Below, one piece after another: positions 1-64,000 of a DNA stretch of 64,000 nt. Position 1 is the first letter of the stretch, and every line of letters begins with the position of its first letter. Under the pieces are notes generated by a model. That model ran no database searches and was not told the DNA's origin. It was given only the letters and a program-made list of their open reading frames with translations. Made by a program: the position numbers and the translations under genes. The DNA is from Sediminitomix flava (lineage in GTDB: Bacteria > Bacteroidota > Bacteroidia > Cytophagales > Flammeovirgaceae): NCBI RefSeq assembly GCF_003149185.1, contig NZ_QGDO01000010.1, forward strand, positions 62,001 through 126,000, read 5' to 3'.

Positions 1-512
1 AAAACACTAGTAGATCAAAATATTAGTCCTATATGCACATGATATAGAACGTGCGATAGCAAATGAGAAACAAACCTTATAGTTAATCTTTATATTCCTG
101 GAGATAAAGAAAAGGAAGATTAACTTAAAAAAAATCATACATTTATTATAGATGAAAACTTCACATTTAGCTATTGATTTGTTTTACTAATCAATAATTA
201 CTCATAAATATAGAGCATCCACAAAAATAGTATCAGGCACTGTATTTAATTGATGATGTATACCCCACTTTATCTTTTTCAAGAGATGAAAATATTTGTG
301 ACTCAATATATTATTCTATAAACTATATTCATTATGGACTATCCATTGCTACCTCCTTCTAATTAAATCATGCCATTTCTATTCTGATCATACTCATTTG
401 AATTGAAGTATGTGAATATTCTTTATAAGTTGGTATCATTTTGATACCAAAGAATAGAACAATAGCAACACATTATATTATCAGAAAAAGTCATTCATGT
501 ATTTATAATTAC
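1..512. other. gene-free AT-rich left flank
   Basis: No convincing coding region is visible on either strand; all frames are broken by frequent stops. The only structured element seen is the parS-like palindrome at 430-450. The stretch ends at the left terminal inverted repeat of the IS3-family element. Confidence 0.7.
430..450. promoter_or_regulatory. parS-like palindrome, copy 1
   Basis: Perfect inverted repeat TTGGTATCA - TTT - TGATACCAA, with 9-bp arms. It is the leftmost of five copies of the core GGTATCA-N3-TGATACC, all found between 430 and 3890 and upstream of parAB. The partition-site role is inferred from this clustering beside parAB; the palindrome itself is directly visible. Confidence 0.6.
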
Positions 513-573
513 ACTGGAGTGTCTACTTTTAGGGTTACAGATTTAAACTATCTTTTTCTTAACTTCTATTGTT

Positions 574-845
574 ATGAAAAGATACGATGCCGCATTTAAA
601 GAGATGGTTCTAGACTTACTTGGATCAGGTCAGTCGATAAGCCAATTGGCTAAAGATTATCAGAAAAGTCCAATTACGTTTCGTAGTTGGCAGAAAAAGT
701 CTTTAAGTCCTGAAGGTTTATCAGGTAAGGGGATTTTAACGGCCGAACAAGACGAAATTAACGCTTAAAGAAAGCCTTAAAGGATGCTGAGCTAGAACGC
801 AATATCTTAAAAAAGGCCGTGAGCATTTTCTCCAAGAAAGACTGA
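574..845 (+). pseudogene. IS3-family transposase OrfA, frameshifted
   Basis: Starts MKRYDAAFKEMVLDLLGSGQ, the usual N-terminal helix-turn-helix of IS3 OrfA. The frame stops at 766-768 (GCT TAA). Reading resumes one base back as LKKALKDAELERNILKKAVS, which is the leucine-zipper part of OrfA, and ends with TGA at 843-845. A one-base deletion near 764-766 explains this best. The natural IS3 slippage site would lie at the OrfA/OrfB junction rather than in mid-OrfA. Confidence 0.8.
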
Positions 846-846
846 G

Positions 847-1734
847 TACATACAGTTTATTAAAAATCATAAGTGTTCTTATTCAGTTGGGAAAATGTGT
901 GATCTATTAAAGATTAGTAGAAACTCGTTTTACAAATGGGATCGAAATAGACAAGTATCCCCATCAGGTTTGCGAACAACATACCTCAAGTCAGAAATCA
1001 GAAGAATATTTGAAGATAACCTCCAAATCTAGATAGTTACAGGATTCAAAAAGAATTGAGTAAAGTTTATATAATCCTTTCTAGAAGCTATGTCGCTCGT
1101 TTAATACGAGAGATGGGATTAAGGAGTGTACTGAAAAGAAAATATGTCATTACCACTGATTCTAGGCATGATCAGCTCGTCGCAGAGAATGTATTGAATC
1201 GAAATTTCACAGAGAATAAACTCGGTAAAACATGGGTGTCAGGTATTACTTATATCCGTGTATCTGATCAGTGGGTATACTTAACAACTATGATTGATCT
1301 TACTGATCGAAAAGTGGTAAGTTATTCTTTGAGTGAAGATATGAGTACTAAAAATACAGTACTTAGAGCGTAGACTTCAGCCCTAAAAAACAGAGATATA
1401 TGTGATGATTTTCTACTCCATCCAGACCTAGGAGCACAATACAGTAGTGTCTTATTCACTTACTTCTGTATTGAACAAACATCCAAAAGCTAAACAGAGT
1501 ATGAATAGAAAAGGAAACTGTTGGGATAACTCGGTAGCTGAAAGCTTTTTTAAAAGCATCAAATATGAATACCTCTACCGTTTTAAATTTCAATCCATGA
1601 AAGAACTTAGAATAGAAGTCTCAAAGTATATTTATTGGTATAATCATAAGAGACTACATTCAACATTGGGTTACAAAACTCCTGTGGAAAGAGAAAATGA
1701 ATTAAATTTTATAAACTTGAAAAGGATAGCCTAA
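847..1734 (+). pseudogene. IS3-family transposase OrfB (DDE integrase), multiply broken
   Basis: Fragments in successive frames read as one rve-type integrase. Segment one (about 847-1031) contains the HTH_21-like part with LLKISRNSFYKW. A frameshift near 1030 leads into the frame with SYRIQKELSK and RLIREMGLRS. A TAG at 1371-1373 interrupts the frame before a HPDLGAQYSS segment (normally HSDxGxQY). A further frameshift near 1447-1460 leads into the C-terminal part NRKGNCWDNSVAESFFKSIK with the catalytic glutamate region and the terminal YNHKRLHSTLGYKTPVE motif. The catalytic core is recognisable but the gene cannot be expressed as a single protein. Confidence 0.85.
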
Positions 1735-1811
1735 AATTGTATACTTTTAGGTTGATACTCCAGTAAGCAATGTTTTCAACTATTGAACTCGATTTTAAAT
1801 TTATAATTACT

Positions 1812-1828
1812 GGTATCAAAATGATACC
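1812..1828. promoter_or_regulatory. parS-like palindrome, copy 2
   Basis: GGTATCA - AAA - TGATACC, 7-bp perfect arms. It lies 48 bp past the right end of the IS3 element, in non-coding DNA. Same core as the copies at 430, 1975, 2907 and 3871. Confidence 0.6.
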
Positions 1829-1974
1829 GATTATATAAGGGTTTCTATCAAATAGATAAAAAATATAACAATAGTTCTGGATTCATTGTGAAACCAAAAT
1901 TAGTACCATTAAATAAATGATATTGTTGATCGTCTTAATAATATAAGATTTTTTAAAAATAAAAGAGATTAAAC

Positions 1975-1993
1975 TGGTATCATAATGATACCA
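1975..1993. promoter_or_regulatory. parS-like palindrome, copy 3
   Basis: TGGTATCA - TAA - TGATACCA, 8-bp perfect arms, about 163 bp from copy 2 and 41 bp upstream of the small ORF at 2035. Confidence 0.6.
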
Positions 1994-2034
1994 AAAAAAA
2001 TTGTGAGCATATTAAAAGTATATACCGAACAGTC

Positions 2035-2157
2035 ATGAAAAAAATTATATTATTAATAATATTTCTTCCATTACTATTATTGATTATTGCAATACTATTA
2101 TTTGGTGGTATTGTATATTATGAAGACTATTATAGTAAAATATTAGCGATTATTTAA
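2035..2157 (+). CDS. possible 40-residue single-pass membrane peptide
   Basis: An ATG-initiated frame of 41 codons encodes MKKI followed by a long run of Leu/Ile and ends in a Tyr/Asp-rich tail (YYEDYY). One hydrophobic helix covers about residues 4-28. Lysines at the N-terminus fit a signal anchor. It is not recognised as a member of any family. It sits between two parS-like palindromes in otherwise non-coding, AT-rich DNA, where AT-biased composition alone can make hydrophobic frames. Expression is unproven; a small toxin-like or regulatory peptide is possible but only speculative. Confidence 0.3.
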   Translation: MKKIILLIIFLPLLLLIIAILLFGGIVYYEDYYSKILAII

Positions 2158-2374
2158 GTTTAAAAATAGTTTAATTGATAATTGTACTGCTATTAGGTAT
2201 AATAATTTTCAGTGTTTTAATATTATGAAATAAAGTCAATACCAATTATATGAATAGTTTTGCCTAATAAATTTTTATCCTATGAAGCAAGTTGTTTAAA
2301 ACTCCAATTCTAATGTAAACTAACTCACAGCCCACTGAAGTTATAGATTTATATTAGGACTGAAAGTCCTTCAC

Positions 2375-2595
2375 TTACTCCAACAAAAAGCTATAAGTAT
2401 TGCTATTATAACTATGATGATGTTCTATGTATTCAATCACCAATTCATCTATAATATTATCTGTACAGTAAAGTCCTGTTCAAAAATATCTAATCCAATT
2501 TATATTCTTTAAACTAGGGTTCTCAAGCTGAAAAACTCTTGATATTGTCATTATATCCGACTCATTAAATCGCTTCTACTTTTAATGAATTGGGT
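2375..2595 (-). pseudogene. possible IS200/REP-type transposase relic
   Basis: On the minus strand, two adjacent frames read QFIKSRSDLMSRI and then ISRVFQLENPSLKNINWIRY, a TGA where Trp is expected, then NIIDELVIEYIEHHH. The order resembles the C-terminal half of IS200/IS605 or REP-associated Y1 transposases, in which a loop like HPSLKK..YWGGxFW is followed by VIxKYIExQ. The frame carries two stops and a shift, so it would be inactive. The resemblance was judged by eye only. The rest of 2160-2906 shows nothing recognisable. Confidence 0.35.
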
Positions 2596-2906
2596 AGGTT
2601 TATATATACAAATATATATGATCTTTACTTCCTACACACCCTTTAGATTCCTTCTAACTCACATATCTGTATTTTCAATATTTCTTTATATATATCCTTT
2701 AAGAACATGGTAAAGATACTTGGTTATCCAAAATAGATGAACTGTTGACTTAGTTTTTGTTTGTTATCTTTTTCTATACTCTAGTGTTATTAAAGTAAAT
2801 TACTAGATTTTATAGCAACACTTAATTATAGTTTTTTGAACCCCTTATTAAGATCTATAAATTCTATTCTTGTATAAAAATATCCAGTTATAATTCTAAT
2901 AGAATT

Positions 2907-2927
2907 ATGGTATCAAAATGATACCAT
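2907..2927. promoter_or_regulatory. parS-like palindrome, copy 4
   Basis: ATGGTATCA - AAA - TGATACCAT, 9-bp perfect arms, in non-coding DNA between the two insertion-sequence relics. Confidence 0.6.
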
Positions 2928-3085
2928 GAGAATTGCTACTCTCAGGTAGAGTATTTTTAACTTCTAATATATGATGGTTTTATACATTTTATGTACTTGC
3001 ATTGACAATATTATAAGTAGCTAAACATTCTCAATTAATGATAATTAGTTGTTAGCTAAAAAATAATGATAAAGAATAATTATAG

Positions 3086-3680
3086 ATATCCTCCAAATCT
3101 AAGGGTATTACAGAATTTAAAAAGAAATGAATAAAATTAATATTGTCCTTTCTAGAAGCTATGTTTCATGTCAAGAGTAGTAGGATTAAGGGGTATTATA
3201 TTAAAAAAATATATCAATACCACTGATTCCAAATCTGATCAGATCATAGCAGAGAATGTATTGAATAAAATTTCACAGAGAATAGGACTTTAGATTTCTT
3301 ACTTCAGAATATCCAATAGTTGGCTTACTTAACAAAGTACTCAATCTAAATATTCTATTCTTTGAGTGTGAAAAGAATATTAAAATACATACAGTACTTA
3401 AAGCTTAGATTTTAGCTCGAAAAAATGAGGTTTTTGAGAAGATATCCTACTCTATTTATACTTATCAGTATTTCTATCATTATAAAATAAACACCCATAA
3501 AGTCAGTTATAGCATCAGTAGAAAAGGAAAGTCTTTGATTAATTAGGTTGCTGAAAGCTTTTTTAAAAACATAAAATATGAATACCTTTTTTTCAATAAA
3601 TGAAAGAACTTTGAATAGTAGTCTCAAATTATATTTATTCGTATAGTTTTAAGATATGACATTATAGATTAATCTTGACT
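3086..3680 (+). pseudogene. decayed second copy of the IS3 OrfB 3' half
   Basis: Nucleotide-level similarity to 1014-1690 is plain to the eye. Examples are CCTTTCTAGAAGCTATG at 3149 matching 1077, CAGAGAATGTATTGAAT, and GTTGCTGAAAGCTTTTTTAA matching the NSVAESFF codons. Indels and stops break every frame. No terminal repeats remain. This is an older relic of the same insertion sequence family, suggesting repeated insertion and decay in this gene-poor tract. Confidence 0.8.
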
Positions 3681-3855
3681 TTCTAGAAAATAAAAAGATT
3701 TAATAGTATTAATCTGTATTTTGTAGCTTACCACTTCCATTGACTGTGCTATTGAGTTTAATCATACAATCAAAAAAGTCATAAAATTGTAGACATAAAT
3801 AATCAAAAAAAGTAGTTCAAAGCATTATTCTATTATTCATAAAAGAAAAGTTTAG

Positions 3856-3902
3856 ATAAAACTACAGCTTGGTATCATAATGATACCAAGCTGTAGTTTT
3901 AT
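3856..3902. promoter_or_regulatory. 47-bp perfect dyad containing parS-like copy 5
   Basis: Two perfectly complementary 22-bp arms (3856-3877 and 3881-3902) flank the triplet TAA. The centre is the same GGTATCA-TAA-TGATACC core as the other four copies, and the arms continue outward with an added ACTACAGCTT sequence. The right arm ends TTTTAT and the left begins ATAAAA, so it also looks like a bidirectional terminator, but no gene ends nearby. From 3903 to 4480 no gene or other structure was seen. Confidence 0.65.
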
Positions 3903-4484
3903 TTGGAATTAGTAAGGCAAATAAATTACAGATACTACAAAACTGTTATAGTATTATCTCAGATAATACCATAAACCATATCTTGATTCACACTATAAAT
4001 CTTTATTGTTTTCTATCATGTAGGTTAAAAAAATATCATCGATATCTAATGCTGTACCTATGATATAATTTTAATACATTCATTAAGTACTTCTGTCCTT
4101 TACCTGCAAAAATTTCCCATTCACTACTTCCCATCTCTTAACGCAGTTATAGTTTTTGTATTAGCATTTAAAGAGTATCAAGACAAGTAATAACATTTGA
4201 AGTTTTAGTAATACTCAAATTAATTGGCATATCAGAAATATTAAATAGCGACTTGAAACTGGGATAATTAAAAATACTTTTGCTGTAATTATATTATAAT
4301 GATTTAATACACCCAAAGTTATTTTCTCAGCCTATGATAAATTAACCTCAATAAAAATATCGATTAATATTTTGATCAGTGATCTTAAGTCTAATACAAA
4401 AAAGTATCATCCTAAACCTAGAGAAGAATAAAAAAATGAGTATTGACTATTTTTTTAAACAAATAAATAAAAATTGTCATACAT

Positions 4485-4527
4485 TTTCGACATAAAATAC
4501 ATTTAATGTATTAAATTGTAGTCGAAA
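4485..4527. promoter_or_regulatory. nested dyad upstream of parA, candidate operator
   Basis: An outer inverted repeat TTTCGAC (4485-4491) / GTCGAAA (4521-4527) encloses an inner one, AATACAT-TTA-ATGTATT (4496-4512), with nearly the same centre. It lies 33 bp before the parA start codon. ParA proteins with an N-terminal helix-turn-helix, as here, commonly repress their own promoter, so an operator role is likely but not shown. Confidence 0.45.
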
Positions 4528-4560
4528 TAATTCAAATAGTCACTATATATAGACAAAAAG

Positions 4561-5526
4561 ATGACAAATACTGATGTTATTAATTTTTTAAAGAGAAATC
4601 CGTCTCTTTCTTTATCAGGATTAGAAAAAGAAGCTTCTATTCCAAGTTCAATGTTGTCTAAAGCAATTTCTGGGAACAGAAATTTGAATGATGAGCACCT
4701 AACAAAACTTTCACCTGTATTGAAAAGATATGGCTTTCATAAATCTGATGGAGCCAAAATCATCAGTATTGTTAATAACAAAGGGGGAGTAGCAAAAACA
4801 ACGACTTGCTCAAACTTAGGTAGAGCATTGCACCTAGAAGGATATAAAGTTTTACTATGTGACCTAGATCAACAAGGAAACCTATCACAAACTTATGATA
4901 TAAATGACCCTGAAGAAGAGTTATATCAATCACTCTCTTTCAAAATTGATGCTCCTATTCAAAACTGTATCATGGAAATATTTCCTGGTTTTGACATCTG
5001 CCCTTCAACTATTGCACTTGGTCAAGCTGCTCTTGATCTACAAAACAATCAACTAAAAGGGTATAAAAGATTATCTAAAGTGCTTGATCAGGTCAGAAAT
5101 GAATATGATTTCATTCTTATTGACTGTCCTCCTTCATTAGATATCATGACAGGTACTGCTCTAGTTGCTTCTGATTCCGTTGTTTTACCTGTACAACCAG
5201 AAGAACATGCAGTAAAAGGATTGAAGAATGTATTTAACCTTATCGATCAAATGAAAGATTTGAACGATCACATTCAAATTGAAGGTATTCTATTTACGAT
5301 GGTAACATCGAATACTACATTACATAAAAGTTATATGGAGGCAATCAAAGAAGGTATGCCTCATGTTCGCGTATTTGATACATTAATCCGTAGAAGTATA
5401 TCTATACCAGAAGCTACAGCTACACATCAAAGTATCTTTGATTACGATAAATCTTCAAATGGGGCTAAAGATTATAAGAATATTACCTTAGAACTCATCG
5501 GAGAAACTAAACTAAAGAAAAAATAA
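4561..5526 (+). CDS. parA: ParA-type partition ATPase
   Basis: 321 residues. Residues 1-58 form a helix-turn-helix-like region (SLSGLEKEASIPSSMLSKAI). The MinD/ParA ATPase follows, with the deviant Walker A motif KGGVAKTT at residues 74-81, CDLDQQGN just after residue 100, and IDCPP as Walker A-prime/B. The N-terminal DNA-binding extension is the mark of large plasmid-type (type Ia) ParA proteins, which move replicon copies and also autoregulate the operon. parB follows after 6 bp, so the two are co-transcribed. It acts on the nucleoid surface in the cytoplasm. Family assignment is firm; the autorepressor role is inference from the N-terminus and the dyad upstream. Confidence 0.95.
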   Translation: MTNTDVINFLKRNPSLSLSGLEKEASIPSSMLSKAISGNRNLNDEHLTKLSPVLKRYGFHKSDGAKIISIVNNKGGVAKTTTCSNLGRALHLEGYKVLLCDLDQQGNLSQTYDINDPEEELYQSLSFKIDAPIQNCIMEIFPGFDICPSTIALGQAALDLQNNQLKGYKRLSKVLDQVRNEYDFILIDCPPSLDIMTGTALVASDSVVLPVQPEEHAVKGLKNVFNLIDQMKDLNDHIQIEGILFTMVTSNTTLHKSYMEAIKEGMPHVRVFDTLIRRSISIPEATATHQSIFDYDKSSNGAKDYKNITLELIGETKLKKK

Positions 5527-5532
5527 TTTATC

Positions 5533-6438
5533 ATGGCCAAGAAGAAATTCAATACCAAAACATTAGTTTCTGAGGTAGGCTCTGCCGCTTCACAAATTAC
5601 AAGTACACCTAATTTACAAACAAGCTCTATTCCTACAGGGGAAAGAATGGAAAAAGCTGTAAGAGAAAACATTCATATTCTAAAAGAACTTGAATACTTT
5701 ATCAGAAAGCTGAATGAGTCAGAATACAATTTACTTAAAGAAGATATTCGACTAAATGGGTGTAAAGAACCTATTAAATTATGGAAACGTGATGATGACT
5801 TTATCATTGTAGATGGGCATCACCGTTATCAGATTTGTCAAGAGTTAAATATCCCTTTTCAAACGCAGAGTCTCGACTTCGCATCTATCGAAGAAGTCAA
5901 GATCTATATGGCAAAACTCCAATTAGGTCGTAGAAACTTAACACCACAAGAGTCGAGCTACCTTAGAGGAATGCAATATGCCTTTGCCAAAATGAATAGA
6001 GATGATAGTGCAAAAGGAGGAAGGACTAGAGAAATTCTTTCAAAGGAATATGGTGTAAGTGAAGCTACGATCATGCGTGATCATAAGCTATACCTTGGTA
6101 TTGAGAAACTTTCTCAAATCTCAGAGGAAGAAAAACAAAATTATCTATCAGGTGATTCATTCCTTCTAAAAAAGCATATAGAGTATATTGCGATTCAAGA
6201 TGACTTAAATTTAGAAGTTTTATTGACTTTCTTATCGCAAGGAGGTACGCTTGAAGATTATATCAAACAACTAGATAAAAAAGAGCAACAAACTAAACAG
6301 CCTAAAAAAGCTGATAAAGTAGATTTTCTTGAAAGCTTTGAAAGTAAGTTTGAAAAGGAATTAAAATCTGCAGATCCTAGTAGAAAAGCTGAAATGAAAT
6401 TTTGGTTAGAATCTCTTCTTAATAAATATTACAGTTAA
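5533..6438 (+). CDS. parB: ParB-type centromere-binding protein
   Basis: 301 residues. The ParB/Spo0J N-terminal fold is seen from about residue 50, with DGHHRYQ as the box II equivalent (in place of the chromosomal GERRxR) and LQLGRRNLTPQE as the box III equivalent. A helix-turn-helix follows (GGRTREILSKEYGVSEATIM). The C-terminal tail is highly charged and Lys/Glu-rich, as expected of the dimerisation region. It should bind the centromere and stimulate ParA. The best target in the window is the GGTATCA-N3-TGATACC cluster at 430-3890; this link is inference. The DGHHR variant leaves it open whether it binds CTP like chromosomal ParB. Confidence 0.92.
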   Translation: MAKKKFNTKTLVSEVGSAASQITSTPNLQTSSIPTGERMEKAVRENIHILKELEYFIRKLNESEYNLLKEDIRLNGCKEPIKLWKRDDDFIIVDGHHRYQICQELNIPFQTQSLDFASIEEVKIYMAKLQLGRRNLTPQESSYLRGMQYAFAKMNRDDSAKGGRTREILSKEYGVSEATIMRDHKLYLGIEKLSQISEEEKQNYLSGDSFLLKKHIEYIAIQDDLNLEVLLTFLSQGGTLEDYIKQLDKKEQQTKQPKKADKVDFLESFESKFEKELKSADPSRKAEMKFWLESLLNKYYS

Positions 6439-6471
6439 GAAAGCTTTCTCTTTCATCTTTTTGTCATCAAT

Positions 6472-6510
6472 AAAAGCCCGTATTACTTGAGTAATACGGG
6501 CTTTTTGATT
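6472..6510. terminator. bidirectional intrinsic terminator after parAB
   Basis: Perfect 15-bp stem AAAAGCCCGTATTAC (6472-6486) / GTAATACGGGCTTTT (6491-6505) with the 4-base loop TTGA and a T tract on the right and A tract on the left. It separates parAB from the convergent membrane-protein gene and can serve both strands. Confidence 0.9.
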
Positions 6511-6534
6511 GACCAATTAAGTCTAAACAATAAA

Positions 6535-7610
6535 TGTACCTTTTCAGATGAAAATTTAAGATGCTTTCATCTCTTTGGGTGCATTAAGTTCCTCATATCT
6601 ATTTATAGCTGCTTTTACAGTTTGAACATTACACTTAAAAGTCTTCATCAGGTACTTATAATCTCTAATTCCTAGCTGAATTGCTGCTTCTAAACCTGAT
6701 TGTGGGGTATCTAAAGTGATTTCATGATTTGATTCTTCATCTTTTTGGGCGTATATACTTTCATCAATCATCTTTTTAGGTGTGATTGGTGGAGAAGGTA
6801 AACTAAAGTCAATTGAATCATCCTTTTCGGTGCTTTTAAAAATTAATGGTTGTTCATTATCTACAACATTTGTATTTGAATCATTCGTTTCCAATTGTTG
6901 TAATTCTTGATCTTCTTTTAGGACTTTATAGTCAAACCACACTAAAAACCAACCACTTAATATGATTAATAAGTCAAAAATTGCAGCAATTATAAAAAAT
7001 ACCCATGATTTTTCTTTCTGCAGAATTTCATAATCTCTATTATTATGCACCCAAATAGATGAAAGTTTTTCCTTTTCAATTTTAAATTCATCTTCTAACT
7101 CAAAAATGCGTTGATCAAATAAAGCATAAGTACTTGCTGCTTTGGGATTGAGTGCATACTTAGAATTGCCTAAATACACCTTATTATTTTCATAAAAATC
7201 CGACTTACTTTCCCTCAAATTCTCTAAATCATTAGAGTGCTTGTTTTCCAATTTCAAAAGTTCTTCCTCATAAGAACCTTTAATTTCTTTAGACTTATCA
7301 TTGAAACTATAAACAATTTCTTTAGCACCATTTGCAGACATCCAAATACTACCAGATGTAAAACAAAGTGTTAGGAGTATGAAAAATAGTGAGGATGTGT
7401 GAGAATTATAGTAGTTTTCGCTGCTTATTTGTAAAAATCGAGCTTTAGCATACTCCCAACCACAAAGTATTAAAACGGAAATAGGAATGGCCAAATATTG
7501 TGGAATTCCTTCAAACACAAAGTTTAGTAGAAAATAGATCGATGTAATAATTGAGATAACAGGAAGAGTTCTCTTCGAAATTTTCGAAAGCACCCAAAAA
7601 GATGAAAACC
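6535..7610. repeat. scattered iterons, seven copies, six inside a coding sequence
   Basis: Seven matches to the rep-flanking iteron (T/A)(G/A)CACC-N6-GATGA, in both orientations: plus strand at 6535-6554, 7046-7064 and 7590-7610; minus strand at 6736-6753, 6767-6785 and 6816-6837. The copy at 6581-6599 region (6566-6584) is also minus-orientated on the plus-strand reading. All but the first lie in the minus-strand membrane-protein gene, where they are translated as parts of TPKKMI, STEKDD, AQKDEE, APKEMK, SSIWVH and SSFWVL. They look like the same repeat family as 7842-8225, so coding DNA and origin repeats overlap here. Confidence 0.7.
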
Positions 7611-7728
7611 TTTGACTAAATGGCTTCCATTCAAATCGTTTATTTGCTTGCCTAACGTATTTTTTATATTGCTCTTCTGATCTTAGTTTTTCTAAATGCT
7701 CAATCATCATGTCTATATTAAAGTACAT
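6556..7728 (-). CDS. four-TM coiled-coil membrane protein of unknown function
   Basis: 390 residues, not recognised as a named family. Likely membrane helices are near residues 55-72 (SIITSIYFLLNFVF), 77-93, 112-130 (SSLFFILLTLCFTSGSIW) and 245-266 (FFIIAAIFDLLIILSGWF). Between helices three and four is a long Glu/Lys-rich coiled-coil segment (about 140-240). The C-terminal tail is polar, acidic and Pro/Ser-rich. The last 45 residues (LGIRDYKYLMKTFKCNVQTV and onward) look like a small helix-turn-helix. It lies between parAB and rep, convergent with parB and divergent from rep. Six iteron copies sit within its codons. A membrane anchor for the origin or a replicon-maintenance role is possible from context but unproven. 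Confidence 0.75.
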   Translation of the reverse strand: MYFNIDMMIEHLEKLRSEEQYKKYVRQANKRFEWKPFSQRFSSFWVLSKISKRTLPVISIITSIYFLLNFVFEGIPQYLAIPISVLILCGWEYAKARFLQISSENYYNSHTSSLFFILLTLCFTSGSIWMSANGAKEIVYSFNDKSKEIKGSYEEELLKLENKHSNDLENLRESKSDFYENNKVYLGNSKYALNPKAASTYALFDQRIFELEDEFKIEKEKLSSIWVHNNRDYEILQKEKSWVFFIIAAIFDLLIILSGWFLVWFDYKVLKEDQELQQLETNDSNTNVVDNEQPLIFKSTEKDDSIDFSLPSPPITPKKMIDESIYAQKDEESNHEITLDTPQSGLEAAIQLGIRDYKYLMKTFKCNVQTVKAAINRYEELNAPKEMKAS

Positions 7729-7841
7729 TAAAAATTAATTGGTCTAATATTTTATACAAATATACCTATATTTGTCAATAATAAAAGACTATATTTAAAT
7801 AATGTCTAAATATATCGACATTTGATTTATTGTATTAAAAT

Positions 7842-8225
7842 GCATCTTTTTGGGTGCTTAAAATAGTATTACACCTATTTAGATGAATAGGATATAAATC
7901 TTTTATGTATATGTATTGGGTGAAATAATTAAATAGATATAATAAAAAAATATATTCTTCATCCTTAAAGCTTTATTAGAGAATTTATATTATTTATTTA
8001 ATTTATTATTTATGTGAGCCGTAACTATCTGTAAAATAAAGTGATATAAAAAGTTATACACCTATACAGATGAAGACAAACACCTAAATAGATAATCAAA
8101 TACACCTGTAAGGATGAAATAATACACTAAAAAGGTTGAATCAAATGCACCTATTAGGATGAATTTATATATATTGCACCTGTAAGGATGAATAAAATAT
8201 CTTAAATACACCTTTTTAGATGTCT
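7842..8225. repeat. rep-proximal iteron array (candidate replication origin)
   Basis: Nine copies of the repeat (T/A)(G/A)CACC-N6-GATGAA. One is inverted (7842-7860). Eight are direct: 7870-7890, 8057-8075, 8079-8097, 8100-8120, 8122-8142, 8145-8165, 8174-8193 and 8207-8225. The last seven are spaced about 20-30 bp apart and run to 38 bp before the rep start codon. Examples are TGCACCTATTAGGATGAA and TGCACCTGTAAGGATGAA. Iterons of this kind are the binding sites of Rep_3 initiators and both start and limit replication. That function is known for the family and inferred here. Confidence 0.85.
7891..8056. other. very AT-rich segment within the origin, candidate unwinding element
   Basis: Between the second and third iterons lies a run of almost pure A/T with few G/C bases, for example around 7925-7960 and 7980-8015. 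Such segments next to iterons are typical DNA-unwinding elements. There is no gene. No convincing perfect DnaA box was found; TTATACACC at 8055 differs from the usual box by one base but coincides with an iteron. Confidence 0.45.
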
Positions 8226-8262
8226 AATGCATAGGTGAAAAGGGAATGAGGGGGAATGTATT

Positions 8263-9450
8263 ATGCCAGAGGCTGATTTTTTAAAGCTGCCGCTTATGAA
8301 ATTTGTAAAGAGAAAGAAGCTTGTTCGTAAGTCGAATAAACTTATAAATGCGAAGGAGAATACACCTTTAACGGCATTGGAGAGGAAATTAATGCTCTAC
8401 TCTGTTTCAGAGGTCAATGATGAAGGTAAAGTCAATTTTAGAATACAAGACCTATACGGAACGAGTAAGCTAAATACGAGCCATTACAGAAATGTTAGAA
8501 AGGCAGTTGAGAACTTGCTAAATGTTAAGGTTGTGGTGGAAGAGGGTGATGTTTCTGACGAAGACTGGAGAATCAAAGGAATGAATGTTTTTGATGTGAT
8601 TGAGGCTAGTCGTAAAGGAGGAAGCATTTCAGCAAGGTTCACACAATCTATGATTCCGCACATCACTAACCTTAAAAGAAATTATACAACATACCTCTAT
8701 GAGGCTGTATCGCCGTTTCGTTCAGACTTTAGCATCCGTATATATGAATTGTTAGTACAAGGTGTAGATCATTATTCTAAGAGAGAATTTGAACTTGAGG
8801 AGCTAAAAAGCAAGATTGGTATTAGCCAAATTAAGACTTACACTAATTTCAATCAGATACGTACTAAAGTTTTGGATAAAGCTTGTCATGAGATAACAGA
8901 AAAGTCAGATATAGATGTGACATGGGATATTTCTGGTAAAAAGGGGAGGAGAGTAAGTCATATAACCTTCTTTATGCAGCGTAAAACGGCCTCTGTTGAA
9001 CGATCTACCTCTGATAGTACAAAAGTAGAGGTGAAAGTTGATAAACAGCTAGAGCAGCAAATGAATACGATGAAGGGCTTAGGTCTATCTGAAGATCAGA
9101 TAAGATTAGTTCTTCAAATGAAACAATCTGAGGAAAAACTTAAAGATGTCGAGCCTGAGGTGGTAGAATCTACGACTTTATTCAATGAACAAGAAGGTGA
9201 GCCATTTAAGTTAGAACAAACAAGTATTCATTTAGATATAGTAGTAGAAGAAAGAAAATCTAGGTTGAGAGAGCGTCTGATTGGATATAAAGTAGCTCCT
9301 GAATTGGTTGAAAAAGTTGTTGAACATACGCAAGCGAGCAAAGAATCAGGGATTTGGAAGCATGTAACTTATCTTCAAAAGAATCCGAATGCTGTAGATA
9401 ATCCTGCCGGATATTTAACTTCTATCTTTAGAAATAATTATGGATTGTAG
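8263..9450 (+). CDS. rep: Rep_3-family replication initiator
   Basis: 395 residues. Residues about 12-245 match the RepB/Rep_3 initiator layout: VRKSNKLINAKENTPLTALE, then two winged-helix domains including FRSDFSIRIYELLVQ and YTNFNQIRTKVLDKACHEI, ending at VSHITFFMQRK. The C-terminal third is a Glu/Lys-rich extension of unknown role with a final region around YLQKNPNAVDNPAGYLTSI, a motif often seen at the end of plasmid initiators. An unusual strong purine run GAGGGGG (8248-8254) lies 8 bases before the ATG and supports this start. The iterons on both sides are its expected binding sites. The 33-bp shorter start at MKFVKRKK is possible. Confidence 0.92.
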   Translation: MPEADFLKLPLMKFVKRKKLVRKSNKLINAKENTPLTALERKLMLYSVSEVNDEGKVNFRIQDLYGTSKLNTSHYRNVRKAVENLLNVKVVVEEGDVSDEDWRIKGMNVFDVIEASRKGGSISARFTQSMIPHITNLKRNYTTYLYEAVSPFRSDFSIRIYELLVQGVDHYSKREFELEELKSKIGISQIKTYTNFNQIRTKVLDKACHEITEKSDIDVTWDISGKKGRRVSHITFFMQRKTASVERSTSDSTKVEVKVDKQLEQQMNTMKGLGLSEDQIRLVLQMKQSEEKLKDVEPEVVESTTLFNEQEGEPFKLEQTSIHLDIVVEERKSRLRERLIGYKVAPELVEKVVEHTQASKESGIWKHVTYLQKNPNAVDNPAGYLTSIFRNNYGL

Positions 9451-9452
9451 AT

Positions 9453-9520
9453 TTTTCATCTTTTTAGGTGCATTAGATTGTACCGAAAAAGATGAAAACT
9501 ACACCTATTAGGATGAATAT
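9453..9520. repeat. iteron cluster downstream of rep
   Basis: Three copies of the same repeat begin 3 bp after the rep stop codon: inverted at 9453-9473 (complement TGCACCTAAAAAGATGAA), direct at 9479-9499 (TGTACCGAAAAAGATGAA) and direct at 9499-9519 (TACACCTATTAGGATGAA). A second cluster past rep is common for handcuffing or incompatibility control; the role is inferred. Confidence 0.75.
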
Positions 9521-9592
9521 TGTTTATCATATTTTTCATTGCGAAAAAGCTAACATGTTTTTGTGAAAAACAATGTTTAAAAGTCAAACATT

Positions 9593-9632
9593 AGAGCGTT
9601 GAATTACAGATAGTTATTCAACGCTCTTTTTA
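9593..9632 (+). terminator. intrinsic terminator after rep and its iterons
   Basis: Perfect 12-bp stem AGAGCGTTGAAT (9593-9604) / ATTCAACGCTCT (9616-9627) followed by TTTTTAT. It closes the replication module. From 9633 to 9920 there is a leader region with a run of seven G at about 9759 and no gene. Confidence 0.9.
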
Positions 9633-9920
9633 TGATTAAAAATGTGAGATCGTCAAATTATTCATTTAGTATATTGACTTGAGAATAAATTTTATCCTAC
9701 AACCTGCTTAACATCAGCTAATATTAATTTTCATCTATAAAATAAAAATGCTTTAAAAGGGGGGGATTACAATTGAAGCATTAGGTTCTTTTGTTTTATC
9801 TATGTTTTAAAATTGTCTATTTGTGTTGAAAAGCGAAAAAGACAAGTTTACAGAATGAAATAATCAAATGATTGGTGTACAAAGTACAATTTTCGAGTAT
9901 AACACATACATCGTTTGATT

Positions 9921-12527
9921 ATGAAAAACATTTTTACTCACCTATTTTTTTGGGGTGCATCAATATTAGCCACCCAATCAGTCTTTGCCCAACAATATAC
10001 AGGGAAAGGCTATGCAGGAGGGGTTGCAGGAACAAACTATTCTGCCCCTTCAACAGAAATCACCGCTGAAACAGGAGCTAAGGTACTAGATGGAAGTATC
10101 ATTTTTGCTCAGAACTTTGACGTTGCAGATGATGCAGGTCCAGATTTCGACAAAGACAACGGGGTAACGTTCGAAATCAAATACAATGAAGACAAGCCTT
10201 ATACTGATGGCGGTGGTGGAGACATCAGAGGGTACTCTACGAAAGATGGAGACAATCCTGCTGATTTTGTAGCTATTCGTTTTAATAATGGTAACCATAC
10301 TTGGAGACGAAGTGGAAAGTGGGTTCGTTATTCAGTAGATTTTGCTGCTGGAGACTTCAACTTTATCTATCGTGCGAAAACAGATAATGGATTTTCAGAT
10401 CATAAATTCTTTATTCGTTTGTATGATCCTGCAGATATGAGTACTGCAGTGTTTGAGCATGAAATCGATTTGACAGAAGAAGGTGCATTCCCTGCCGCAG
10501 ATGGTGATACCTTCAACAAGGTCAGAAGAATTGGAGGAGGTAATAGCCAAACAGCTTGGTTTAAACTCTTAGAGAAAATCACTGTAGAAGCAAAAACTTA
10601 TGTGGTAGAAATTGATGATGCAATTACTAATGGACAGGCTCACTATGGTGAATTTGCTTTTAATGTTGCAGAAGAAATAGAAGAACCAACTGAACCAGAG
10701 ATCTCAATTGTTGTACCACTTAGCGAAAGTTATGTTTGGGATAGCACAGAGGTTAAAGTTAATGCATTTGACCCTGCTGTAGGCGATGAGAATGGTGATG
10801 GTGTAGATTCAGTGATGTTTGAATTGAAGGATGAAGCTGGAGCAGTCGTTGGTAAAGATACAATAAGAGTGTCTCCATTTGCATGGAAGTTTAATTCATT
10901 AGATCATGCAGATGGTAATTACAGTATTGTTGCTAAGGCTGCCTTCACAAGTGCTGTAGAAGCTAGCACAGAGCCTGTAAACATTAAAATTAAAAATACA
11001 CCTCCAGCAATATCTTGGGTCACTCCAATTAAAACTGAAGTAGAAGAAGGTGAAGAACCAGATCGTGCAGAAATTAAAGGAAATGCTTACCAAATAGAAG
11101 TATCAGTTGCTGACCCTGCTGTAGGAGTTGAGAATGGTGACGGTATCCTAAATGTTTACTTCCAATTGTTTGACAAAAGACCAGAAGCAACTCAAACAAC
11201 AGCCATCGAAACGTATACAGATGAAGACGGTCTTCCATATACATGGGTACTCGATACTGAACAGTATGAGGATGGTAATTATGAACTTAGAATAGGAGTA
11301 AGACTTCTTGAAGGTAAAACGGCTTGGTCATCGAACCCAGTAATGATTAAAAACATCAGTACGGAAGCAACTGTTAGTTTTGATGGCTTAGAAGATGATG
11401 ACGTTCTTTATGGCACTTATGATTTTTCAGTAATGGCTTATGACCCAGCTGTTGGTACTGATAACGGCTCAGGTGTTACATCTGTAGTTTATATGATTTA
11501 CGATGATGCTCAAAATGAAGTAAGTAGAGATACACTAGAAGTAGCTCCATATACCTACAGTGTTAATACTTTGGAAATGGCTGATGGAAATTACATGATT
11601 GATGCTGTAGCTTCATTCTCTGCAGCAGCACCAGAATTTGTTTCAAAATCATTCACTGTAAATAATGCTGTAGCAGTATCATGGACTTCCGAAACACCTT
11701 CTTCAGATGTATATGGTACTGTAGACTTTGAACTATCAGCACAATTAGATGCTGTAACAGATGGTGGTGGTGTTACTTCTGTGACATATGTTCTTTTAAA
11801 TGAAAATGATGAAGAAGTTGCAACTTCAGAATTAACTGTAGCTCCATTCGCTTGGAGCTTGAATACTGTTGAGTATGCTGATGGTAATTATAGTGTTCTA
11901 GCAGACGTATTGTTCATGAATGGCGTAGTAGAATCTGTAGATACTATTTCATTCGTTGTGAACAATGCAGCGACTGTTTCATGGGTAACTGCTTTTACAG
12001 CGGCTATTTCTGACACTAAAAGCTTTGAAGTATCGGCGTATTTAGATGTTTTAGGGACTACTCATGGCGAAGGAGTAACTTCAGTTACTTATACCTTATC
12101 TGACGCAAGTGAGAATGAATTAAGCTCAGTTACAGTTTCAGATGCACCATTCTCAACAGAGCTAGTAACTACTGAATATGCAAATGGTGATTATCTGATG
12201 GTCGCTACAGTTACATTCGAAAATGGTAAAGAAGTATCTACTGAAAGCTTAGCATTTACAATCTTTAATGCACCATTGTCAGCAGGAGATGATCTTAAAC
12301 TTGCTGGTGTAGCACCAAATCCATTCCAAGATGTCTTAACAGTTCTTCTGAATAAATCAGTAGCTACAACTATTGAATTATTAGACATCAACGGTAATGT
12401 CGTACTATTTCTTGAAGTAGAAGGAGTGGAGCAACAAGAAATTGCGACATCTCACCTAACTGAAGGTTTGTACATTTTAAGAGTTGTACAAGGAGACAAA
12501 GTTAGTACTTTGAAAGTAGTCAAATAA
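9921..12527 (+). CDS. secreted CBM6-like lectin with Ig-like repeats and T9SS sorting domain
   Basis: 868 residues from ATG at 9921, chosen over a TTG six bases upstream because it gives a clean signal peptide (MKNIFTH ... SVFAQ). Residues about 25-255 resemble a CBM6-type sugar-binding domain (GKWVRYSVDFAAGDFNFIYR). Five Ig-like repeats of about 95-105 residues follow. The first three carry DPAVGxxNGxGV, and each has an A(D/N)G(N/D)Y motif. The last 75 residues (APNPFQDVLTVLL ... GLYILRVVQGDKVSTLKVVK) are a T9SS type A sorting domain, so the protein is probably exported to the cell surface. No catalytic domain is seen. It stands alone between the replication module and the arabinose genes. 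A role in binding polysaccharide is inferred. Confidence 0.8.
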   Translation: MKNIFTHLFFWGASILATQSVFAQQYTGKGYAGGVAGTNYSAPSTEITAETGAKVLDGSIIFAQNFDVADDAGPDFDKDNGVTFEIKYNEDKPYTDGGGGDIRGYSTKDGDNPADFVAIRFNNGNHTWRRSGKWVRYSVDFAAGDFNFIYRAKTDNGFSDHKFFIRLYDPADMSTAVFEHEIDLTEEGAFPAADGDTFNKVRRIGGGNSQTAWFKLLEKITVEAKTYVVEIDDAITNGQAHYGEFAFNVAEEIEEPTEPEISIVVPLSESYVWDSTEVKVNAFDPAVGDENGDGVDSVMFELKDEAGAVVGKDTIRVSPFAWKFNSLDHADGNYSIVAKAAFTSAVEASTEPVNIKIKNTPPAISWVTPIKTEVEEGEEPDRAEIKGNAYQIEVSVADPAVGVENGDGILNVYFQLFDKRPEATQTTAIETYTDEDGLPYTWVLDTEQYEDGNYELRIGVRLLEGKTAWSSNPVMIKNISTEATVSFDGLEDDDVLYGTYDFSVMAYDPAVGTDNGSGVTSVVYMIYDDAQNEVSRDTLEVAPYTYSVNTLEMADGNYMIDAVASFSAAAPEFVSKSFTVNNAVAVSWTSETPSSDVYGTVDFELSAQLDAVTDGGGVTSVTYVLLNENDEEVATSELTVAPFAWSLNTVEYADGNYSVLADVLFMNGVVESVDTISFVVNNAATVSWVTAFTAAISDTKSFEVSAYLDVLGTTHGEGVTSVTYTLSDASENELSSVTVSDAPFSTELVTTEYANGDYLMVATVTFENGKEVSTESLAFTIFNAPLSAGDDLKLAGVAPNPFQDVLTVLLNKSVATTIELLDINGNVVLFLEVEGVEQQEIATSHLTEGLYILRVVQGDKVSTLKVVK

Positions 12528-12575
12528 TAAAATCGTATTCAAATAACACTGAATATATTTTGTCCAAAATCCATG

Positions 12576-12606
12576 AAGTCACCTCTTAAGGAGGTGACTT
12601 TTTTTG
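12576..12606 (+). terminator. intrinsic terminator after the lectin gene
   Basis: Perfect 10-bp stem AAGTCACCTC (12576-12585) / GAGGTGACTT (12591-12600), loop TTAAG, then a run of T. Between here and 12932 no gene was found; the only other element is the minus-strand terminator at 12790. Confidence 0.92.
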
Positions 12607-12789
12607 ATCTTGATTAAATAGTGTCTTCGGATCAGGACTTTGATAATTTCATCATATACTATCGCGTTCTACCGAAAACTAGATGCTTTCTTAGTCAAAA
12701 TCAGATTTTTTTTTATGCCTAAATTTTGAGTGATTATGGTTGTTTATCAAATGTTTATGTGAATATAGTTACTCTTTTTAAAAAGAATT

Positions 12790-12828
12790 AAGCAAAAAAA
12801 TAAAGCGAATAGCAAGGCTATCCGCTTT
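12790..12828 (-). terminator. intrinsic terminator of the araB-araD operon
   Basis: On the minus strand, AAAGCGGATAGC - CTT - GCTATTCGCTTT (one mismatch) is followed by ATTTTTTT. It lies about 105 bp after the araD stop codon. Confidence 0.85.
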
Positions 12829-12932
12829 AAGTGTTTTACCATTTTTAATCGACTGAATATTCGCTGTATAAACAAACTAATTCATGTAAAAAGAATATCT
12901 GTTTGAAGTTAGTTTAGAAGACTATATATATC

Positions 12933-13631
12933 TTATTGACCATAATATGCATTCGCACCGTGCTTGCGATAGAAGTGCTTATCTTTTAGTGTCTGTTTAA
13001 TTCTTGAAGTACCAGGATTGATCTGCAAGGTGATGCTTGACATCTTTGCAAGTTCCTCTAAAACAGCAGAATTATAGACGGCTTTTTCAGCACTTTTTCC
13101 CCATGTAAATGGCCCATGATTTTGTACTAAAATCATTTCAACTTCTTCAGGGCTCAGACCCTCTGAAGCAAAAGTATCTAAGATCAAGTTACCTGTCTCA
13201 TGTTCGTAATCTCCCTCAATCATCTCATCGGGAAGAATCACAGTACAAGGGATATCTTGCGTAAGATGATCGGCATGTGTTGTTCCAAAAATTGGAATAG
13301 AAACGCCAGCCTGCGCCCAAGCAACAGCATAGGTCGAATGTGTGTGACAAACACCTCCGATGTGATCCCAAGTTTTATATAATAAAGCATGCGTTTTTGT
13401 ATCTGAAGACGGACGCATGGAACCTTCAAGCACATTGTTATCAAAATCAACAATTACAATATCTTCTGGCTTTAAGTCTTTGTAAGGTACGCCACTTGGC
13501 TTAATCGCAAATAAGCCTTCAGAACGATCTACGGCACTTACGTTTCCAAAAGTAAAGATGACAAGCCCTAGCTCTGGGAGCTGCATATTGGCTTCATAAC
13601 ATTCTTCTTTAAGCGATTTGAACTTGCTCAT
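12933..13631 (-). CDS. araD: L-ribulose-5-phosphate 4-epimerase
   Basis: 232 residues from the start MSKFKSLKEECYEAN, which matches the usual 231-residue length; an upstream in-frame extension to 13742 lies inside araB and is discarded. It is a class II aldolase/epimerase. Zinc ligands are seen in CHTHSTYAVAWAQ and in the later NHGPFTWG region, with GNVSAVDR for phosphate binding. It converts L-ribulose 5-phosphate to D-xylulose 5-phosphate in arabinose catabolism, in the cytoplasm. It overlaps the 3' end of araB by about 23 bp, so translation is coupled. Confidence 0.93.
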   Translation of the reverse strand: MSKFKSLKEECYEANMQLPELGLVIFTFGNVSAVDRSEGLFAIKPSGVPYKDLKPEDIVIVDFDNNVLEGSMRPSSDTKTHALLYKTWDHIGGVCHTHSTYAVAWAQAGVSIPIFGTTHADHLTQDIPCTVILPDEMIEGDYEHETGNLILDTFASEGLSPEEVEMILVQNHGPFTWGKSAEKAVYNSAVLEELAKMSSITLQINPGTSRIKQTLKDKHFYRKHGANAYYGQ

Positions 13632-15285
13632 ATTTTTTAGATTCTGTATGTTCTTCAATAAAACTTCCGATTTTGCTGTATTCCTGATAAAGTCTTTCGT
13701 AGACTTCAACATTGGCAGCAATAGGTTGGTACTCTTGCTCAACCCCGTTACTGATATGATTCATTGCCGTGAGTACATCAGGATAAATTCCCGCAGCTAC
13801 AGCAGCATACATAGAGGCGCCAAGCGCAGGTGCTTGATCCGAACGCATTACTTTAATCGGTCTGTTCAACACATCAGCCATCGTTTGCATGACTAGCTTT
13901 GATTTTTTGGCTACTCCACCAAGTCCGACGACTTGATCAATCTTTACACCTTCACTTTCAAAACGATCCACAATTGCTCTCGAACCGAAGCATATAGCTT
14001 CCACTAATGATTTAAATATCTTCACTGCGTCCGTTCCCATATTCAAACCTGTAATCGCGCCTTTAAGAAGTTGGTTGGCATCTGGTGTACGGCGTCCGTT
14101 GATCCAATCTAAGCTGACTACTTTAGAATCAGCCACAGGAATTTCTAGTGCTTGTTCAGATAGTTTTGGTATGATTTGGTCGATTAAAGCCTCCGTATTT
14201 TCTAGTCCTAGATTCTTTAGAGGCCAGCTCAGCATATTTCTAAACCAAGCGAGTACATCTCCAAAGCCAGATTGACCAGCTTCAAGACCTACAAAATGAG
14301 GAATGATTGAGCCATCTACTTGACCACAAATACCCGAAACACAATTGTCACATACTTCTTCTGGAGTTGCTACAATCATATCACAGGTAGATGTTCCCAT
14401 CACTTTTACGAGTGTATTTGGACGGACTTCACCTCCCACAGCTCCTGCGTGCGCATCAAAAGTACCTACCGTAATGATCGTATCTTCAGATAGCCCTAAA
14501 CGTTGAGCCCACGCTCCGCAAAGCGTACCCGCAGTTTCTTCTGCTGTAAATGTTTCTCCATACAGACGGTCTCGTAAATCGGCCAAATAAGGGTCTAACT
14601 GCGTTAAGAATTCTTTTGGAGGAAGTCCACCCCAGTCCTGATGCCACATGGCTTTATGACCTGCAGCGCAACGACTTCTTTTGAAAGAAAGAATATCATC
14701 ACTTCCTGTCAATACAAAAGGAATCCAGTCACAGTGTTCTATCCAAGAAAAAGCAGCCTGTTTTACAGCTTCATCTTGCTTTGATACATGTAGCACTTTT
14801 GCCCAGAACCATTCAGAAGAGTAAATTCCACCTTCATATTTTGTGAAATCTTCTCCGTCCCAATTTTTCGCAAGTTCATTGATCTGATCGGCTTCTTCAA
14901 TTGCCGTATGATCTTTCCATAATACAAACATTGCATTCGGGTTTTCTGCAAATTCAGGAGTCAGTGAAAGTGGTACTCCTTGCTCGTTTACCGCAACAGG
15001 CGTGGAACCGGTTGTATCTACAGAAATTGCTTTGACAGCTGAATATTCGCTTTTATCTAAGACTTTTAATACTTCTTTGATGGTGTATTCTAAGCCTTCT
15101 AAATAATCGAGTGGATGTTGTCTGAATTGGTTGATAGATGGTTGGCAGTAGCTCAATGACTTCCAACGCTCATAAGCATGAACAGCTGAAGCTAAAACCG
15201 CTCCATTGCTTGTGTCTACAAGTACCGCACGACAGGAATCCGAACCATAGTCGATTCCTAACACCAAGTTTCTTGCATCATTCAT
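13609..15285 (-). CDS. araB: L-ribulokinase
   Basis: 558 residues, near the 566 of the E. coli enzyme. FGGY kinase fold: GIDYGSDSCRAVLVDT (residues 10-25) as the N-terminal phosphate motif, DTTGSTPVAV, the ribulokinase-typical GTFDAHAGAVGGEV, GLEAGQSGFGDVLAWF, and the C-terminal GLGGVAKKSKLVMQ and APALGASMYAA. It phosphorylates L-ribulose. It is first in a two-gene operon with araD. The isomerase gene araA, needed to make L-ribulose from L-arabinose, is not in the window. A terminator separates the transporter gene upstream, so araBD has its own promoter between 15286 and 15461. Confidence 0.95.
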   Translation of the reverse strand: MNDARNLVLGIDYGSDSCRAVLVDTSNGAVLASAVHAYERWKSLSYCQPSINQFRQHPLDYLEGLEYTIKEVLKVLDKSEYSAVKAISVDTTGSTPVAVNEQGVPLSLTPEFAENPNAMFVLWKDHTAIEEADQINELAKNWDGEDFTKYEGGIYSSEWFWAKVLHVSKQDEAVKQAAFSWIEHCDWIPFVLTGSDDILSFKRSRCAAGHKAMWHQDWGGLPPKEFLTQLDPYLADLRDRLYGETFTAEETAGTLCGAWAQRLGLSEDTIITVGTFDAHAGAVGGEVRPNTLVKVMGTSTCDMIVATPEEVCDNCVSGICGQVDGSIIPHFVGLEAGQSGFGDVLAWFRNMLSWPLKNLGLENTEALIDQIIPKLSEQALEIPVADSKVVSLDWINGRRTPDANQLLKGAITGLNMGTDAVKIFKSLVEAICFGSRAIVDRFESEGVKIDQVVGLGGVAKKSKLVMQTMADVLNRPIKVMRSDQAPALGASMYAAVAAGIYPDVLTAMNHISNGVEQEYQPIAANVEVYERLYQEYSKIGSFIEEHTESKKYEQVQIA

Positions 15286-15455
15286 ATTCCTTTGATTTTA
15301 GGTGTATTACTAAGCCTTTAAGTTCAATTTTTACCTAAAACTATTGTGAATAGCCCATATGCACTTGCTCATTTGTACGACGGATTGATTCAGAAAATAA
15401 AATGTGATTTCACTAAACGATTAGCCTATTTTTTGAATCAAAAATGACAAAAAGC

Positions 15456-15497
15456 ATAAAAAAACTCCCAAATCCATGAATTAGATATTGGGAGTTT
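15456..15497 (-). terminator. intrinsic terminator after the symporter gene
   Basis: Stem AAACTCCCAA (15462-15471) / TTGGGAGTTT (15488-15497) with a 16-base loop; the A run to its left is the U tract on the minus strand. It lies 33 bp past the symporter stop. Confidence 0.8.
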
Positions 15498-15529
15498 AAA
15501 TCTATTTGAACGCCTATGTAATTAAGGTT

Positions 15530-17203
15530 CTACCAGAAAATTAGATAAAGAACAGTCAAGATTCCACAAATACCAATAGACAAAGCATTGAAGACACCAT
15601 CTGTCTTAAATAATCCTTTCTCTAAACTAATACCTTTGTTTTCCTTTTTAGTAAGTAAGGAAACTCCAACACCTACAACTGCAAGGATAAGGCATACGAT
15701 AAACATACGGTCAAGGAAAGGTAGGCTTGGTAAAATCATTTTAGCTCCCCATGAAAGAGGGAATGTCAATGCAGCTACGGTAAAGGCACCATTCGCATTT
15801 GCACGCTTCCAGAAAAGTCCCATGGTGAAAATGACCAGAACTCCAGGAGTTACAAGTCCTGTAAATTCTTGAATAAATTGGAAGGCTTGATCTAAAGCAC
15901 CTAGCATTGGAGCTACACAAACCGCCAAAACAAGGGCAATTACAGAAACGATACGTCCGATTTTCACCAGCTGATTATCAGCCGCATTTACATTGATATG
16001 TCCTTTATAAATGTCCATTGTAAAAATGGTAGACGTACTATTGATCATCGAAGCAAGTGAAGAAACAATAGCAGCTGTCAAAGCAGCAAAAGCCAAACCT
16101 TTTAGACCTGTCGGGATAAATGTACTCAATAACCAAGGGTAAGCTTCGTCAGATTTTGTGATGCGCATAAAGCCTTCCGCAACATCAGCCCCTTCAGTTC
16201 CATTGATAGAAGCTACGCTACCCGATAAGTTGTAAGCCATAGGATCTTGGTTGATGACAAACGCAATGATCCCTGGCAATACCACAATCAGAGGCATGAG
16301 CAGTTTCAAGTAACCTGCAAATACAACACCTGTTTGCGCTTCTTTTAAACTTTTTCCTGCTAAAGCTCTTTGAATAATATATTGGTTCAAGCCCCAATAA
16401 GCTAGGTTTACAATCCAGATACCTCCGAGTAATGCCCCTAAACCAGGAAGCATATCATAAGCATCTACAAAACCACCACTACCGTCAGGAATCATAGTAC
16501 CTTTTTCAACAATCATTTTGAATTTTTCTGGTGCAGCCTCAAAAGCAGTTTGAACACCAGCCCATATACCATTTCCAATTGAAAGTGCATCTAATGCAAG
16601 ATAAGTAGTTAGAAGACCTCCAAATACCAAAACTACAACTTGAACTACGTCTGTCCATGCAACAGCTGAAAGACCACCATAAATAGAGTACACTGCTGCA
16701 AAAAGAGCCAATCCTATAATTCCATACATCATTGGAACACCCATGATGATATTCATACTCAGAGCACCCATGTAAAGGACAGAGGTCAAATTGACAAATA
16801 CATAAACAAGAAGCCAGAATACGGATAAACTCATACTCACTCTTCCATCAAAACGTTGTTTGAGGAATTGAGGCATGGTATATATTTCTTTTTTCAAGAA
16901 TATTGGTAAAAAGTATTTACCTACTAAAATCAATGAAGCTGCAGCAATCCACTCATAACATGAAATAGCAAGCCCAATGGCAAAACCTGAGCCTGACATT
17001 CCAATAAATTGTTCTGCTGATATATTTGAAGCAATTAATGAAGCTCCAATAGCCCACCAAGGCAAAGATTTAGATGCTAAAAAATAATCTTCCGCAGACT
17101 TAGATTCTCCTTTTTTATCTCTTGAAACCCACAGTCCCATACAGAGAATCACTAAACCATAACCGACGAAAACGGCGTAGTCCCAAAATGAAAAATTTCC
17201 CAT
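15530..17203 (-). CDS. sodium/sugar symporter (SSS family, vSGLT-like)
   Basis: 557 residues with about 13-14 hydrophobic helices. Diagnostic segments are SAEDYFLASKSLPWWAIGAS near the N-terminus, SNISAEQFIGMSGSGFA, YSIYGGLSAVAWTDVVQ and the later SSLASMINSTSTIFTMDIY. These are typical of the SGLT branch of solute:sodium symporters, which import sugars such as galactose, glucose or arabinose across the inner membrane. Its place upstream of araBD on the same strand makes L-arabinose or a related sugar the likely substrate, but that is inference. Confidence 0.9.
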   Translation of the reverse strand: MGNFSFWDYAVFVGYGLVILCMGLWVSRDKKGESKSAEDYFLASKSLPWWAIGASLIASNISAEQFIGMSGSGFAIGLAISCYEWIAAASLILVGKYFLPIFLKKEIYTMPQFLKQRFDGRVSMSLSVFWLLVYVFVNLTSVLYMGALSMNIIMGVPMMYGIIGLALFAAVYSIYGGLSAVAWTDVVQVVVLVFGGLLTTYLALDALSIGNGIWAGVQTAFEAAPEKFKMIVEKGTMIPDGSGGFVDAYDMLPGLGALLGGIWIVNLAYWGLNQYIIQRALAGKSLKEAQTGVVFAGYLKLLMPLIVVLPGIIAFVINQDPMAYNLSGSVASINGTEGADVAEGFMRITKSDEAYPWLLSTFIPTGLKGLAFAALTAAIVSSLASMINSTSTIFTMDIYKGHINVNAADNQLVKIGRIVSVIALVLAVCVAPMLGALDQAFQFIQEFTGLVTPGVLVIFTMGLFWKRANANGAFTVAALTFPLSWGAKMILPSLPFLDRMFIVCLILAVVGVGVSLLTKKENKGISLEKGLFKTDGVFNALSIGICGILTVLYLIFW

Positions 17204-17670
17204 ATATCTTGTTATCTGAAATTTTAAAAGTGTGGACTTAAAGAATGAAAGTCCTACTATTTAATCATACTTATTTTTCTGTATTGTCAATCAGTGAAAT
17301 ATGGGTGAGTCCTAGTGATTCGATTCTTTATCAAAATAACCTAAATGTACAGCGAGTAGGTTAAGGTAAATAGAAGATACAAATGGACAGTTATTCTGTT
17401 TTCTATTTAGATGTATCGATGAATTTTTAAAATAACTTGTATTCAGTCCATAGTTACATATTAAATAGGCTATAAAAGCATCAATAAGACTATTTCTAAG
17501 TATGAAATGAATAGTTTTTAAGCTTCTAAAGCCATAAGAAAGAGAAGATTAAAATATGGAGATCAGAGTAGTTGATTTAGATTGCATTTTAGTCATATTG
17601 TATTAATTACACTTATGAATTTGTGAAAAGGGGACGAAAGCATAATTATTAGAGAAATCTAATCTTTTTC
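17204..17670. other. divergent promoter region, symporter / sulfatase
   Basis: 467 bp with no gene. It must hold promoters for the minus-strand symporter and the plus-strand sulfatase. The only dyad noticed is a short GGACTT (17234-17239) / AAGTCC (17249-17254) 31 bp before the symporter start. Its role is unknown. Confidence 0.5.
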
Positions 17671-19425
17671 ATGATGAAACGCTTTTTACAATACATACTC
17701 TTAGTACTTTCTGTTGGCGGAGGATTACAAGCTTGTCAAGGAATTAGTCAAAAAACATTTGACAATAAGGCTATTGACGAAAGGCCTAACATCATAGTTA
17801 TGTTAGTTGATGATATGGGGTATTCTGATCTTGGTTCTTATGGTGGAGAAATTCAGACACCTAACCTTGATAAAATTGCGAATAATGGTATTCGTTTTAC
17901 ACAATTCTATAATACCTCACGCTGTTGTCCGACAAGAGCTTCACTGCTCACTGGTCTTTATCCACATCAAGCGGGTATAGGTCAAATGACAGGGAATCAG
18001 CATAAACCAGGTTATGAAGGGCAAATCAAGAAAACAGCTGTTACTATTGCTGAAGTTTTAAAAGATGCTGGATATGCTACGGGTATGGTTGGTAAATGGC
18101 ATGTATCTAATACCTCTGTAAAGAAGAATAGTAATGGACAAGATAGACAAGCACAATTGGATTGGTTAAATCATCAAGCCTATTTGAATGATGATTTCGG
18201 ACCGTTAGAAGCTTACCCTACAGCAAGAGGTTTTGATAAATATTATGGAAATATTTGGGGCGTTGTCAATTTCTTTGACCCATTCAGTTTGGTGAATGGA
18301 ATAGAACCTGTAAAAAAGGTTCCAGAAGATTACTATCATACTACTGCACTTTCAGATTCTGCGGTAAATTATATTGAAGAATTTAGTAAGTCTGAAAAAC
18401 CATTTTTTATGTATGTGGCTCATACGGCACCACATTGGCCGTTACATGCATTACCAGAAGATATTGCCAAATATGAAAATACCTATAATGGTGGATGGGA
18501 TGAAATTCGAAAAGCGAGGTTCAATCGAATGAAAGAGATCGGTATTATTTCTGAAAATGTAGAACTCCCGAGTCCACAGAGAAAAATAAAGAAATGGGAA
18601 AACAATCCTAATAAAGATTACGATGCTCATAAAATGGCTGTACATGCCGCTATGATAGATCGCATAGATCAAGGAGTAGGAAAGATGTTGAAAAAACTTG
18701 AGGAAACAGGAGAGCTAGAGAATACGGTGATTTTATTTATGTCGGATAACGGAGCTAGTTCTGAAACGCCAATGTTCGCAGGTTTCGATAGAAATGGACA
18801 AACTCGTTCGGGAGAAAAGGTGATTTATACAGAGCATAAAAAAGATGTAATGCCTGGTGATGAACTGACTTATGCAGGAATTGGACAAGAATGGGCAAAT
18901 GTAGCAAATACTCCACTTCGTTATTGGAAAGCTAAAACTTTTGAAGGAGGAATCTGTACGCCAATGATCGCTTACTGGGAAAAAGGGATTAGAAAACAGA
19001 AAGGAACAATTAATCATTCTTCTGGGCATGTAATCGATATCATGGCGACTTGTGTAGAATTAGCGAATACGGAATACCCAAAATCTTATAAAGGAAATGT
19101 TATTCAACCTTTAGAAGGAAAAAGCCTTGTCCCAATTTTTGAAGAAGGTAAGAGGGTAGGACATGAAGCGATCTTCTTTGAACATTATTGGTCAGCAGCT
19201 TTGCGCTCGGGAGATTGGAAATTGGTTTCATTGCCTTTGGGAGATTGGGAGCTTTACAACTTAAAGGAAGATCGGAATGAAATGAAGAATGTAATCGATC
19301 TGTATCCAGCAATAGCGGAAGATTTAAAAAATAAATGGGAGCAAGGAGCACAAAGAACTATGGTATTTCCAAGGCCTAAAATGCCAAAGCACATAAAAAA
19401 GCAAGCGAATAAAAAAGATAGCTAA
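17671..19425 (+). CDS. S1-family sulfatase, lipoprotein
   Basis: 584 residues. The N-terminus carries a lipobox (GGLQAC, Cys22), so the protein is probably membrane-anchored. Alkaline-phosphatase-superfamily metal site MLVDDMGYSDLG (Asp47, Asp48). Maturation motif C85-C-P-T-R89, where Cys85 should become formylglycine. Later motifs are GMVGKWH and FMSDNGASSE. It resembles the arylsulfatase A group. It removes sulfate esters from sugars; no sulfatase-maturing enzyme is encoded in the window. It is separated from its neighbours by long gaps and is probably monocistronic. Substrate unknown; a sulfated algal glycan is likely from the surrounding genes. Confidence 0.92.
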   Translation: MMKRFLQYILLVLSVGGGLQACQGISQKTFDNKAIDERPNIIVMLVDDMGYSDLGSYGGEIQTPNLDKIANNGIRFTQFYNTSRCCPTRASLLTGLYPHQAGIGQMTGNQHKPGYEGQIKKTAVTIAEVLKDAGYATGMVGKWHVSNTSVKKNSNGQDRQAQLDWLNHQAYLNDDFGPLEAYPTARGFDKYYGNIWGVVNFFDPFSLVNGIEPVKKVPEDYYHTTALSDSAVNYIEEFSKSEKPFFMYVAHTAPHWPLHALPEDIAKYENTYNGGWDEIRKARFNRMKEIGIISENVELPSPQRKIKKWENNPNKDYDAHKMAVHAAMIDRIDQGVGKMLKKLEETGELENTVILFMSDNGASSETPMFAGFDRNGQTRSGEKVIYTEHKKDVMPGDELTYAGIGQEWANVANTPLRYWKAKTFEGGICTPMIAYWEKGIRKQKGTINHSSGHVIDIMATCVELANTEYPKSYKGNVIQPLEGKSLVPIFEEGKRVGHEAIFFEHYWSAALRSGDWKLVSLPLGDWELYNLKEDRNEMKNVIDLYPAIAEDLKNKWEQGAQRTMVFPRPKMPKHIKKQANKKDS

Positions 19426-19742
19426 AAACACATAGATATGCTTTTCTTACCAAGGCTAGAATTAGCTTTCTGGTCTTGGTTTAAATATACTTTAAACTGG
19501 ATATTATTATTTAAATACTAACCATGACGTTTAACATTGAGTATCCATTTTACAACTTTATGAAAGTCCAATTTTGAATCGAGAATAGGAATAAGTCACC
19601 TTTTAAGGTGGTTACATCCAAAGAGTACCCAAAAGGACAAATCTAAAAGACACAGGCGCATTTACTAATCAAAGAGTGGACTAAATGTTGATTCAAAACA
19701 GCATTACCACTCATACACTAACGACAATTTTTTACCACTATT
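19426..19742. other. intergenic region before the propeller-PP2C gene
   Basis: 317 bp without a gene. An imperfect hairpin with ACCAAG/CTTGGT ends (19449-19480) may terminate the sulfatase gene, but it lacks a clear T tract. A short palindrome CACCTTTTAAGGTG lies at 19598-19611. Nothing else was seen. Confidence 0.45.
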
Positions 19743-22700
19743 ATGACTATGAAAAGACTGAAAACAACAATTCATTTACTATTATGTATTGTACTGATGA
19801 GTACTTTAAATACTCATGCACAAAGAAGAGAAAAATGGCATGGTGATATTTATGGTGCTTTGAATGGACTAAATCAACAACATGTAAAGGCAACATATCA
19901 AGACAAGTTGGGAAGAATCTGGATCGCAACTTCAAATGGATTGAATCTATTTAATGGACAAGAATTTAAGAGTATAAAAAGAGAAGTAGGGCAAGAAAAA
20001 ACTTTGAGTTCTAATGTTATTACTTCTTTTGTTGAAATTTCTGATTCTCGTGTATTGCTAGGTACACACAGAGGGGGAATCAATGTATTGAACCCGCTCA
20101 CAGAAGAAGTTTATGCTATAAAAAGTTTACCATTCAAGGATAAGAATGAAACGAAAGATTTCCAACGTTTTAATATGGGATTTGGTTTCTATGACCAAAC
20201 GAGAAATATAGTTTGGCTACAAGGTTTCAAGTCTATTGCTAAAATTTATTTAGATGAGCATGGTACACCTGAGTTTTATTCTGAAGTAAATCTATCTGAG
20301 CTTTTAGATGGGGGGCAAGTACATAGTCTGTACGACATCTATATGGACAATGAAGATGATTTATGGGTAGTATCATCCAATGGGGTTTTTAGATTACCCA
20401 GAGGTACTGATAAATTCAAATTAGCGTATCAAGGGAAAAGTTTAAAAATTACACATCTCTATCAGAGTAAAGATGGACAAATTTGGATAGGGACAAACAA
20501 AGGAATTCAGCTAGTTACTGATAAAGAGAACTTTACTTTCGAGGCTGGTTCAAAGAAGAAATCAAATACACCATCAGCAAGAAATATGCTTGAGTATGAT
20601 GGTAATCTGTGGGTTATCTTCCCATTAGGCAATGTCGGGTTTTTTGATATCTCTAAAAGAGAATACATTAAAATTTATGATCTCTCACGAAATGTAAAAG
20701 GAATCGAATTGTTTGACCTCCAAAAAGATCAAGGAGGAGGAATTTGGGTATCTAGTAATAGAGGTATTGCTTACTATCACCCTCATAGCCCGTTATTTAA
20801 TACAGTAACTCGTTCAGATCAATTGGGCTTTTCAAATCAAAATTTGAGTTATGTGTTTCCGACCAATAACAAGATTATGGTTGGTCATGATTTAGGCATG
20901 TCCATATATGACCCATTTCGTAGGAGAATACACAACTACACACAAAAAAATAGTGGTCTAGAAGGAGGGCTTATTTCTGAAATTATAAAGGGGAAAAATG
21001 GTCAATATTGGTATGCCACTCACAATAAAGGATTTGGTAAGATTAGATACAAATCAGATAATAATGTATCATTTGAACAGGCCTCACCCGATTTTGAAAA
21101 AAGTAATGTATTGTCACATACTACTCAAAAGGTTAAAGACATCACTTTAGATCACAATGGTTATGTTTGGGGAGCTACTCAAAATACAGGGGCTTTTTGT
21201 TTTCAGCCCAAAGAAAATCTAGTGATTCCATTGACACTTAAAGAAGGATTGATGACCCAACGAACTACTGTAGTAGAATTTGATGCTAATAAGAATCAAC
21301 TTTGGGTAGGGACACGAAGCCAAGGAGTATCAAGAATTACATTAGATGAAAATAGTAAAGTTGTTGAAATCAAGCATTTTAAGTCAAACTCTGAAAAGAA
21401 GAATCACTTAGGAAAAGAGATGGTCACCAATATCTTTATTGACAGTAAAGATCGAGTTTGGATTGCCACTTTGGGGGGAGGAGTTTATGAACTGATAAAT
21501 CAAGAAACGGGTGAGATGAAATCTTACCTTAGAGAGGGAGTTTTTTCTGAAAAAGATATAATGGGCATGACTGAGGATACCTACGGTCATTTATGGCTTG
21601 CTGGAAATAAAGCTGTCTTTAGAATGGATATCGAAAAGGAGAGTGTGACAAGTTATAAGCCATTTAAAAATCAGGAATTCATGCTCATTAAGCCAAGAGG
21701 AGTGATTAAAGATAAGAATGGGATTGTCTATTTTGCATCTTCTCACGGGCTAGCTTATATAGACCCAAGTACACTTACTGTTGGTTACAACAAACCTGAA
21801 GTAAAGTTTAATGAACTATTTTTAAAGGGAAAGAAAGTTGGTGTAGGAAAAGAAATAGATGGAGGAGTAATACTCAAAACAGTTTTGAATGAAGTGGAAA
21901 GATTGGAGTTGGAGGCAGATCAAAATGACTTGGGTATTTCATTTTTCGATACCTATTACCAAGAAGATGAACTCAATTATCAATTTATGATAGAAGGATA
22001 TCATGATGATTGGCAATCTTTGGAAAGTCAACGCCGTATTGTGTACAGTACGGGTTTACGTCATGGCGATTATAAACTAAAAGTAAGAGCAAAAGGACGT
22101 AACGAAATTTGGTCCGATGTTGCAATTTTAGATATCACAATTTATCCGAGATGGTATGAAAACCCGATAAACAGAGCTATAGGGCTCTTGATTCTTATTT
22201 TACTTAGTTATTTGGGCGTAAGGTGGAGAATGAGTGCCTTGAAAGAACAGAAAAAAGAACTTGAGCTTCAAGTAGAAGAAAGAACTTCTGAAATATTGGA
22301 ACAAAAAGGGGAGATTTTAGCGCAGAACGAAGAGCTAAGACAAATGAACGAAGAGGTTGAAGCCAATAGAGATCATTTGGAAGAAAAACATCAAGAACTA
22401 GAAGTTTCTTATGCAGATTTTAACTTGGTAGTTGAGATAGGGAAGTTAATTGTAAATAAACACCAATTTGATGAGATTATAAAGATCTTAAAAGTTGAAC
22501 TTTCTCAATTGGTTAATTACCAAGAGTTAGGAATTGCTATTCAAGAGAAGCGAAAAGATGTAATCCGTTATGTACAAGTTGAAGATGGCGAGGAAATAGA
22601 CAGTATGCTCAGTCTAACTAAAGACAAGTCAGATTCGGTTGTTCAGTGTTTTAGTACAAATAAGGAGATTAATCAGGAGTCGAAAGAAAAAGGCTTTAGT

Positions 22701-23639
22701 CTTTATATTCCATTGGTATCAAGAGCCAAAAGCATTGGTGTTTTATATCTGAAAAGTAATTTCACGAAAGGTTTTAACGCTCGGGAAATACGAGTTATCA
22801 AGTCAATGACCTCATATTTATCCAGTGCCCTAGAAAATATATTAGCCTATCGTATCCTTTTTGAGCAAAATAAATCGATCAAAGAAAGTTTACGTTATGC
22901 TCACTCCATCCAAGAGTTGATGACGCAAACATCATTACATATTCAAGGCTTTGTCTCGGATCATTTTATTTTTTCAAAACCTAGAGATATTGTATCTGGA
23001 GACTTTACTTGGTCTTATAGAAAAAATGATGATACTCTATTCATCGCATCGGTTGACTGCACAGGACATGGGGTACCAGGAGCTTTACTATCTATGCTTG
23101 GCATTAGTATTTTGAACAAGATTGTAAGAGAGCAACAGTTGGAAGAACCTTCTAAAATTTTGGAGGCACTTAACGAAAATATCAGAAAAAGCTTGAAACA
23201 AGAAAATGGACACAATACCGATGGGATGGATTTATCAATCTGTGTTATCCAAAAGTCTGCTAATATGACTTACAAAGTAAGATTTAGCGGTGCAAAATCT
23301 AGTATTTATATTGTAAGAAGATGGCAAACAGAATGTGAGCAAATGAAGGGTAGTAGAAAGAGAATAGGTGGATTAGCAAAGAAAAATAAAGGTGAATTTG
23401 AAACTCAAGAGTTGACCCTTTCTATTGGTGATTACCTTTACTTAGCAACAGATGGATTTGCTGATCAGAATAGTCCTAAGAATGAAAAATATGGAACACA
23501 ACGTTTCATGAAGCTTCTTGGCTTACTTTCAAACTCTACAACAAATGAGCAACAAGTTTTAATAGAAAATGAGCTTAAACATTTCATGGAGTCTCAAGAA
23601 CAGAGAGATGATATTACAGTGATTGGTCTAGAGATGTAA
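19743..23639 (+). CDS. hybrid sensor: periplasmic propeller fused to a PP2C/SpoIIE phosphatase
   Basis: 1298 residues. Signal peptide (MTMKRLKTTIHLLLCIVLMS ... HAQ), then about 700 residues of two-component-regulator propeller repeats (DKLGRIWIATSNGLNLF, DSKDRVWIATLGGGVYEL). A Y_Y_Y domain follows near 745-805, one membrane helix (IGLLILILLSYLGV, about 815-830), a coiled coil, a GAF-like region, and a C-terminal PPM/SpoIIE phosphatase. The last has metal-binding DCTGHGVPGALLS (Asp1105) and the ending QRDDITVIGLEM. There is no histidine kinase or DNA-binding domain, unlike classical hybrid two-component systems of polysaccharide loci. It probably senses a glycan fragment in the periplasm and dephosphorylates a partner, perhaps an anti-sigma antagonist. 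Partner not in the window. Confidence 0.88.
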   Translation: MTMKRLKTTIHLLLCIVLMSTLNTHAQRREKWHGDIYGALNGLNQQHVKATYQDKLGRIWIATSNGLNLFNGQEFKSIKREVGQEKTLSSNVITSFVEISDSRVLLGTHRGGINVLNPLTEEVYAIKSLPFKDKNETKDFQRFNMGFGFYDQTRNIVWLQGFKSIAKIYLDEHGTPEFYSEVNLSELLDGGQVHSLYDIYMDNEDDLWVVSSNGVFRLPRGTDKFKLAYQGKSLKITHLYQSKDGQIWIGTNKGIQLVTDKENFTFEAGSKKKSNTPSARNMLEYDGNLWVIFPLGNVGFFDISKREYIKIYDLSRNVKGIELFDLQKDQGGGIWVSSNRGIAYYHPHSPLFNTVTRSDQLGFSNQNLSYVFPTNNKIMVGHDLGMSIYDPFRRRIHNYTQKNSGLEGGLISEIIKGKNGQYWYATHNKGFGKIRYKSDNNVSFEQASPDFEKSNVLSHTTQKVKDITLDHNGYVWGATQNTGAFCFQPKENLVIPLTLKEGLMTQRTTVVEFDANKNQLWVGTRSQGVSRITLDENSKVVEIKHFKSNSEKKNHLGKEMVTNIFIDSKDRVWIATLGGGVYELINQETGEMKSYLREGVFSEKDIMGMTEDTYGHLWLAGNKAVFRMDIEKESVTSYKPFKNQEFMLIKPRGVIKDKNGIVYFASSHGLAYIDPSTLTVGYNKPEVKFNELFLKGKKVGVGKEIDGGVILKTVLNEVERLELEADQNDLGISFFDTYYQEDELNYQFMIEGYHDDWQSLESQRRIVYSTGLRHGDYKLKVRAKGRNEIWSDVAILDITIYPRWYENPINRAIGLLILILLSYLGVRWRMSALKEQKKELELQVEERTSEILEQKGEILAQNEELRQMNEEVEANRDHLEEKHQELEVSYADFNLVVEIGKLIVNKHQFDEIIKILKVELSQLVNYQELGIAIQEKRKDVIRYVQVEDGEEIDSMLSLTKDKSDSVVQCFSTNKEINQESKEKGFSLYIPLVSRAKSIGVLYLKSNFTKGFNAREIRVIKSMTSYLSSALENILAYRILFEQNKSIKESLRYAHSIQELMTQTSLHIQGFVSDHFIFSKPRDIVSGDFTWSYRKNDDTLFIASVDCTGHGVPGALLSMLGISILNKIVREQQLEEPSKILEALNENIRKSLKQENGHNTDGMDLSICVIQKSANMTYKVRFSGAKSSIYIVRRWQTECEQMKGSRKRIGGLAKKNKGEFETQELTLSIGDYLYLATDGFADQNSPKNEKYGTQRFMKLLGLLSNSTTNEQQVLIENELKHFMESQEQRDDITVIGLEM

Positions 23640-23661
23640 TCAAATCAAATTTGTATAGATC

Positions 23662-23698
23662 AAATCCTACTCTTAAACATTAGAGTAGGATTTTTTAC
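23662..23698 (+). terminator. intrinsic terminator after the propeller-PP2C gene
   Basis: Perfect 12-bp stem AAATCCTACTCT (23662-23673) / AGAGTAGGATTT (23682-23693) with a T run. The following 285 bp to 23983 hold no gene; they end in the leader motif TTAAAAGCTGAAC shared with the GH2 gene. Confidence 0.92.
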
Positions 23699-23983
23699 TT
23701 ATTGGTAAAATATAACTCTACTTCACTATGTTCATGGGGGAGTATTATCGCGGTACTTTAATCCTTAAAATTAGTCTTCTCACAAAATTATTTTCTTTAC
23801 AGTCATCTTGACTAGGTATTCTATTTTTTAAATACAATTTCCAAGAACTAGCTTTAGCAATAGGTATAATTGTAATAATTACGATTTACACCGCTGAATT
23901 GCTACAATTCTTCAGCCTTATACTTATGCTAATTTTCTAATTTTGAAGAGGAAACGAATAGATTTTTTCTTAAAAGCTGAACT

Positions 23984-25822
23984 ATGAAATCCCCAATAAA
24001 AATAATAAGCTTACTGTATTGCTTCATACTTTGTACCAATACTGTTTTTGCTCAAAAGCAACCCAATGTACTTTGGCTCTTGACCGATGACCAAAGATAT
24101 GATACCGTAAAAGCATTTAATAAAATGCTCCACAATCGGGAGATGAGTGAGTTAGGTTATACAGAATCACCCAATGTAGATCGATTGGCAGATATGGGTA
24201 CTACTTTTATCAATACTTATTGTCAGGCAGCGGCTTGTGCTCCATCAAGAGCGTCTATGCATTATGGTAGATACCCTTTCAAGTCTGGTATTTATGAATT
24301 TGAATATCATAATAACAATGCAGAACATACCCGACCGACTTTGCCTGAACAGATGGCTGATTTGGGCTATCAGACCTTACATATCGGAAAGTTAGGGGTG
24401 AGGGTGAAAAATGTAAAGGAAAATGGTAAGGTACAATCCCATCAAATTTATCAAACTGATATTGATTTTAAGGGATTGGCAAAAGATGGTTTGACAGATT
24501 GGGGGAAAAGCTGGACAACAACTCTTAACGGAGAGAAATTGGAAAAGCCTATTAAATCATTAGAGTTTTTTGTGACACCAGAAGGAACGTTTGAGTATAG
24601 TTCTAAGGAGTTGGAAGAGTTGAGGCCAGAGTATAAAGGTTCAGCAGCAAAAGCCTACGAAAAATATGATTTATTGAGACATTACAATAAAAAGAAAGGT
24701 CCAAAATCTGTATACAAATCTAGTATTTTGGCAGGGGTGAGTCCTCAACCGGCAGGTAAAACAAGAGATGGGTATTATGCTTCAGTTTTTGTAGATTATC
24801 TGAAGAATGAAAAAGAAAAATTCACTGTTGGTAGTCGTACTTTTGATGGCGTGGATCGTTCAAAACCACTATTCTGTCATATTGGTTTTGATTTTCCTCA
24901 TACGCCTGTGTTGCCTCCAGCTTCTTACAGAGAACGTTTCAAAAAATATACATACAACATACCTGAGTTTGAAGAGAAAGAACTCAAGACAATGCCAAAG
25001 CAATTCAGAAATCAAGTAATGCGAGGTTACTCTGATAGCTTGACAGATGAAGAAAAGTTGACGATGATTCAAGACTATTTCGCTTTTTGTGCCTATGGAG
25101 ATCAACTAATTGGAGAGACAGTAGATGCATTTATTGAGTATAGCGAGAGTAACAAGCAAGAGTGGATGATTGTATATGTTTGTGGCGATCATGGATGGAA
25201 GTTGAATGATCATGGTTCTGTTTCTAAGTTCACCCCTTGGGAAATAGATAGCCATAACCCGATCATTGTAGTTTCTTCTGATAAAAAGAAATTCCCAGAG
25301 GGAAAAGTGGTAAGAGAATTTACTGAGTTTGTCGATATTTCACCCACAATTCTTTCAGCGGCAGGAGCAAACTTGGACGCTGAAACATACAATCATTTGG
25401 ACGGTTTTGATATGGCAAAAATAGCAGACAAAACAGTCTCTTTGAGAGATTACGTAGTAGGAGAGAATCATGCAGTAACGGGGCCACGTGCATATATCAG
25501 AACCAAAAACTTCATGTTCTCGATTCAAAGCAGGCCAAACAAAAAACGAGGTGAAAATATGGAGTGGGCGTTAAATGCGAGTTATGAGGAATTGGACCCT
25601 TGTTTATACTATACTTCCAAAGATCCACATGAAATTAAAAATTTAGCTTTCGATAAGAAGTATAAGCATATAGCAATGACAATGAAAGAAAAGTTGATCA
25701 ATGTTGTACTTGGAGATGGAAGAGTAGAAGTAGTTTGGGGTAAAAAAGCAGATGGTACAAAAGTATTTAGAAGTAATTTTGCAGAAGGTGCACACGATCA
25801 TAAACTTCAACTAAGTAAATAA
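23984..25822 (+). CDS. S1-family sulfatase, iduronate-2-sulfatase-like
   Basis: 612 residues with signal peptide ([16 protein letters not shown] ... VFAQ). Metal motif [11 protein letters not shown] (Asp35, Asp36). Maturation motif C85-A-P-S-R89. The later [20 protein letters not shown] is the hallmark of the iduronate-2-sulfatase-like subgroup, in which Asp/His of GDHG bind metal. Compared with human-type enzymes it has a long insert (about 130-270). The GH2 gene follows after a 94-bp gap with a hairpin, and both genes share the same 13-base leader motif, so they are probably expressed together. Exported to the periplasm; the sulfated sugar is unknown. Confidence 0.92.
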
Positions 25823-25850
25823 CCCCCTTTCTTTCTCATGATTTTATCCC

Positions 25851-25889
25851 TTACACTCGCTAGAGTTTTAACTACTTTAGCGAGTGTAA
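25851..25889 (+). terminator. intergenic hairpin between sulfatase and GH2 genes
   Basis: Perfect 12-bp stem TTACACTCGCTA (25851-25862) / TAGCGAGTGTAA (25878-25889) with a 15-base loop. No T tract follows, so it may be a weak terminator or an mRNA-stability element rather than a full stop. It ends 27 bp before the GH2 start codon. Confidence 0.6.
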
Positions 25890-25916
25890 TATCGGATTTT
25901 GTTAAAAGCTGAACAC

Positions 25917-28811
25917 ATGAAAAAAATAGCCTTATTAGGCTTGTTTATTCTTTGCCTTATGGTGGCAGAGCATCTGCAAGCACAATCATTAACAGAAACA
26001 CGAGAAGCACGTACAAAATTAGATATCAATGCTTCTTGGACATTTTTTAGAGGAGAGTTATCTGAGCAAGAAGTTTCTAAATCGGATTTTGATGATAGTA
26101 ATTGGGAAGTAGTTAATGTACCCCATAGTATGAAGCTTTCATCGAATGAGTTGGATAACAGTACAGATAGTTCTTATCAAGAGACTTTCCATAGATATAT
26201 TGGTTGGTACAGAAAAGAGCTTTTAGTGGAGGCAACAAACTCTCAAAAAGTATTTTTAGAATTTGAAGGTGCGCATCAGCATACCAAACTTTGGGTAAAT
26301 GGTACTTATGTAGGAGAGCATAAAGTGAGTGGTTACACTCCTTTTCATTTTGATATCACTGATTTCGTAGAAAAAGGGCAAAAAAATACAATTGTACTGA
26401 GTGTAGATAATCGTTATAACCCAACTATTCCACCTGATGGAGATCGAAGAGATTATTTATTATTTAGTGGTTTGTATCGTGATGTATACTTGGTCGTAAA
26501 AAATCCATTACATCTCACTTATGATTGGGAAGATACTTATGCAGGTGTTTTTATAACGACACCTTCAGTTCAGAAAAATAATGCTACGGTTAATATTCGA
26601 TCTACAGTTCGAAATACTTCCTCGCAAAATGTAAACTGTAAAATTGTACAAAAGATTATTGATAAAGACGGCTATGTAATACGTAAGCTGTCATCTGAAA
26701 AAGTAGTTCTTCCGAATAATGAACATACATTCTCACAGACCACAGGGATAACGGAGAACCTTCATTTATGGTCAATTGAAGATCCTTATTTGTACCGTGT
26801 TCAAACTTTAGTTTATCAAGGCGAGCAACTGATGGATGTTGTTGAAAATTCTTTGGGTGTACGTAAGTTCGAGTTTATTGATGGTAAAGGCTTTTTACTA
26901 AATGGTAAAAATGTAGAGTTGATTGGAGTAAACAAACATCAAGCTTACCCATTTGTAGGCGATGCTGTGGCTAATGCACTTCACCGAAAAGATGCAGAAC
27001 AATTTAAGGAAACAGGCTATAATGTAGTAAGACTAGCACATTATCCGCATGATGATGAGTTTATAAAAGCCTGTGATGAACTAGGAATTCTATTGATTGA
27101 AGAAGGACCATCTTGGATTCATTTTGTAGAAGGAGAGTGGTTTGATAATTTGGAGTTGGCTACAAGGATTATGATCAGAAATCATAGGAATCATCCTTCA
27201 ATTCTACTTTGGAGTGGCGGTTTAAATCATAGAGGACCCGTAGAGCGTTTGCATTATGCTTGTAAAGAAGAAGATCCATATAGATTGACAGCTTCAAATG
27301 GTGCTCCTTGGACAGGGCCAGTTCATTCTGGTATTTGTGATATTTATACACCTATGGATTATCAGAATATGCCAGTAACCGAAGATGATTTTTCATTCTT
27401 GTGTGAACATGGGAGTTCTGATGAGTCTTACAGAAATCAATATGAAGTATCAAGGTCAAGAGCTTCAGCTAATCGTTTTGGTGTAGCACTTTGGACTGCT
27501 CACGATTACTTCTCTTTCCAAAAAGATTGGGGAATGCAAGTGAGAAGACCGTTCTCAATTTATCGTGTTCCAAATCCTGTGAATTATTGGTACAAATCTG
27601 AGATGACAGAAACACCTATGGTTTACATCGCTGATGAAAGAGCAAGTAAAGCAGGAAAAGTGCATGTGTTTAGTAACTGTGATGAAGTTGAGTTATACAA
27701 TAATGGCAAACTAGTAGCAAAGCAAAAACCCGATGCCGATCCAACAAGGAGTTTCTGTAAACACCCATCATATACATTCCAATTGAATGAAACAAAAGGT
27801 GATTTGGTAGCTAAAGGATATATCAGAGGACAAGAAATAGCAAAATATACCCTGAATAAAGCTGGCAAAGCTTATCAGTTAAAACTTGAGTTGGAGGAGC
27901 AAAATCAAACAATGCAAGCGAGTGGTTCAGATATGCGAATGCTCAGAGCGTATGTTTTAGATAAAGAAGGAAATCATGTTGTAGCGGATACTTCTATGGT
28001 AACTTTTAGTATAGAAGGTGAAGGTATTTTAGTGGGAGATGCCGAAATCGGAGCCAACCCGAACAAAGCATATTGGGGAACAGCCTCTATTATTTTACGC
28101 TCAACTCAAAAAGCAGGTGATTTCAAGATTACAGCTAAAGCAAAGGGCTTGAAAACAGCAACCCTGAAAGGCAAAACAATTGCTTATAATAAAGACATTC
28201 GTGCCAAAGAAATCAAAGAAGTTTATGATTATCCAATCGTAAGAGTAGATTTTGGAGGAAAAGAACAGTTAGTGCAGTTTGATTATGAACGCTGGGAGGG
28301 TGATCAAAAAGAAAGCTACGAGTTATCAGCTTATAATGAGGCTAAAATGAATGTGAAAACTAGTACAGGAAAACCATCTTGGACAACAGCATTTGGACTC
28401 TTAGGTAACCAACCTTATTTGGCAATGGATGCGGCTGTGGCTGCTCAGAAAGATTATCTGATCTTAACGTTTGAAGGATTGCCAAAAGGAAAATATGATT
28501 TGAGCACATATCATCACTCCTTAAAAGTACTGGCTAAAGTGAAAGGTCTAGCTATTTTAGAGAAAAAACTGAATACCTATCAGCTTATCGTAAAAGATGC
28601 AAATGGCGAAAGATTGGCTGTACCAGCCATCGAGCCAACTAGTGGAAAATTGCATAATTTGTATCCTGCAAAAGCTAATTTAAGTTTTTACAGTGATGGA
28701 GATTCAGATGTACAGATTCTAATCCAAAATTATGCACAAGACATTCCTGTTGTACTAAATGGAATTGACTTGAGAAAAAGAGAAGCTCTCCAAGAATTGA
28801 AGACGCTTTAA
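25917..28811 (+). CDS. GH2-family glycoside hydrolase, beta-galactosidase-like, atypical acid/base
   Basis: 964 residues from ATG at 25917, which opens a signal peptide (MKKIALLGLFILCL ... QAQ); a TTG start 18 bp upstream is less likely. Sugar-binding jelly roll (about 25-210, with GWYRKELLV and LWVNGTYVGEHKVSGYTPF), Ig-like domain, then the TIM barrel (LGVRKFEF, IGVNKHQAYP, VVRLAHYPHDDEF). The nucleophile motif is FLCEHGS (Glu497). At the normal acid/base position WSxxNE the sequence reads W432-S-G-G-L-N-H438, with no glutamate. C-terminal beta domains follow. It may use a different acid, act on an unusual substrate, or be inactive. The exo-beta-galactosidase guess rests on family only. Confidence 0.85.
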   Translation: MKKIALLGLFILCLMVAEHLQAQSLTETREARTKLDINASWTFFRGELSEQEVSKSDFDDSNWEVVNVPHSMKLSSNELDNSTDSSYQETFHRYIGWYRKELLVEATNSQKVFLEFEGAHQHTKLWVNGTYVGEHKVSGYTPFHFDITDFVEKGQKNTIVLSVDNRYNPTIPPDGDRRDYLLFSGLYRDVYLVVKNPLHLTYDWEDTYAGVFITTPSVQKNNATVNIRSTVRNTSSQNVNCKIVQKIIDKDGYVIRKLSSEKVVLPNNEHTFSQTTGITENLHLWSIEDPYLYRVQTLVYQGEQLMDVVENSLGVRKFEFIDGKGFLLNGKNVELIGVNKHQAYPFVGDAVANALHRKDAEQFKETGYNVVRLAHYPHDDEFIKACDELGILLIEEGPSWIHFVEGEWFDNLELATRIMIRNHRNHPSILLWSGGLNHRGPVERLHYACKEEDPYRLTASNGAPWTGPVHSGICDIYTPMDYQNMPVTEDDFSFLCEHGSSDESYRNQYEVSRSRASANRFGVALWTAHDYFSFQKDWGMQVRRPFSIYRVPNPVNYWYKSEMTETPMVYIADERASKAGKVHVFSNCDEVELYNNGKLVAKQKPDADPTRSFCKHPSYTFQLNETKGDLVAKGYIRGQEIAKYTLNKAGKAYQLKLELEEQNQTMQASGSDMRMLRAYVLDKEGNHVVADTSMVTFSIEGEGILVGDAEIGANPNKAYWGTASIILRSTQKAGDFKITAKAKGLKTATLKGKTIAYNKDIRAKEIKEVYDYPIVRVDFGGKEQLVQFDYERWEGDQKESYELSAYNEAKMNVKTSTGKPSWTTAFGLLGNQPYLAMDAAVAAQKDYLILTFEGLPKGKYDLSTYHHSLKVLAKVKGLAILEKKLNTYQLIVKDANGERLAVPAIEPTSGKLHNLYPAKANLSFYSDGDSDVQILIQNYAQDIPVVLNGIDLRKREALQELKTL

Positions 28812-28830
28812 TAATATCTATTTCAAAATG

Positions 28831-28865
28831 GGTGGATTAAAAAGTGAATTTTTAGTCCACCTTTT
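28831..28865. terminator. bidirectional terminator between GH2 and LacI-type genes
   Basis: GGTGGATTAAAAA (28831-28843) / TTTTTAGTCCACC (28849-28861), one G-T pair, between convergent genes; TTTT follows on the plus strand. Confidence 0.8.
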
Positions 28866-29867
28866 CTATAAAGTACTCTCCCTTAATACAAGCTGAGTTT
28901 CGAGCAGTGTAAGTTGTGGTTTCTCTAATGCTTCTTTATCAAAAAGTAAGTCTACGGCCTTTCTCCCAATTTCATTAGCTGGTTGTTTTACGGTAGACAA
29001 TTTGGGGCTAGTATACGTACTTACGGGTTCGTCGGCATAACCAATGATAGAAATATCTTCTGGGATTTTGAACCCTAGACTTTTCACAGTTTCTAAAGCG
29101 ATAAAGGCAAGATAATCGCTACAAGCAAAAATTGCATCGGGTGTAGATACTCTTTTTAGCGTATTTTTCAGTTCTTGTTGAATGACTTCTTTTTCAGCAT
29201 GTTTGATGATGAGTCCTGAATTGACTTCCAATCCTCTTTTTTTATGCGCTTCTACATATCCCATATAACGGTTAAATGTAGTAGAAATTCCTTCTTCACC
29301 TTTAAGGTGTAAGATATTGGAACACCCCGAGTCTAGTAAATAACTTACAGCTTCAAATGCACCCGAAAAGTCGTCTGTAATGACGGTAGAAGTATCGAGG
29401 TCCTCACAGATTCTATCAAGTAAGACAATGGGTATTCCTGATTCTACAATTTCATTTAAAAAGCTGTAATCTTCTGTATCTTGTGATAATGCTATGAGTA
29501 AACCATCAACTTTAGAGTTCGCGAGCTCTTGTGATATTTTTTTTTCAATATCATATTTTCTTCCACTGCTAGAGATCATCAATTGATAGCCCAAAGCTCT
29601 TGCTCGGTATTCAATTCCGTGAAGCATAGTAGAAAAAAAGTTATGATTGAATTCAGGGATAATAACACCGATTGTTTTGGATGATTTTCTTTGAAGATTT
29701 TTCGCAATTAAATTTGGTTGATACCCCCATTCTTTGGCAAGTTTGAATACAGATTGCTTAGTTTTATCTGAGATTTTTCCACCGCCGTTTAAGGCCCTTG
29801 AAACCGTGGATGGTGTTACATTTAGGGCTTTGGCAATATCTTTTATAGTGACATTATTTTTTTTCAT
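28866..29867 (-). CDS. LacI-family transcriptional regulator
   Basis: 333 residues. N-terminal helix-turn-helix TIKDIAKALNVTPSTVSRAL (residues 7-26) and hinge helix region, then a periplasmic-binding-protein-like sensor domain (TIGVIIPEFNHNFFSTMLHG; IPIVLLDR; DAIFACSDYLA; SIIGYADEPVSTYTSPKLST). A sugar or sugar phosphate is the usual ligand. It is convergent with the GH2 gene and divergent from the GH3 gene, so GH3 and possibly itself are likely targets. Ligand unknown. Confidence 0.95.
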   Translation of the reverse strand: MKKNNVTIKDIAKALNVTPSTVSRALNGGGKISDKTKQSVFKLAKEWGYQPNLIAKNLQRKSSKTIGVIIPEFNHNFFSTMLHGIEYRARALGYQLMISSSGRKYDIEKKISQELANSKVDGLLIALSQDTEDYSFLNEIVESGIPIVLLDRICEDLDTSTVITDDFSGAFEAVSYLLDSGCSNILHLKGEEGISTTFNRYMGYVEAHKKRGLEVNSGLIIKHAEKEVIQQELKNTLKRVSTPDAIFACSDYLAFIALETVKSLGFKIPEDISIIGYADEPVSTYTSPKLSTVKQPANEIGRKAVDLLFDKEALEKPQLTLLETQLVLRESTL

Positions 29868-30190
29868 TTCATACTATTTTTTACTCCTCAGAAATATCAA
29901 TGTTAGTCAATGGGATTATCGTATGTATGAAAATGTCATTTTTAGCTCTCATATAAGGTGTCAAAAACTACTTTAAAGCGGGTATTAATTTTCTTTCTAG
30001 AATTAGCTGTCTTTTAATCGAAGCTATTTTAACTATCGTTTGTGACAAAGCTCTCTTTTGCAATAAAATACTACTTCATTTTTACGTCATGTCAATTTCC
30101 CCCTCTAATTGGGAACAAGTATCATGTGAATGAAATAGTGGGAATACTATTTTTGATAAGATCCATTTTTTATATCAAACCGATATAGCT
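29868..30190. promoter_or_regulatory. divergent LacI-type / GH3 promoter region
   Basis: 323 bp with no gene. A short dyad TATATC - AAACC - GATATA (30171-30187) lies just before the GH3 start codon and is a weak operator candidate; it lacks the central CG of typical LacI operators. No other structure was recognised. Confidence 0.35.
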
Positions 30191-32386
30191 ATGAAATTTT
30201 CATTCAGATATATTTTTTTCGCATTTTTTCTATCCTATTCTACACAAGTGTTGGCTCAAGAAGAGTTTATTTGGCTTGATCCTAATCGAGATACTGAGGA
30301 ACGTATTGATGCACTTTTAAAAGCGATGACTTTAGAGGAAAAGGCGACTCAGATGATTGATCAGAGTAAAGGTATTCCTCGCTTGCAAGTTCCTGAGTAT
30401 AATTGGTGGAATGAGGCTTTACATGGAGTTGCTAGAAATGGAAGAGCTACTGTTTTTCCTCAAGCAATTGGCTTGGCTTCAACCTTTGATCGTGATTTAT
30501 TATTTCGAATTTCTACAGCAATAGGAGCTGAAGCAAGAGCTAAGTTTTTGGTAGCTCAAGAGATGAATAACAGAAGTAAGTATGCAGGCTTAACTTTTTG
30601 GTCTCCAAATGTAAATATTTATAGAGACCCAAGATGGGGTAGAGGACAAGAGACTTATGGTGAAGATCCATACCTTTCTGGACAGATGGGGCTCAACTTT
30701 GTGAAAGGACTACAAGGTGACCATCCAAAATATTTACAGGCGGCTGCATGTGCAAAACATTTTGCGGTACATTCTGGGCCCGAAGAAGACCGACATATTT
30801 TTGACGCTGTACCAACGATTCAAGATTTGAATGAAACATATTTACCTGCTTTTGAAGTGTTGGTGAAAGAAGCGAAAGTAGAAACAGTAATGGGCGCTTA
30901 TAATCGTGTATTCGGAGACCCTGCCTGTGGTAGTGCTATTTTGCTTAAAGATATTTTAAGAGATAAATGGGAGTTTGAAGGACATGTAGTTTCTGATTGT
31001 GGAGCTATTTATGACTTTTTCGCCAATCATAAAACTCATTCAAATGCAGTGGAAGCTACTGCCGCAGCCATCAATGCTGGAACAGATTTAAATTGTGGGA
31101 GCATTTATGATAAGAATGTAGTAGCAGCGGTAGAGCAAGGTCTACTTTCTGAAAAAATAGTAGATAATCGTCTAAAAAATTTATTACAGACTCGTTTCAA
31201 ATTGGGTTTATTTGATCCAGTTGATATGAATCCTTACAATAATGTTAGCCCAGATACTGTAGAATGTAAAAGTCACCGACAGCTTGCCTATGAAGCAGCA
31301 TTGAAATCGGTAGTTTTACTAAAAAATGAAAAGAATGTCCTTCCGCTTAAAAAAGACATTAGAACCCTTTATGTATTAGGGCCTAACGCAAATTCTGGAG
31401 AAGTGTTGTTAGGTAATTACTATGGCGTGAGTGCTAACCAAACTAATATTTTGGAAGGCATAGTAAGTAAGGTGAGTTTAGGTACAAGTGTAAACTATAA
31501 GCAAGGGATTCTATTAGACAGACCTAATGTAAACCCGATAGATTGGACTACAGGAGCGGCGGCTTCGGCAGATGCTTGTATAGCTGTTATGGGAATTTCT
31601 GGTTTATTAGAGGGAGAAGAAGGTGAGGCTTTGGCTTCTTCAACTAAAGGAGACCGTTTAGATATTAATCTCCCAAAAAATCAGATTGATTATCTGAGAA
31701 AAATAAAATCAAAGAATAAAAACAATCCACTTATAGTCGTTCTGACAGGAGGGAGTCCGATGGCTTTGCCTGAGTTGGAAGAAATAGCAGATGCAATTCT
31801 ATTTGCTTGGTATCCTGGTCAAGAAGGTGGAGAAGCTATTGCAGATATTATTTTCGGTGAAGCATCTCCTTCAGCGAAGTTACCAATCACTTTTCCAAAA
31901 AGTCTAGATCAACTTCCTACTTATGATGATTATAATATGATAGGTAGAACCTATCGTTACATGAATGAAGACCCATTATATCCTTTCGGTTTTGGGCTGT
32001 CGTATGTTGATTTTGAGTTTAGTTCTATATCCATCAAAGATCAAGCTTATAAATCATCTGAAAATATTGAAGTAGAACTGACAGTGACAAATAAAGGCAC
32101 ATTAAAGGCTGAAGAAGTGATTCAACTTTACATATCCGATTATCCTGTAAAATTTAAAGCTCCGAATCATTCGCTCAAAGATTTCCAAAGGTTGAGCTTA
32201 GAAGCAGGAGAATCTAGAAAAATAGCCTTCACTGTGACACCAGAGATGAGACAGGTGATAAATGAAAAAGGAGAAAAAATTGTTCCCAAAGGACTTATCA
32301 AGATAACAGTAGGTAATTCGGCTCCATTAAAAAGGAGTATTGAATTAGGCGCTAAACTTCAAACAGCACAAGTGAAATTAAAGTAA
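30191..32386 (+). CDS. GH3-family glycoside hydrolase (beta-xylosidase/arabinosidase-like)
   Basis: 731 residues with signal peptide (MKFSFRYIFFAFFLSYS ... VLAQ). N-terminal barrel with YNWWNEALHGVARNG, TFWSPNVNIYRDPRWGRGQE and AACAKHFAVHSGPEEDRH. The nucleophile region is VVSDCGAI (Asp269; Cys-Gly follows the Asp). Second domain with LTGGSPMAL and FAWYPGQEGGEAIADIIFGE. A C-terminal fibronectin-III-like domain starts near 620. The NEALHG and WGRGQETYGEDPYLSG pattern is typical of the xylosidase/arabinosidase branch of GH3. It releases single sugars in the periplasm. The neighbouring LacI-type gene is the likely regulator. Exact sugar is uncertain. Confidence 0.92.
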   Translation: MKFSFRYIFFAFFLSYSTQVLAQEEFIWLDPNRDTEERIDALLKAMTLEEKATQMIDQSKGIPRLQVPEYNWWNEALHGVARNGRATVFPQAIGLASTFDRDLLFRISTAIGAEARAKFLVAQEMNNRSKYAGLTFWSPNVNIYRDPRWGRGQETYGEDPYLSGQMGLNFVKGLQGDHPKYLQAAACAKHFAVHSGPEEDRHIFDAVPTIQDLNETYLPAFEVLVKEAKVETVMGAYNRVFGDPACGSAILLKDILRDKWEFEGHVVSDCGAIYDFFANHKTHSNAVEATAAAINAGTDLNCGSIYDKNVVAAVEQGLLSEKIVDNRLKNLLQTRFKLGLFDPVDMNPYNNVSPDTVECKSHRQLAYEAALKSVVLLKNEKNVLPLKKDIRTLYVLGPNANSGEVLLGNYYGVSANQTNILEGIVSKVSLGTSVNYKQGILLDRPNVNPIDWTTGAAASADACIAVMGISGLLEGEEGEALASSTKGDRLDINLPKNQIDYLRKIKSKNKNNPLIVVLTGGSPMALPELEEIADAILFAWYPGQEGGEAIADIIFGEASPSAKLPITFPKSLDQLPTYDDYNMIGRTYRYMNEDPLYPFGFGLSYVDFEFSSISIKDQAYKSSENIEVELTVTNKGTLKAEEVIQLYISDYPVKFKAPNHSLKDFQRLSLEAGESRKIAFTVTPEMRQVINEKGEKIVPKGLIKITVGNSAPLKRSIELGAKLQTAQVKLK

Positions 32387-32414
32387 TTTTAGTGTAAGAA
32401 TAATTCTAGTGTTG

Positions 32415-32452
32415 GAGAGCTATGAAATCAATATTTCGTAGCTCTTTTTTAT
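32415..32452 (+). terminator. intrinsic terminator after GH3 gene
   Basis: AGAGCTATGAAAT (32415-32427) / ATTTCGTAGCTCT (32432-32444), one G-T pair, then TTTTTTATT. Confidence 0.9.
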
Positions 32453-32609
32453 TGCATTCAATCTCGTTCTCAGGATTTTTAAAAATAGAGAAAAGAGAGG
32501 CTTTAGTGAGTCATGTGTGTTGAGATCAATCATTCTATTAAACATTCACTCTTCAATGAAGGTCGTTACCATTTACTCATAAAATCTTACCGTTCACTCA
32601 ATAATCAAG

Positions 32610-32661
32610 AAGGGTTATACCATGTAATATTACATTTAGAAATCTGTATTTCGTAACCCTT
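32610..32661 (+). promoter_or_regulatory. nested stem-loop in the leader of the patatin gene
   Basis: Outer stem AAGGGTTA (32610-32617) / TAACCCTT (32654-32661) encloses the perfect palindrome ATGTAATATTACAT (32622-32635). It ends 12 bp before the patatin start codon. It could fold in RNA over the translation start region or be a DNA operator; neither is shown. Confidence 0.4.
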
Positions 32662-32673
32662 TAATTTATTCTT

Positions 32674-33636
32674 ATGGGAAAAAAAGCGCTCGTTTTAAGT
32701 GCAGGTTCCATTACTGGAGCATTTCAAGCAGGAGCCATTCAGCAAGTATTAGATAGTGGTTTTGAGCCTGATATTATTCATGGTACTTCAGTAGGTTCTA
32801 TTAATGGAGGTGTGATGGTTAGTGAGATTGGACGATTAAATAATGAATTTGATTGGAAAGAGATTGGGGAATATGTAGCTCAAACTTGGATGAAACAATT
32901 CATAGACCCTTCATCAGTAATGGTGAAGAAAAATAGAAGGCAAATCATCTATGAAATCATGACTAACCGATTTAATGGTTTAGTCTCTGCACATCCTATT
33001 CAAAATTTCATTAGAGAGAATGTTTCACTCGAAAATGTGCGTAAAAGTATTATCGATTTCTCTGCAGCAGCTGTAGATTTAGTATCAGGTAAAGTTGATT
33101 ATTTTGATGCCTTGTCCAATAATCTTGTAGAAGGGATTGTCGCAAGTGCTACCATCCCGATAGTAATGCCAACAACCTATGTAGGAGGGACGCCTTATTA
33201 CGATGGAGCTTTACGGGATGTTGCGCCAATCAAATATGTCATTGATAAAGGGGCAGACGAGATCATCATTATTGTTTGTCAGTCTCAAGATATCTCAAAT
33301 AAAAACTTACATACGGGAAATCTGATGCATCTAATTACACGAATAATGGATATTACCGTAAATGAAACTGTAAATAATGATATTGAAGAATTACGTTCTT
33401 TGCACTCATTAGTCCCTGTCCAGCATGCGAATTTCACATCTAATGATGATAAACGAATTATAAAGTATAAAGTAATACGACCAAATTACGAATTGGGCTA
33501 TGCCATTGATAATTTTGAACGGAAGGACATCTATGATATGATTTCCTTAGGTAGAATCACAGCACAAAACACAAATAATTGGTCTTGTTTTTATATGAAT
33601 AATGAATCATCGGTGAGTATACCTGCAAGTGTATAA
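32674..33636 (+). CDS. patatin-like phospholipase
   Basis: 320 residues, no signal peptide, so cytoplasmic or membrane-associated. The glycine-rich oxyanion region is SAGSITGAFQAG (9-20). The nucleophile elbow is GTSVG (residues 37-41, Ser39) and the dyad aspartate lies in YYDGAL (Asp177). It is expected to hydrolyse acyl esters of lipids. It has no evident functional tie to the sugar genes around it. It is convergent with the propeller-LuxR gene. Confidence 0.88.
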   Translation: MGKKALVLSAGSITGAFQAGAIQQVLDSGFEPDIIHGTSVGSINGGVMVSEIGRLNNEFDWKEIGEYVAQTWMKQFIDPSSVMVKKNRRQIIYEIMTNRFNGLVSAHPIQNFIRENVSLENVRKSIIDFSAAAVDLVSGKVDYFDALSNNLVEGIVASATIPIVMPTTYVGGTPYYDGALRDVAPIKYVIDKGADEIIIIVCQSQDISNKNLHTGNLMHLITRIMDITVNETVNNDIEELRSLHSLVPVQHANFTSNDDKRIIKYKVIRPNYELGYAIDNFERKDIYDMISLGRITAQNTNNWSCFYMNNESSVSIPASV

Positions 33637-33683
33637 ATCTCCAATTTATTGGATTAACAACTATAGATAAACCTAAATATATA

Positions 33684-36600
33684 CTACCCTAAATCATCTA
33701 AGAATTCAGTCAAACTCTCCCCCTCATTTAAAGATAGCTTCTTTCGTAAGCGATGTCTTGCTACTTTGACAGAGTTCAACGAGATACCAAGTGTATGAGC
33801 AATTTCTTGGGAGGATAAATTCATTCTGTAGAGATAACAAAGTCTTTGATTAGAAGGTGTTAGTTGTGGATAATTACTTTGAAGTGCGTGAATAAAATCA
33901 GCATGTACTTCACTAAACAAATCGAAAAACTTGCCCCAATCTTTATCCAATTCAAAGCTTTCGTCAATTTCACGAATGAGCGTTTTCAATACCTTCCGAG
34001 AATGTTCCTCTGGCTTTTTAGCTATTAAAGTTAGTGTATCTCTGAGTTTCTTCAAAAGCTCATTTTTATGAATTGTATGTAGCGTATGCGTGGTTAATTC
34101 CTTTTGCTTGAACAATAATTTCTCCTCCAACTGTCGTTGTAAGAGTTCTCCATTTTCATGCTCCACATCTAGCAATTTCCTATGTTGTTCTAAAACTTCT
34201 TCTTGTTGTAGTTCAAGATCTTTTGTTCTATCTATCACTAAATCATTGAGTTGATTGGCTCTTTTCTTTAAATATTTAACCCTTGACTCATAAATAACTC
34301 CTATGATTAAAGTGGCAAAAAGAAGCATTGCAATTTGAAACTGTAGAGTTTCCCAAAAATGTGGATGAACATTAATCACTATTGTGCTTTCGGGACTTGA
34401 TTTTGCAAAATTAGGGTCAAGGGAGGCTTTTACGTTGAGGGTATAATTTCCATAAGGCAGATTGGTATAAGTAGCATTTCTTTTACTCCCGATATAATTC
34501 CATGATTCATCAAAACCATCTAAGCGGTAAGCATAGTTTACTTTGGAAGATTGAAAATAATTAAGTGCAGAAAAGCCGACAGAAAAGACTTTTTCATCTG
34601 CATCTAATTGAATATAATCCAAAACATGAAGTTGAGAGTGCAAGGGTGAGTCATGATGATAATGATTTATTTCTTTATTGAACAAGCTAAAAGAAGTAAA
34701 ACAAGGAGCTTTTAAATTGAATTCTCTCTCCATATTTTTAGGGTTTATCACATTAAACCCATTAATTCCCCCAAACACTAATCTTCCATCTTGTAGTTTA
34801 GCAGAACTACTTCTTTGAAACTTACCATCTTGTAAGCCATCTACTTCAGTAAAGTCTTCAACATATTTTTCTTTAAAATGATACAGACTTAATCCTTCAT
34901 TGGTGGATATCCATAAGTTTTGATATTGGTCTTCCTCAATGCTATAGATGACGTGATTATTTAATTGATCTTGAAGCTCAAAAGGAATGATTTTATGTTG
35001 ACTACGATCAAATTTATATAGCCCTGCCCCAAAAGTACCAATCCAAATATTCAATTTACTATCTTCAAAAATGCTAATTATTCCTTTGGCAGGCATTGCT
35101 TTTTCTTCTGAAAGGTAGAATTGCTCAAATTCATTTCGCTCAGGAATAAATTTATTTAAGCCATTAAAGGTACCTACCCAAATATCTCCTTTTATATCTT
35201 GAAATACCTTACGAGTATCATTATGACTTAATTTTCCATTTAATGAATTATACTGTATTACTTCTTCTGTTTTTGGGTCGTAAACTAAGACCCCATTGCT
35301 TGTAGCACACCAAACCCTTTGATCTTTTGCAATGAGAAGAGACCAAATATGTTGGTTTTCAATTTTTATTTCAGACTTAGATTTGATGCGCTTTATCTCA
35401 TTTTTTAAAGGGTCAAATCGGTTCAATCCGCCTTTGTAAGCTCCAACCCAAATGTAACCACTACTGTCTTGATCTATTGAAATAACATGATTACTGCTCA
35501 GTGAATTTTCATTCTGAAATTGATGTCTAAAACAGCTAAAAAGTCCAAGTTCAGGGTTGTATTTATTTAAACCTCCACCATCCGTACCTATCCACCAATC
35601 ATGATTTTGATCTTCAAAGAAAGCCGTGATTTTATTATCACTAATTGAGTTTGTGTTATAAGGTAAGTGTTGGTAGTGTAGAAAAGGAATGTTTGGACTA
35701 AAAAACTTTAAACCATAACTATAGATTCCAATCCAAATATTTCTATCAGTATCAGCGTACAAGCTAATGATTGTCTGAGCAGATATATCATCTTCTGTTT
35801 GAAAGGTCGTTGAGATGAGTTGTTTACTTTTAGTATTTAGGATTTGTAAACCGCCACCTTCTGTTCCAATCCACAAATTTCCATCATGAGCTAGTTCTAG
35901 GTTTAAAATCTCTTTGCTAGAAAGATTACGTTCTATTTTAGTTATAGGGAAGTTATTTTGATGGGTATGTACACACCATAATCCTTTTCCATAAGTTCCT
36001 AACCATAGGTTATGGTATTGATCAATTTGTAATGATCTAATTTCTAGATCAGACAAAACGTGTTGTAATTGATAATTCTTCTCAGCATTGAGAAACCAAA
36101 GTCCATCGGTTGTTGCAATCCATAGCTGCCCTTTCGCATCGATTTCTAATGAGGTAATTTGCTTATCAGAAAGTGCTTCATAAATAGCAGGAGAGAAAGA
36201 AAGACTATCTTTGGGTTTAAAAAATAATCCTCCTCCAGCTGTTCCAATCCAAAGGTTTCCTGTTGAATCTTCCTTGATAGCTCTAACATCAATATTTGTG
36301 AGCCCATCATCTAATCCATATACTTTAAAATTATCATTTTGACGATTGTATAAGTTCAATCCGGCGTGAGTTCCAATCCACAATTGCTGTTCACTATCTT
36401 CATAAATGACTCTGACCGCATTAAAACTTAAACTACTTGAATCTGACGGATTGTTCTTATAAATCGAAAACTCGTAACCATCATAACGATTTAGTCCATC
36501 ATCTGTTCCAATCCACATAAAGCCAGTCGCATCTTGGCAGACAGCATAAACATCACTTTGGGAAAGTCCTTCTGATGCAGCTATACTCTTTAAGTTTAGT

Positions 36601-36716
36601 GATTGGTGTTGACTAAAAACACTCGTCTGATGAAAACAAAAAATGGAAAGTAAAAAAGGTAGTAACATACCTTTGGTGCCATCCTTTTCATTTAGATAGA
36701 AAAGTAATTGATACAT
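33684..36716 (-). CDS. membrane-spanning regulator: propeller, Y_Y_Y and LuxR-type HTH
   Basis: About 1010 residues from the start MYQLLFYLNEKDGTK; starts at 36752 or 36668 (MLLPFLLSIF, the neatest signal peptide) are also possible. Propeller repeats run from about residue 30 to 690 (DATGFMWIGTDDGLNRYDGY, EDSTGNLWIGTAGGGLFF). Then come a Y_Y_Y domain (YAYRLDGFDESW), one membrane helix (FQIAMLLFATLIIGVIY), a long coiled coil (LELQQEEVLEQHRKLL) and a C-terminal LuxR-type helix-turn-helix (MNLSSQEIAHTLGISLNSVK). No kinase domain is present, so it is a one-component sensor reaching from periplasm to DNA. It is divergent from the chitinase gene, which is the likely target. Confidence 0.88.
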   Translation of the reverse strand: MYQLLFYLNEKDGTKGMLLPFLLSIFCFHQTSVFSQHQSLNLKSIAASEGLSQSDVYAVCQDATGFMWIGTDDGLNRYDGYEFSIYKNNPSDSSSLSFNAVRVIYEDSEQQLWIGTHAGLNLYNRQNDNFKVYGLDDGLTNIDVRAIKEDSTGNLWIGTAGGGLFFKPKDSLSFSPAIYEALSDKQITSLEIDAKGQLWIATTDGLWFLNAEKNYQLQHVLSDLEIRSLQIDQYHNLWLGTYGKGLWCVHTHQNNFPITKIERNLSSKEILNLELAHDGNLWIGTEGGGLQILNTKSKQLISTTFQTEDDISAQTIISLYADTDRNIWIGIYSYGLKFFSPNIPFLHYQHLPYNTNSISDNKITAFFEDQNHDWWIGTDGGGLNKYNPELGLFSCFRHQFQNENSLSSNHVISIDQDSSGYIWVGAYKGGLNRFDPLKNEIKRIKSKSEIKIENQHIWSLLIAKDQRVWCATSNGVLVYDPKTEEVIQYNSLNGKLSHNDTRKVFQDIKGDIWVGTFNGLNKFIPERNEFEQFYLSEEKAMPAKGIISIFEDSKLNIWIGTFGAGLYKFDRSQHKIIPFELQDQLNNHVIYSIEEDQYQNLWISTNEGLSLYHFKEKYVEDFTEVDGLQDGKFQRSSSAKLQDGRLVFGGINGFNVINPKNMEREFNLKAPCFTSFSLFNKEINHYHHDSPLHSQLHVLDYIQLDADEKVFSVGFSALNYFQSSKVNYAYRLDGFDESWNYIGSKRNATYTNLPYGNYTLNVKASLDPNFAKSSPESTIVINVHPHFWETLQFQIAMLLFATLIIGVIYESRVKYLKKRANQLNDLVIDRTKDLELQQEEVLEQHRKLLDVEHENGELLQRQLEEKLLFKQKELTTHTLHTIHKNELLKKLRDTLTLIAKKPEEHSRKVLKTLIREIDESFELDKDWGKFFDLFSEVHADFIHALQSNYPQLTPSNQRLCYLYRMNLSSQEIAHTLGISLNSVKVARHRLRKKLSLNEGESLTEFLDDLG

Positions 36717-37135
36717 GTTGTTTTTGGGGGATGTATGATTCTTGATAAACAAGAATTTGTTAGTGTGATTGTATACCTGACGTAAAAGTTATAAACCTGC
36801 TTTTCGTAAATAATACTTTGATAAACAGTATCTAATTTTAGATCGGTCTTTCATTTGACTTCAACTTAATTTAGCTATTCTTAAAGAATAATTCAAAAAA
36901 ATATTAGGATTAGCCTGTACCCCCTTTAGTCTACCAATGAACGGCTTTTAAGGCTGAAAACACCACTTCTGTACCCCTTTTCGACGAATGACATCTCCTT
37001 TGTACCCTCAATTGTAACCCAATTTCCTTGAACACAGCTCAATCTTCTTATAGATTGATTTTAACGATTTCCGGAAATCTCAATACAACATACTATTTGA
37101 TCTTAATCATTTTTCAACGCTAAAAAAACATAAGC
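36717..37135. promoter_or_regulatory. divergent regulator / chitinase control region with TGTACCC repeats
   Basis: No gene. Three direct repeats of TGTACCC(C) start at 36916, 36970 and 37001, the first two extended by CTTT. Their spacings of 54 and 31 bp are close to five and three helical turns. They lie 130-220 bp upstream of the chitinase start and are candidate binding sites for the divergently encoded LuxR-type regulator. Confidence 0.45.
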
Positions 37136-40100
37136 ATGGACTTTCACTTACGCTTTGAAAACTCCACTTGGAGCAAGGCTTTAATGGTACTTTTAAGTTG
37201 TTGGCTATCTTTTTCAGCACAGGTTGTCTTCGGACAAGCCAACAGTGGAGCTAGCCACTCTACGACTGATCACCAAAAGGAAATCATCGGTTACTTCACT
37301 CAATGGGATGCATGGAAAGATGTAAACCACGGTGTTCCTGCAAAAGGAGCATACAATCAATTAAACATTGATTACTCTCAATACACCATCTTAAATTTCT
37401 CATTTTTTGGGGTTGCAAAAGACGGTACACTTCATAGTGGAGATTTGAGAAACAAAAGCATTTATCAAGCAGGACAAGTACAAGAACCGGGTGAAATTCT
37501 TCATCCAGATGTGTACAGCAGTTGGGATTACTGGTTGTTATACGGCGAACTAGATTTACTTTGGGAGGTAACCCCAGAAGCTGAGGCGGCAGGGTACACA
37601 ACCAATGGAACTACTTGGTCAAATTCGCAAACGGGTCTTTCTGGTCAGATGCCAATCCCAATGCCCAAAGAAGGTGGTGCACCAGGGTTATTGGAATTAT
37701 GTAAACAAAATGGAGTTAAAGCAATGGCTTCCATTGGTGGTTGGTCAATGTGTAAACATTTTCCTGAGATGGCTCGTGATCCTCAATTGAGAGCAAATTT
37801 TATAAATGACTGTGTTACCCTCATCAATATGGGGTTCGACGGGATTGATCTTGATTGGGAGTATCCGGGTTCTGTAGGAATGAATATTGAAAACTATGGT
37901 CAGGATGATTATCAAAACTTTACAACCTTAGTTCAAGAAATACGAGATGCTATTGGAGCCGATAAATTAATAACAGCGGCTTTCAGTGCTCAGCCTGCAA
38001 AATTAGTAGACTTCGAATGGGCAGCTCTGGAAGAAACGATGGATTACTTCAATATGATGAGTTATGACTTTCATGGAGGTTGGTCAAATATAGCAGGACA
38101 TAATTCACCATTATATTCTTATGAAGGTGAAGAGTATGGAGCACAATCTTGGAATGATACCTTCCAAGCATTAGTAGGAATGGGTGTTAGCCCTTCTAAA
38201 ATCAATATGGGAGTAGGTTTTTATGGTAGAGGTGTAATTACGGATGGTGCCGCAGACTTAAATGCACCTACGGTTAAAGTGCCAAAGACGGTAGAACCTG
38301 ATGGCCCAGTTTTGACTGCTGGAGACTTTACAAACTTTGGATTATTCGATGCAACACCAACTTTCAGATACATTGATGATCATACTTCGGATTGGACATA
38401 TCATTGGGATGATGAAGCAAAGGTTCCTTATCTGACAAAAGATAACTATTTCCTTAGTTTTGATAACGAACAATCTATTCAGCTTAAAGCAGAGTACGTC
38501 AACGATAATAACATTGGTGGAGTCATTGTATGGCATATATTTGGAGATTTGGATTTCCAAGGAATTGAAGAAACTTATGCGAGTAAATTGCCTTACGACT
38601 CTAGAACTAAAGCACCTCTAGTAAATACATTAAATAGTACTTTTGCCTTGAATGATGGCTCTCCAAGTATTGCATTTACAGCACCGACAAACAATAGTGT
38701 GATCGAACAATCTACCTCATTTGATGCGATTACACTTTCGGCTATAGCTACAGATACTGACGGTGCAATTTCTTCAGTAACTTTTAAAGTAAACGGTGGG
38801 GCTACAATTAATGGGACTGCTAGCGGAAGTTCTTACACTGCTTCATTTACACCAGATGCTTTCGGAAGTTATACAGTTGTAGCAACAGCTACAGATAATA
38901 GTGGAGCGACATCGAGTACACAAACTACTTTTAGTGTACTGTGTGTTGGTGGAGATTGTCCGAATGAAAATCCTGTAGTGAGCATAGATGCTCCTATAGA
39001 TGGAAGTACAATTCAAGCGACAAGTCTTGCTCCTATTTCAATTGAAATTTCAGCATCTGATTTAGATGGAAGTATTGCTTCAACTTCTATAGTTGTAGAT
39101 GGACATACTTTTACTTCTTCTCCAGCTTCTTGGACACCTTCTGCTTTTGGTGATTTTACTATTGAAGTAACCGTTACTGATGATAAAGGAGCAACTGCTT
39201 CTGCTAGTTCTTCGGTCTCAATCGTAGAAACTTGTGGAACTCCATGGTCGGCTCAAACATTTCCTACGGGTTCAGAAGTTTCTTACAACGGATTCTTGTA
39301 TAAGGCAGGTTGGGAAGCAGGAGCATCTCAAACTCCGGGAACTGCTGATGTATGGAAGTTACAATCGGCTTGCCCTGGTACGGTGCTAGATTGCTCTCAA
39401 TATGATGAATGGGATAGTGCTACGACTTATCAATCCAATGGAATGGAAATTTCTTTTAATGGAAATGTTTATTCTTTATTAACGTGGTGGTCTGTTGGTA
39501 AAGATCCTGAATTGAATCCGTCTGTTTGGAGTTTGCTAGCGCCATGCGATGGTGGTGTAGTGAGAGATGATGCTCCGTCTGTAGATTTCGTTAGTCCTAA
39601 TGGAAATACATCCTTTACTCAAGCGAATTTTGAAGCCATTTCTATTGAAATTTCTGTTTCGGATGACAATACTGTGGTAAGCTCTAGCATTGAAGTGGAT
39701 GGAGTGACAACAAATGGTACAACGGCTTCATTCACCCCTTCTTCATATGGTGATTTTGTAGTGACAGCTTCTGCTACTGACGATGCAAACCAAATAACAA
39801 CTAAATCAATCACATTAAGTATACTTCAACCAGGTCTTCCTTCTGTGAGCTTTAGTGCACCATCAAATGATGAGGTATTTACGGTTACAAGTCTTTCTCC
39901 AATCTCAATTTCTGTGAATACAACAGACGCAGACAATGTAGAAATTTCTGTAGATGGTCAAACGTTCAATGGAACATCTGCCTCTTGGATTCCATCAGAT
40001 TTTGGTTCTTATACCATTTCTGCAACAGCAACAAATGCTACGGGGTCTGTATCAGAAACGATATCGGTGACTGTGGAAGAAGAGACAGTGACGGAAGGTT

Positions 40101-42121
40101 GTGCAGGAGTAGAAGAATATAAAAGTTATGCCGAAGGAGGAATTTATAATAGTGGAGATCAAGTGAGCTATGAAGGAATTCTGTATGAAGCTCAAGTAAA
40201 TAACCTTTATAATGTATTACCAGGAACGGCCAACCATTGGTGGAAATCTCTTGGGCCATGTACTGGTTCTAGTAATGAAGCGCCGGTAGTAAGTTTTACA
40301 GCTCCTTCAAATAATGCTACAATCATAGGTCTAGTGGCTACTTCAATTGCTGTTGAGGCTTCTGATGCTGATGGAACTGTTGCAAGTGTTTCTATTTCTG
40401 TAGATGGTCAAACTTTCGATGCTAGTTCAACATCTTGGACGCCTTCAGCATATGGTGTTTATACCATTTCAGCAACGGCTACAGATGATCAAGGAGCTTC
40501 TACAACAAGTTCTATTTCAGTAAATGTAGAAGAACCTCAAGGGCCACAAGTACCTGTAGTTAGCTTTACAAACTTGACTGATGGACAGAATATTAAGCAG
40601 GTAAATCTGTCAAGTATTTCGATTGTAATCAATGCAACGGATGCAGATGGTACAATTACAGCCTCTTCTATTTCTGTAGACGGACAAACATTTGATGGAA
40701 CTACTGCTTTTTGGACACCTTCAGCATTTGGAAGTTACACCATTACAGCAAGTGCTACAGATAACGAAAACCAAACTACAACTTCAAGTATTCAGGTTAC
40801 CGTATCTGAAAATGTAGCCTTTACAGATCAAGTTCTTGTAGGTTACTGGCACAACTGGGAAAATGCGAGTGCTCCATATATGAGATTGAGAGATGTGGAT
40901 CTTTCATACAATGTAATCAATGCGTCATTTGCAGAGCCTACACTCAGAGATATTGATAACACAATGGTTTTCAATCCGATTGATATAAACAACCAAGGGT
41001 ATGAACCTACGGCAGCATCTCGTCAGGCATTTATTGAAGATGTGGCTTACTTGCAAAGTTTGGGTAAGAAAGTTCAAATCTCGATAGGTGGAGCAAATGG
41101 TGTTGTTCATCTGGACAATGAAACAGAGCAACAAAAATTTGTTACGTCTATGATCGACATTATAGAGACATATGGTTTTGACGGGATGGATATTGACTTA
41201 GAAGGTTCTTCTCTAACCCTAAATAGCGGAGACCTTGATTTCAAAAATCCTACAACGCCACGTATTGTCTACTTTATAGAGGGGATTAAACAAATTGTAG
41301 CTCACTTCAACGGAGCCTTAATGCTGACAGCAGCTCCTGAGACCGCTTATGTACAAGGTGGAGCTATAGCTTATGGTGGTTCTTGGGGGGGATACCTTCC
41401 TATTCTTTATGCCTTGAAAGATGACCTAAACTTCGTTCATGTTCAGTTGTACAACACGGGTAGTATGCTTGGGCTTGACGGGCAGGCTTACACACAAGGG
41501 AATTCAGATTTCATTGTAGCGATGTGTGAAATGATGCTTCAAGGTTTTGAAACAAAGAGTCCAGCAGGTTTCTTCCCTGCTTTCAGAGAAGATCAAGTAG
41601 CGATCGGATTGCCAGCCACGCCTCCTGCTGCTCCAGCTGGTGGATATGCAGAGCCAAGTGAAGTACAAGCGGCTTTGAATTACTTGGTAAACGGTATTCC
41701 TTTCGGAGGAAGTTACACCATGGTAAATCCTTCTGGATATCCTAACTTCAGAGGTATGATGACTTGGTCGGTAAACTGGGATGCTACAGGTGGTTATAGT
41801 TATGCCGATAACTTTGAAACATTCTTTGGGCCAGCTTCAAGAAGGGCTGAAAATGTAAAAGAAATTTCGGTATTGGAAGATGTAACAGCATTCCCTAATC
41901 CATTTAGTGGTAAACTGAGTATCAAACTTTCTTCTGAGTCTGTTCAAGAAGTAACGCTTAGATTTATTAGTGTTTCAGGTCAAGTAATGGAACAAGAGGT
42001 ACACCAAGTACAAGGCTCTAAAACAATCCGTATGTCATTACCGAAACTAGATGCAGGAATCTATATTCTTCAAACTATTTCTGATGATAAAGTATCAACG
42101 CAAAAGTTGATTAAGGAATAG
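37136..42121 (+). CDS. secreted multidomain chitinase with two GH18 domains and T9SS domain
   Basis: 1661 residues. Signal peptide to about residue 34 (VVFGQ). First GH18 domain about 45-495, with SIGGWS and the catalytic motif D235-G-I-D-L-D-W-E242. Ig-like repeats begin near 509. Three CBM5/12-like chitin-binding modules lie at about 700-747, 753-805 and 989-1042, each starting with Cys and ending ...C, with further Ig-like repeats (SxSVDGQTFD...SWTPSAFGSYTISA) between and after them. Second GH18 domain about 1228-1570 with D1349-G-M-D-I-D-L-E1356. C-terminal T9SS type A domain from about 1585 (FPNPFSGKLSIKL). The architecture recalls ChiA of Flavobacterium johnsoniae, where endo- and exo-acting GH18 domains flank a linker. 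Confidence 0.93.
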   Translation: MDFHLRFENSTWSKALMVLLSCWLSFSAQVVFGQANSGASHSTTDHQKEIIGYFTQWDAWKDVNHGVPAKGAYNQLNIDYSQYTILNFSFFGVAKDGTLHSGDLRNKSIYQAGQVQEPGEILHPDVYSSWDYWLLYGELDLLWEVTPEAEAAGYTTNGTTWSNSQTGLSGQMPIPMPKEGGAPGLLELCKQNGVKAMASIGGWSMCKHFPEMARDPQLRANFINDCVTLINMGFDGIDLDWEYPGSVGMNIENYGQDDYQNFTTLVQEIRDAIGADKLITAAFSAQPAKLVDFEWAALEETMDYFNMMSYDFHGGWSNIAGHNSPLYSYEGEEYGAQSWNDTFQALVGMGVSPSKINMGVGFYGRGVITDGAADLNAPTVKVPKTVEPDGPVLTAGDFTNFGLFDATPTFRYIDDHTSDWTYHWDDEAKVPYLTKDNYFLSFDNEQSIQLKAEYVNDNNIGGVIVWHIFGDLDFQGIEETYASKLPYDSRTKAPLVNTLNSTFALNDGSPSIAFTAPTNNSVIEQSTSFDAITLSAIATDTDGAISSVTFKVNGGATINGTASGSSYTASFTPDAFGSYTVVATATDNSGATSSTQTTFSVLCVGGDCPNENPVVSIDAPIDGSTIQATSLAPISIEISASDLDGSIASTSIVVDGHTFTSSPASWTPSAFGDFTIEVTVTDDKGATASASSSVSIVETCGTPWSAQTFPTGSEVSYNGFLYKAGWEAGASQTPGTADVWKLQSACPGTVLDCSQYDEWDSATTYQSNGMEISFNGNVYSLLTWWSVGKDPELNPSVWSLLAPCDGGVVRDDAPSVDFVSPNGNTSFTQANFEAISIEISVSDDNTVVSSSIEVDGVTTNGTTASFTPSSYGDFVVTASATDDANQITTKSITLSILQPGLPSVSFSAPSNDEVFTVTSLSPISISVNTTDADNVEISVDGQTFNGTSASWIPSDFGSYTISATATNATGSVSETISVTVEEETVTEGCAGVEEYKSYAEGGIYNSGDQVSYEGILYEAQVNNLYNVLPGTANHWWKSLGPCTGSSNEAPVVSFTAPSNNATIIGLVATSIAVEASDADGTVASVSISVDGQTFDASSTSWTPSAYGVYTISATATDDQGASTTSSISVNVEEPQGPQVPVVSFTNLTDGQNIKQVNLSSISIVINATDADGTITASSISVDGQTFDGTTAFWTPSAFGSYTITASATDNENQTTTSSIQVTVSENVAFTDQVLVGYWHNWENASAPYMRLRDVDLSYNVINASFAEPTLRDIDNTMVFNPIDINNQGYEPTAASRQAFIEDVAYLQSLGKKVQISIGGANGVVHLDNETEQQKFVTSMIDIIETYGFDGMDIDLEGSSLTLNSGDLDFKNPTTPRIVYFIEGIKQIVAHFNGALMLTAAPETAYVQGGAIAYGGSWGGYLPILYALKDDLNFVHVQLYNTGSMLGLDGQAYTQGNSDFIVAMCEMMLQGFETKSPAGFFPAFREDQVAIGLPATPPAAPAGGYAEPSEVQAALNYLVNGIPFGGSYTMVNPSGYPNFRGMMTWSVNWDATGGYSYADNFETFFGPASRRAENVKEISVLEDVTAFPNPFSGKLSIKLSSESVQEVTLRFISVSGQVMEQEVHQVQGSKTIRMSLPKLDAGIYILQTISDDKVSTQKLIKE

Positions 42122-42150
42122 AGACTTACTGGTATTAGTCTAAACAAATT

Positions 42151-42190
42151 AACCACCCTAGATATGGATTTAGGGTGGTTTTATTTTTTA
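42151..42190 (+). terminator. intrinsic terminator after the chitinase gene
   Basis: Perfect 10-bp stem AACCACCCTA (42151-42160) / TAGGGTGGTT (42171-42180) followed by TTATTTTTT. Confidence 0.92.
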
Positions 42191-42359
42191 TACATATCTA
42201 TCTATCGGAATAGGTAATGTGTTTTTAATGAGTGTTTTAGTGTGTATTATGTTTATAATTACCTAATGTAGGTCGATATTAAATAGGTTTATTTATATTT
42301 GGCTTATAAGTTTTTACTCAATTACATTAAGTATATTTTTTAGACTCTAAAGTTGATTT

Positions 42360-44504
42360 ATGAATAAGAGATATATAGTGCAACTAATCTTTAATGTTTT
42401 TAGCTCCAAAAGATATTTTTTTAAATACTTATATTTTTTTGTTCTGGTATTACTAATGTCTGTAACCCAAACATTAGCCCAAGTTAATTTAAGAGGGTTT
42501 GAAATTGCTACAACACCAAGTTGGGTGAAAAAATACCCGAAGCCAAAGCTTGAGGATAATTATAAGCTTGATTTAGTACTAATTCAAAGTGATGAACAAT
42601 ATAATCATATTACGAAAGAAAGTTTTAGTCATTACTATTATTACCTAAATAACATAGATGGTTTAAATAAGATAAAATCATTTTTTTGGAAATATGAACC
42701 AAGCTATCAAGTGTGTAAGGTCAATGTGGTAAATATACACAGAGGTGATCGTATCATACCAATGAATACCCAATTGCATACCGAGTTTGAGTTATATGGT
42801 AAACAAATTGGGGGAAATCGATATGATGAAGATGCTAAAATCAAAGTCTTTTTTGAAGGAGTGTCTGTTGGGGACATTATTGAGATCGCATATACAATTG
42901 AAGGTATACAGCCGGATATATATGGCAAACTTGAACGGATACATTATTCTTACCAGCAAAAATTCAGAGGAAAGGACATTGTAAGAATTGTATATTCAAA
43001 CGATCAACCTTTATTTTATAGAACTCTGAATTACGATGTTGAATCAAAAATTTCTATTGGAAGTACCTACTCCTCTATCGAATTTGAGTCAAGTAATAAT
43101 AAAGAATTGAATTTCCCTGAAGTACCTCAATGGTATTCGACCAACCGAAAAATCTATTTCTTTGAAAGCGATTCATGGGAGGATTATATAAAATTAAACC
43201 TAAAAAATTTTAAGCTGGAGGAGGTCCCCTCAAAAAAAGTCAAAGATAAAGTTCAAGAACTCACCAAAAGTATAACAACTAAACCCGATAAGATTAATGC
43301 GATTTTAAATTATAGTCAAAAAGATATTCATTATTTAGATTATGGTTTGATCAACCCAAAACGCCCCGAAACAGTATTAACACAAGGTTTTGGCGATTGT
43401 AAATCAAAATCACTTTTAACTATTAAAATGTTAGAGTGTCTAGGGATTGAGTCTTGGCCGTTAATAGTAAAGTATAACGGCTTTGATAAAAGGCTATTAG
43501 ATGTATACAGTGGCCAGACATTTGATCATTGTGTACTAGAGTTTGTTTTTAATGGTGATACGTTAATATATGATCCTACAAATGTTCCTCAGAAAGGAGG
43601 ACTTAATGATAAATTTACTAAGGATTTTAAGTACGGATTAAGAATTAAAAAAGAAGAAAAAGAGATCACAAAACTAAAACACCATTCAGATAATTCGTTA
43701 AATGTATTTGTTTCAATGGATACAAAAGATGACGGATGGGGAAAATATTATGTGAATTGGAAAATTGATTTTGGAGGTCAAATAGCCAATTTAAAGAATG
43801 ATCTATATGTAGAGGGAGGTGTAAATTCTGTTTTTGAGTCAATTTCAAAAGAATTACTTGGATATACTTACATTACAAGCTCTGATTATAATTTATCATT
43901 TTCATTTGAAAAAGAGAGACCTAACTCCATTCTCAATATCAAATCAAAAGAAAATTCATACATATTTGACGATAATTCAGATGGTGCAACAGTATTTTTA
44001 CCACGACCTCTATATTCTTGGTTTAAAATTCCTAAACCGGAAGACTTAGGGGAATATTTTACGCTACCCAAAGTGATAAAAACTAATCAAACATTTAAGA
44101 TACCATTAACTGAATGGATCGATTTCACATCAGATAGTTCAAATTTTGAAAATGATTGGATAAAGTATAAGAAAAAGACTTGGATTGAGGATGATACCAT
44201 TTATGCTTCTTATTCAGCTGAAACCTATAAAACTTTTTTAGATTCATCTAGTTACCAAGATGTTGTGGAGACGATTGACCATCTGAAGAAGGATATGACG
44301 ATTTTATTAGAGAAGAATATACACTCTGAGACAGCAACAAATAGAAGATATATGTTTTACATATTAAGGGCTTCATTACTTGTCTTAGTTATATTCACAG
44401 TTTGGTTAATTATAAGATTTAGAAAAAAGCGTAGGGCTCTAATTCATAAGCTTCGTTCTGATATCACACGATTAGAAAAAGAAATAGAGGATTTATCTAT
44501 TTGA
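42360..44504 (+). CDS. exported DUF3857/transglutaminase-like protein with C-terminal membrane helix
   Basis: 714 residues. A long N-terminus with signal anchor (YLYFFVLVLLMSVTQTLAQ). Residues about 50-250 resemble DUF3857, and 280-410 the transglutaminase-like fold. A Cys-His-Asp triad is visible: GDCKSK (Cys347), FDHCVL (His390), YDPT (Asp405). A C-terminal beta region is followed by a membrane helix (YILRASLLVLVIFTVWLII) and a short charged cytoplasmic coiled coil. Such proteins are common in Bacteroidota and may be peptidases or amidases; the real reaction is unknown. No operon link to the neighbours is evident. Confidence 0.8.
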   Translation: MNKRYIVQLIFNVFSSKRYFFKYLYFFVLVLLMSVTQTLAQVNLRGFEIATTPSWVKKYPKPKLEDNYKLDLVLIQSDEQYNHITKESFSHYYYYLNNIDGLNKIKSFFWKYEPSYQVCKVNVVNIHRGDRIIPMNTQLHTEFELYGKQIGGNRYDEDAKIKVFFEGVSVGDIIEIAYTIEGIQPDIYGKLERIHYSYQQKFRGKDIVRIVYSNDQPLFYRTLNYDVESKISIGSTYSSIEFESSNNKELNFPEVPQWYSTNRKIYFFESDSWEDYIKLNLKNFKLEEVPSKKVKDKVQELTKSITTKPDKINAILNYSQKDIHYLDYGLINPKRPETVLTQGFGDCKSKSLLTIKMLECLGIESWPLIVKYNGFDKRLLDVYSGQTFDHCVLEFVFNGDTLIYDPTNVPQKGGLNDKFTKDFKYGLRIKKEEKEITKLKHHSDNSLNVFVSMDTKDDGWGKYYVNWKIDFGGQIANLKNDLYVEGGVNSVFESISKELLGYTYITSSDYNLSFSFEKERPNSILNIKSKENSYIFDDNSDGATVFLPRPLYSWFKIPKPEDLGEYFTLPKVIKTNQTFKIPLTEWIDFTSDSSNFENDWIKYKKKTWIEDDTIYASYSAETYKTFLDSSSYQDVVETIDHLKKDMTILLEKNIHSETATNRRYMFYILRASLLVLVIFTVWLIIRFRKKRRALIHKLRSDITRLEKEIEDLSI

Positions 44505-44678
44505 TGAAGTAATTAAATTAGGAGTTTTAGGATAATACAAGCGTTATTAGTACGTTTTTTGAGGTGATTAATCTATGAAAGTGAAATTGTAAACTGGATT
44601 TTTGATCTATATTTTACCCACTAGCTAACAAAGTTTACAACATAGGTTAAAAAAGGATATGTGCTGTTTGAACGGACT

Positions 44679-46544
44679 ATGAAAATGAAAAAACTAAAAC
44701 TGCTGAAAAAACTACCAAGCTTAGCTTTGGTAAGGCTTGTTCTATTTATCTTAATTCTTTTACCTTTTCAAGGTATAAGTCAAGTTGTTTTAAAGGTGGA
44801 TGAAGTTCCTAAGTTCACACCTAATGGGGAGTCGATCTTTGTGACTGGAACATTCAATAATTGGCAAGTAGCAGACTCTTCTTTTATGCTCGCCTTTGAT
44901 TCTACTTCTAGCACTTGGGAGATAAGTTTACCAAAAGAAATACGCTCTTTTGAGTATAATTTTTCGAGAGGTAGTAATTTATCTATGGAAGCCAATGCCT
45001 TGGGAGAGGTGGAAGATAAAAGAGTTTATATAGCTCCATTAGAAGCTTCTGATACAGTTTTGGTACACAAAATTGAGAAGTGGTCGGATTTAGCTTCAGA
45101 TGTAACTATTAGACTAAAGAGTATTCCTTTGAATACACCCTCAGAAGCTAAAATATTTTTGGCGGCAGATTTTAATGATTGGAATATTGCTGACTCTACT
45201 TATTTGGTCACAAATAAGAATGGCGTATTTGAAGTAGTGATACCAGCACAAATAGATTCATTTCATTACAAGTTCACAAGAGGCTCTTGGAGTTCGGTTG
45301 AAGGAGGATATAGTGGCGGTTTCAGACCAAATCGATTTTACAGTAAAAAATCAGATAAGCCAGAGACGATTGCAGTAATTATAAGCAGTTGGGAAGATTT
45401 AAGTGAAAATGTACTTAGTCTATATTCATTTATAGGCTTAGTGTTTAGTACTGTTGGGTTGTTAATTCTATCCATGCTTTTTAGTATTGATAGAGGAGGT
45501 CAGACTTATGTTCAAACTTTATTCATTCTGATTTTACTTTACACTTTTGCATTTATCATCAAAGTGATGTCCGATGATGCAGAGCTGTTCAGTGTAATTC
45601 CTCATGTATATTTACTTCCCGATTTATTGTGGTTTTCCTATGGCCCCCTATACTTGTTCTTTGTTTATCAAATGATAAAAAGGGAAATTGATCAAGAAGT
45701 AAAACCAAAATGGTATTGGTGGAGTGGTGGCATCATTCATTTTTGCTTGCTCTTACCTTTATTGATTAAGCCTACCGAAGAATTGAAGTCATCAATTATC
45801 AATCAAGAGTATAGTGATCAAATATATCTTATCAGCTTTGTTTCGTTGTTGTTCAATGTATTGATCTGGTTAAAGACCTATCACCTAATTCAAAAAGCAA
45901 GCAGGTATGGTGCAGAAGCTTTGCCTATATTTAGGATAAAACTCTTAAAAAGACTACAATGGATATTTTTGGCCATATTGGTAGTTTGGAGTTTTAGTTT
46001 CTTGATCGGCATATTTGATTTCTACTCTGAAAACATGCTTTTGCCTTATGTAGATGTAAGTATCAAGATGACTTGGCTAATGCTTGGCTTACCCTCAGTA
46101 TTCATCACTTATTATGCTTTAAAATATCCGTCTTTACTTAAACGTAAAATAGGGATACTAAAAACACCAAAGGAAGCTTCTCCAACGTCTTTCAGTAATG
46201 ATATTTTAAAATTTAAATACACCTTAGAGCATTTGATTAAGGATGAAAAAATATACCTAAATCCTACATTAACGATGAAAGAGGTCGCTACTATGATTGG
46301 AACAAATACTCATACCTTGTCACATCTGATTAATGAATCTTACAAAAAAAACTTTAATGACTATATCAATTCTCATAGAATTAAAGAGTTTATTCATCGC
46401 GTAAGTAATGCTGAAGAGGAATCCAATTTTAGCGAGTTATCGGTTGAAGTGGGTTTCAATTCAAAGTCAACTTTCAATAGAGCATTTAAAAAGGTAACAG
46501 GCTTTACACCTCGAGCATATTTTAAACAAACAGTCGAGAATTAA
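44679..46544 (+). CDS. membrane AraC-type regulator with two CBM48-like extracellular domains
   Basis: 621 residues from ATG at 44679; an in-frame GTG 18 bp upstream is less likely. Signal peptide/anchor (LVLFILILLPFQGISQ). Two E-set, CBM48-like domains follow: IFVTGTFNNWQVADSSFML (about 55-75) and IFLAADFNDWNIADSTYLV (about 160-180), each followed by a KFTRGS-type strand. Then seven hydrophobic helices (about 245-485) and a cytoplasmic AraC helix-turn-helix (SHLINESYKKNFNDYINSHR; FSELSVEVGFNSKSTFNRAF). The FNNW motif also occurs in the CBM48 module of the next gene, a GH13 amylase. A one-piece sensor for alpha-glucan that controls the amylase is the natural inference. Confidence 0.85.
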   Translation: MKMKKLKLLKKLPSLALVRLVLFILILLPFQGISQVVLKVDEVPKFTPNGESIFVTGTFNNWQVADSSFMLAFDSTSSTWEISLPKEIRSFEYNFSRGSNLSMEANALGEVEDKRVYIAPLEASDTVLVHKIEKWSDLASDVTIRLKSIPLNTPSEAKIFLAADFNDWNIADSTYLVTNKNGVFEVVIPAQIDSFHYKFTRGSWSSVEGGYSGGFRPNRFYSKKSDKPETIAVIISSWEDLSENVLSLYSFIGLVFSTVGLLILSMLFSIDRGGQTYVQTLFILILLYTFAFIIKVMSDDAELFSVIPHVYLLPDLLWFSYGPLYLFFVYQMIKREIDQEVKPKWYWWSGGIIHFCLLLPLLIKPTEELKSSIINQEYSDQIYLISFVSLLFNVLIWLKTYHLIQKASRYGAEALPIFRIKLLKRLQWIFLAILVVWSFSFLIGIFDFYSENMLLPYVDVSIKMTWLMLGLPSVFITYYALKYPSLLKRKIGILKTPKEASPTSFSNDILKFKYTLEHLIKDEKIYLNPTLTMKEVATMIGTNTHTLSHLINESYKKNFNDYINSHRIKEFIHRVSNAEEESNFSELSVEVGFNSKSTFNRAFKKVTGFTPRAYFKQTVEN

Positions 46545-46918
46545 ATACTCATCAACATAAATAAAGATTCAGTATTGAATAGTTTGTGTTCATAACATTG
46601 TGATGTTGTTTTGAGGATTTACATTAAGTGTTTGAATAACTTTATTCAATTGAAATTGGTGGATTTTATTTTTTAAACATGTTATTTATTTGTCAAATCA
46701 TGAAAATTCTTGATTTGACGAATTTTCATAATACATTTTTTAAAGTAAACAAATACAGGTTTTTATGTGTGTCATTTCATGAAATGAATCATTTTATGAG
46801 CTAGATGAATCAATTTTTGAAGATAAAAATATTCGAAAAATTCAAGATGATCATCTAGATTTGCAATAAGTGTAAATCACATACTTATTCGTTTATTACT
46901 GACTAAAACCAACTGAAA
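46545..46918. promoter_or_regulatory. upstream region of GH13 gene with two dyads
   Basis: 374 bp, no gene. Dyad one: GTCAAATCA (46692-46700) / TGATTTGAC (46711-46719), perfect 9-bp arms with a 10-bp spacer, overlapping a GAAAATT/AATTTTC pair. Dyad two: perfect 16-bp palindrome TCATTTCATGAAATGA (46772-46787). Both lie 130-230 bp before the amylase start and are candidate operators for the AraC-type regulator encoded just upstream. Confidence 0.45.
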
Positions 46919-49900
46919 ATGAAAAAAGCTTTACTGTTTTGTCTAGTACAAATTCTCTTTTTTTCACACTCACTTTTGGCGCAACGTGTTTGGATGGAGC
47001 CTGTCTCTGGTTCAAGCATGTCGGGTAGTGATCAAGTAAAAATTTACTTTGATAAAGAGAATTCTAACTTTTGGGAAAATGGACCTAACGGAGTGTTCAT
47101 GCATGCAGGAGTGGTAACCACAAGTGAAAATGGTACGGATTGGAATTATGGCAACGGTGCTTGGGATGACTTTGGTTCTGCTCGTCAAATGACAAGAGAA
47201 GGAAACTATTGGGTGAAAACAATTACTCCTCGCACTTATTTCGGGGTTCCTTCTGAGATAGATATGTATCGTATTCAGTTGGTTTTAAGAAATGAGTATG
47301 ATACGAGCAACCCGAACAACGTAGTTAATAATGGTGGTGCTAACTTTTTCCTAGAACTTGATGAAGAAGCAGTTGCAGGTGTGGTTTCTTTTAACCCGTC
47401 TACACCTAGAGATGATGAATCTGTAACTATTCGTTTTGATGCATCACAAGGTGCGACACAATCTTTGGTAGGAGCAACTAAAGTATATCTTCATTCAGCT
47501 GCAATCACTTCAGGGTTTTCTTCTACAACTTGGGAACATCCTGTAGGGAATTGGGGAGCTGATGATGGTCTTGGAGAAATGACGAAAGTAGCTGGAACAA
47601 CAGATACTTGGGAGTTTACATTAAACCCTAGAGCTTATTATGGCATTACAGATGCAAATGAAGATATTTTCAGATTGACTTTTGTATTCAGAAATGAAGA
47701 TGGTTCTGTGGAAGAAAAAGATGAATCAGGTGATTTTGTTTATGCTATCAATCCTGGATATTACCTCACTTTAGATGAGCCAAGTAATGGAAATACAGTT
47801 GCTGCTGTTGGAGCATCTGTTCCTGTGGAGGCTTCAGCTCCTGAAACTTCTGATTTTACAGTAAGCATCGATGGTACTCAAGTTTATTCTGCTACGGCAG
47901 TAAATTCGATTTCTTGGACAACTTCATTTACATCAGCAGGTTCTCATGAGCTTAGTATTACAAGTTCAAACGGAACAGAGACTAAAACTAAGACGCAAGA
48001 AGTTAATAGCTATTCGGCAGTTGTTCGTCAGGATTTACCTACTTCTGACTTGAGTTACGGAGTTAACTATGGAAGCGATCCTACAAAAGCAACTATTGTT
48101 TTACACCTTCCTACGCAAAATAAAGAAGTGGTTCACCTAATTGGTGATTTTAATAACTGGGAAGTATCTGATAATTATAAGCTGAAAAGAACAATTGCTG
48201 GAGATATTTGGTGGATTGAGTTGACAGGATTAACGGCAGGGAAAGAATATTTGTATCAATTCTTGATCGATGGTTCTATAAGAGTGGCAGACCCTTATAC
48301 GGAGAAGGTTGCAGATCCGAATAATGATCAGTATATCTCAGATACCGTATATCCAAACTTACTTCCTTATCCTTACGATAAAACTTCTGAGATCGCATCT
48401 TATCTACAAACAAACCAATCCGCATACGCTTGGGAGGTGGATAGCTTTACACCAGTTTCACATAACAAGCTAAATATTTACGAGCTTCACTTAAGAGATT
48501 TTACAGTAGAAGGAACGTACAAAGCAGCAACTGCGAAGTTGGATTATATTGATGCTTTAGGAATCAACTGTATTCATATCATGCCAGTAAGTGAGTTTGA
48601 AGGAAATGACAGTTGGGGGTATAATCCGAATTATTATTTCGCAGCAGATAAAGCCTATGGTACTGCTAATGATTTGAAAGAATTTATCGATGAAGCACAC
48701 AAAAGAGGTATTGCAGTAATTAATGATTTGGTACTCAATCATGCCTTTAATTCTGTAGCATTAGCTCGTATGTATTGGGATGATGCCAACAACAAACCAG
48801 CTGCTGATAACCCTTGGTTCAATGCCAATCACAACTTTGTTGACAATACAGGTGCTTGGTGGGGTTCTGACTTTAACCATGACAGCGGTCACACTCAAGC
48901 TTTTGTTGATCGTGTGATTGAGCACTGGATGACAGAGTTTAAATTCGACGGTTTTAGATTTGACTTCACAAAAGGATTCAGTAACACGCAATGGTACGGT
49001 GATTGGAACTGGGGTAGCGATTATGATCAATCACGTGTGAATAACTTGACGCGTATGATCGATCAAATGAGAGCTCACAATACTAATGCAATTGTCGTAT
49101 TCGAACATTTGGCAAATCAATCAGAAGATAAAGTATTGGCAGATTACGGAGTGCTACAGTGGGGAGGTAAAGCCGTCACTGAGAAATATGAAGAAATGGT
49201 ATTGGGTTGGAATGAGTCTGATATTTCAAATTCATATTCTAAGGATGCATCACATGATTTTAACTTTGATAACTTGATCAGTTATATGGAAAGTCATGAC
49301 GAACAAAGATTGGCTTACCACGCACATGAGTATGCTCGTGATTTCATCAAAAATGATCAAACTGAATTGATGAAACGTATGAAATTGGCAGCAGCAATCA
49401 ATATGCTGATTCCTGGTCCGCGTATGGTTTGGCAATTCGGAGAGCTTGGTTATGATTATGATATTGATTATAACGGTCGTACAGGACGTAAACCTGTGAA
49501 GTGGGAGTATTATGACGACCCTGTAAGAAGAGATTTGTACGATTTCTATAGCTTAGTTCTTAACCTACGTCAGAACCATGATGTATTCCACAATTTGACA
49601 GGTTATACGCTTGATGGAAACAACTGGGTAAAACAATTACATTTCCAAAATGCAGATACTACTGTTTCTGTCATGGTAAATATGGAAGCCTATAATACTT
49701 CTGACCCTAATAATGCAGGGCACTACGAATACTTTGACGTACCAACAGGCAAATATGGAAGTTACTATGAAGCAGTTTCAGGACAGTGGGAACAATTAAA
49801 TGGTAATTACAGATTATATGCTGGAGATATTAAAATCTTCTCAAATTATGAGTTGTCATCTGAAATGCAACAATTTGTAAGTTCTGCAAGAAGACAATTA

Positions 49901-50155
49901 AGTAGTGTTGTAGAAACGTCAACATCTTTTTCACTTAATGTATTCCCTAATCCGAATAATGGGTCATTTAAAGTACAATTAGGAGGTGTAGAGAAAGCGA
50001 ATCTTTCTATCTATACATCTGAAGGAGTTCTTGTTTATGCAAATGAAGTGAGTAACTCTGAAGATATTCAACTTCCTACAAATCTTAAAGGATTATTTAT
50101 CCTTAGAGTAGTTAGTGAAGATCAATCTATTGTATCTAAACTTATCGTAGAGTAA
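46919..50155 (+). CDS. secreted GH13 alpha-amylase-type enzyme with T9SS domain
   Basis: 1078 residues. Signal peptide (MKKALLFCLVQILFF ... LLAQ). Two related beta domains at about 23-130 and 158-262 (both with TPRTYFG / NPRAYYG and VxRNE motifs), an Ig-like domain, then a CBM48 module (LIGDFNNWEVSDNYKL) near 405-470. The GH13 barrel is about 490-870, with all four conserved regions: INDLVLNHAF, FDGFRFDFTKGF (nucleophile Asp682), VVFEHLANQ (acid/base Glu729) and YMESHDEQRL (Asp794). T9SS type A sorting domain from about 1005 (FPNPNNGSFKVQL). It should cleave starch or glycogen at the cell surface or outside. The AraC-type sensor just upstream shares the CBM48-like fold. Confidence 0.93.
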   Translation: MKKALLFCLVQILFFSHSLLAQRVWMEPVSGSSMSGSDQVKIYFDKENSNFWENGPNGVFMHAGVVTTSENGTDWNYGNGAWDDFGSARQMTREGNYWVKTITPRTYFGVPSEIDMYRIQLVLRNEYDTSNPNNVVNNGGANFFLELDEEAVAGVVSFNPSTPRDDESVTIRFDASQGATQSLVGATKVYLHSAAITSGFSSTTWEHPVGNWGADDGLGEMTKVAGTTDTWEFTLNPRAYYGITDANEDIFRLTFVFRNEDGSVEEKDESGDFVYAINPGYYLTLDEPSNGNTVAAVGASVPVEASAPETSDFTVSIDGTQVYSATAVNSISWTTSFTSAGSHELSITSSNGTETKTKTQEVNSYSAVVRQDLPTSDLSYGVNYGSDPTKATIVLHLPTQNKEVVHLIGDFNNWEVSDNYKLKRTIAGDIWWIELTGLTAGKEYLYQFLIDGSIRVADPYTEKVADPNNDQYISDTVYPNLLPYPYDKTSEIASYLQTNQSAYAWEVDSFTPVSHNKLNIYELHLRDFTVEGTYKAATAKLDYIDALGINCIHIMPVSEFEGNDSWGYNPNYYFAADKAYGTANDLKEFIDEAHKRGIAVINDLVLNHAFNSVALARMYWDDANNKPAADNPWFNANHNFVDNTGAWWGSDFNHDSGHTQAFVDRVIEHWMTEFKFDGFRFDFTKGFSNTQWYGDWNWGSDYDQSRVNNLTRMIDQMRAHNTNAIVVFEHLANQSEDKVLADYGVLQWGGKAVTEKYEEMVLGWNESDISNSYSKDASHDFNFDNLISYMESHDEQRLAYHAHEYARDFIKNDQTELMKRMKLAAAINMLIPGPRMVWQFGELGYDYDIDYNGRTGRKPVKWEYYDDPVRRDLYDFYSLVLNLRQNHDVFHNLTGYTLDGNNWVKQLHFQNADTTVSVMVNMEAYNTSDPNNAGHYEYFDVPTGKYGSYYEAVSGQWEQLNGNYRLYAGDIKIFSNYELSSEMQQFVSSARRQLSSVVETSTSFSLNVFPNPNNGSFKVQLGGVEKANLSIYTSEGVLVYANEVSNSEDIQLPTNLKGLFILRVVSEDQSIVSKLIVE

Positions 50156-50171
50156 TAATAGATATCTAACG

Positions 50172-50212
50172 AAAAAATGCCCAATCTCATCTACTGAGAT
50201 TGGGCTTTTTTC
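50172..50212. terminator. bidirectional intrinsic terminator
   Basis: Perfect 11-bp stem GCCCAATCTCA (50179-50189) / TGAGATTGGGC (50195-50205), five-base loop, T run right and A run left, between convergent genes. Confidence 0.93.
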
Positions 50213-50271
50213 TTTAAAGAAAATCCAACTTTTATTAGAAGCTGTGTTCTAATCAATTTTCGATTTTAAAT

Positions 50272-51252
50272 CTATAAAAGAGGTGAAATTTTGTTCAGTA
50301 CCTCATTTGGAGCACTAGCATTTTCACTTTTAAAAGGATAATCAAAAAGGTACCAGTTTTCGGTATAGCTGACTTCTTGATTTGGTCCGATAAGTTCTAA
50401 AGGACCAATTGGCTCAAGTTCACATTTTTCGTTTTCATAATACCAAACCGAAATACTGTTTCCGATGACATCCCCGTATACTTTATCAGTAGAAATTTCA
50501 AACGTTTTTAGGAAAAGTAGGTCATTTTTAGAAGAATAAGCAATCCAACCTTTATCAGAATCCATTACAAATTTAGGACGTGAAGGCTTTCCTTTGATGA
50601 CCAATAAAGAATCGAAGGCTACAATGTTTTCCTCTTCCGCAGGATTGATGTCTATGCTGTTTCTAGGGTTCTTGTTATACAAGGCATATCCTTTAGGAAG
50701 ACGACTATACGGATTTAGGGGAACATAGCATATGCCTCCACCTTTTACAAATGTTCTACCCCAATGCGCTAATGATTTAGCTTTAGCACTTTTATTGATA
50801 ATAGTTTGTGTACAACTCAATTGAGAACTATTCGGACTTAATTTGAACACCCTTACTAATTGTACTTCCAGTAAAGGATCAACAATACTTGTCAGTTTTG
50901 CAGTCGATTGATCTACAATTTCGGCAGTCCATTTACCTTTGAATAATTGATTACGTTTTGGAGTTGTTTTCTCAGGGCCAATATCGAATCTACCGGCGCT
51001 GACTTCAAACTTGCTTAGGCTATCATCCCAAAGCATGCCATCCATTTTTTCATTTACCCACAATACATTTTTCCCATTCTTTTCATAGACTAAAACCCTG
51101 CCTCCTACATTTGGGTCAAGTACCACACGTACAGAATCATTTTGAATTTGGATGCAATTTGGGTACTGATGTTCATTGACCCATTGTGTACTTTGAGCCT
51201 CAGAAAAGAAGGATAAGAAGAGTGTCAGTAGTGTTAAAATTGATTTTTTCAT
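50272..51252 (-). CDS. exported protein of mutarotase-like fold (DUF4380-like)
   Basis: 326 residues with signal peptide (MKKSILTLLTLFLSFFSEAQ). The sequence pattern NDSVRVVLDPNVGGRVLVYE, the FDIGPE segment and the late ENWYLFDYPF resemble DUF4380/aldose-epimerase-like proteins found in polysaccharide loci. No clear catalytic residues can be assigned. It is convergent with the GH13 gene and divergent from the SusC gene at 51749. A role in handling sugars in the periplasm is only inferred. Confidence 0.6.
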   Translation of the reverse strand: MKKSILTLLTLFLSFFSEAQSTQWVNEHQYPNCIQIQNDSVRVVLDPNVGGRVLVYEKNGKNVLWVNEKMDGMLWDDSLSKFEVSAGRFDIGPEKTTPKRNQLFKGKWTAEIVDQSTAKLTSIVDPLLEVQLVRVFKLSPNSSQLSCTQTIINKSAKAKSLAHWGRTFVKGGGICYVPLNPYSRLPKGYALYNKNPRNSIDINPAEEENIVAFDSLLVIKGKPSRPKFVMDSDKGWIAYSSKNDLLFLKTFEISTDKVYGDVIGNSISVWYYENEKCELEPIGPLELIGPNQEVSYTENWYLFDYPFKSENASAPNEVLNKISPLL

Positions 51253-51748
51253 AGTAATTATCTCATTTCAAATATTATAGAGAAGTATACTATTTGAACT
51301 ATTAAAATATAGCCTATTGAACGATATGAGCAAAACATAAGGATGAATGAGCTAGAATTTAAACTTGCTTATGACATTGTGAATTTTTGAAAAAAAATAA
51401 TTCCTAACTACATTGTAGAATATTAACATAAATTAAAATATACCAAAACAACACAATGTTATAACTGTATTGGGTGAGTTCGAGTATGTTAAAATACTAG
51501 TGTTTTTTTCGTGTTGAAATTGACTTTTTGAACAGTATTTTCATGCTAAAACAGTTTTAAAGTGACTTTTTAAGGCGTTATGAGCAGATATTTTTTTGAC
51601 GTAAAGTTTACATTTATTGACTAGGTGTTTGAAAGTGTTAAAAATACCATTTTGATAGACAATACGACTAAGCTCTCAAAAACTAAGACCCTAGCTTTAA
51701 ACTACTATTAAAACGCCTCCAGTTATTTTTAAACTTAAATTATTTGAA
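51253..51748. promoter_or_regulatory. long leader region of the SusCD operon
   Basis: 496 bp, no gene. Two direct repeats of TGACTTTTT (51521 and 51563) are 42 bp apart, about four helical turns. A short dyad CTACA-T-TGTAG lies near 51411-51421. No promoter could be assigned with confidence. The region must drive the operon to 62718. Confidence 0.35.
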
Positions 51749-54700
51749 ATGAATAAAGTGTCTTTCAAATGGTTAACCCTTTGTTCGCTCATGCTCTTCG
51801 CCATTACAGGGCTACAGGCGCAACAAAGAGTTATAAAAGGAACAGTCATATCATCAGAAGATATGCAGCCTTTACCAGGAGTAAACGTCATTATTAAAAG
51901 CGATGGATCGGGAGATACAAGAGGTACTATCACCGATTTTAATGGTAATTATACCGTAGCTGCAGATGATGAAAATATGATACTTGTATTTAAGTATCTG
52001 GGTTTTAAAACACAGGAAATACTTGTGGGGACTAGGGCCCAAATTAATGTTACTTTGGAGCTTGATGCCGAAGAGTTAGAGGAAGTCGTAGTCATTGGTT
52101 TTGGTGAGCAGAAAAAGGAAAGTGTTGTAGGAGCAATTACTGCAACAACTTCAAAAGAGCTACAAAGAGCTGGTGGTGTAACGAATTTGAGTAGTGCCTT
52201 AAATGGTTTGTTACCAGGGGTATCTACAGTATCTAATTCTGGTGCACCAGGAGAATCTGATATTGATATTTTTATTCGTGGTCAAGGTACTTGGAACGGA
52301 GCAGGACCATTAATCTTGGTTAATGGTATTGAGCGTAGCATGAATGACATCGACGTGAGTGAAGTTGAAAGCGTTTCAGTATTAAAAGATGCTTCTGCTA
52401 CTGCTGTTTATGGTGTGCGTGGTGCGAATGGAGTTATTTTGGTGACGACAAAAAGAGGTACTGTTTCTAAACCTAAGCTAACGGTTTCAGGTAACACAAC
52501 AATTAAAACAATCTCAAGGATACCAAAACCACTAGGATCATACGATGCACTTAGAATGAAAAACTTGGCGATCGAGCGTGAGATCCCAACTCACTCTTCA
52601 TGGTCGCAATATACTCCAGTAGATATCTTACAAAAATATAGAGATCAAACAGATCCATACTTATATCCTGATACGGATTGGCAAGATTGGATGACTGAAG
52701 ATTATGCCCTGAACTACAGAGCCAATATGAATGTGAGTGGTGGTACAGAGAAGGTTCAATACTTTGCTTCTTTTGCCTACCTACATGAAGGAGATATCTT
52801 AAAAACAACAGACTACGGACAAGGCTATGACCCAGAGTTTTCTTACAACCGTATGAACTTCCGTAGTAACCTAGATATGAAAGTTACGAATAGCACTAAG
52901 CTTTCGGTCGACTTAGCAGGATATATGGGTATTCAGAGTAAGTCAGATGGTACAACGGCTGATATTTATAAGGGACTTACGGAGTTTCCACCTGATTATG
53001 TGATTAGATACCCTAATGGTATGTGGGGATGGGACGTTAACCGTGACAGATATAAAAACGCAGTTGTATTCTTGAACTTTGGAGGATATGAGGTGAAAAA
53101 GAGAACACAGTTACAGTCAGATGTAAACTTAGAACAAGACTTAGGGAAAGTTATTAAAGGTTTAAAAGCTGATGTTCGTGTTTCTTATGATACTGAAATC
53201 CAAACAGAGAATGAAGGTGTAAATATTGCCAATGTAGATAAATATAATGTGTTCAGAGGCTATCGTTATGAAGATGGTACTGAAAACATAATCTGGGCAA
53301 ATGATTCTGAGGATGGTCGTGATCCATTAAATGGATTTAATTATATCAACGATAGAAACCAGTATAGCTACGAACAATTTACTTCCAATAATAAGAATAA
53401 GTTTAAGTTATACTATCAAGCAAGAATCAACTATGCTCGTACTTTTGGAAAGCATGAAGTTTCTGCAATGGGACTTTTCGCTCGTGAAGAGAACACCGTA
53501 CAAGCATTATTCCCAGTGAAGCTAGAGCAATGGGTTTCTCGTGCTACTTATAATTATGATAAACGTTATTTCTTCGAATTTAACGGAGCATACAATGGTT
53601 CTGAAAAATTCGGTCCAGAGTATAAGTTTGACTTTTTCCCTTCTTTCGCCTTAGGATGGAATATTTCTAATGAGAAGTTCTTTGAGCCTGTAAAAGAAGT
53701 AATGAACCACTTTAAAATCAGAGGTTCTTATGGTGTAGTTGGTAGTGATAAAGGTATTGACAAAAATTTGTACAGAGCTGTTTGGGATGAAGAGTATAAC
53801 GTAAGAGGGCAAACAAATGGTTTAGTATTTGGTCAACCAAACCGTCAGCCAAGTCCTTACATCCGTTACACAGAAGGTAACCCAGGTAACTTAGATTTGC
53901 ATTGGGAAGTTGCAAAGAAAACAAACATTGGTATTGAAACAGGATTTTTCGGTGATCTGATCACTTTGAATACAGATATCTTCTTTGACCGCCGTACCGA
54001 TATATTTGTTCCTGCTGCTGATATCGTAGCTCCAATTTGGAATGGTGGACAGAATGGTCCTGCCAATCTTGGGGAGACTGAAGTCAGAGGTTTTGAAATC
54101 GAACTTAAAGTTCAGAAAAGCTTTACGCCTGATTTATCAGCATGGATGAATGCTAACTATACTTATTCAAGAGATATAATCATCAAGAGAGCAGATGCTC
54201 CATTGTTGGAAGAATATAGAAAACAAGCTGGGTATCAGATTGGACAAACACGTACAACACTGAATGATGAAATTATCTCAAACTGGGATGACATGTACAC
54301 AGGTGTTCAAGGTTTGGCCAATGAGAACAACTTACCAGGTATGTTCAGACGAATTGACTACAATGCCGATGGTGTCATTGATGAAAGAGATATAGTACCT
54401 TATGGCTATCCAAACAACCGTCCGCAAAATACCTACAACTTAGCTACAGGTTTGTCATACAAAGGTTTCAGCTTAATGGCTCAATTCTATGGGGTTTACA
54501 ATATCACTCGTAATATCAATCTTTCTTCTTTCTTCCAAGAGGCAACAATTGTACGTGAACGTGACTTGAACAGATGGACGCCTACAAACACAGATGCTGA
54601 TTTAGCTCACCTAGGGTTCTTGAACTCAGCTAGTGATGGACAAGCTAATCTTGTAGATGCTTCTTATATCCGTTTGAAGACTTTGGAAGCAGCATACACC

Positions 54701-54877
54701 ATTCAGAATTCACCATTTTTAGATAAGTTAAAAATCAGCAGTGCCAAGATATTTGTAAATGGTAATAACCTTTATTTCTGGTCAAACTTACCTGAAGATA
54801 GAGAAGGTGGAAGTTACGAACGTGATAACTATCCATTGGTAGCAAATTACAATATCGGATTCAACTTAAACTTCTAG
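51749..54877 (+). CDS. SusC-like TonB-dependent outer-membrane transporter 1
   Basis: 1042 residues. Signal peptide to about residue 25 (LQAQ). Carboxypeptidase-regulatory-like domain (VIKGTVISSEDMQPLPGVNV, about 28-105), then the plug with GVRGANGVILVTTKRGT and a 22-strand beta barrel ending in NIGFNLNF with terminal Phe. It imports oligosaccharides through the outer membrane together with its SusD partner, whose gene starts 4 bp downstream. First gene of the operon. The substrate cannot be read from sequence. Confidence 0.95.
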   Translation: MNKVSFKWLTLCSLMLFAITGLQAQQRVIKGTVISSEDMQPLPGVNVIIKSDGSGDTRGTITDFNGNYTVAADDENMILVFKYLGFKTQEILVGTRAQINVTLELDAEELEEVVVIGFGEQKKESVVGAITATTSKELQRAGGVTNLSSALNGLLPGVSTVSNSGAPGESDIDIFIRGQGTWNGAGPLILVNGIERSMNDIDVSEVESVSVLKDASATAVYGVRGANGVILVTTKRGTVSKPKLTVSGNTTIKTISRIPKPLGSYDALRMKNLAIEREIPTHSSWSQYTPVDILQKYRDQTDPYLYPDTDWQDWMTEDYALNYRANMNVSGGTEKVQYFASFAYLHEGDILKTTDYGQGYDPEFSYNRMNFRSNLDMKVTNSTKLSVDLAGYMGIQSKSDGTTADIYKGLTEFPPDYVIRYPNGMWGWDVNRDRYKNAVVFLNFGGYEVKKRTQLQSDVNLEQDLGKVIKGLKADVRVSYDTEIQTENEGVNIANVDKYNVFRGYRYEDGTENIIWANDSEDGRDPLNGFNYINDRNQYSYEQFTSNNKNKFKLYYQARINYARTFGKHEVSAMGLFAREENTVQALFPVKLEQWVSRATYNYDKRYFFEFNGAYNGSEKFGPEYKFDFFPSFALGWNISNEKFFEPVKEVMNHFKIRGSYGVVGSDKGIDKNLYRAVWDEEYNVRGQTNGLVFGQPNRQPSPYIRYTEGNPGNLDLHWEVAKKTNIGIETGFFGDLITLNTDIFFDRRTDIFVPAADIVAPIWNGGQNGPANLGETEVRGFEIELKVQKSFTPDLSAWMNANYTYSRDIIIKRADAPLLEEYRKQAGYQIGQTRTTLNDEIISNWDDMYTGVQGLANENNLPGMFRRIDYNADGVIDERDIVPYGYPNNRPQNTYNLATGLSYKGFSLMAQFYGVYNITRNINLSSFFQEATIVRERDLNRWTPTNTDADLAHLGFLNSASDGQANLVDASYIRLKTLEAAYTIQNSPFLDKLKISSAKIFVNGNNLYFWSNLPEDREGGSYERDNYPLVANYNIGFNLNF

Positions 54878-54880
54878 GGA

Positions 54881-56683
54881 ATGAAAACACTTACAAAATA
54901 TATTTATTTAGTAGGGCTTCTTATAGGATTTTCTTCTTGTACTGAGTACCTAGAGGAGCCAGATAACTCATTACTGAATGAGGAACTCATTTTTGGTAAT
55001 TATGCAGGTTATCAAGGTTTTTTAGATGAAGCATATTATCAAATTCCAGATCTATTTGATTGGGGAATTGTAGGTTCACCAAACTGGGCCGATCATACAA
55101 TAGCTAAGTTAGGTTGGGGAGTACAAGTAGCAATGGGCGACAATGGCTTGTATAGAAATAATGCGAATAGCGCTTCTGCTTCACAGCACAATTTCATGTA
55201 TTACAACCCAAATAACCGAAGTGAATGGGATGAAAAAAGAGGAGTTTGGTATGGTTCAATTAAAGGAATCCGTGTAGCCAATCTTGCCATTGATAAGATA
55301 GACCAATTGGTTGAAGCTACTGAGGAAGAGAAGAACTATATTTTAGGTCAAGCATATTTTTTCCGTGCCTTTTTCCATTTTGAGCTAATGCAATATTATG
55401 GTGGTGTACCATACGTTGATAAAGCTTTGACTGCAAGTGACGATCAGTTTTTACCTCGTTTGAGTTTCAAAGAATGTGCTGAAAAAGTAGTTGCAGATTT
55501 CGACGAAGCTTTAAAGTTTTTACCTGAAACTCGTCCTGCAAATGAATATGGACGAATTGTAAAGGGAATGGCTTTAGGTTGGAAAGCAAAAACACTTTTG
55601 TTTGCGGCTAGTCCTTGGGTACAGCCCGATAAGAAAAGCTATGATTTGGCACTTGCCGAAGAAGCAGCAAAAACTTCATTGGAATTAATTGCATTGGGTC
55701 AAAATACAGGAATGTATGGTCTTTTACCTAAAGAAGACTATGAGAAAATCTGGGTTTCACTGGATGGTAACTATCCTCATACCAAAGAGGTAATCTTCTT
55801 TTCGCCAAACCATAACACTAATTCTGGACAGGGGTATTTTGCAAACTCAATTGGTAGACGTTTCTTTCCAAACCATATCGCACATGGTAACAGAAATGCA
55901 GAATCGCCGACTCAGAACTTGGTAGAAATGTTTGAAACAGCAAATGGTTTGAACATTGAAGATGATCCTTCATGGGATCCAAATTCTGTGGCACGTTGGG
56001 AAAATAGAGATCCAAGATTCCATATGAACATCTTGCATCATGGTGTTGAATGGATTGAAAATCCGAATAACTCAAGAAGTAACTTGAAGACTTTAGATTT
56101 ATGGAATGACGGTTCAACAGGAGGTATTGATTTCTCAATTAGTGACAAATCGGAAACAGGTTACTTGATGCGTAAATTTTGGCCAAAGGGATATAACCGT
56201 TTCGATGATGCCAACTATACCAACTATCGTATGATCATGCCGAGACTACGTTTGGCTGAAGTTTACCTTTGGTTTGCTGAAGCAGCTAATCAAGTAGGAG
56301 GTCCATCTAAGTCTTATACAGTAGATGGGGTATCACTTACACCAATAGAGGCTGTAAACACAATCAGACGAAGAATTGGTCACGTAGATGTGCATAATTC
56401 TTACCTAAATCAAGCTGATTTTACGAAGAAAATTGAGCAAGAACGTTCAGTAGAACTTTGTTTTGAAGGTTTAAGATGGATGGATTTGAGAAGATGGTAC
56501 AAAGCTCACCTTCCTGAAAATAAGATCTATAGAGGTATCGCCTTTGATCAAGACTTGACAAACTTTAGAGAGGTTGTACATGCTAGGGAAAAAGTATTTG
56601 ATGAGGGACGTCATTATTGGTTCCCATTCCCAGATGACCAAGTACAAATCTATCCAGGAATGTCACAGAATCCGGGTTGGTAA
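54881..56683 (+). CDS. SusD-like surface glycan-binding lipoprotein 1
   Basis: 600 residues. Lipobox LIGFSSC (Cys20). RagB/SusD fold with TPR-like helices (EKNYILGQAYFFRAFFHFEL, YGGVPYVDKALT) and the C-terminal SVELCFEGLRWMDLRRWYKA signature. It caps the SusC channel encoded immediately upstream. The stop codon region overlaps the discarded upstream start of the next gene; the true start lies 30 bp further. Confidence 0.95.
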   Translation: MKTLTKYIYLVGLLIGFSSCTEYLEEPDNSLLNEELIFGNYAGYQGFLDEAYYQIPDLFDWGIVGSPNWADHTIAKLGWGVQVAMGDNGLYRNNANSASASQHNFMYYNPNNRSEWDEKRGVWYGSIKGIRVANLAIDKIDQLVEATEEEKNYILGQAYFFRAFFHFELMQYYGGVPYVDKALTASDDQFLPRLSFKECAEKVVADFDEALKFLPETRPANEYGRIVKGMALGWKAKTLLFAASPWVQPDKKSYDLALAEEAAKTSLELIALGQNTGMYGLLPKEDYEKIWVSLDGNYPHTKEVIFFSPNHNTNSGQGYFANSIGRRFFPNHIAHGNRNAESPTQNLVEMFETANGLNIEDDPSWDPNSVARWENRDPRFHMNILHHGVEWIENPNNSRSNLKTLDLWNDGSTGGIDFSISDKSETGYLMRKFWPKGYNRFDDANYTNYRMIMPRLRLAEVYLWFAEAANQVGGPSKSYTVDGVSLTPIEAVNTIRRRIGHVDVHNSYLNQADFTKKIEQERSVELCFEGLRWMDLRRWYKAHLPENKIYRGIAFDQDLTNFREVVHAREKVFDEGRHYWFPFPDDQVQIYPGMSQNPGW

Positions 56684-56712
56684 GAGTTGATCATTTATCA
56701 AAAAATGAAGTC

Positions 56713-59700
56713 ATGAAAAAACAATTTAAATATATATTATCCTTGTCACTCTTTTTAGTGACATGGTCTATGACAATCTATTCCTACAGTCAAGACCAAG
56801 CGGGTAAAAATACGCTTGATGCTGTAGTGAATACTGAAGATGGACAGCCAGTTACTGGTGCATTAGTGTCCACGCAAGATGGTTATTTATCTACCTATAC
56901 TGATATTGAGGGTAGATTCAAATTAGAAGTAGGTTCAACAGATTTAATTAGAGTTGAAAAAGAGGGTTATGATGTTATTTATCTTTCTGCAAACGACCTT
57001 CTGGCAAATAATAAGGTGACGCTAAAGTCGGTTCCATTTCATACCGCTCAAGAGGATATAGTGAATATGCCTTTTGGGAAAACGAACAAACGTCGTATTG
57101 TTGGTGCGGTTTCAAGTGTGAAATCTAGTGATGTTTTAGGTGGTGATGCAAGACAAGGAATTACAGCACACTTAAACGGACGTATCTTGAGTACGAGAGG
57201 AATTGGAACACCAATTGTTGTGATCGATGGAATTCCGAGAACGAACATCGGAGACTTGACCATGATGGAAATTGAGGAAGTAACAGTTCTTCAAGATGCC
57301 ACAGCTAGAGCACTTTATGGCGCTAGAGCAGACGGTGGTGTAATTTTGATCACTACAAAAAGAGGTACAGCTCAAAAAAGAGAGTTGAATGCCTTGGTTG
57401 AAACAGGTTTTTCTAAGGCGGTTTCTTTACCTAATTATTTAGATGCACCAACTTATTTGGAATACCTAAATGTAGCTCAAACAAGTTCGGGTTTAGATCC
57501 GATCTACACTCCAGAATTCATTAATGGAGTAAGAGATGGTTCAATCTCGTATGTACCAAACGAGGATTACTTCAGTGATCGTTACATCAGAGATAACCTT
57601 CCTTTTACATCGATCATCACAGAGATGTCAAGCGGAAATGACAATGCCTCTTTCTACTTAAATACAAGTTACATGAACACAGGTTCGTTGTTGGCAGTAG
57701 ATGAATTGGGAGATGGTAAAAAAGTAGGAACAGACAAGTTTAAAATACATGCCAATACTGATTTTAAGGTTAATGATAAAATTAGTGGTAGAGTAGATGT
57801 TCTTTTTAATCTTGAAAATAAAGTAGGTCCTCAAACAGATTTTTGGGATCAAGCCTCTAAAAGAAATCCTACAGACTCACGTGTTTTTATTCCTTTGTCG
57901 TCTCTTCCTGATTCACTTCAAGAATCCGCATATGTAATTGATGGTCAGTATGTACTTGGCGGTTCGGAGCAATTCAGAGATAACCTTTATGGAGATATGT
58001 ACATCAAAGGTTATGACGAATACTGGTACAGAAACGGTCAAGTGAATGCAGGTTTAGATTTCGATTTGAGTGAGCTTACAGAAGGTTTATCAGCAACAGG
58101 TTACATGACTTTTAACCTCAGAAATACAAGTACTATTCGTTCAACAAACCAATATGCAGTGTATGAGGAGAATATGGTGCCTGATGAGTTAACGGGTGAG
58201 TCTAGCTTAGAATATACTAAAGTAGGTGAAGATCAGTTTACAAGAACTCAAACAGAGACAAACTTAGCTTTTATTCGTAGAATTGGTTATTACGGCACAT
58301 TGAACTACGATCGTACTTTTAACGATAGACATGCTGTTTCTGCGACTGGTTTGGCTTATGCAACACGTACAGATTTCAATGGATCGCCTCAAGGCTTGAG
58401 AGATGTTCACTTTGCTTTACGTACAAACTATATGTTAGATAACAAGTATGTGGCTGAGCTTAGTGTAACTCGTTTGGCTTCTGTCAACCTTTCTCCTGAA
58501 AACCGTTGGGGTACATCATTTGCTGGTGGACTTGGATGGGTTTTATCAGAAGAAAGCTTCTTGAAGAATAACTCAGTAGTGAATTATATGAAGTTGAGAG
58601 CTTCTGCAGGATTGCTTAAAACAGACCTGCTCAATGGGGTAAATCAGTACCAAACAATTTTCTCAGAAGGCTTCAAATATAATTATGGACCAGACCAATC
58701 AGGTTTTGGTAACAATAAAATAGAAATCGAAAACATTGAGAATCCGAACCTTACTTTCGCTACTAGAAAGGAGTTTAATATAGGTCTTGATGCTTCGCTT
58801 TTCAACAATTCTTTATATGTAGATGTAAATTACTTCAATACATCCCTAACAGATATTCCTGTAGCGGTAGACGGAATCTATCCTTCTTATTTGGGCGGAT
58901 TTACAATCGTACAGAACTATGAAGAATATAACCACTCAGGTCTTGAACTTACACTCAATTATGAAAAGAGTTTGGGAGCAGTGAAGTTAAATGCAGGGGG
59001 TACTTTCCGTTACATTCTTCCGAAGAACGTAAAAGTTGATGAGCCAAATTATCCTGAGGAATTGAGTTACTTGAAAAGATCGGGAGAAATTAGAGATGGA
59101 ATCAGAGGTTTTGTATTTGAGAAGTATTTTGAAACGCAAGAAGAAATCGATAACAGTCCAACACAATTTGGTAGCTTATTACCAGGTGACTTGAAATATA
59201 AGGATGTCAATAACGATGGTAAGATTGATAACAATGACAAAGTGGTTATCGGTAATTCTTCACCAAGAACACGTATGGCATTCAACCTAGGAGTAGAATA
59301 CAAAGGCTTGGAACTACAAGCAATTGGATCTTTACAAATGGGAGGTCAAGCACAATTCAGAAATGGATACATCTACCCATCATTAGGGGATAAGTATTCA
59401 GAGTATGTAAAAGATACATGGACTCCTGATAATACTGATGCAAGTCTTCCTAGACTTTCGACAGTGTACAGTAATAACAATAATCAAGTATCATCATTTT
59501 GGTTGAAATCTACAGACCATTTCAGATTAGATGTAGTGCAGCTTACTTACCATTTCCCACAAAGCATTGCTCAAAAGCTTAAAATGCAAGGATTTGATGT
59601 GTATGCAAGAGCATCGAACCTTCTTGCTGTGGGAGAAAACATTGACTTGATCGATTTGAGAATTGGGTCAGCGCCAAAAACTAGATCTTTTGCCGTAGGT

Positions 59701-59718
59701 CTGAAAACCTCTTTCTAA
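56713..59718 (+). CDS. SusC-like TonB-dependent outer-membrane transporter 2
   Basis: 1001 residues from MKKQFKYILSLSLFLVTWSM; a 12-residue extension that overlaps the SusD stop is discarded because the signal peptide begins at this Met. Carboxypeptidase-like domain, then a plug that appears shortened. LNGRILSTRGIGTPIVVIDG lacks the usual stretch of about 20 residues (VSGVQV...SGAPGS) seen in the first SusC. The YGARADGGVILITTKRGT motif is intact. The barrel ends SFAVGLKTSF. It is paired with the SusD gene 13 bp downstream. The difference from copy 1 suggests a second transport complex with its own substrate rather than a recent duplication. Confidence 0.93.
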   Translation: MKKQFKYILSLSLFLVTWSMTIYSYSQDQAGKNTLDAVVNTEDGQPVTGALVSTQDGYLSTYTDIEGRFKLEVGSTDLIRVEKEGYDVIYLSANDLLANNKVTLKSVPFHTAQEDIVNMPFGKTNKRRIVGAVSSVKSSDVLGGDARQGITAHLNGRILSTRGIGTPIVVIDGIPRTNIGDLTMMEIEEVTVLQDATARALYGARADGGVILITTKRGTAQKRELNALVETGFSKAVSLPNYLDAPTYLEYLNVAQTSSGLDPIYTPEFINGVRDGSISYVPNEDYFSDRYIRDNLPFTSIITEMSSGNDNASFYLNTSYMNTGSLLAVDELGDGKKVGTDKFKIHANTDFKVNDKISGRVDVLFNLENKVGPQTDFWDQASKRNPTDSRVFIPLSSLPDSLQESAYVIDGQYVLGGSEQFRDNLYGDMYIKGYDEYWYRNGQVNAGLDFDLSELTEGLSATGYMTFNLRNTSTIRSTNQYAVYEENMVPDELTGESSLEYTKVGEDQFTRTQTETNLAFIRRIGYYGTLNYDRTFNDRHAVSATGLAYATRTDFNGSPQGLRDVHFALRTNYMLDNKYVAELSVTRLASVNLSPENRWGTSFAGGLGWVLSEESFLKNNSVVNYMKLRASAGLLKTDLLNGVNQYQTIFSEGFKYNYGPDQSGFGNNKIEIENIENPNLTFATRKEFNIGLDASLFNNSLYVDVNYFNTSLTDIPVAVDGIYPSYLGGFTIVQNYEEYNHSGLELTLNYEKSLGAVKLNAGGTFRYILPKNVKVDEPNYPEELSYLKRSGEIRDGIRGFVFEKYFETQEEIDNSPTQFGSLLPGDLKYKDVNNDGKIDNNDKVVIGNSSPRTRMAFNLGVEYKGLELQAIGSLQMGGQAQFRNGYIYPSLGDKYSEYVKDTWTPDNTDASLPRLSTVYSNNNNQVSSFWLKSTDHFRLDVVQLTYHFPQSIAQKLKMQGFDVYARASNLLAVGENIDLIDLRIGSAPKTRSFAVGLKTSF

Positions 59719-59731
59719 ATAAAAGCATTGG

Positions 59732-61612
59732 ATGATGAAAAAATATATTAGAAACTTAACTATTGGTGTCGGATTGCTCGCCTTTACAGGAGCCTGTAAC
59801 GACTTTTTGGAACCTGAGCCAGAGAACACGCTTACTGAAGAGCAGATTCTTAGAGATCCAGCTCTAGCAGAAGGATTGTTATTGAATGCCTACACGGGGC
59901 TACCTAGTACGTACAAAGATTTGACGGATTATGGTACTGATGATTTAGTGATTAATCAAGTAGGTCATAACACTACCGCAATGGCAGTAGGAGGGTGGAA
60001 TGCAAGTGATAATCCACAAGGAAAATGGGAGTCTTATTACAAGCAAATCTTTTATATCAATTACTTCTTAGAAAGATTAGAAAATGTGACTTGGTCATAC
60101 CTTTCTGAGGATGAAAATACACTATACTTAAAGCGTTTGGAAGGAGAAGCAAAAGGCTTGAGAGCTTGGTATCACTTCGAATTGCTAAAAAGACATGGTG
60201 GTATGGGGGTAAACGGAGAGCTACTTGGTGTCCCTTATGTAACTAAAGCCTATGGTGTAAATGATGAATTCCAATTAGCTCGTCCTAGCTACGATGAAAC
60301 AGTGACTTCAATTGTTAGTGATTTAACGGATGCTCAAGTATTATTGACACCAGAATATGCAGATATTGATCCTGTTACCTCAGTGACATCTATCTTGAAT
60401 AAAGAAAAAGATGCTTATGAAGGCGAAAAAGGGGCTGCAATGTACGACAAAGCACAAGAACTATCAGATGCTGGAGCGTCATTAGAAGATGATGAAACAC
60501 TAGCGCAGTTGGTTGATGATTATAATGCTTATGTGAGGGTTTACAATGTAGTTTATGGTGCACGTAATCAACACCGTCTGACAGATATAGGTGTTGATGC
60601 CCTTATGTCAAGAGTAACTTTGCACGTGGCTAGTCCGCTTTTCAATACAACAAATGATCAAACGAAATGGACTAAAGCAGCGCAAGAAGCTGGAATTTTG
60701 ATTTTAAAGAATGGTGGGCTAGATGCAATTTCATCTACAGGACATCGTTTTTATCAAGATAAGGATGATTCTGAAGTGCTTTGGAGACATGAGCTTCCAA
60801 ATCCAGCCAATACAATTGAGCAATTTCATTATCCTCCATCATTAGCAGGAAGCGGTCGTAGTAACCCTACTCAAAACTTAGTAGATGCATTCCCAATGTC
60901 AAATGGTTACCCAATTACTGATGTAAGAAGTGGTTATGATCCGCAAGACCCTTACTCAGGTCGTGACCCTCGTCTGACAGATTATGTTGTTTACAACGGG
61001 AATAATCTTGGAAGTAGAACGATCTATACGAATTTGGGCGAGGAAGATGCGAAAGGAGCGATTATTAATGCTTCTTCAATCACAGGTTATTATATGAAAA
61101 AGTTGCTCAATGATAACCTTGATTTTACAGGTATTAATGATGAAAAAGGAGAGTATTTTTATGCACTATTCCGTTACACGGAAGTACTTTTAAACTTTGC
61201 TGAAGCGGCCAATGAGGTTGGAGGTCCTGATGCAATGATTGATATTCCAAATAAAAATGGAGAGAAATTCAGCTTTACTCCTCGTGAAATTATAGAACGT
61301 ATTCGTAATAGAGCAGGAGTGTCAAATGCTTATTTAAGTGAGCTTGACCAAGATGGTTTTAGAGCATTGATCCGCAATGAGCGTAGAATTGAGCTTGCAT
61401 TTGAAGGCTTCCGTTTCTGGGATTTGAGACGTTGGGATCAAGACCTAAATGAGACTGTAAGAGGTATAAATGTAACAGGAAGCTTTGGCAACTATACTTA
61501 TACAATTGATCCAGAAGTTCAGATTAGAGATTATGCTTCTTATATGAAGTATGGACCTATTCCACTTTCTGAGACTCAAAAGTATCCTATCATACAAAAT
61601 CAAGGTTGGTAG
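59732..61612 (+). CDS. SusD-like surface glycan-binding lipoprotein 2
   Basis: 626 residues. Lipobox LLAFTGAC (Cys22). RagB/SusD family: AEGLLLNAYTGLP, GEAKGLRAWYHFELLKRHGG, and the C-terminal RRIELAFEGFRFWDLRRWDQ. A segment at about 220-260 (EKDAYEGEKGAAMYDKAQEL) is extra compared with copy 1. The next gene starts 20 bp after the stop. Confidence 0.95.
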   Translation: MMKKYIRNLTIGVGLLAFTGACNDFLEPEPENTLTEEQILRDPALAEGLLLNAYTGLPSTYKDLTDYGTDDLVINQVGHNTTAMAVGGWNASDNPQGKWESYYKQIFYINYFLERLENVTWSYLSEDENTLYLKRLEGEAKGLRAWYHFELLKRHGGMGVNGELLGVPYVTKAYGVNDEFQLARPSYDETVTSIVSDLTDAQVLLTPEYADIDPVTSVTSILNKEKDAYEGEKGAAMYDKAQELSDAGASLEDDETLAQLVDDYNAYVRVYNVVYGARNQHRLTDIGVDALMSRVTLHVASPLFNTTNDQTKWTKAAQEAGILILKNGGLDAISSTGHRFYQDKDDSEVLWRHELPNPANTIEQFHYPPSLAGSGRSNPTQNLVDAFPMSNGYPITDVRSGYDPQDPYSGRDPRLTDYVVYNGNNLGSRTIYTNLGEEDAKGAIINASSITGYYMKKLLNDNLDFTGINDEKGEYFYALFRYTEVLLNFAEAANEVGGPDAMIDIPNKNGEKFSFTPREIIERIRNRAGVSNAYLSELDQDGFRALIRNERRIELAFEGFRFWDLRRWDQDLNETVRGINVTGSFGNYTYTIDPEVQIRDYASYMKYGPIPLSETQKYPIIQNQGW

Positions 61613-61632
61613 TCAAGAAACATGAAAAGATT

Positions 61633-62718
61633 ATGAAAAAGATTTTATCAATTATAACGCTTGGATTGGCACTAAGTGCTTGTTACCCTGGGAACCAAGA
61701 AAATGAATTTCCTGATTTCGATCAGCAGAATGTTTATTTCCCAATACAATCGCCTGTGAGAACACTAATCTTAGGTGAGGATTATTACGATAACTCTTTG
61801 GATCAGGAATACCGTTTTAATGTAGGTGTTGCCATCGGTGGCTTGAGAGAAAATACTAAAGACTGGACTGCAGATTTTCAAGTTGAAAATAGTTTGGTTG
61901 ACAATCTTATTTTCGCAGAACCAGAAGATGATGCGAGTGACTATACCATGTTTGAGGCTTTACCTGCTTCATACTATGAGTTGGGTGTCACAGATCAAGT
62001 AACAATTCCTGCAGGAAGTTTTGTTGGTCTTATTCCAGTTCAGTTGACGGATGCTTTCTTTGAAGATCCAAAAGCAGTAGAAGGACGTTATGTGTTACCT
62101 CTAAAATTAACAGGTACATCGGCAGATTCGGTGTTGAGTGGTTTGCCTGCATCTGGGGTTGAAAATCCTGATTTGCGTTTGGATTCAGACTGGACAGTTT
62201 CTCCTAAAAACTACACACTTTTTGCAGTGAAATATATTAATGAATTGCATGGTGAATATTTGCGTAGAGGAAAGACAGTAGTAACTGATGAAGCGACAGG
62301 CAATGAAATTAGAACAGATGTATACAGAGCTGATTATGTGGTAGAAGATGCCCTTGTTTCAGCATCTACTTCTGGTAGAAGAACAATTGTTCTGAACAGT
62401 ATGGGTAAGTATGTTGATGCGACTCATCAGCTTGCTGTCGAGTTTCCTTCAAGTGATGCTGAAGGTCAAATGAGCTTATCATTAAGTTCTGTTGAAGGTT
62501 CAACACCTGTTGAAGCTGTAGGTACAGCAAATGTATGGGTAAACGATGGCGATCAGTGGGGAGGAACACCTGATAATCCTACAAAAAGAGATGTTATCTA
62601 TTTGAATTACACTTTTATGGATAACGACGGATATATCAATGAAGTATTCGATACATTAGTTTATCGTAATAATGGTATTGACTACGAAGAGTTCACTATC
62701 AGTCTGATGGAAGAGTAA
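61633..62718 (+). CDS. SusE-like surface lipoprotein (DUF1735-type)
   Basis: 361 residues from MKKILSIITLGLALSACYPG, a clear lipobox with Cys17; a 9-residue extension reaching back over the SusD stop is discarded. Residues about 30-160 resemble DUF1735 domains found with SusD proteins. The C-terminal half is a beta domain that may bind sugar. Last gene of the SusCD-SusCD operon, so probably a surface glycan-binding accessory. The exact ligand is unknown. Confidence 0.8.
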   Translation: MKKILSIITLGLALSACYPGNQENEFPDFDQQNVYFPIQSPVRTLILGEDYYDNSLDQEYRFNVGVAIGGLRENTKDWTADFQVENSLVDNLIFAEPEDDASDYTMFEALPASYYELGVTDQVTIPAGSFVGLIPVQLTDAFFEDPKAVEGRYVLPLKLTGTSADSVLSGLPASGVENPDLRLDSDWTVSPKNYTLFAVKYINELHGEYLRRGKTVVTDEATGNEIRTDVYRADYVVEDALVSASTSGRRTIVLNSMGKYVDATHQLAVEFPSSDAEGQMSLSLSSVEGSTPVEAVGTANVWVNDGDQWGGTPDNPTKRDVIYLNYTFMDNDGYINEVFDTLVYRNNGIDYEEFTISLMEE

Positions 62719-62749
62719 TCTTCAAATAACAGACTAATTCAAATTATAA

Positions 62750-62787
62750 AACCTACCTTGAGAACTGCTCTTAGGGTAGGTTTTTTT
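62750..62787 (+). terminator. intrinsic terminator of the SusCD operon
   Basis: AACCTACC arm (62750-62757) pairs with GGTAGGTT (62775-62782), with more pairing inside (TTGAG/CTCTTA), then a run of T. It ends the five-gene operon. Confidence 0.88.
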
Positions 62788-62937
62788 ATGTTTTATGTTG
62801 AGGTTGATAGCATATCAAGTTTTAAATTTCAAGTAAAGATAGTCGTAAGCACCCTCAACAAATAGAGCAAAAGCAATATTTTTGATAACTAGGGATATTT
62901 AACTAATTCACCTCACTATTTCATATTCTCATCTTAT

Positions 62938-62976
62938 ATTAATTCAAATTTGAATTAATCAACATTTGCAAATGTT
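62938..62976. promoter_or_regulatory. two adjacent perfect palindromes before the third sulfatase
   Basis: A 22-bp perfect palindrome (62938-62959, core AATTCAAATTTGAATT) is followed after one base by a 16-bp perfect palindrome AACATTTGCAAATGTT (62961-62976). They end 42 bp before the sulfatase start. A two-site operator is the likely reading. The rest of 62788-63018 holds no gene. Confidence 0.55.
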
Positions 62977-63018
62977 TTCTTCATTAAATAATCCTATTTC
63001 ATTTAAAATTCTTATTAG

Positions 63019-64000
63019 ATGAGGAAACTACTTATTATAATACTTGCCTTTAGTCTAAACTATGTTTTTGCTCAAGACAAGCCAAACATTCTAGTCATCT
63101 GGGGGGATGATATAGGCTACTGGAATATAAGTGCCTATAACCAAGGGATGATGGGATACAGAACGCCAAACATTGACCGTATTGGTAAAGAAGGCGGTAT
63201 ATTTACGGACCATTATGCACAACAGAGTTGTACTGCTGGTCGTGCCGCATTCGCAATGGGACAACATCCATTCCGTACTGGTATGCTTACAATTGGAATG
63301 CCTGGCTCTGAACATGGTATTCCAGACTGGACTCCAACTATCGCTGACTTATTGAAAGAGCATGGTTATGCCACAGCGCAACATGGTAAAAATCACTTTG
63401 GTGACCGAGATAAACACTTACCGACAAATCATGGTTTTGATCAATTTTACGGTAACCTTTACCATCTAAATGCAGAAGAAGAACCTGAAAGCTATTATTA
63501 CCCTAAAGACCCTGAATTCCGCAAGAAATTTGGTCCAAGAGGGGTGATCAAGTCTACAGCCGATGGTCCAATCCAAGATACGGGGCCCATGACACGTAAA
63601 CGTATGGAGACTGCTGATAATGAATTTATGGAGGCGACGCTGGAGTTTATGGAAAAAGCTCATGAGGAAGGTAAACCATTCTTTATCTGGCATAACTCAA
63701 CTCGTATGCATGTTTGGACTCACTTATCTGAAGAGTGGGAAGGTAAATCGGGTATAGGTCTTTATGCCGATGGTATGCTAGATCATGATGATCAAGTAGG
63801 AAAGCTTCTTGACAAATTAGACGAATTGGGTATTGCTGAAAATACCATTGTCATTTATTCCACAGACAATGGTGCTGAGAAATTCTCGTGGCCTGATGGT
63901 GGTACTTCTCCTTTTTATGGAGAAAAAGGAACAACTAACGAAGGTGGTTTCAGAGTTCCACAACTTGTTCGTTGGCCTGGAGTGATCAAACCGGGTTCTC
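63019..64000 (+). CDS. S1-family sulfatase, CxAxR type (truncated by the window end)
   Basis: 327 residues are visible and the frame is still open at the window end. Signal peptide (MRKLLIIILAFSLNYVFAQ). Metal motif VIWGDDIGYWN (Asp30, Asp31). The maturation motif is C71-T-A-G-R75, the CxAxR variant, where most sulfatases have CxPxR as in the two upstream enzymes. Further motifs are QHGKNHFGD and YSTDNGAEKFSWPDGG, the latter resembling a subgroup whose Asn/Trp-rich loop binds the sulfate site. It follows the SusCD operon but has its own leader with two palindromes. Substrate unknown. Confidence 0.9.
   Translation, partial: MRKLLIIILAFSLNYVFAQDKPNILVIWGDDIGYWNISAYNQGMMGYRTPNIDRIGKEGGIFTDHYAQQSCTAGRAAFAMGQHPFRTGMLTIGMPGSEHGIPDWTPTIADLLKEHGYATAQHGKNHFGDRDKHLPTNHGFDQFYGNLYHLNAEEEPESYYYPKDPEFRKKFGPRGVIKSTADGPIQDTGPMTRKRMETADNEFMEATLEFMEKAHEEGKPFFIWHNSTRMHVWTHLSEEWEGKSGIGLYADGMLDHDDQVGKLLDKLDELGIAENTIVIYSTDNGAEKFSWPDGGTSPFYGEKGTTNEGGFRVPQLVRWPGVIKPGS

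Follow-up and report, generated by a model that had tools for sequence, protein, structure and literature searches.

Iteron copies that probably arose in place inside a membrane-protein gene beside a Rep3 initiator gene

The window analysed here, a 64-kb stretch of a large plasmid of Sediminitomix flava, contains 18 copies at one mismatch or fewer, together with one degenerate copy, of a 17-bp iteron, TRCACC-N6-GATGA, at 6535-9516 around a Rep3 initiator gene, and six of these copies are located inside a membrane-protein gene. Iterons are normally viewed as intergenic origin DNA. We think it likely, at a probability of about 0.6, that the six sites within the gene are genuine iterons of the Rep3 initiator, which arose separately, mostly by base substitution, and have been retained for their usefulness as DNA sites, most likely in the negative control of copy number.

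Results

The genes and sites of the locus are listed below, with scores in bits from a position weight matrix (PWM).

431..3888, no strand: five palindromes, TGGTATCA-N3-TGATACC(A), at 431, 1811, 1975, 2908 and 3870; possible parS
4561..5526, + strand: ParA-type partition ATPase, 321 aa (Pfam AAA_31, 4.5e-49; NCBIfam ParA_partition, 7.6e-35, below cut-off)
5533..6438, + strand: ParB-like partner of ParA, 301 aa, named by its position and by the stretch VDGHHRYQICQEL, which we take to be ParB-like
6535..6551, + strand: iteron between parB and the membrane-protein gene, PWM 20.0
6556..7728, - strand: membrane protein, 390 aa, host of six iterons; hydropathy peaks near 54-88, 114-132 and 245-263
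6567..6583, - strand: in-gene iteron, peptide NAPKEMK, PWM 18.5
6737..6753, - strand: in-gene iteron, peptide YAQKDE, PWM 16.9
6768..6784, - strand: in-gene iteron, peptide ITPKKMI, PWM 19.4
6818..6834, - strand: in-gene iteron, peptide STEKDD, PWM 20.7
7046..7062, + strand: in-gene iteron, antisense to the gene, peptide SSIWVH, PWM 21.8
7589..7605, + strand: in-gene iteron, antisense to the gene, peptide SSFWVL, PWM 20.8
7842..7858, - strand: iteron upstream of the membrane-protein gene, PWM 18.5
7870..7886, + strand: iteron upstream of the membrane-protein gene, PWM 23.7
7900..8049, no strand: AT-rich stretch adjoining the array, 16-19% GC; possible unwinding region
8057..8223, + strand: iteron array, probable initiation array, with copies at 8057, 8079, 8101, 8123 (degenerate), 8146, 8175 and 8207
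8263..9450, + strand: Rep3-family replication initiator, 395 aa (Pfam Rep3_N, 1.1e-26; Rep3_C, 4.7e-14)
9456..9516: three iterons directly 3' of rep, at 9456 (-), 9479 (+) and 9500 (+), PWM 25.2, 20.0 and 24.8

The initiator has the WH1 and WH2 domains of the Rep3/RepE/pi family, and a Rep profile made with two relatives matches the pi protein (2nra, 1.6e-15) and RepE (1rep, 1.4e-11); this family membership, based on the Pfam and profile matches, is consistent with iteron binding. The array beside rep consists of direct repeats with helically phased steps of 22, 22, 22, 23, 29 and 32 bp and is the probable site of initiation, and by base composition an AT-rich region adjoins it. The DnaA-box consensus, TTWTNCACA, has no exact match within 7700-8300, and its 10 matches in the whole window compare with 10.5 expected. 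The segment at 7700-7849 is as AT-rich as that at 7900-8049. Outside the array lie 12 of the 19 copies, which would represent extra initiator sites.

The ParB-like protein, for which no Pfam or NCBIfam match was found, is 62% identical to the product of the gene after parA in L036, a locus of the nearest relative described below. The palindromes differ from the iterons and may be parS centromere sites; an identical search returned 7 copies in L036 and none in the fetched remainder of contig C10. The iteron itself was considered as parS and set aside, since it is non-palindromic and the separate palindrome fits this role.

The pattern WRCACCNNNNNNGATGA, at one mismatch or fewer, has 21 matches in the 64 kb, 18 of them within 6535-9516, compared to a mean of 2.95 and a highest count of 8 in shuffled sequence. 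The nineteenth copy (8123-8139, TACACTAAAAAGGTTGA) carries two mismatches. The original prediction had counted nineteen iterons, with one between the parB and membrane-protein genes, six within the gene, nine before rep (8123 included) and three after it, and these counts were confirmed; translation in the reading frame also bore out its statement that the in-gene copies occur in both orientations and encode differing peptides. Four of the six are exact, and those at 6737 and 6768 have one mismatch each. In the whole genome (6.6 Mb) there are 22 exact matches, 11 of which fall in the 3-kb iteron region, and the pattern at one mismatch or fewer has 382 matches compared to 264 for its reverse, indicating that the background of the loose pattern is raised elsewhere in the genome too. 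By these counts the motif is not equally common across unrelated genes: at the genome rate with the region excluded, 0.065 matches are expected in a gene of 390 codons, and the probability of six or more is approximately 1e-10.

The PWM was trained on 12 intergenic sites only, with the six in-gene sites withheld. On this matrix the in-gene sites score 16.9-21.8 bits, compared to non-iteron maxima of 14.5 in the window (inside parA) and 14.4 in the rest of the contig. Permutation of synonymous codons in the membrane-protein gene gave a mean of 0.67 sites of at least 15 bits and a maximum of 5 in 2,000 permutations, against the 6 observed. The in-gene sites share a core identity of 0.82 and a flank identity of 0.28 compared to 0.29 expected, which argues against longer copied blocks. 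Insertion of such blocks was rejected on the basis of these unshared flanks and of six orthologue-tested sites on a second replicon (see below) that show no insertion.

The membrane-protein family is present in 16 of 97 genomes, its own included; searches with the protein gave no match in a plasmid collection and only its own genome among 395 sampled genomes of the class. In an alignment with six homologues, columns within the sites were less conserved (0.30 vs 0.48) and more gapped (0.28 vs 0.05), and the window residue was present in any of the six at 32% of in-site columns compared to 59% elsewhere. The homologues do not, then, conserve the residues with codons that disrupt the motif, and most lack the iteron-encoded peptides. 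The sites at 7589, 7046 and 6818 align to all six without gaps and that at 6768 is gapped in one; insertion is possible at 6737 and 6567, which fall in regions that are gapped or C-terminal. The nearest relative (G003:C3) has a Rep that is 60-62% identical and the same iteron, with 11 copies outside ORFs and, in the strict survey below, zero within ORFs, the membrane-protein homologue included, implying that in-gene copies are not required. The window iteron was not found in the homologous genes of this replicon or of G003:C4, which has its own iteron and, within its gene, a partial, sub-threshold resemblance to it. The original prediction had offered the spread of iterons into the gene as one possibility, and this is supported by the match to a matrix on which the in-gene sites were not trained, the excess over permuted genes, the absence from G003:C3, and the poorly conserved or gapped positions that the sites occupy.

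An independent case was found on a 316-kb replicon of a relative (G016:C7) with a different iteron, for which all 45 sites of at least 16 bits fall within C7:230-23016 and 17 are inside eight ORFs. In five of these ORFs, no more than 1 of 300 permutations reached the observed site count; the remaining three are single-site ORFs in which 21, 30 and 44 of 300 permutations reached the site, and which are not significant alone. Host genes include ExoI (three iterons), DprA and a LytTR regulator. Among 24 ExoI, LytTR and DprA coding sequences from eight congeners, none has a site of at least 16 bits (one DprA orthologue reaches 14.9 bits), and at the six tested sites there is no gap relative to G016, except for one extra residue in four ExoI orthologues, indicating that the G016:C7 sites in these genes arose by substitution. 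For LytTR, which has many paralogues, the best match was taken as the orthologue, and the DprA orthologue L185 has an internal stop codon within the match. Novel residues at the G016 sites were in modest excess (12/39 vs 163/1,011, p = 0.026).

A survey of 34 related Rep3 loci yielded 40 in-ORF sites, compared to 1 with reversed and 1.3 with column-shuffled matrices; the 40 include those of L044, which fall in a 174-codon tandem-repeat ORF, possibly not a gene, and for two of the 34 loci (L134 and L135) the Rep match is weak (1.5e-4 and 4.6e-4). In-gene iterons had been predicted to be unusual, and this holds for their number, with many in-ORF sites only in the window and G016:C7, but not for their presence, since 16 of the 32 other loci have at least one. 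The survey drew on Rep searches of 18 chosen genomes, comprising 15 of the 18 genomes of the family and three others. It supersedes a looser survey of 24 loci, with L138 standing in for L109 and L136 left out because L044 covers the same rep; Rep matches at G003:C7:47545, G011:C283, G011:C267 and G011:C86 fall outside it. A search of the plasmid collection with Rep gave one match, Flammeovirga sp. MY04, and a search of the genome contigs of named relatives, from which near records were possibly omitted, gave 7 loci, all distant (25-29%) and left unused.

Discussion

We propose that the iterons would have arisen separately within already existing coding sequence, mostly via base substitution at protein positions tolerant of change, and would have been retained by DNA-level selection for a useful site. 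The array at 8057-8223 would start replication, while the scattered copies, in the gene, between genes and after rep, would titrate Rep, most likely as negative control sites, and when bound by Rep would pair with the array (handcuffing), such that extra Rep sites near the origin would lower or steady copy number. From sequence, we infer that the in-gene sites are bound by Rep and affect copy number. It is plausible that coding DNA doubles as origin DNA, as originally suggested, although the in-gene copies, being scattered and in both orientations, resemble control sites instead of a second initiation array, and the probable array is the one beside rep. The original interpretation is, overall, partly supported.

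Several other explanations were weighed against this proposal. Chance, or a peptide-driven resemblance in an AT-rich gene, is hardly credible: the six peptides make the motif reachable, and permuted genes do average 0.67 sites, but none of the 2,000 permutations reached six, the homologues mostly lack the peptides, and a chance origin is rejected by the genome-wide pattern counts, the PWM background and the codon permutation alike. Neutral spread, via recombination or an origin-near mutational bias that leaves functionless sites inside genes, could accommodate the G016:C7 sites that are not significant alone as well as the lack of in-gene sites in the nearest relative. We nevertheless regard it as improbable, given the unshared flanks, the six orthologue-tested sites without insertion, and the near-consensus 17-bp matches that arise on either strand, in several frames, with accompanying amino-acid changes; moreover, it offers no reason for the joint retention of the motif and an open frame.

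The sites might instead be bound by another protein, either ParB or the membrane protein itself, acting via an HTH-like tail to anchor the origin region to the membrane. The C-terminal tails of some homologues have weak HTH-family matches below curated cut-offs (L055: HTH_7, 3.7e-4), and the membrane-protein gene accompanies rep and parAB on several plasmids, but this too is improbable, as the window protein has no Pfam HTH match, the array stands directly upstream of rep in 22-bp steps, and separate parS-like palindromes are common to the relative with related ParAB. Unlikely as well, if less so, is that the sites control the host gene, with Rep blocking or tuning transcription of the membrane-protein gene and thereby linking the protein to Rep level. 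An iteron does lie within approximately 160 nt upstream of the gene start both in the window (7842, 7870) and in G003:C3 (L036:6596, 23.3 bits), and initiators repress promoters in known iteron systems, according to PMC6090056. However, one or two promoter sites would suffice for this, leaving six bidirectional gene-body sites superfluous, the G016:C7 sites occupy unrelated genes such as ExoI and the LytTR regulator, and the membrane-protein-like gene of that replicon (8024-8890) has no site of at least 14 bits.

Tentatively, our proposal of iterons built in place might be extended to Rep3 megaplasmids and second replicons of this Bacteroidota family, in which origin-near genes, including those for DNA repair, would be recruited in place to form an array of initiator sites spread over as much as 23 kb around rep, through base changes made at some protein cost, with coding DNA setting copy number. 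Iterons built inside coding sequence around rep would make the coding DNA itself a dosage-control element. If origin-near genes often evolve iterons in place, their coding sequences are under a second, DNA-level constraint from replication control, which would change the reading of selection on such genes and of plasmid mutual exclusion, and would bear on how moving onto a megaplasmid reshapes a gene. A direct test case is ExoI, which carries three iterons on G016:C7 and lacks them in eight congeners.

Comparison with known systems

A literature search, in which subscription papers were mostly beyond reach, returned no report of iterons within neighbouring genes of Rep3 plasmids. The second chromosomes and plasmids of Flammeovirga are, according to PMC8653839, Rep/ParAB replicons of the same kind as the window, and the word "iteron" is absent from the main text of that paper. 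The Rep of the MY04 plasmid is 25.5% identical to that of the window, and all 16 iteron sites found on this plasmid are outside annotated genes, in contrast with the six in-gene sites here. Phage P1 (RepA, the incC array and the incA control iterons) resembles the window in that, by annotation, rep lies between a phased array and extra iterons with parAB nearby. In P1, however, none of the 14 annotated RepA iterons is within a coding sequence, apart from a single base that the final incA copy has in common with the end of repA.

Origin DNA within coding sequence, as seems plausible for the window, is found in repABC replicons, whose origin is in repC (PMC6090056); unlike the window, these are without iterons, and their origin is part of the initiator gene and not of its neighbours. 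For the RctB system of Vibrio cholerae chromosome II, as described in PMC3937223, PMC11711613 and PMC6090056, a titration locus is approximately 40 kb from ori2, RctB sites occur within the coding sequences VC0643 and VC1643, and, as in the window, sites lie outside the minimal origin and partly in coding sequence; some of the Vibrio sites act negatively on replication, as is proposed for the window. PMC11711613 also reports 8 RctB ChIP-seq regions on Chr1 and 6 on Chr2, a minimal or weak effect of mutating prominent sites, and a requirement of the RctB iterons for Dam methylation. These Vibrio sites are a precedent for initiator sites within genes; those of the window differ from them in being dense, origin-proximal and part of Rep3 replicons.

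Iterons within the membrane-protein gene

The 167-kb contig of the window belongs to a 6.6-Mb genome in 39 contigs and carries a plasmid maintenance block encoding ParA, a ParB-like protein, a 390-aa membrane protein and a Rep3 initiator. Compared with the Protein Data Bank, a profile of this Rep and two relatives matched pi (2nra, 1.6e-15) and RepE (1rep, 1.4e-11).

4561-9450: plasmid maintenance block
6556-7728, minus strand: membrane-protein gene
7900-8049: AT-rich stretch (16-19% GC) upstream of rep, followed by the iteron array
8057, 8079, 8101, 8123 (degenerate), 8146, 8175 and 8207: iteron array upstream of rep
downstream of rep: three further iterons

The original prediction of nineteen iterons, six of them inside the membrane-protein gene, was confirmed, with 18 copies of TRCACC-N6-GATGA found at no more than one mismatch in addition to the degenerate copy. 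Using a matrix trained solely on the 12 intergenic sites, with the six in-gene sites excluded from training, the latter scored 16.9, 18.5, 19.4, 20.7, 20.8 and 21.8 bits; the best non-iteron place in the 64-kb window, in parA, scored 14.5 bits, and the maximum in the rest of the contig was 14.4 bits. Exact matches genome-wide were concentrated near rep, with 11 of 22 falling within the 3-kb rep region. The one-mismatch pattern gave 382 matches compared to 264 for the reversed pattern, and at this genome rate 0.065 sites would be expected in the membrane-protein gene, where six were observed.

The region before parA includes 2.8 kb without long ORFs, in which transposase-like ORFs could be read from translations, together with a short decayed stretch that resembles one of these ORFs (1056-1734 and 3168-3293). 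A palindrome, TGGTATCA-N3-TGATACCA, which is possibly a parS sequence, occurs before ParAB at 431, 1811, 1975, 2908 and 3870, and none was found in the retrieved remainder of the contig. The same search detected seven copies at 7951-9321 in L036, the locus of the nearest relative, where ParAB is related.

Protein-level or DNA-level constraint in the host gene

When synonymous codons of the host gene were permuted 2,000 times, preserving the protein and codon counts, the permuted genes contained a mean of 0.67 and a maximum of five sites of at least 15 bits, compared to six in the real gene. Relative to the gene, the sites occupy two sense frames and one antisense frame. Alignment of the host protein with six homologues indicated that the 38 in-site columns are less conserved than the other 352 (top-residue frequency 0.30 vs 0.48), more gapped (0.28 vs 0.05), and less often share the window residue with a homologue (0.32 vs 0.59). 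No gap was present at sites 7589, 7046 and 6818, while site 6768 is gapped in one homologue, site 6737 is fully gapped in four of six, and site 6567 lies at the C-terminal end, beyond the stop of most homologues. Core identity among the six sites is 0.82, and that of their flanks is 0.28, against 0.29 expected; copying of the sites as longer blocks is therefore ruled out.

Neither Pfam nor NCBIfam gave a confident match for the host protein. Its family is present in 16 of 97 relatives, counting its own genome, which was the sole match in a sample of 395 genomes of the class. Family members lie near rep or parA/parB in five loci from relatives (L036, L037, L044, L057 and L060) and others adjoin primase-like genes or tyrosine integrases. 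Some members have a weak C-terminal HTH match, below curated cut-offs. The host protein appears to serve the maintenance of mobile replicons. Its family, to which L036, L037, L044 and, by resemblance only, L138:8024-8890 contribute members, frequently shows an 'IGF' stretch and an HTH-like tail.

In-gene sites in related replicons

In the nearest relative, G003:C3, ParA is 82%, ParB 62% and Rep 60-62% identical to the window proteins, and the iteron is the same. Its homologous membrane-protein gene (35% identity) contains no iteron, a copy of 23.3 bits lies upstream of that gene, and the strict survey found 11 sites outside ORFs and none inside. In-gene copies are therefore neither obligatory nor shared with this relative. 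G003 carries Rep matches on seven contigs, C1 to C7, the match on C5 being weak. Every one of these contigs has a distinct iteron sequence, although the C1 and C7 iterons seem to be related, and together they offer a natural series in which to study iteron specificity. On G003:C1, the DNA between rep and parB (L044 2282-3429) contains a 42-nt repeat 12 times, mostly in 102-103-bp steps. Iteron-like copies are interspersed with it on one strand, and the whole is perhaps a combined partition and iteron array.

A second case was found on G016:C7, a 316-kb contig with its own Rep, ParAB and iteron. Exact TNWCTNAAATGNTACNW has 18 matches in 7.4 Mb, all 18 on this contig at 230-22866; at one mismatch, counts of 76 + 78 were somewhat above the reversed control (63 + 70). 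A matrix built from the 15 sites that lie in the array and between genes at 5365-5982 identified 45 sites of at least 16 bits, all at 230-23016, and none in the remaining 293 kb, compared to 2, 1 and 0 in Markov sequence of the same length. Seventeen of the 45 fall in eight ORFs.

Sites per ORF of G016:C7
rep itself: 4
exonuclease I: 3
599-aa protein: 3
histidine kinase: 2
LytTR response regulator: 2
DprA-like protein: 1
acetyltransferase: 1
outer-membrane protein: 1

For five ORFs, the observed count was reached by at most 1 of 300 permutations; for the three single-site ORFs, by 21, 30 and 44. The best matches of ExoI, LytTR and DprA in eight congeners are 54-62% identical and lie on other contigs. 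None of these 24 orthologous coding sequences contains a site of 16 bits (highest 14.9, in one DprA), and no G016 insertion was found at the six sites; four congeners carry a single additional residue at one of the ExoI sites. In G016, 12 of 39 in-site columns hold a residue that no orthologue has, vs 163 of 1,011 other columns (Fisher p = 0.026), and 8 of 39 in-site columns are invariant among orthologues vs 387 of 1,029 elsewhere. At one ExoI site, G016 has a lysine where 8/8 orthologues keep a glycine. We conclude that these sites originated by substitution within genes that were already present.

Of 18 genomes searched, 14 had a Rep match, and 34 Rep3 loci from these were surveyed. The iteron of each locus was derived from DNA close to rep that is not part of a called ORF. 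Of 552 sites, 39 fell within ORFs of at least 120 codons. When the matrices were rebuilt using only the sites outside ORFs, 40 in-ORF sites were found, compared to 1 (reversed) and 1.3 (column-shuffled); without the window and G016:C7, 23 remained in 16 of 32 loci, against 1 and 1.3. Some counted ORFs may not be genes, the foremost candidate being that of L044 (4 sites). An iteron near TATGTATAGATNTACCG is common to the large contigs G014:C2, G008:C12, G012:C2, G002:C2 and G016:C3, each with 18-23 copies outside ORFs and one or two in flanking ORFs.

Possible function and comparison with known systems

Initiation is the probable role of the array next to rep. The sites scattered through genes and intergenic DNA would most likely act in titration and handcuffing by binding Rep; we infer both the binding and an effect on copy number. 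In phage P1, where incA is annotated as an incompatibility determinant consisting of RepA iterons, all 14 annotated RepA iterons lie outside coding sequence, except for one base shared with the end of repA. The 16 sites found in the plasmid of Flammeovirga sp. MY04 all fall outside annotated genes, in a gene table that may be incomplete. In Vibrio cholerae, six newly found chrII sites, within a stretch lying ~40 kb away from the origin, lowered oriII plasmid copy number (PMC3937223), and inactivation of the RctB sites within VC0643 and VC1643, with the protein unaltered, had a minimal or weak effect (PMC11711613). Initiator sites in coding DNA are thus already known from RctB; what we take to be new here is the density of the in-gene sites, their origin-proximal spread and the evidence that they arose in place.
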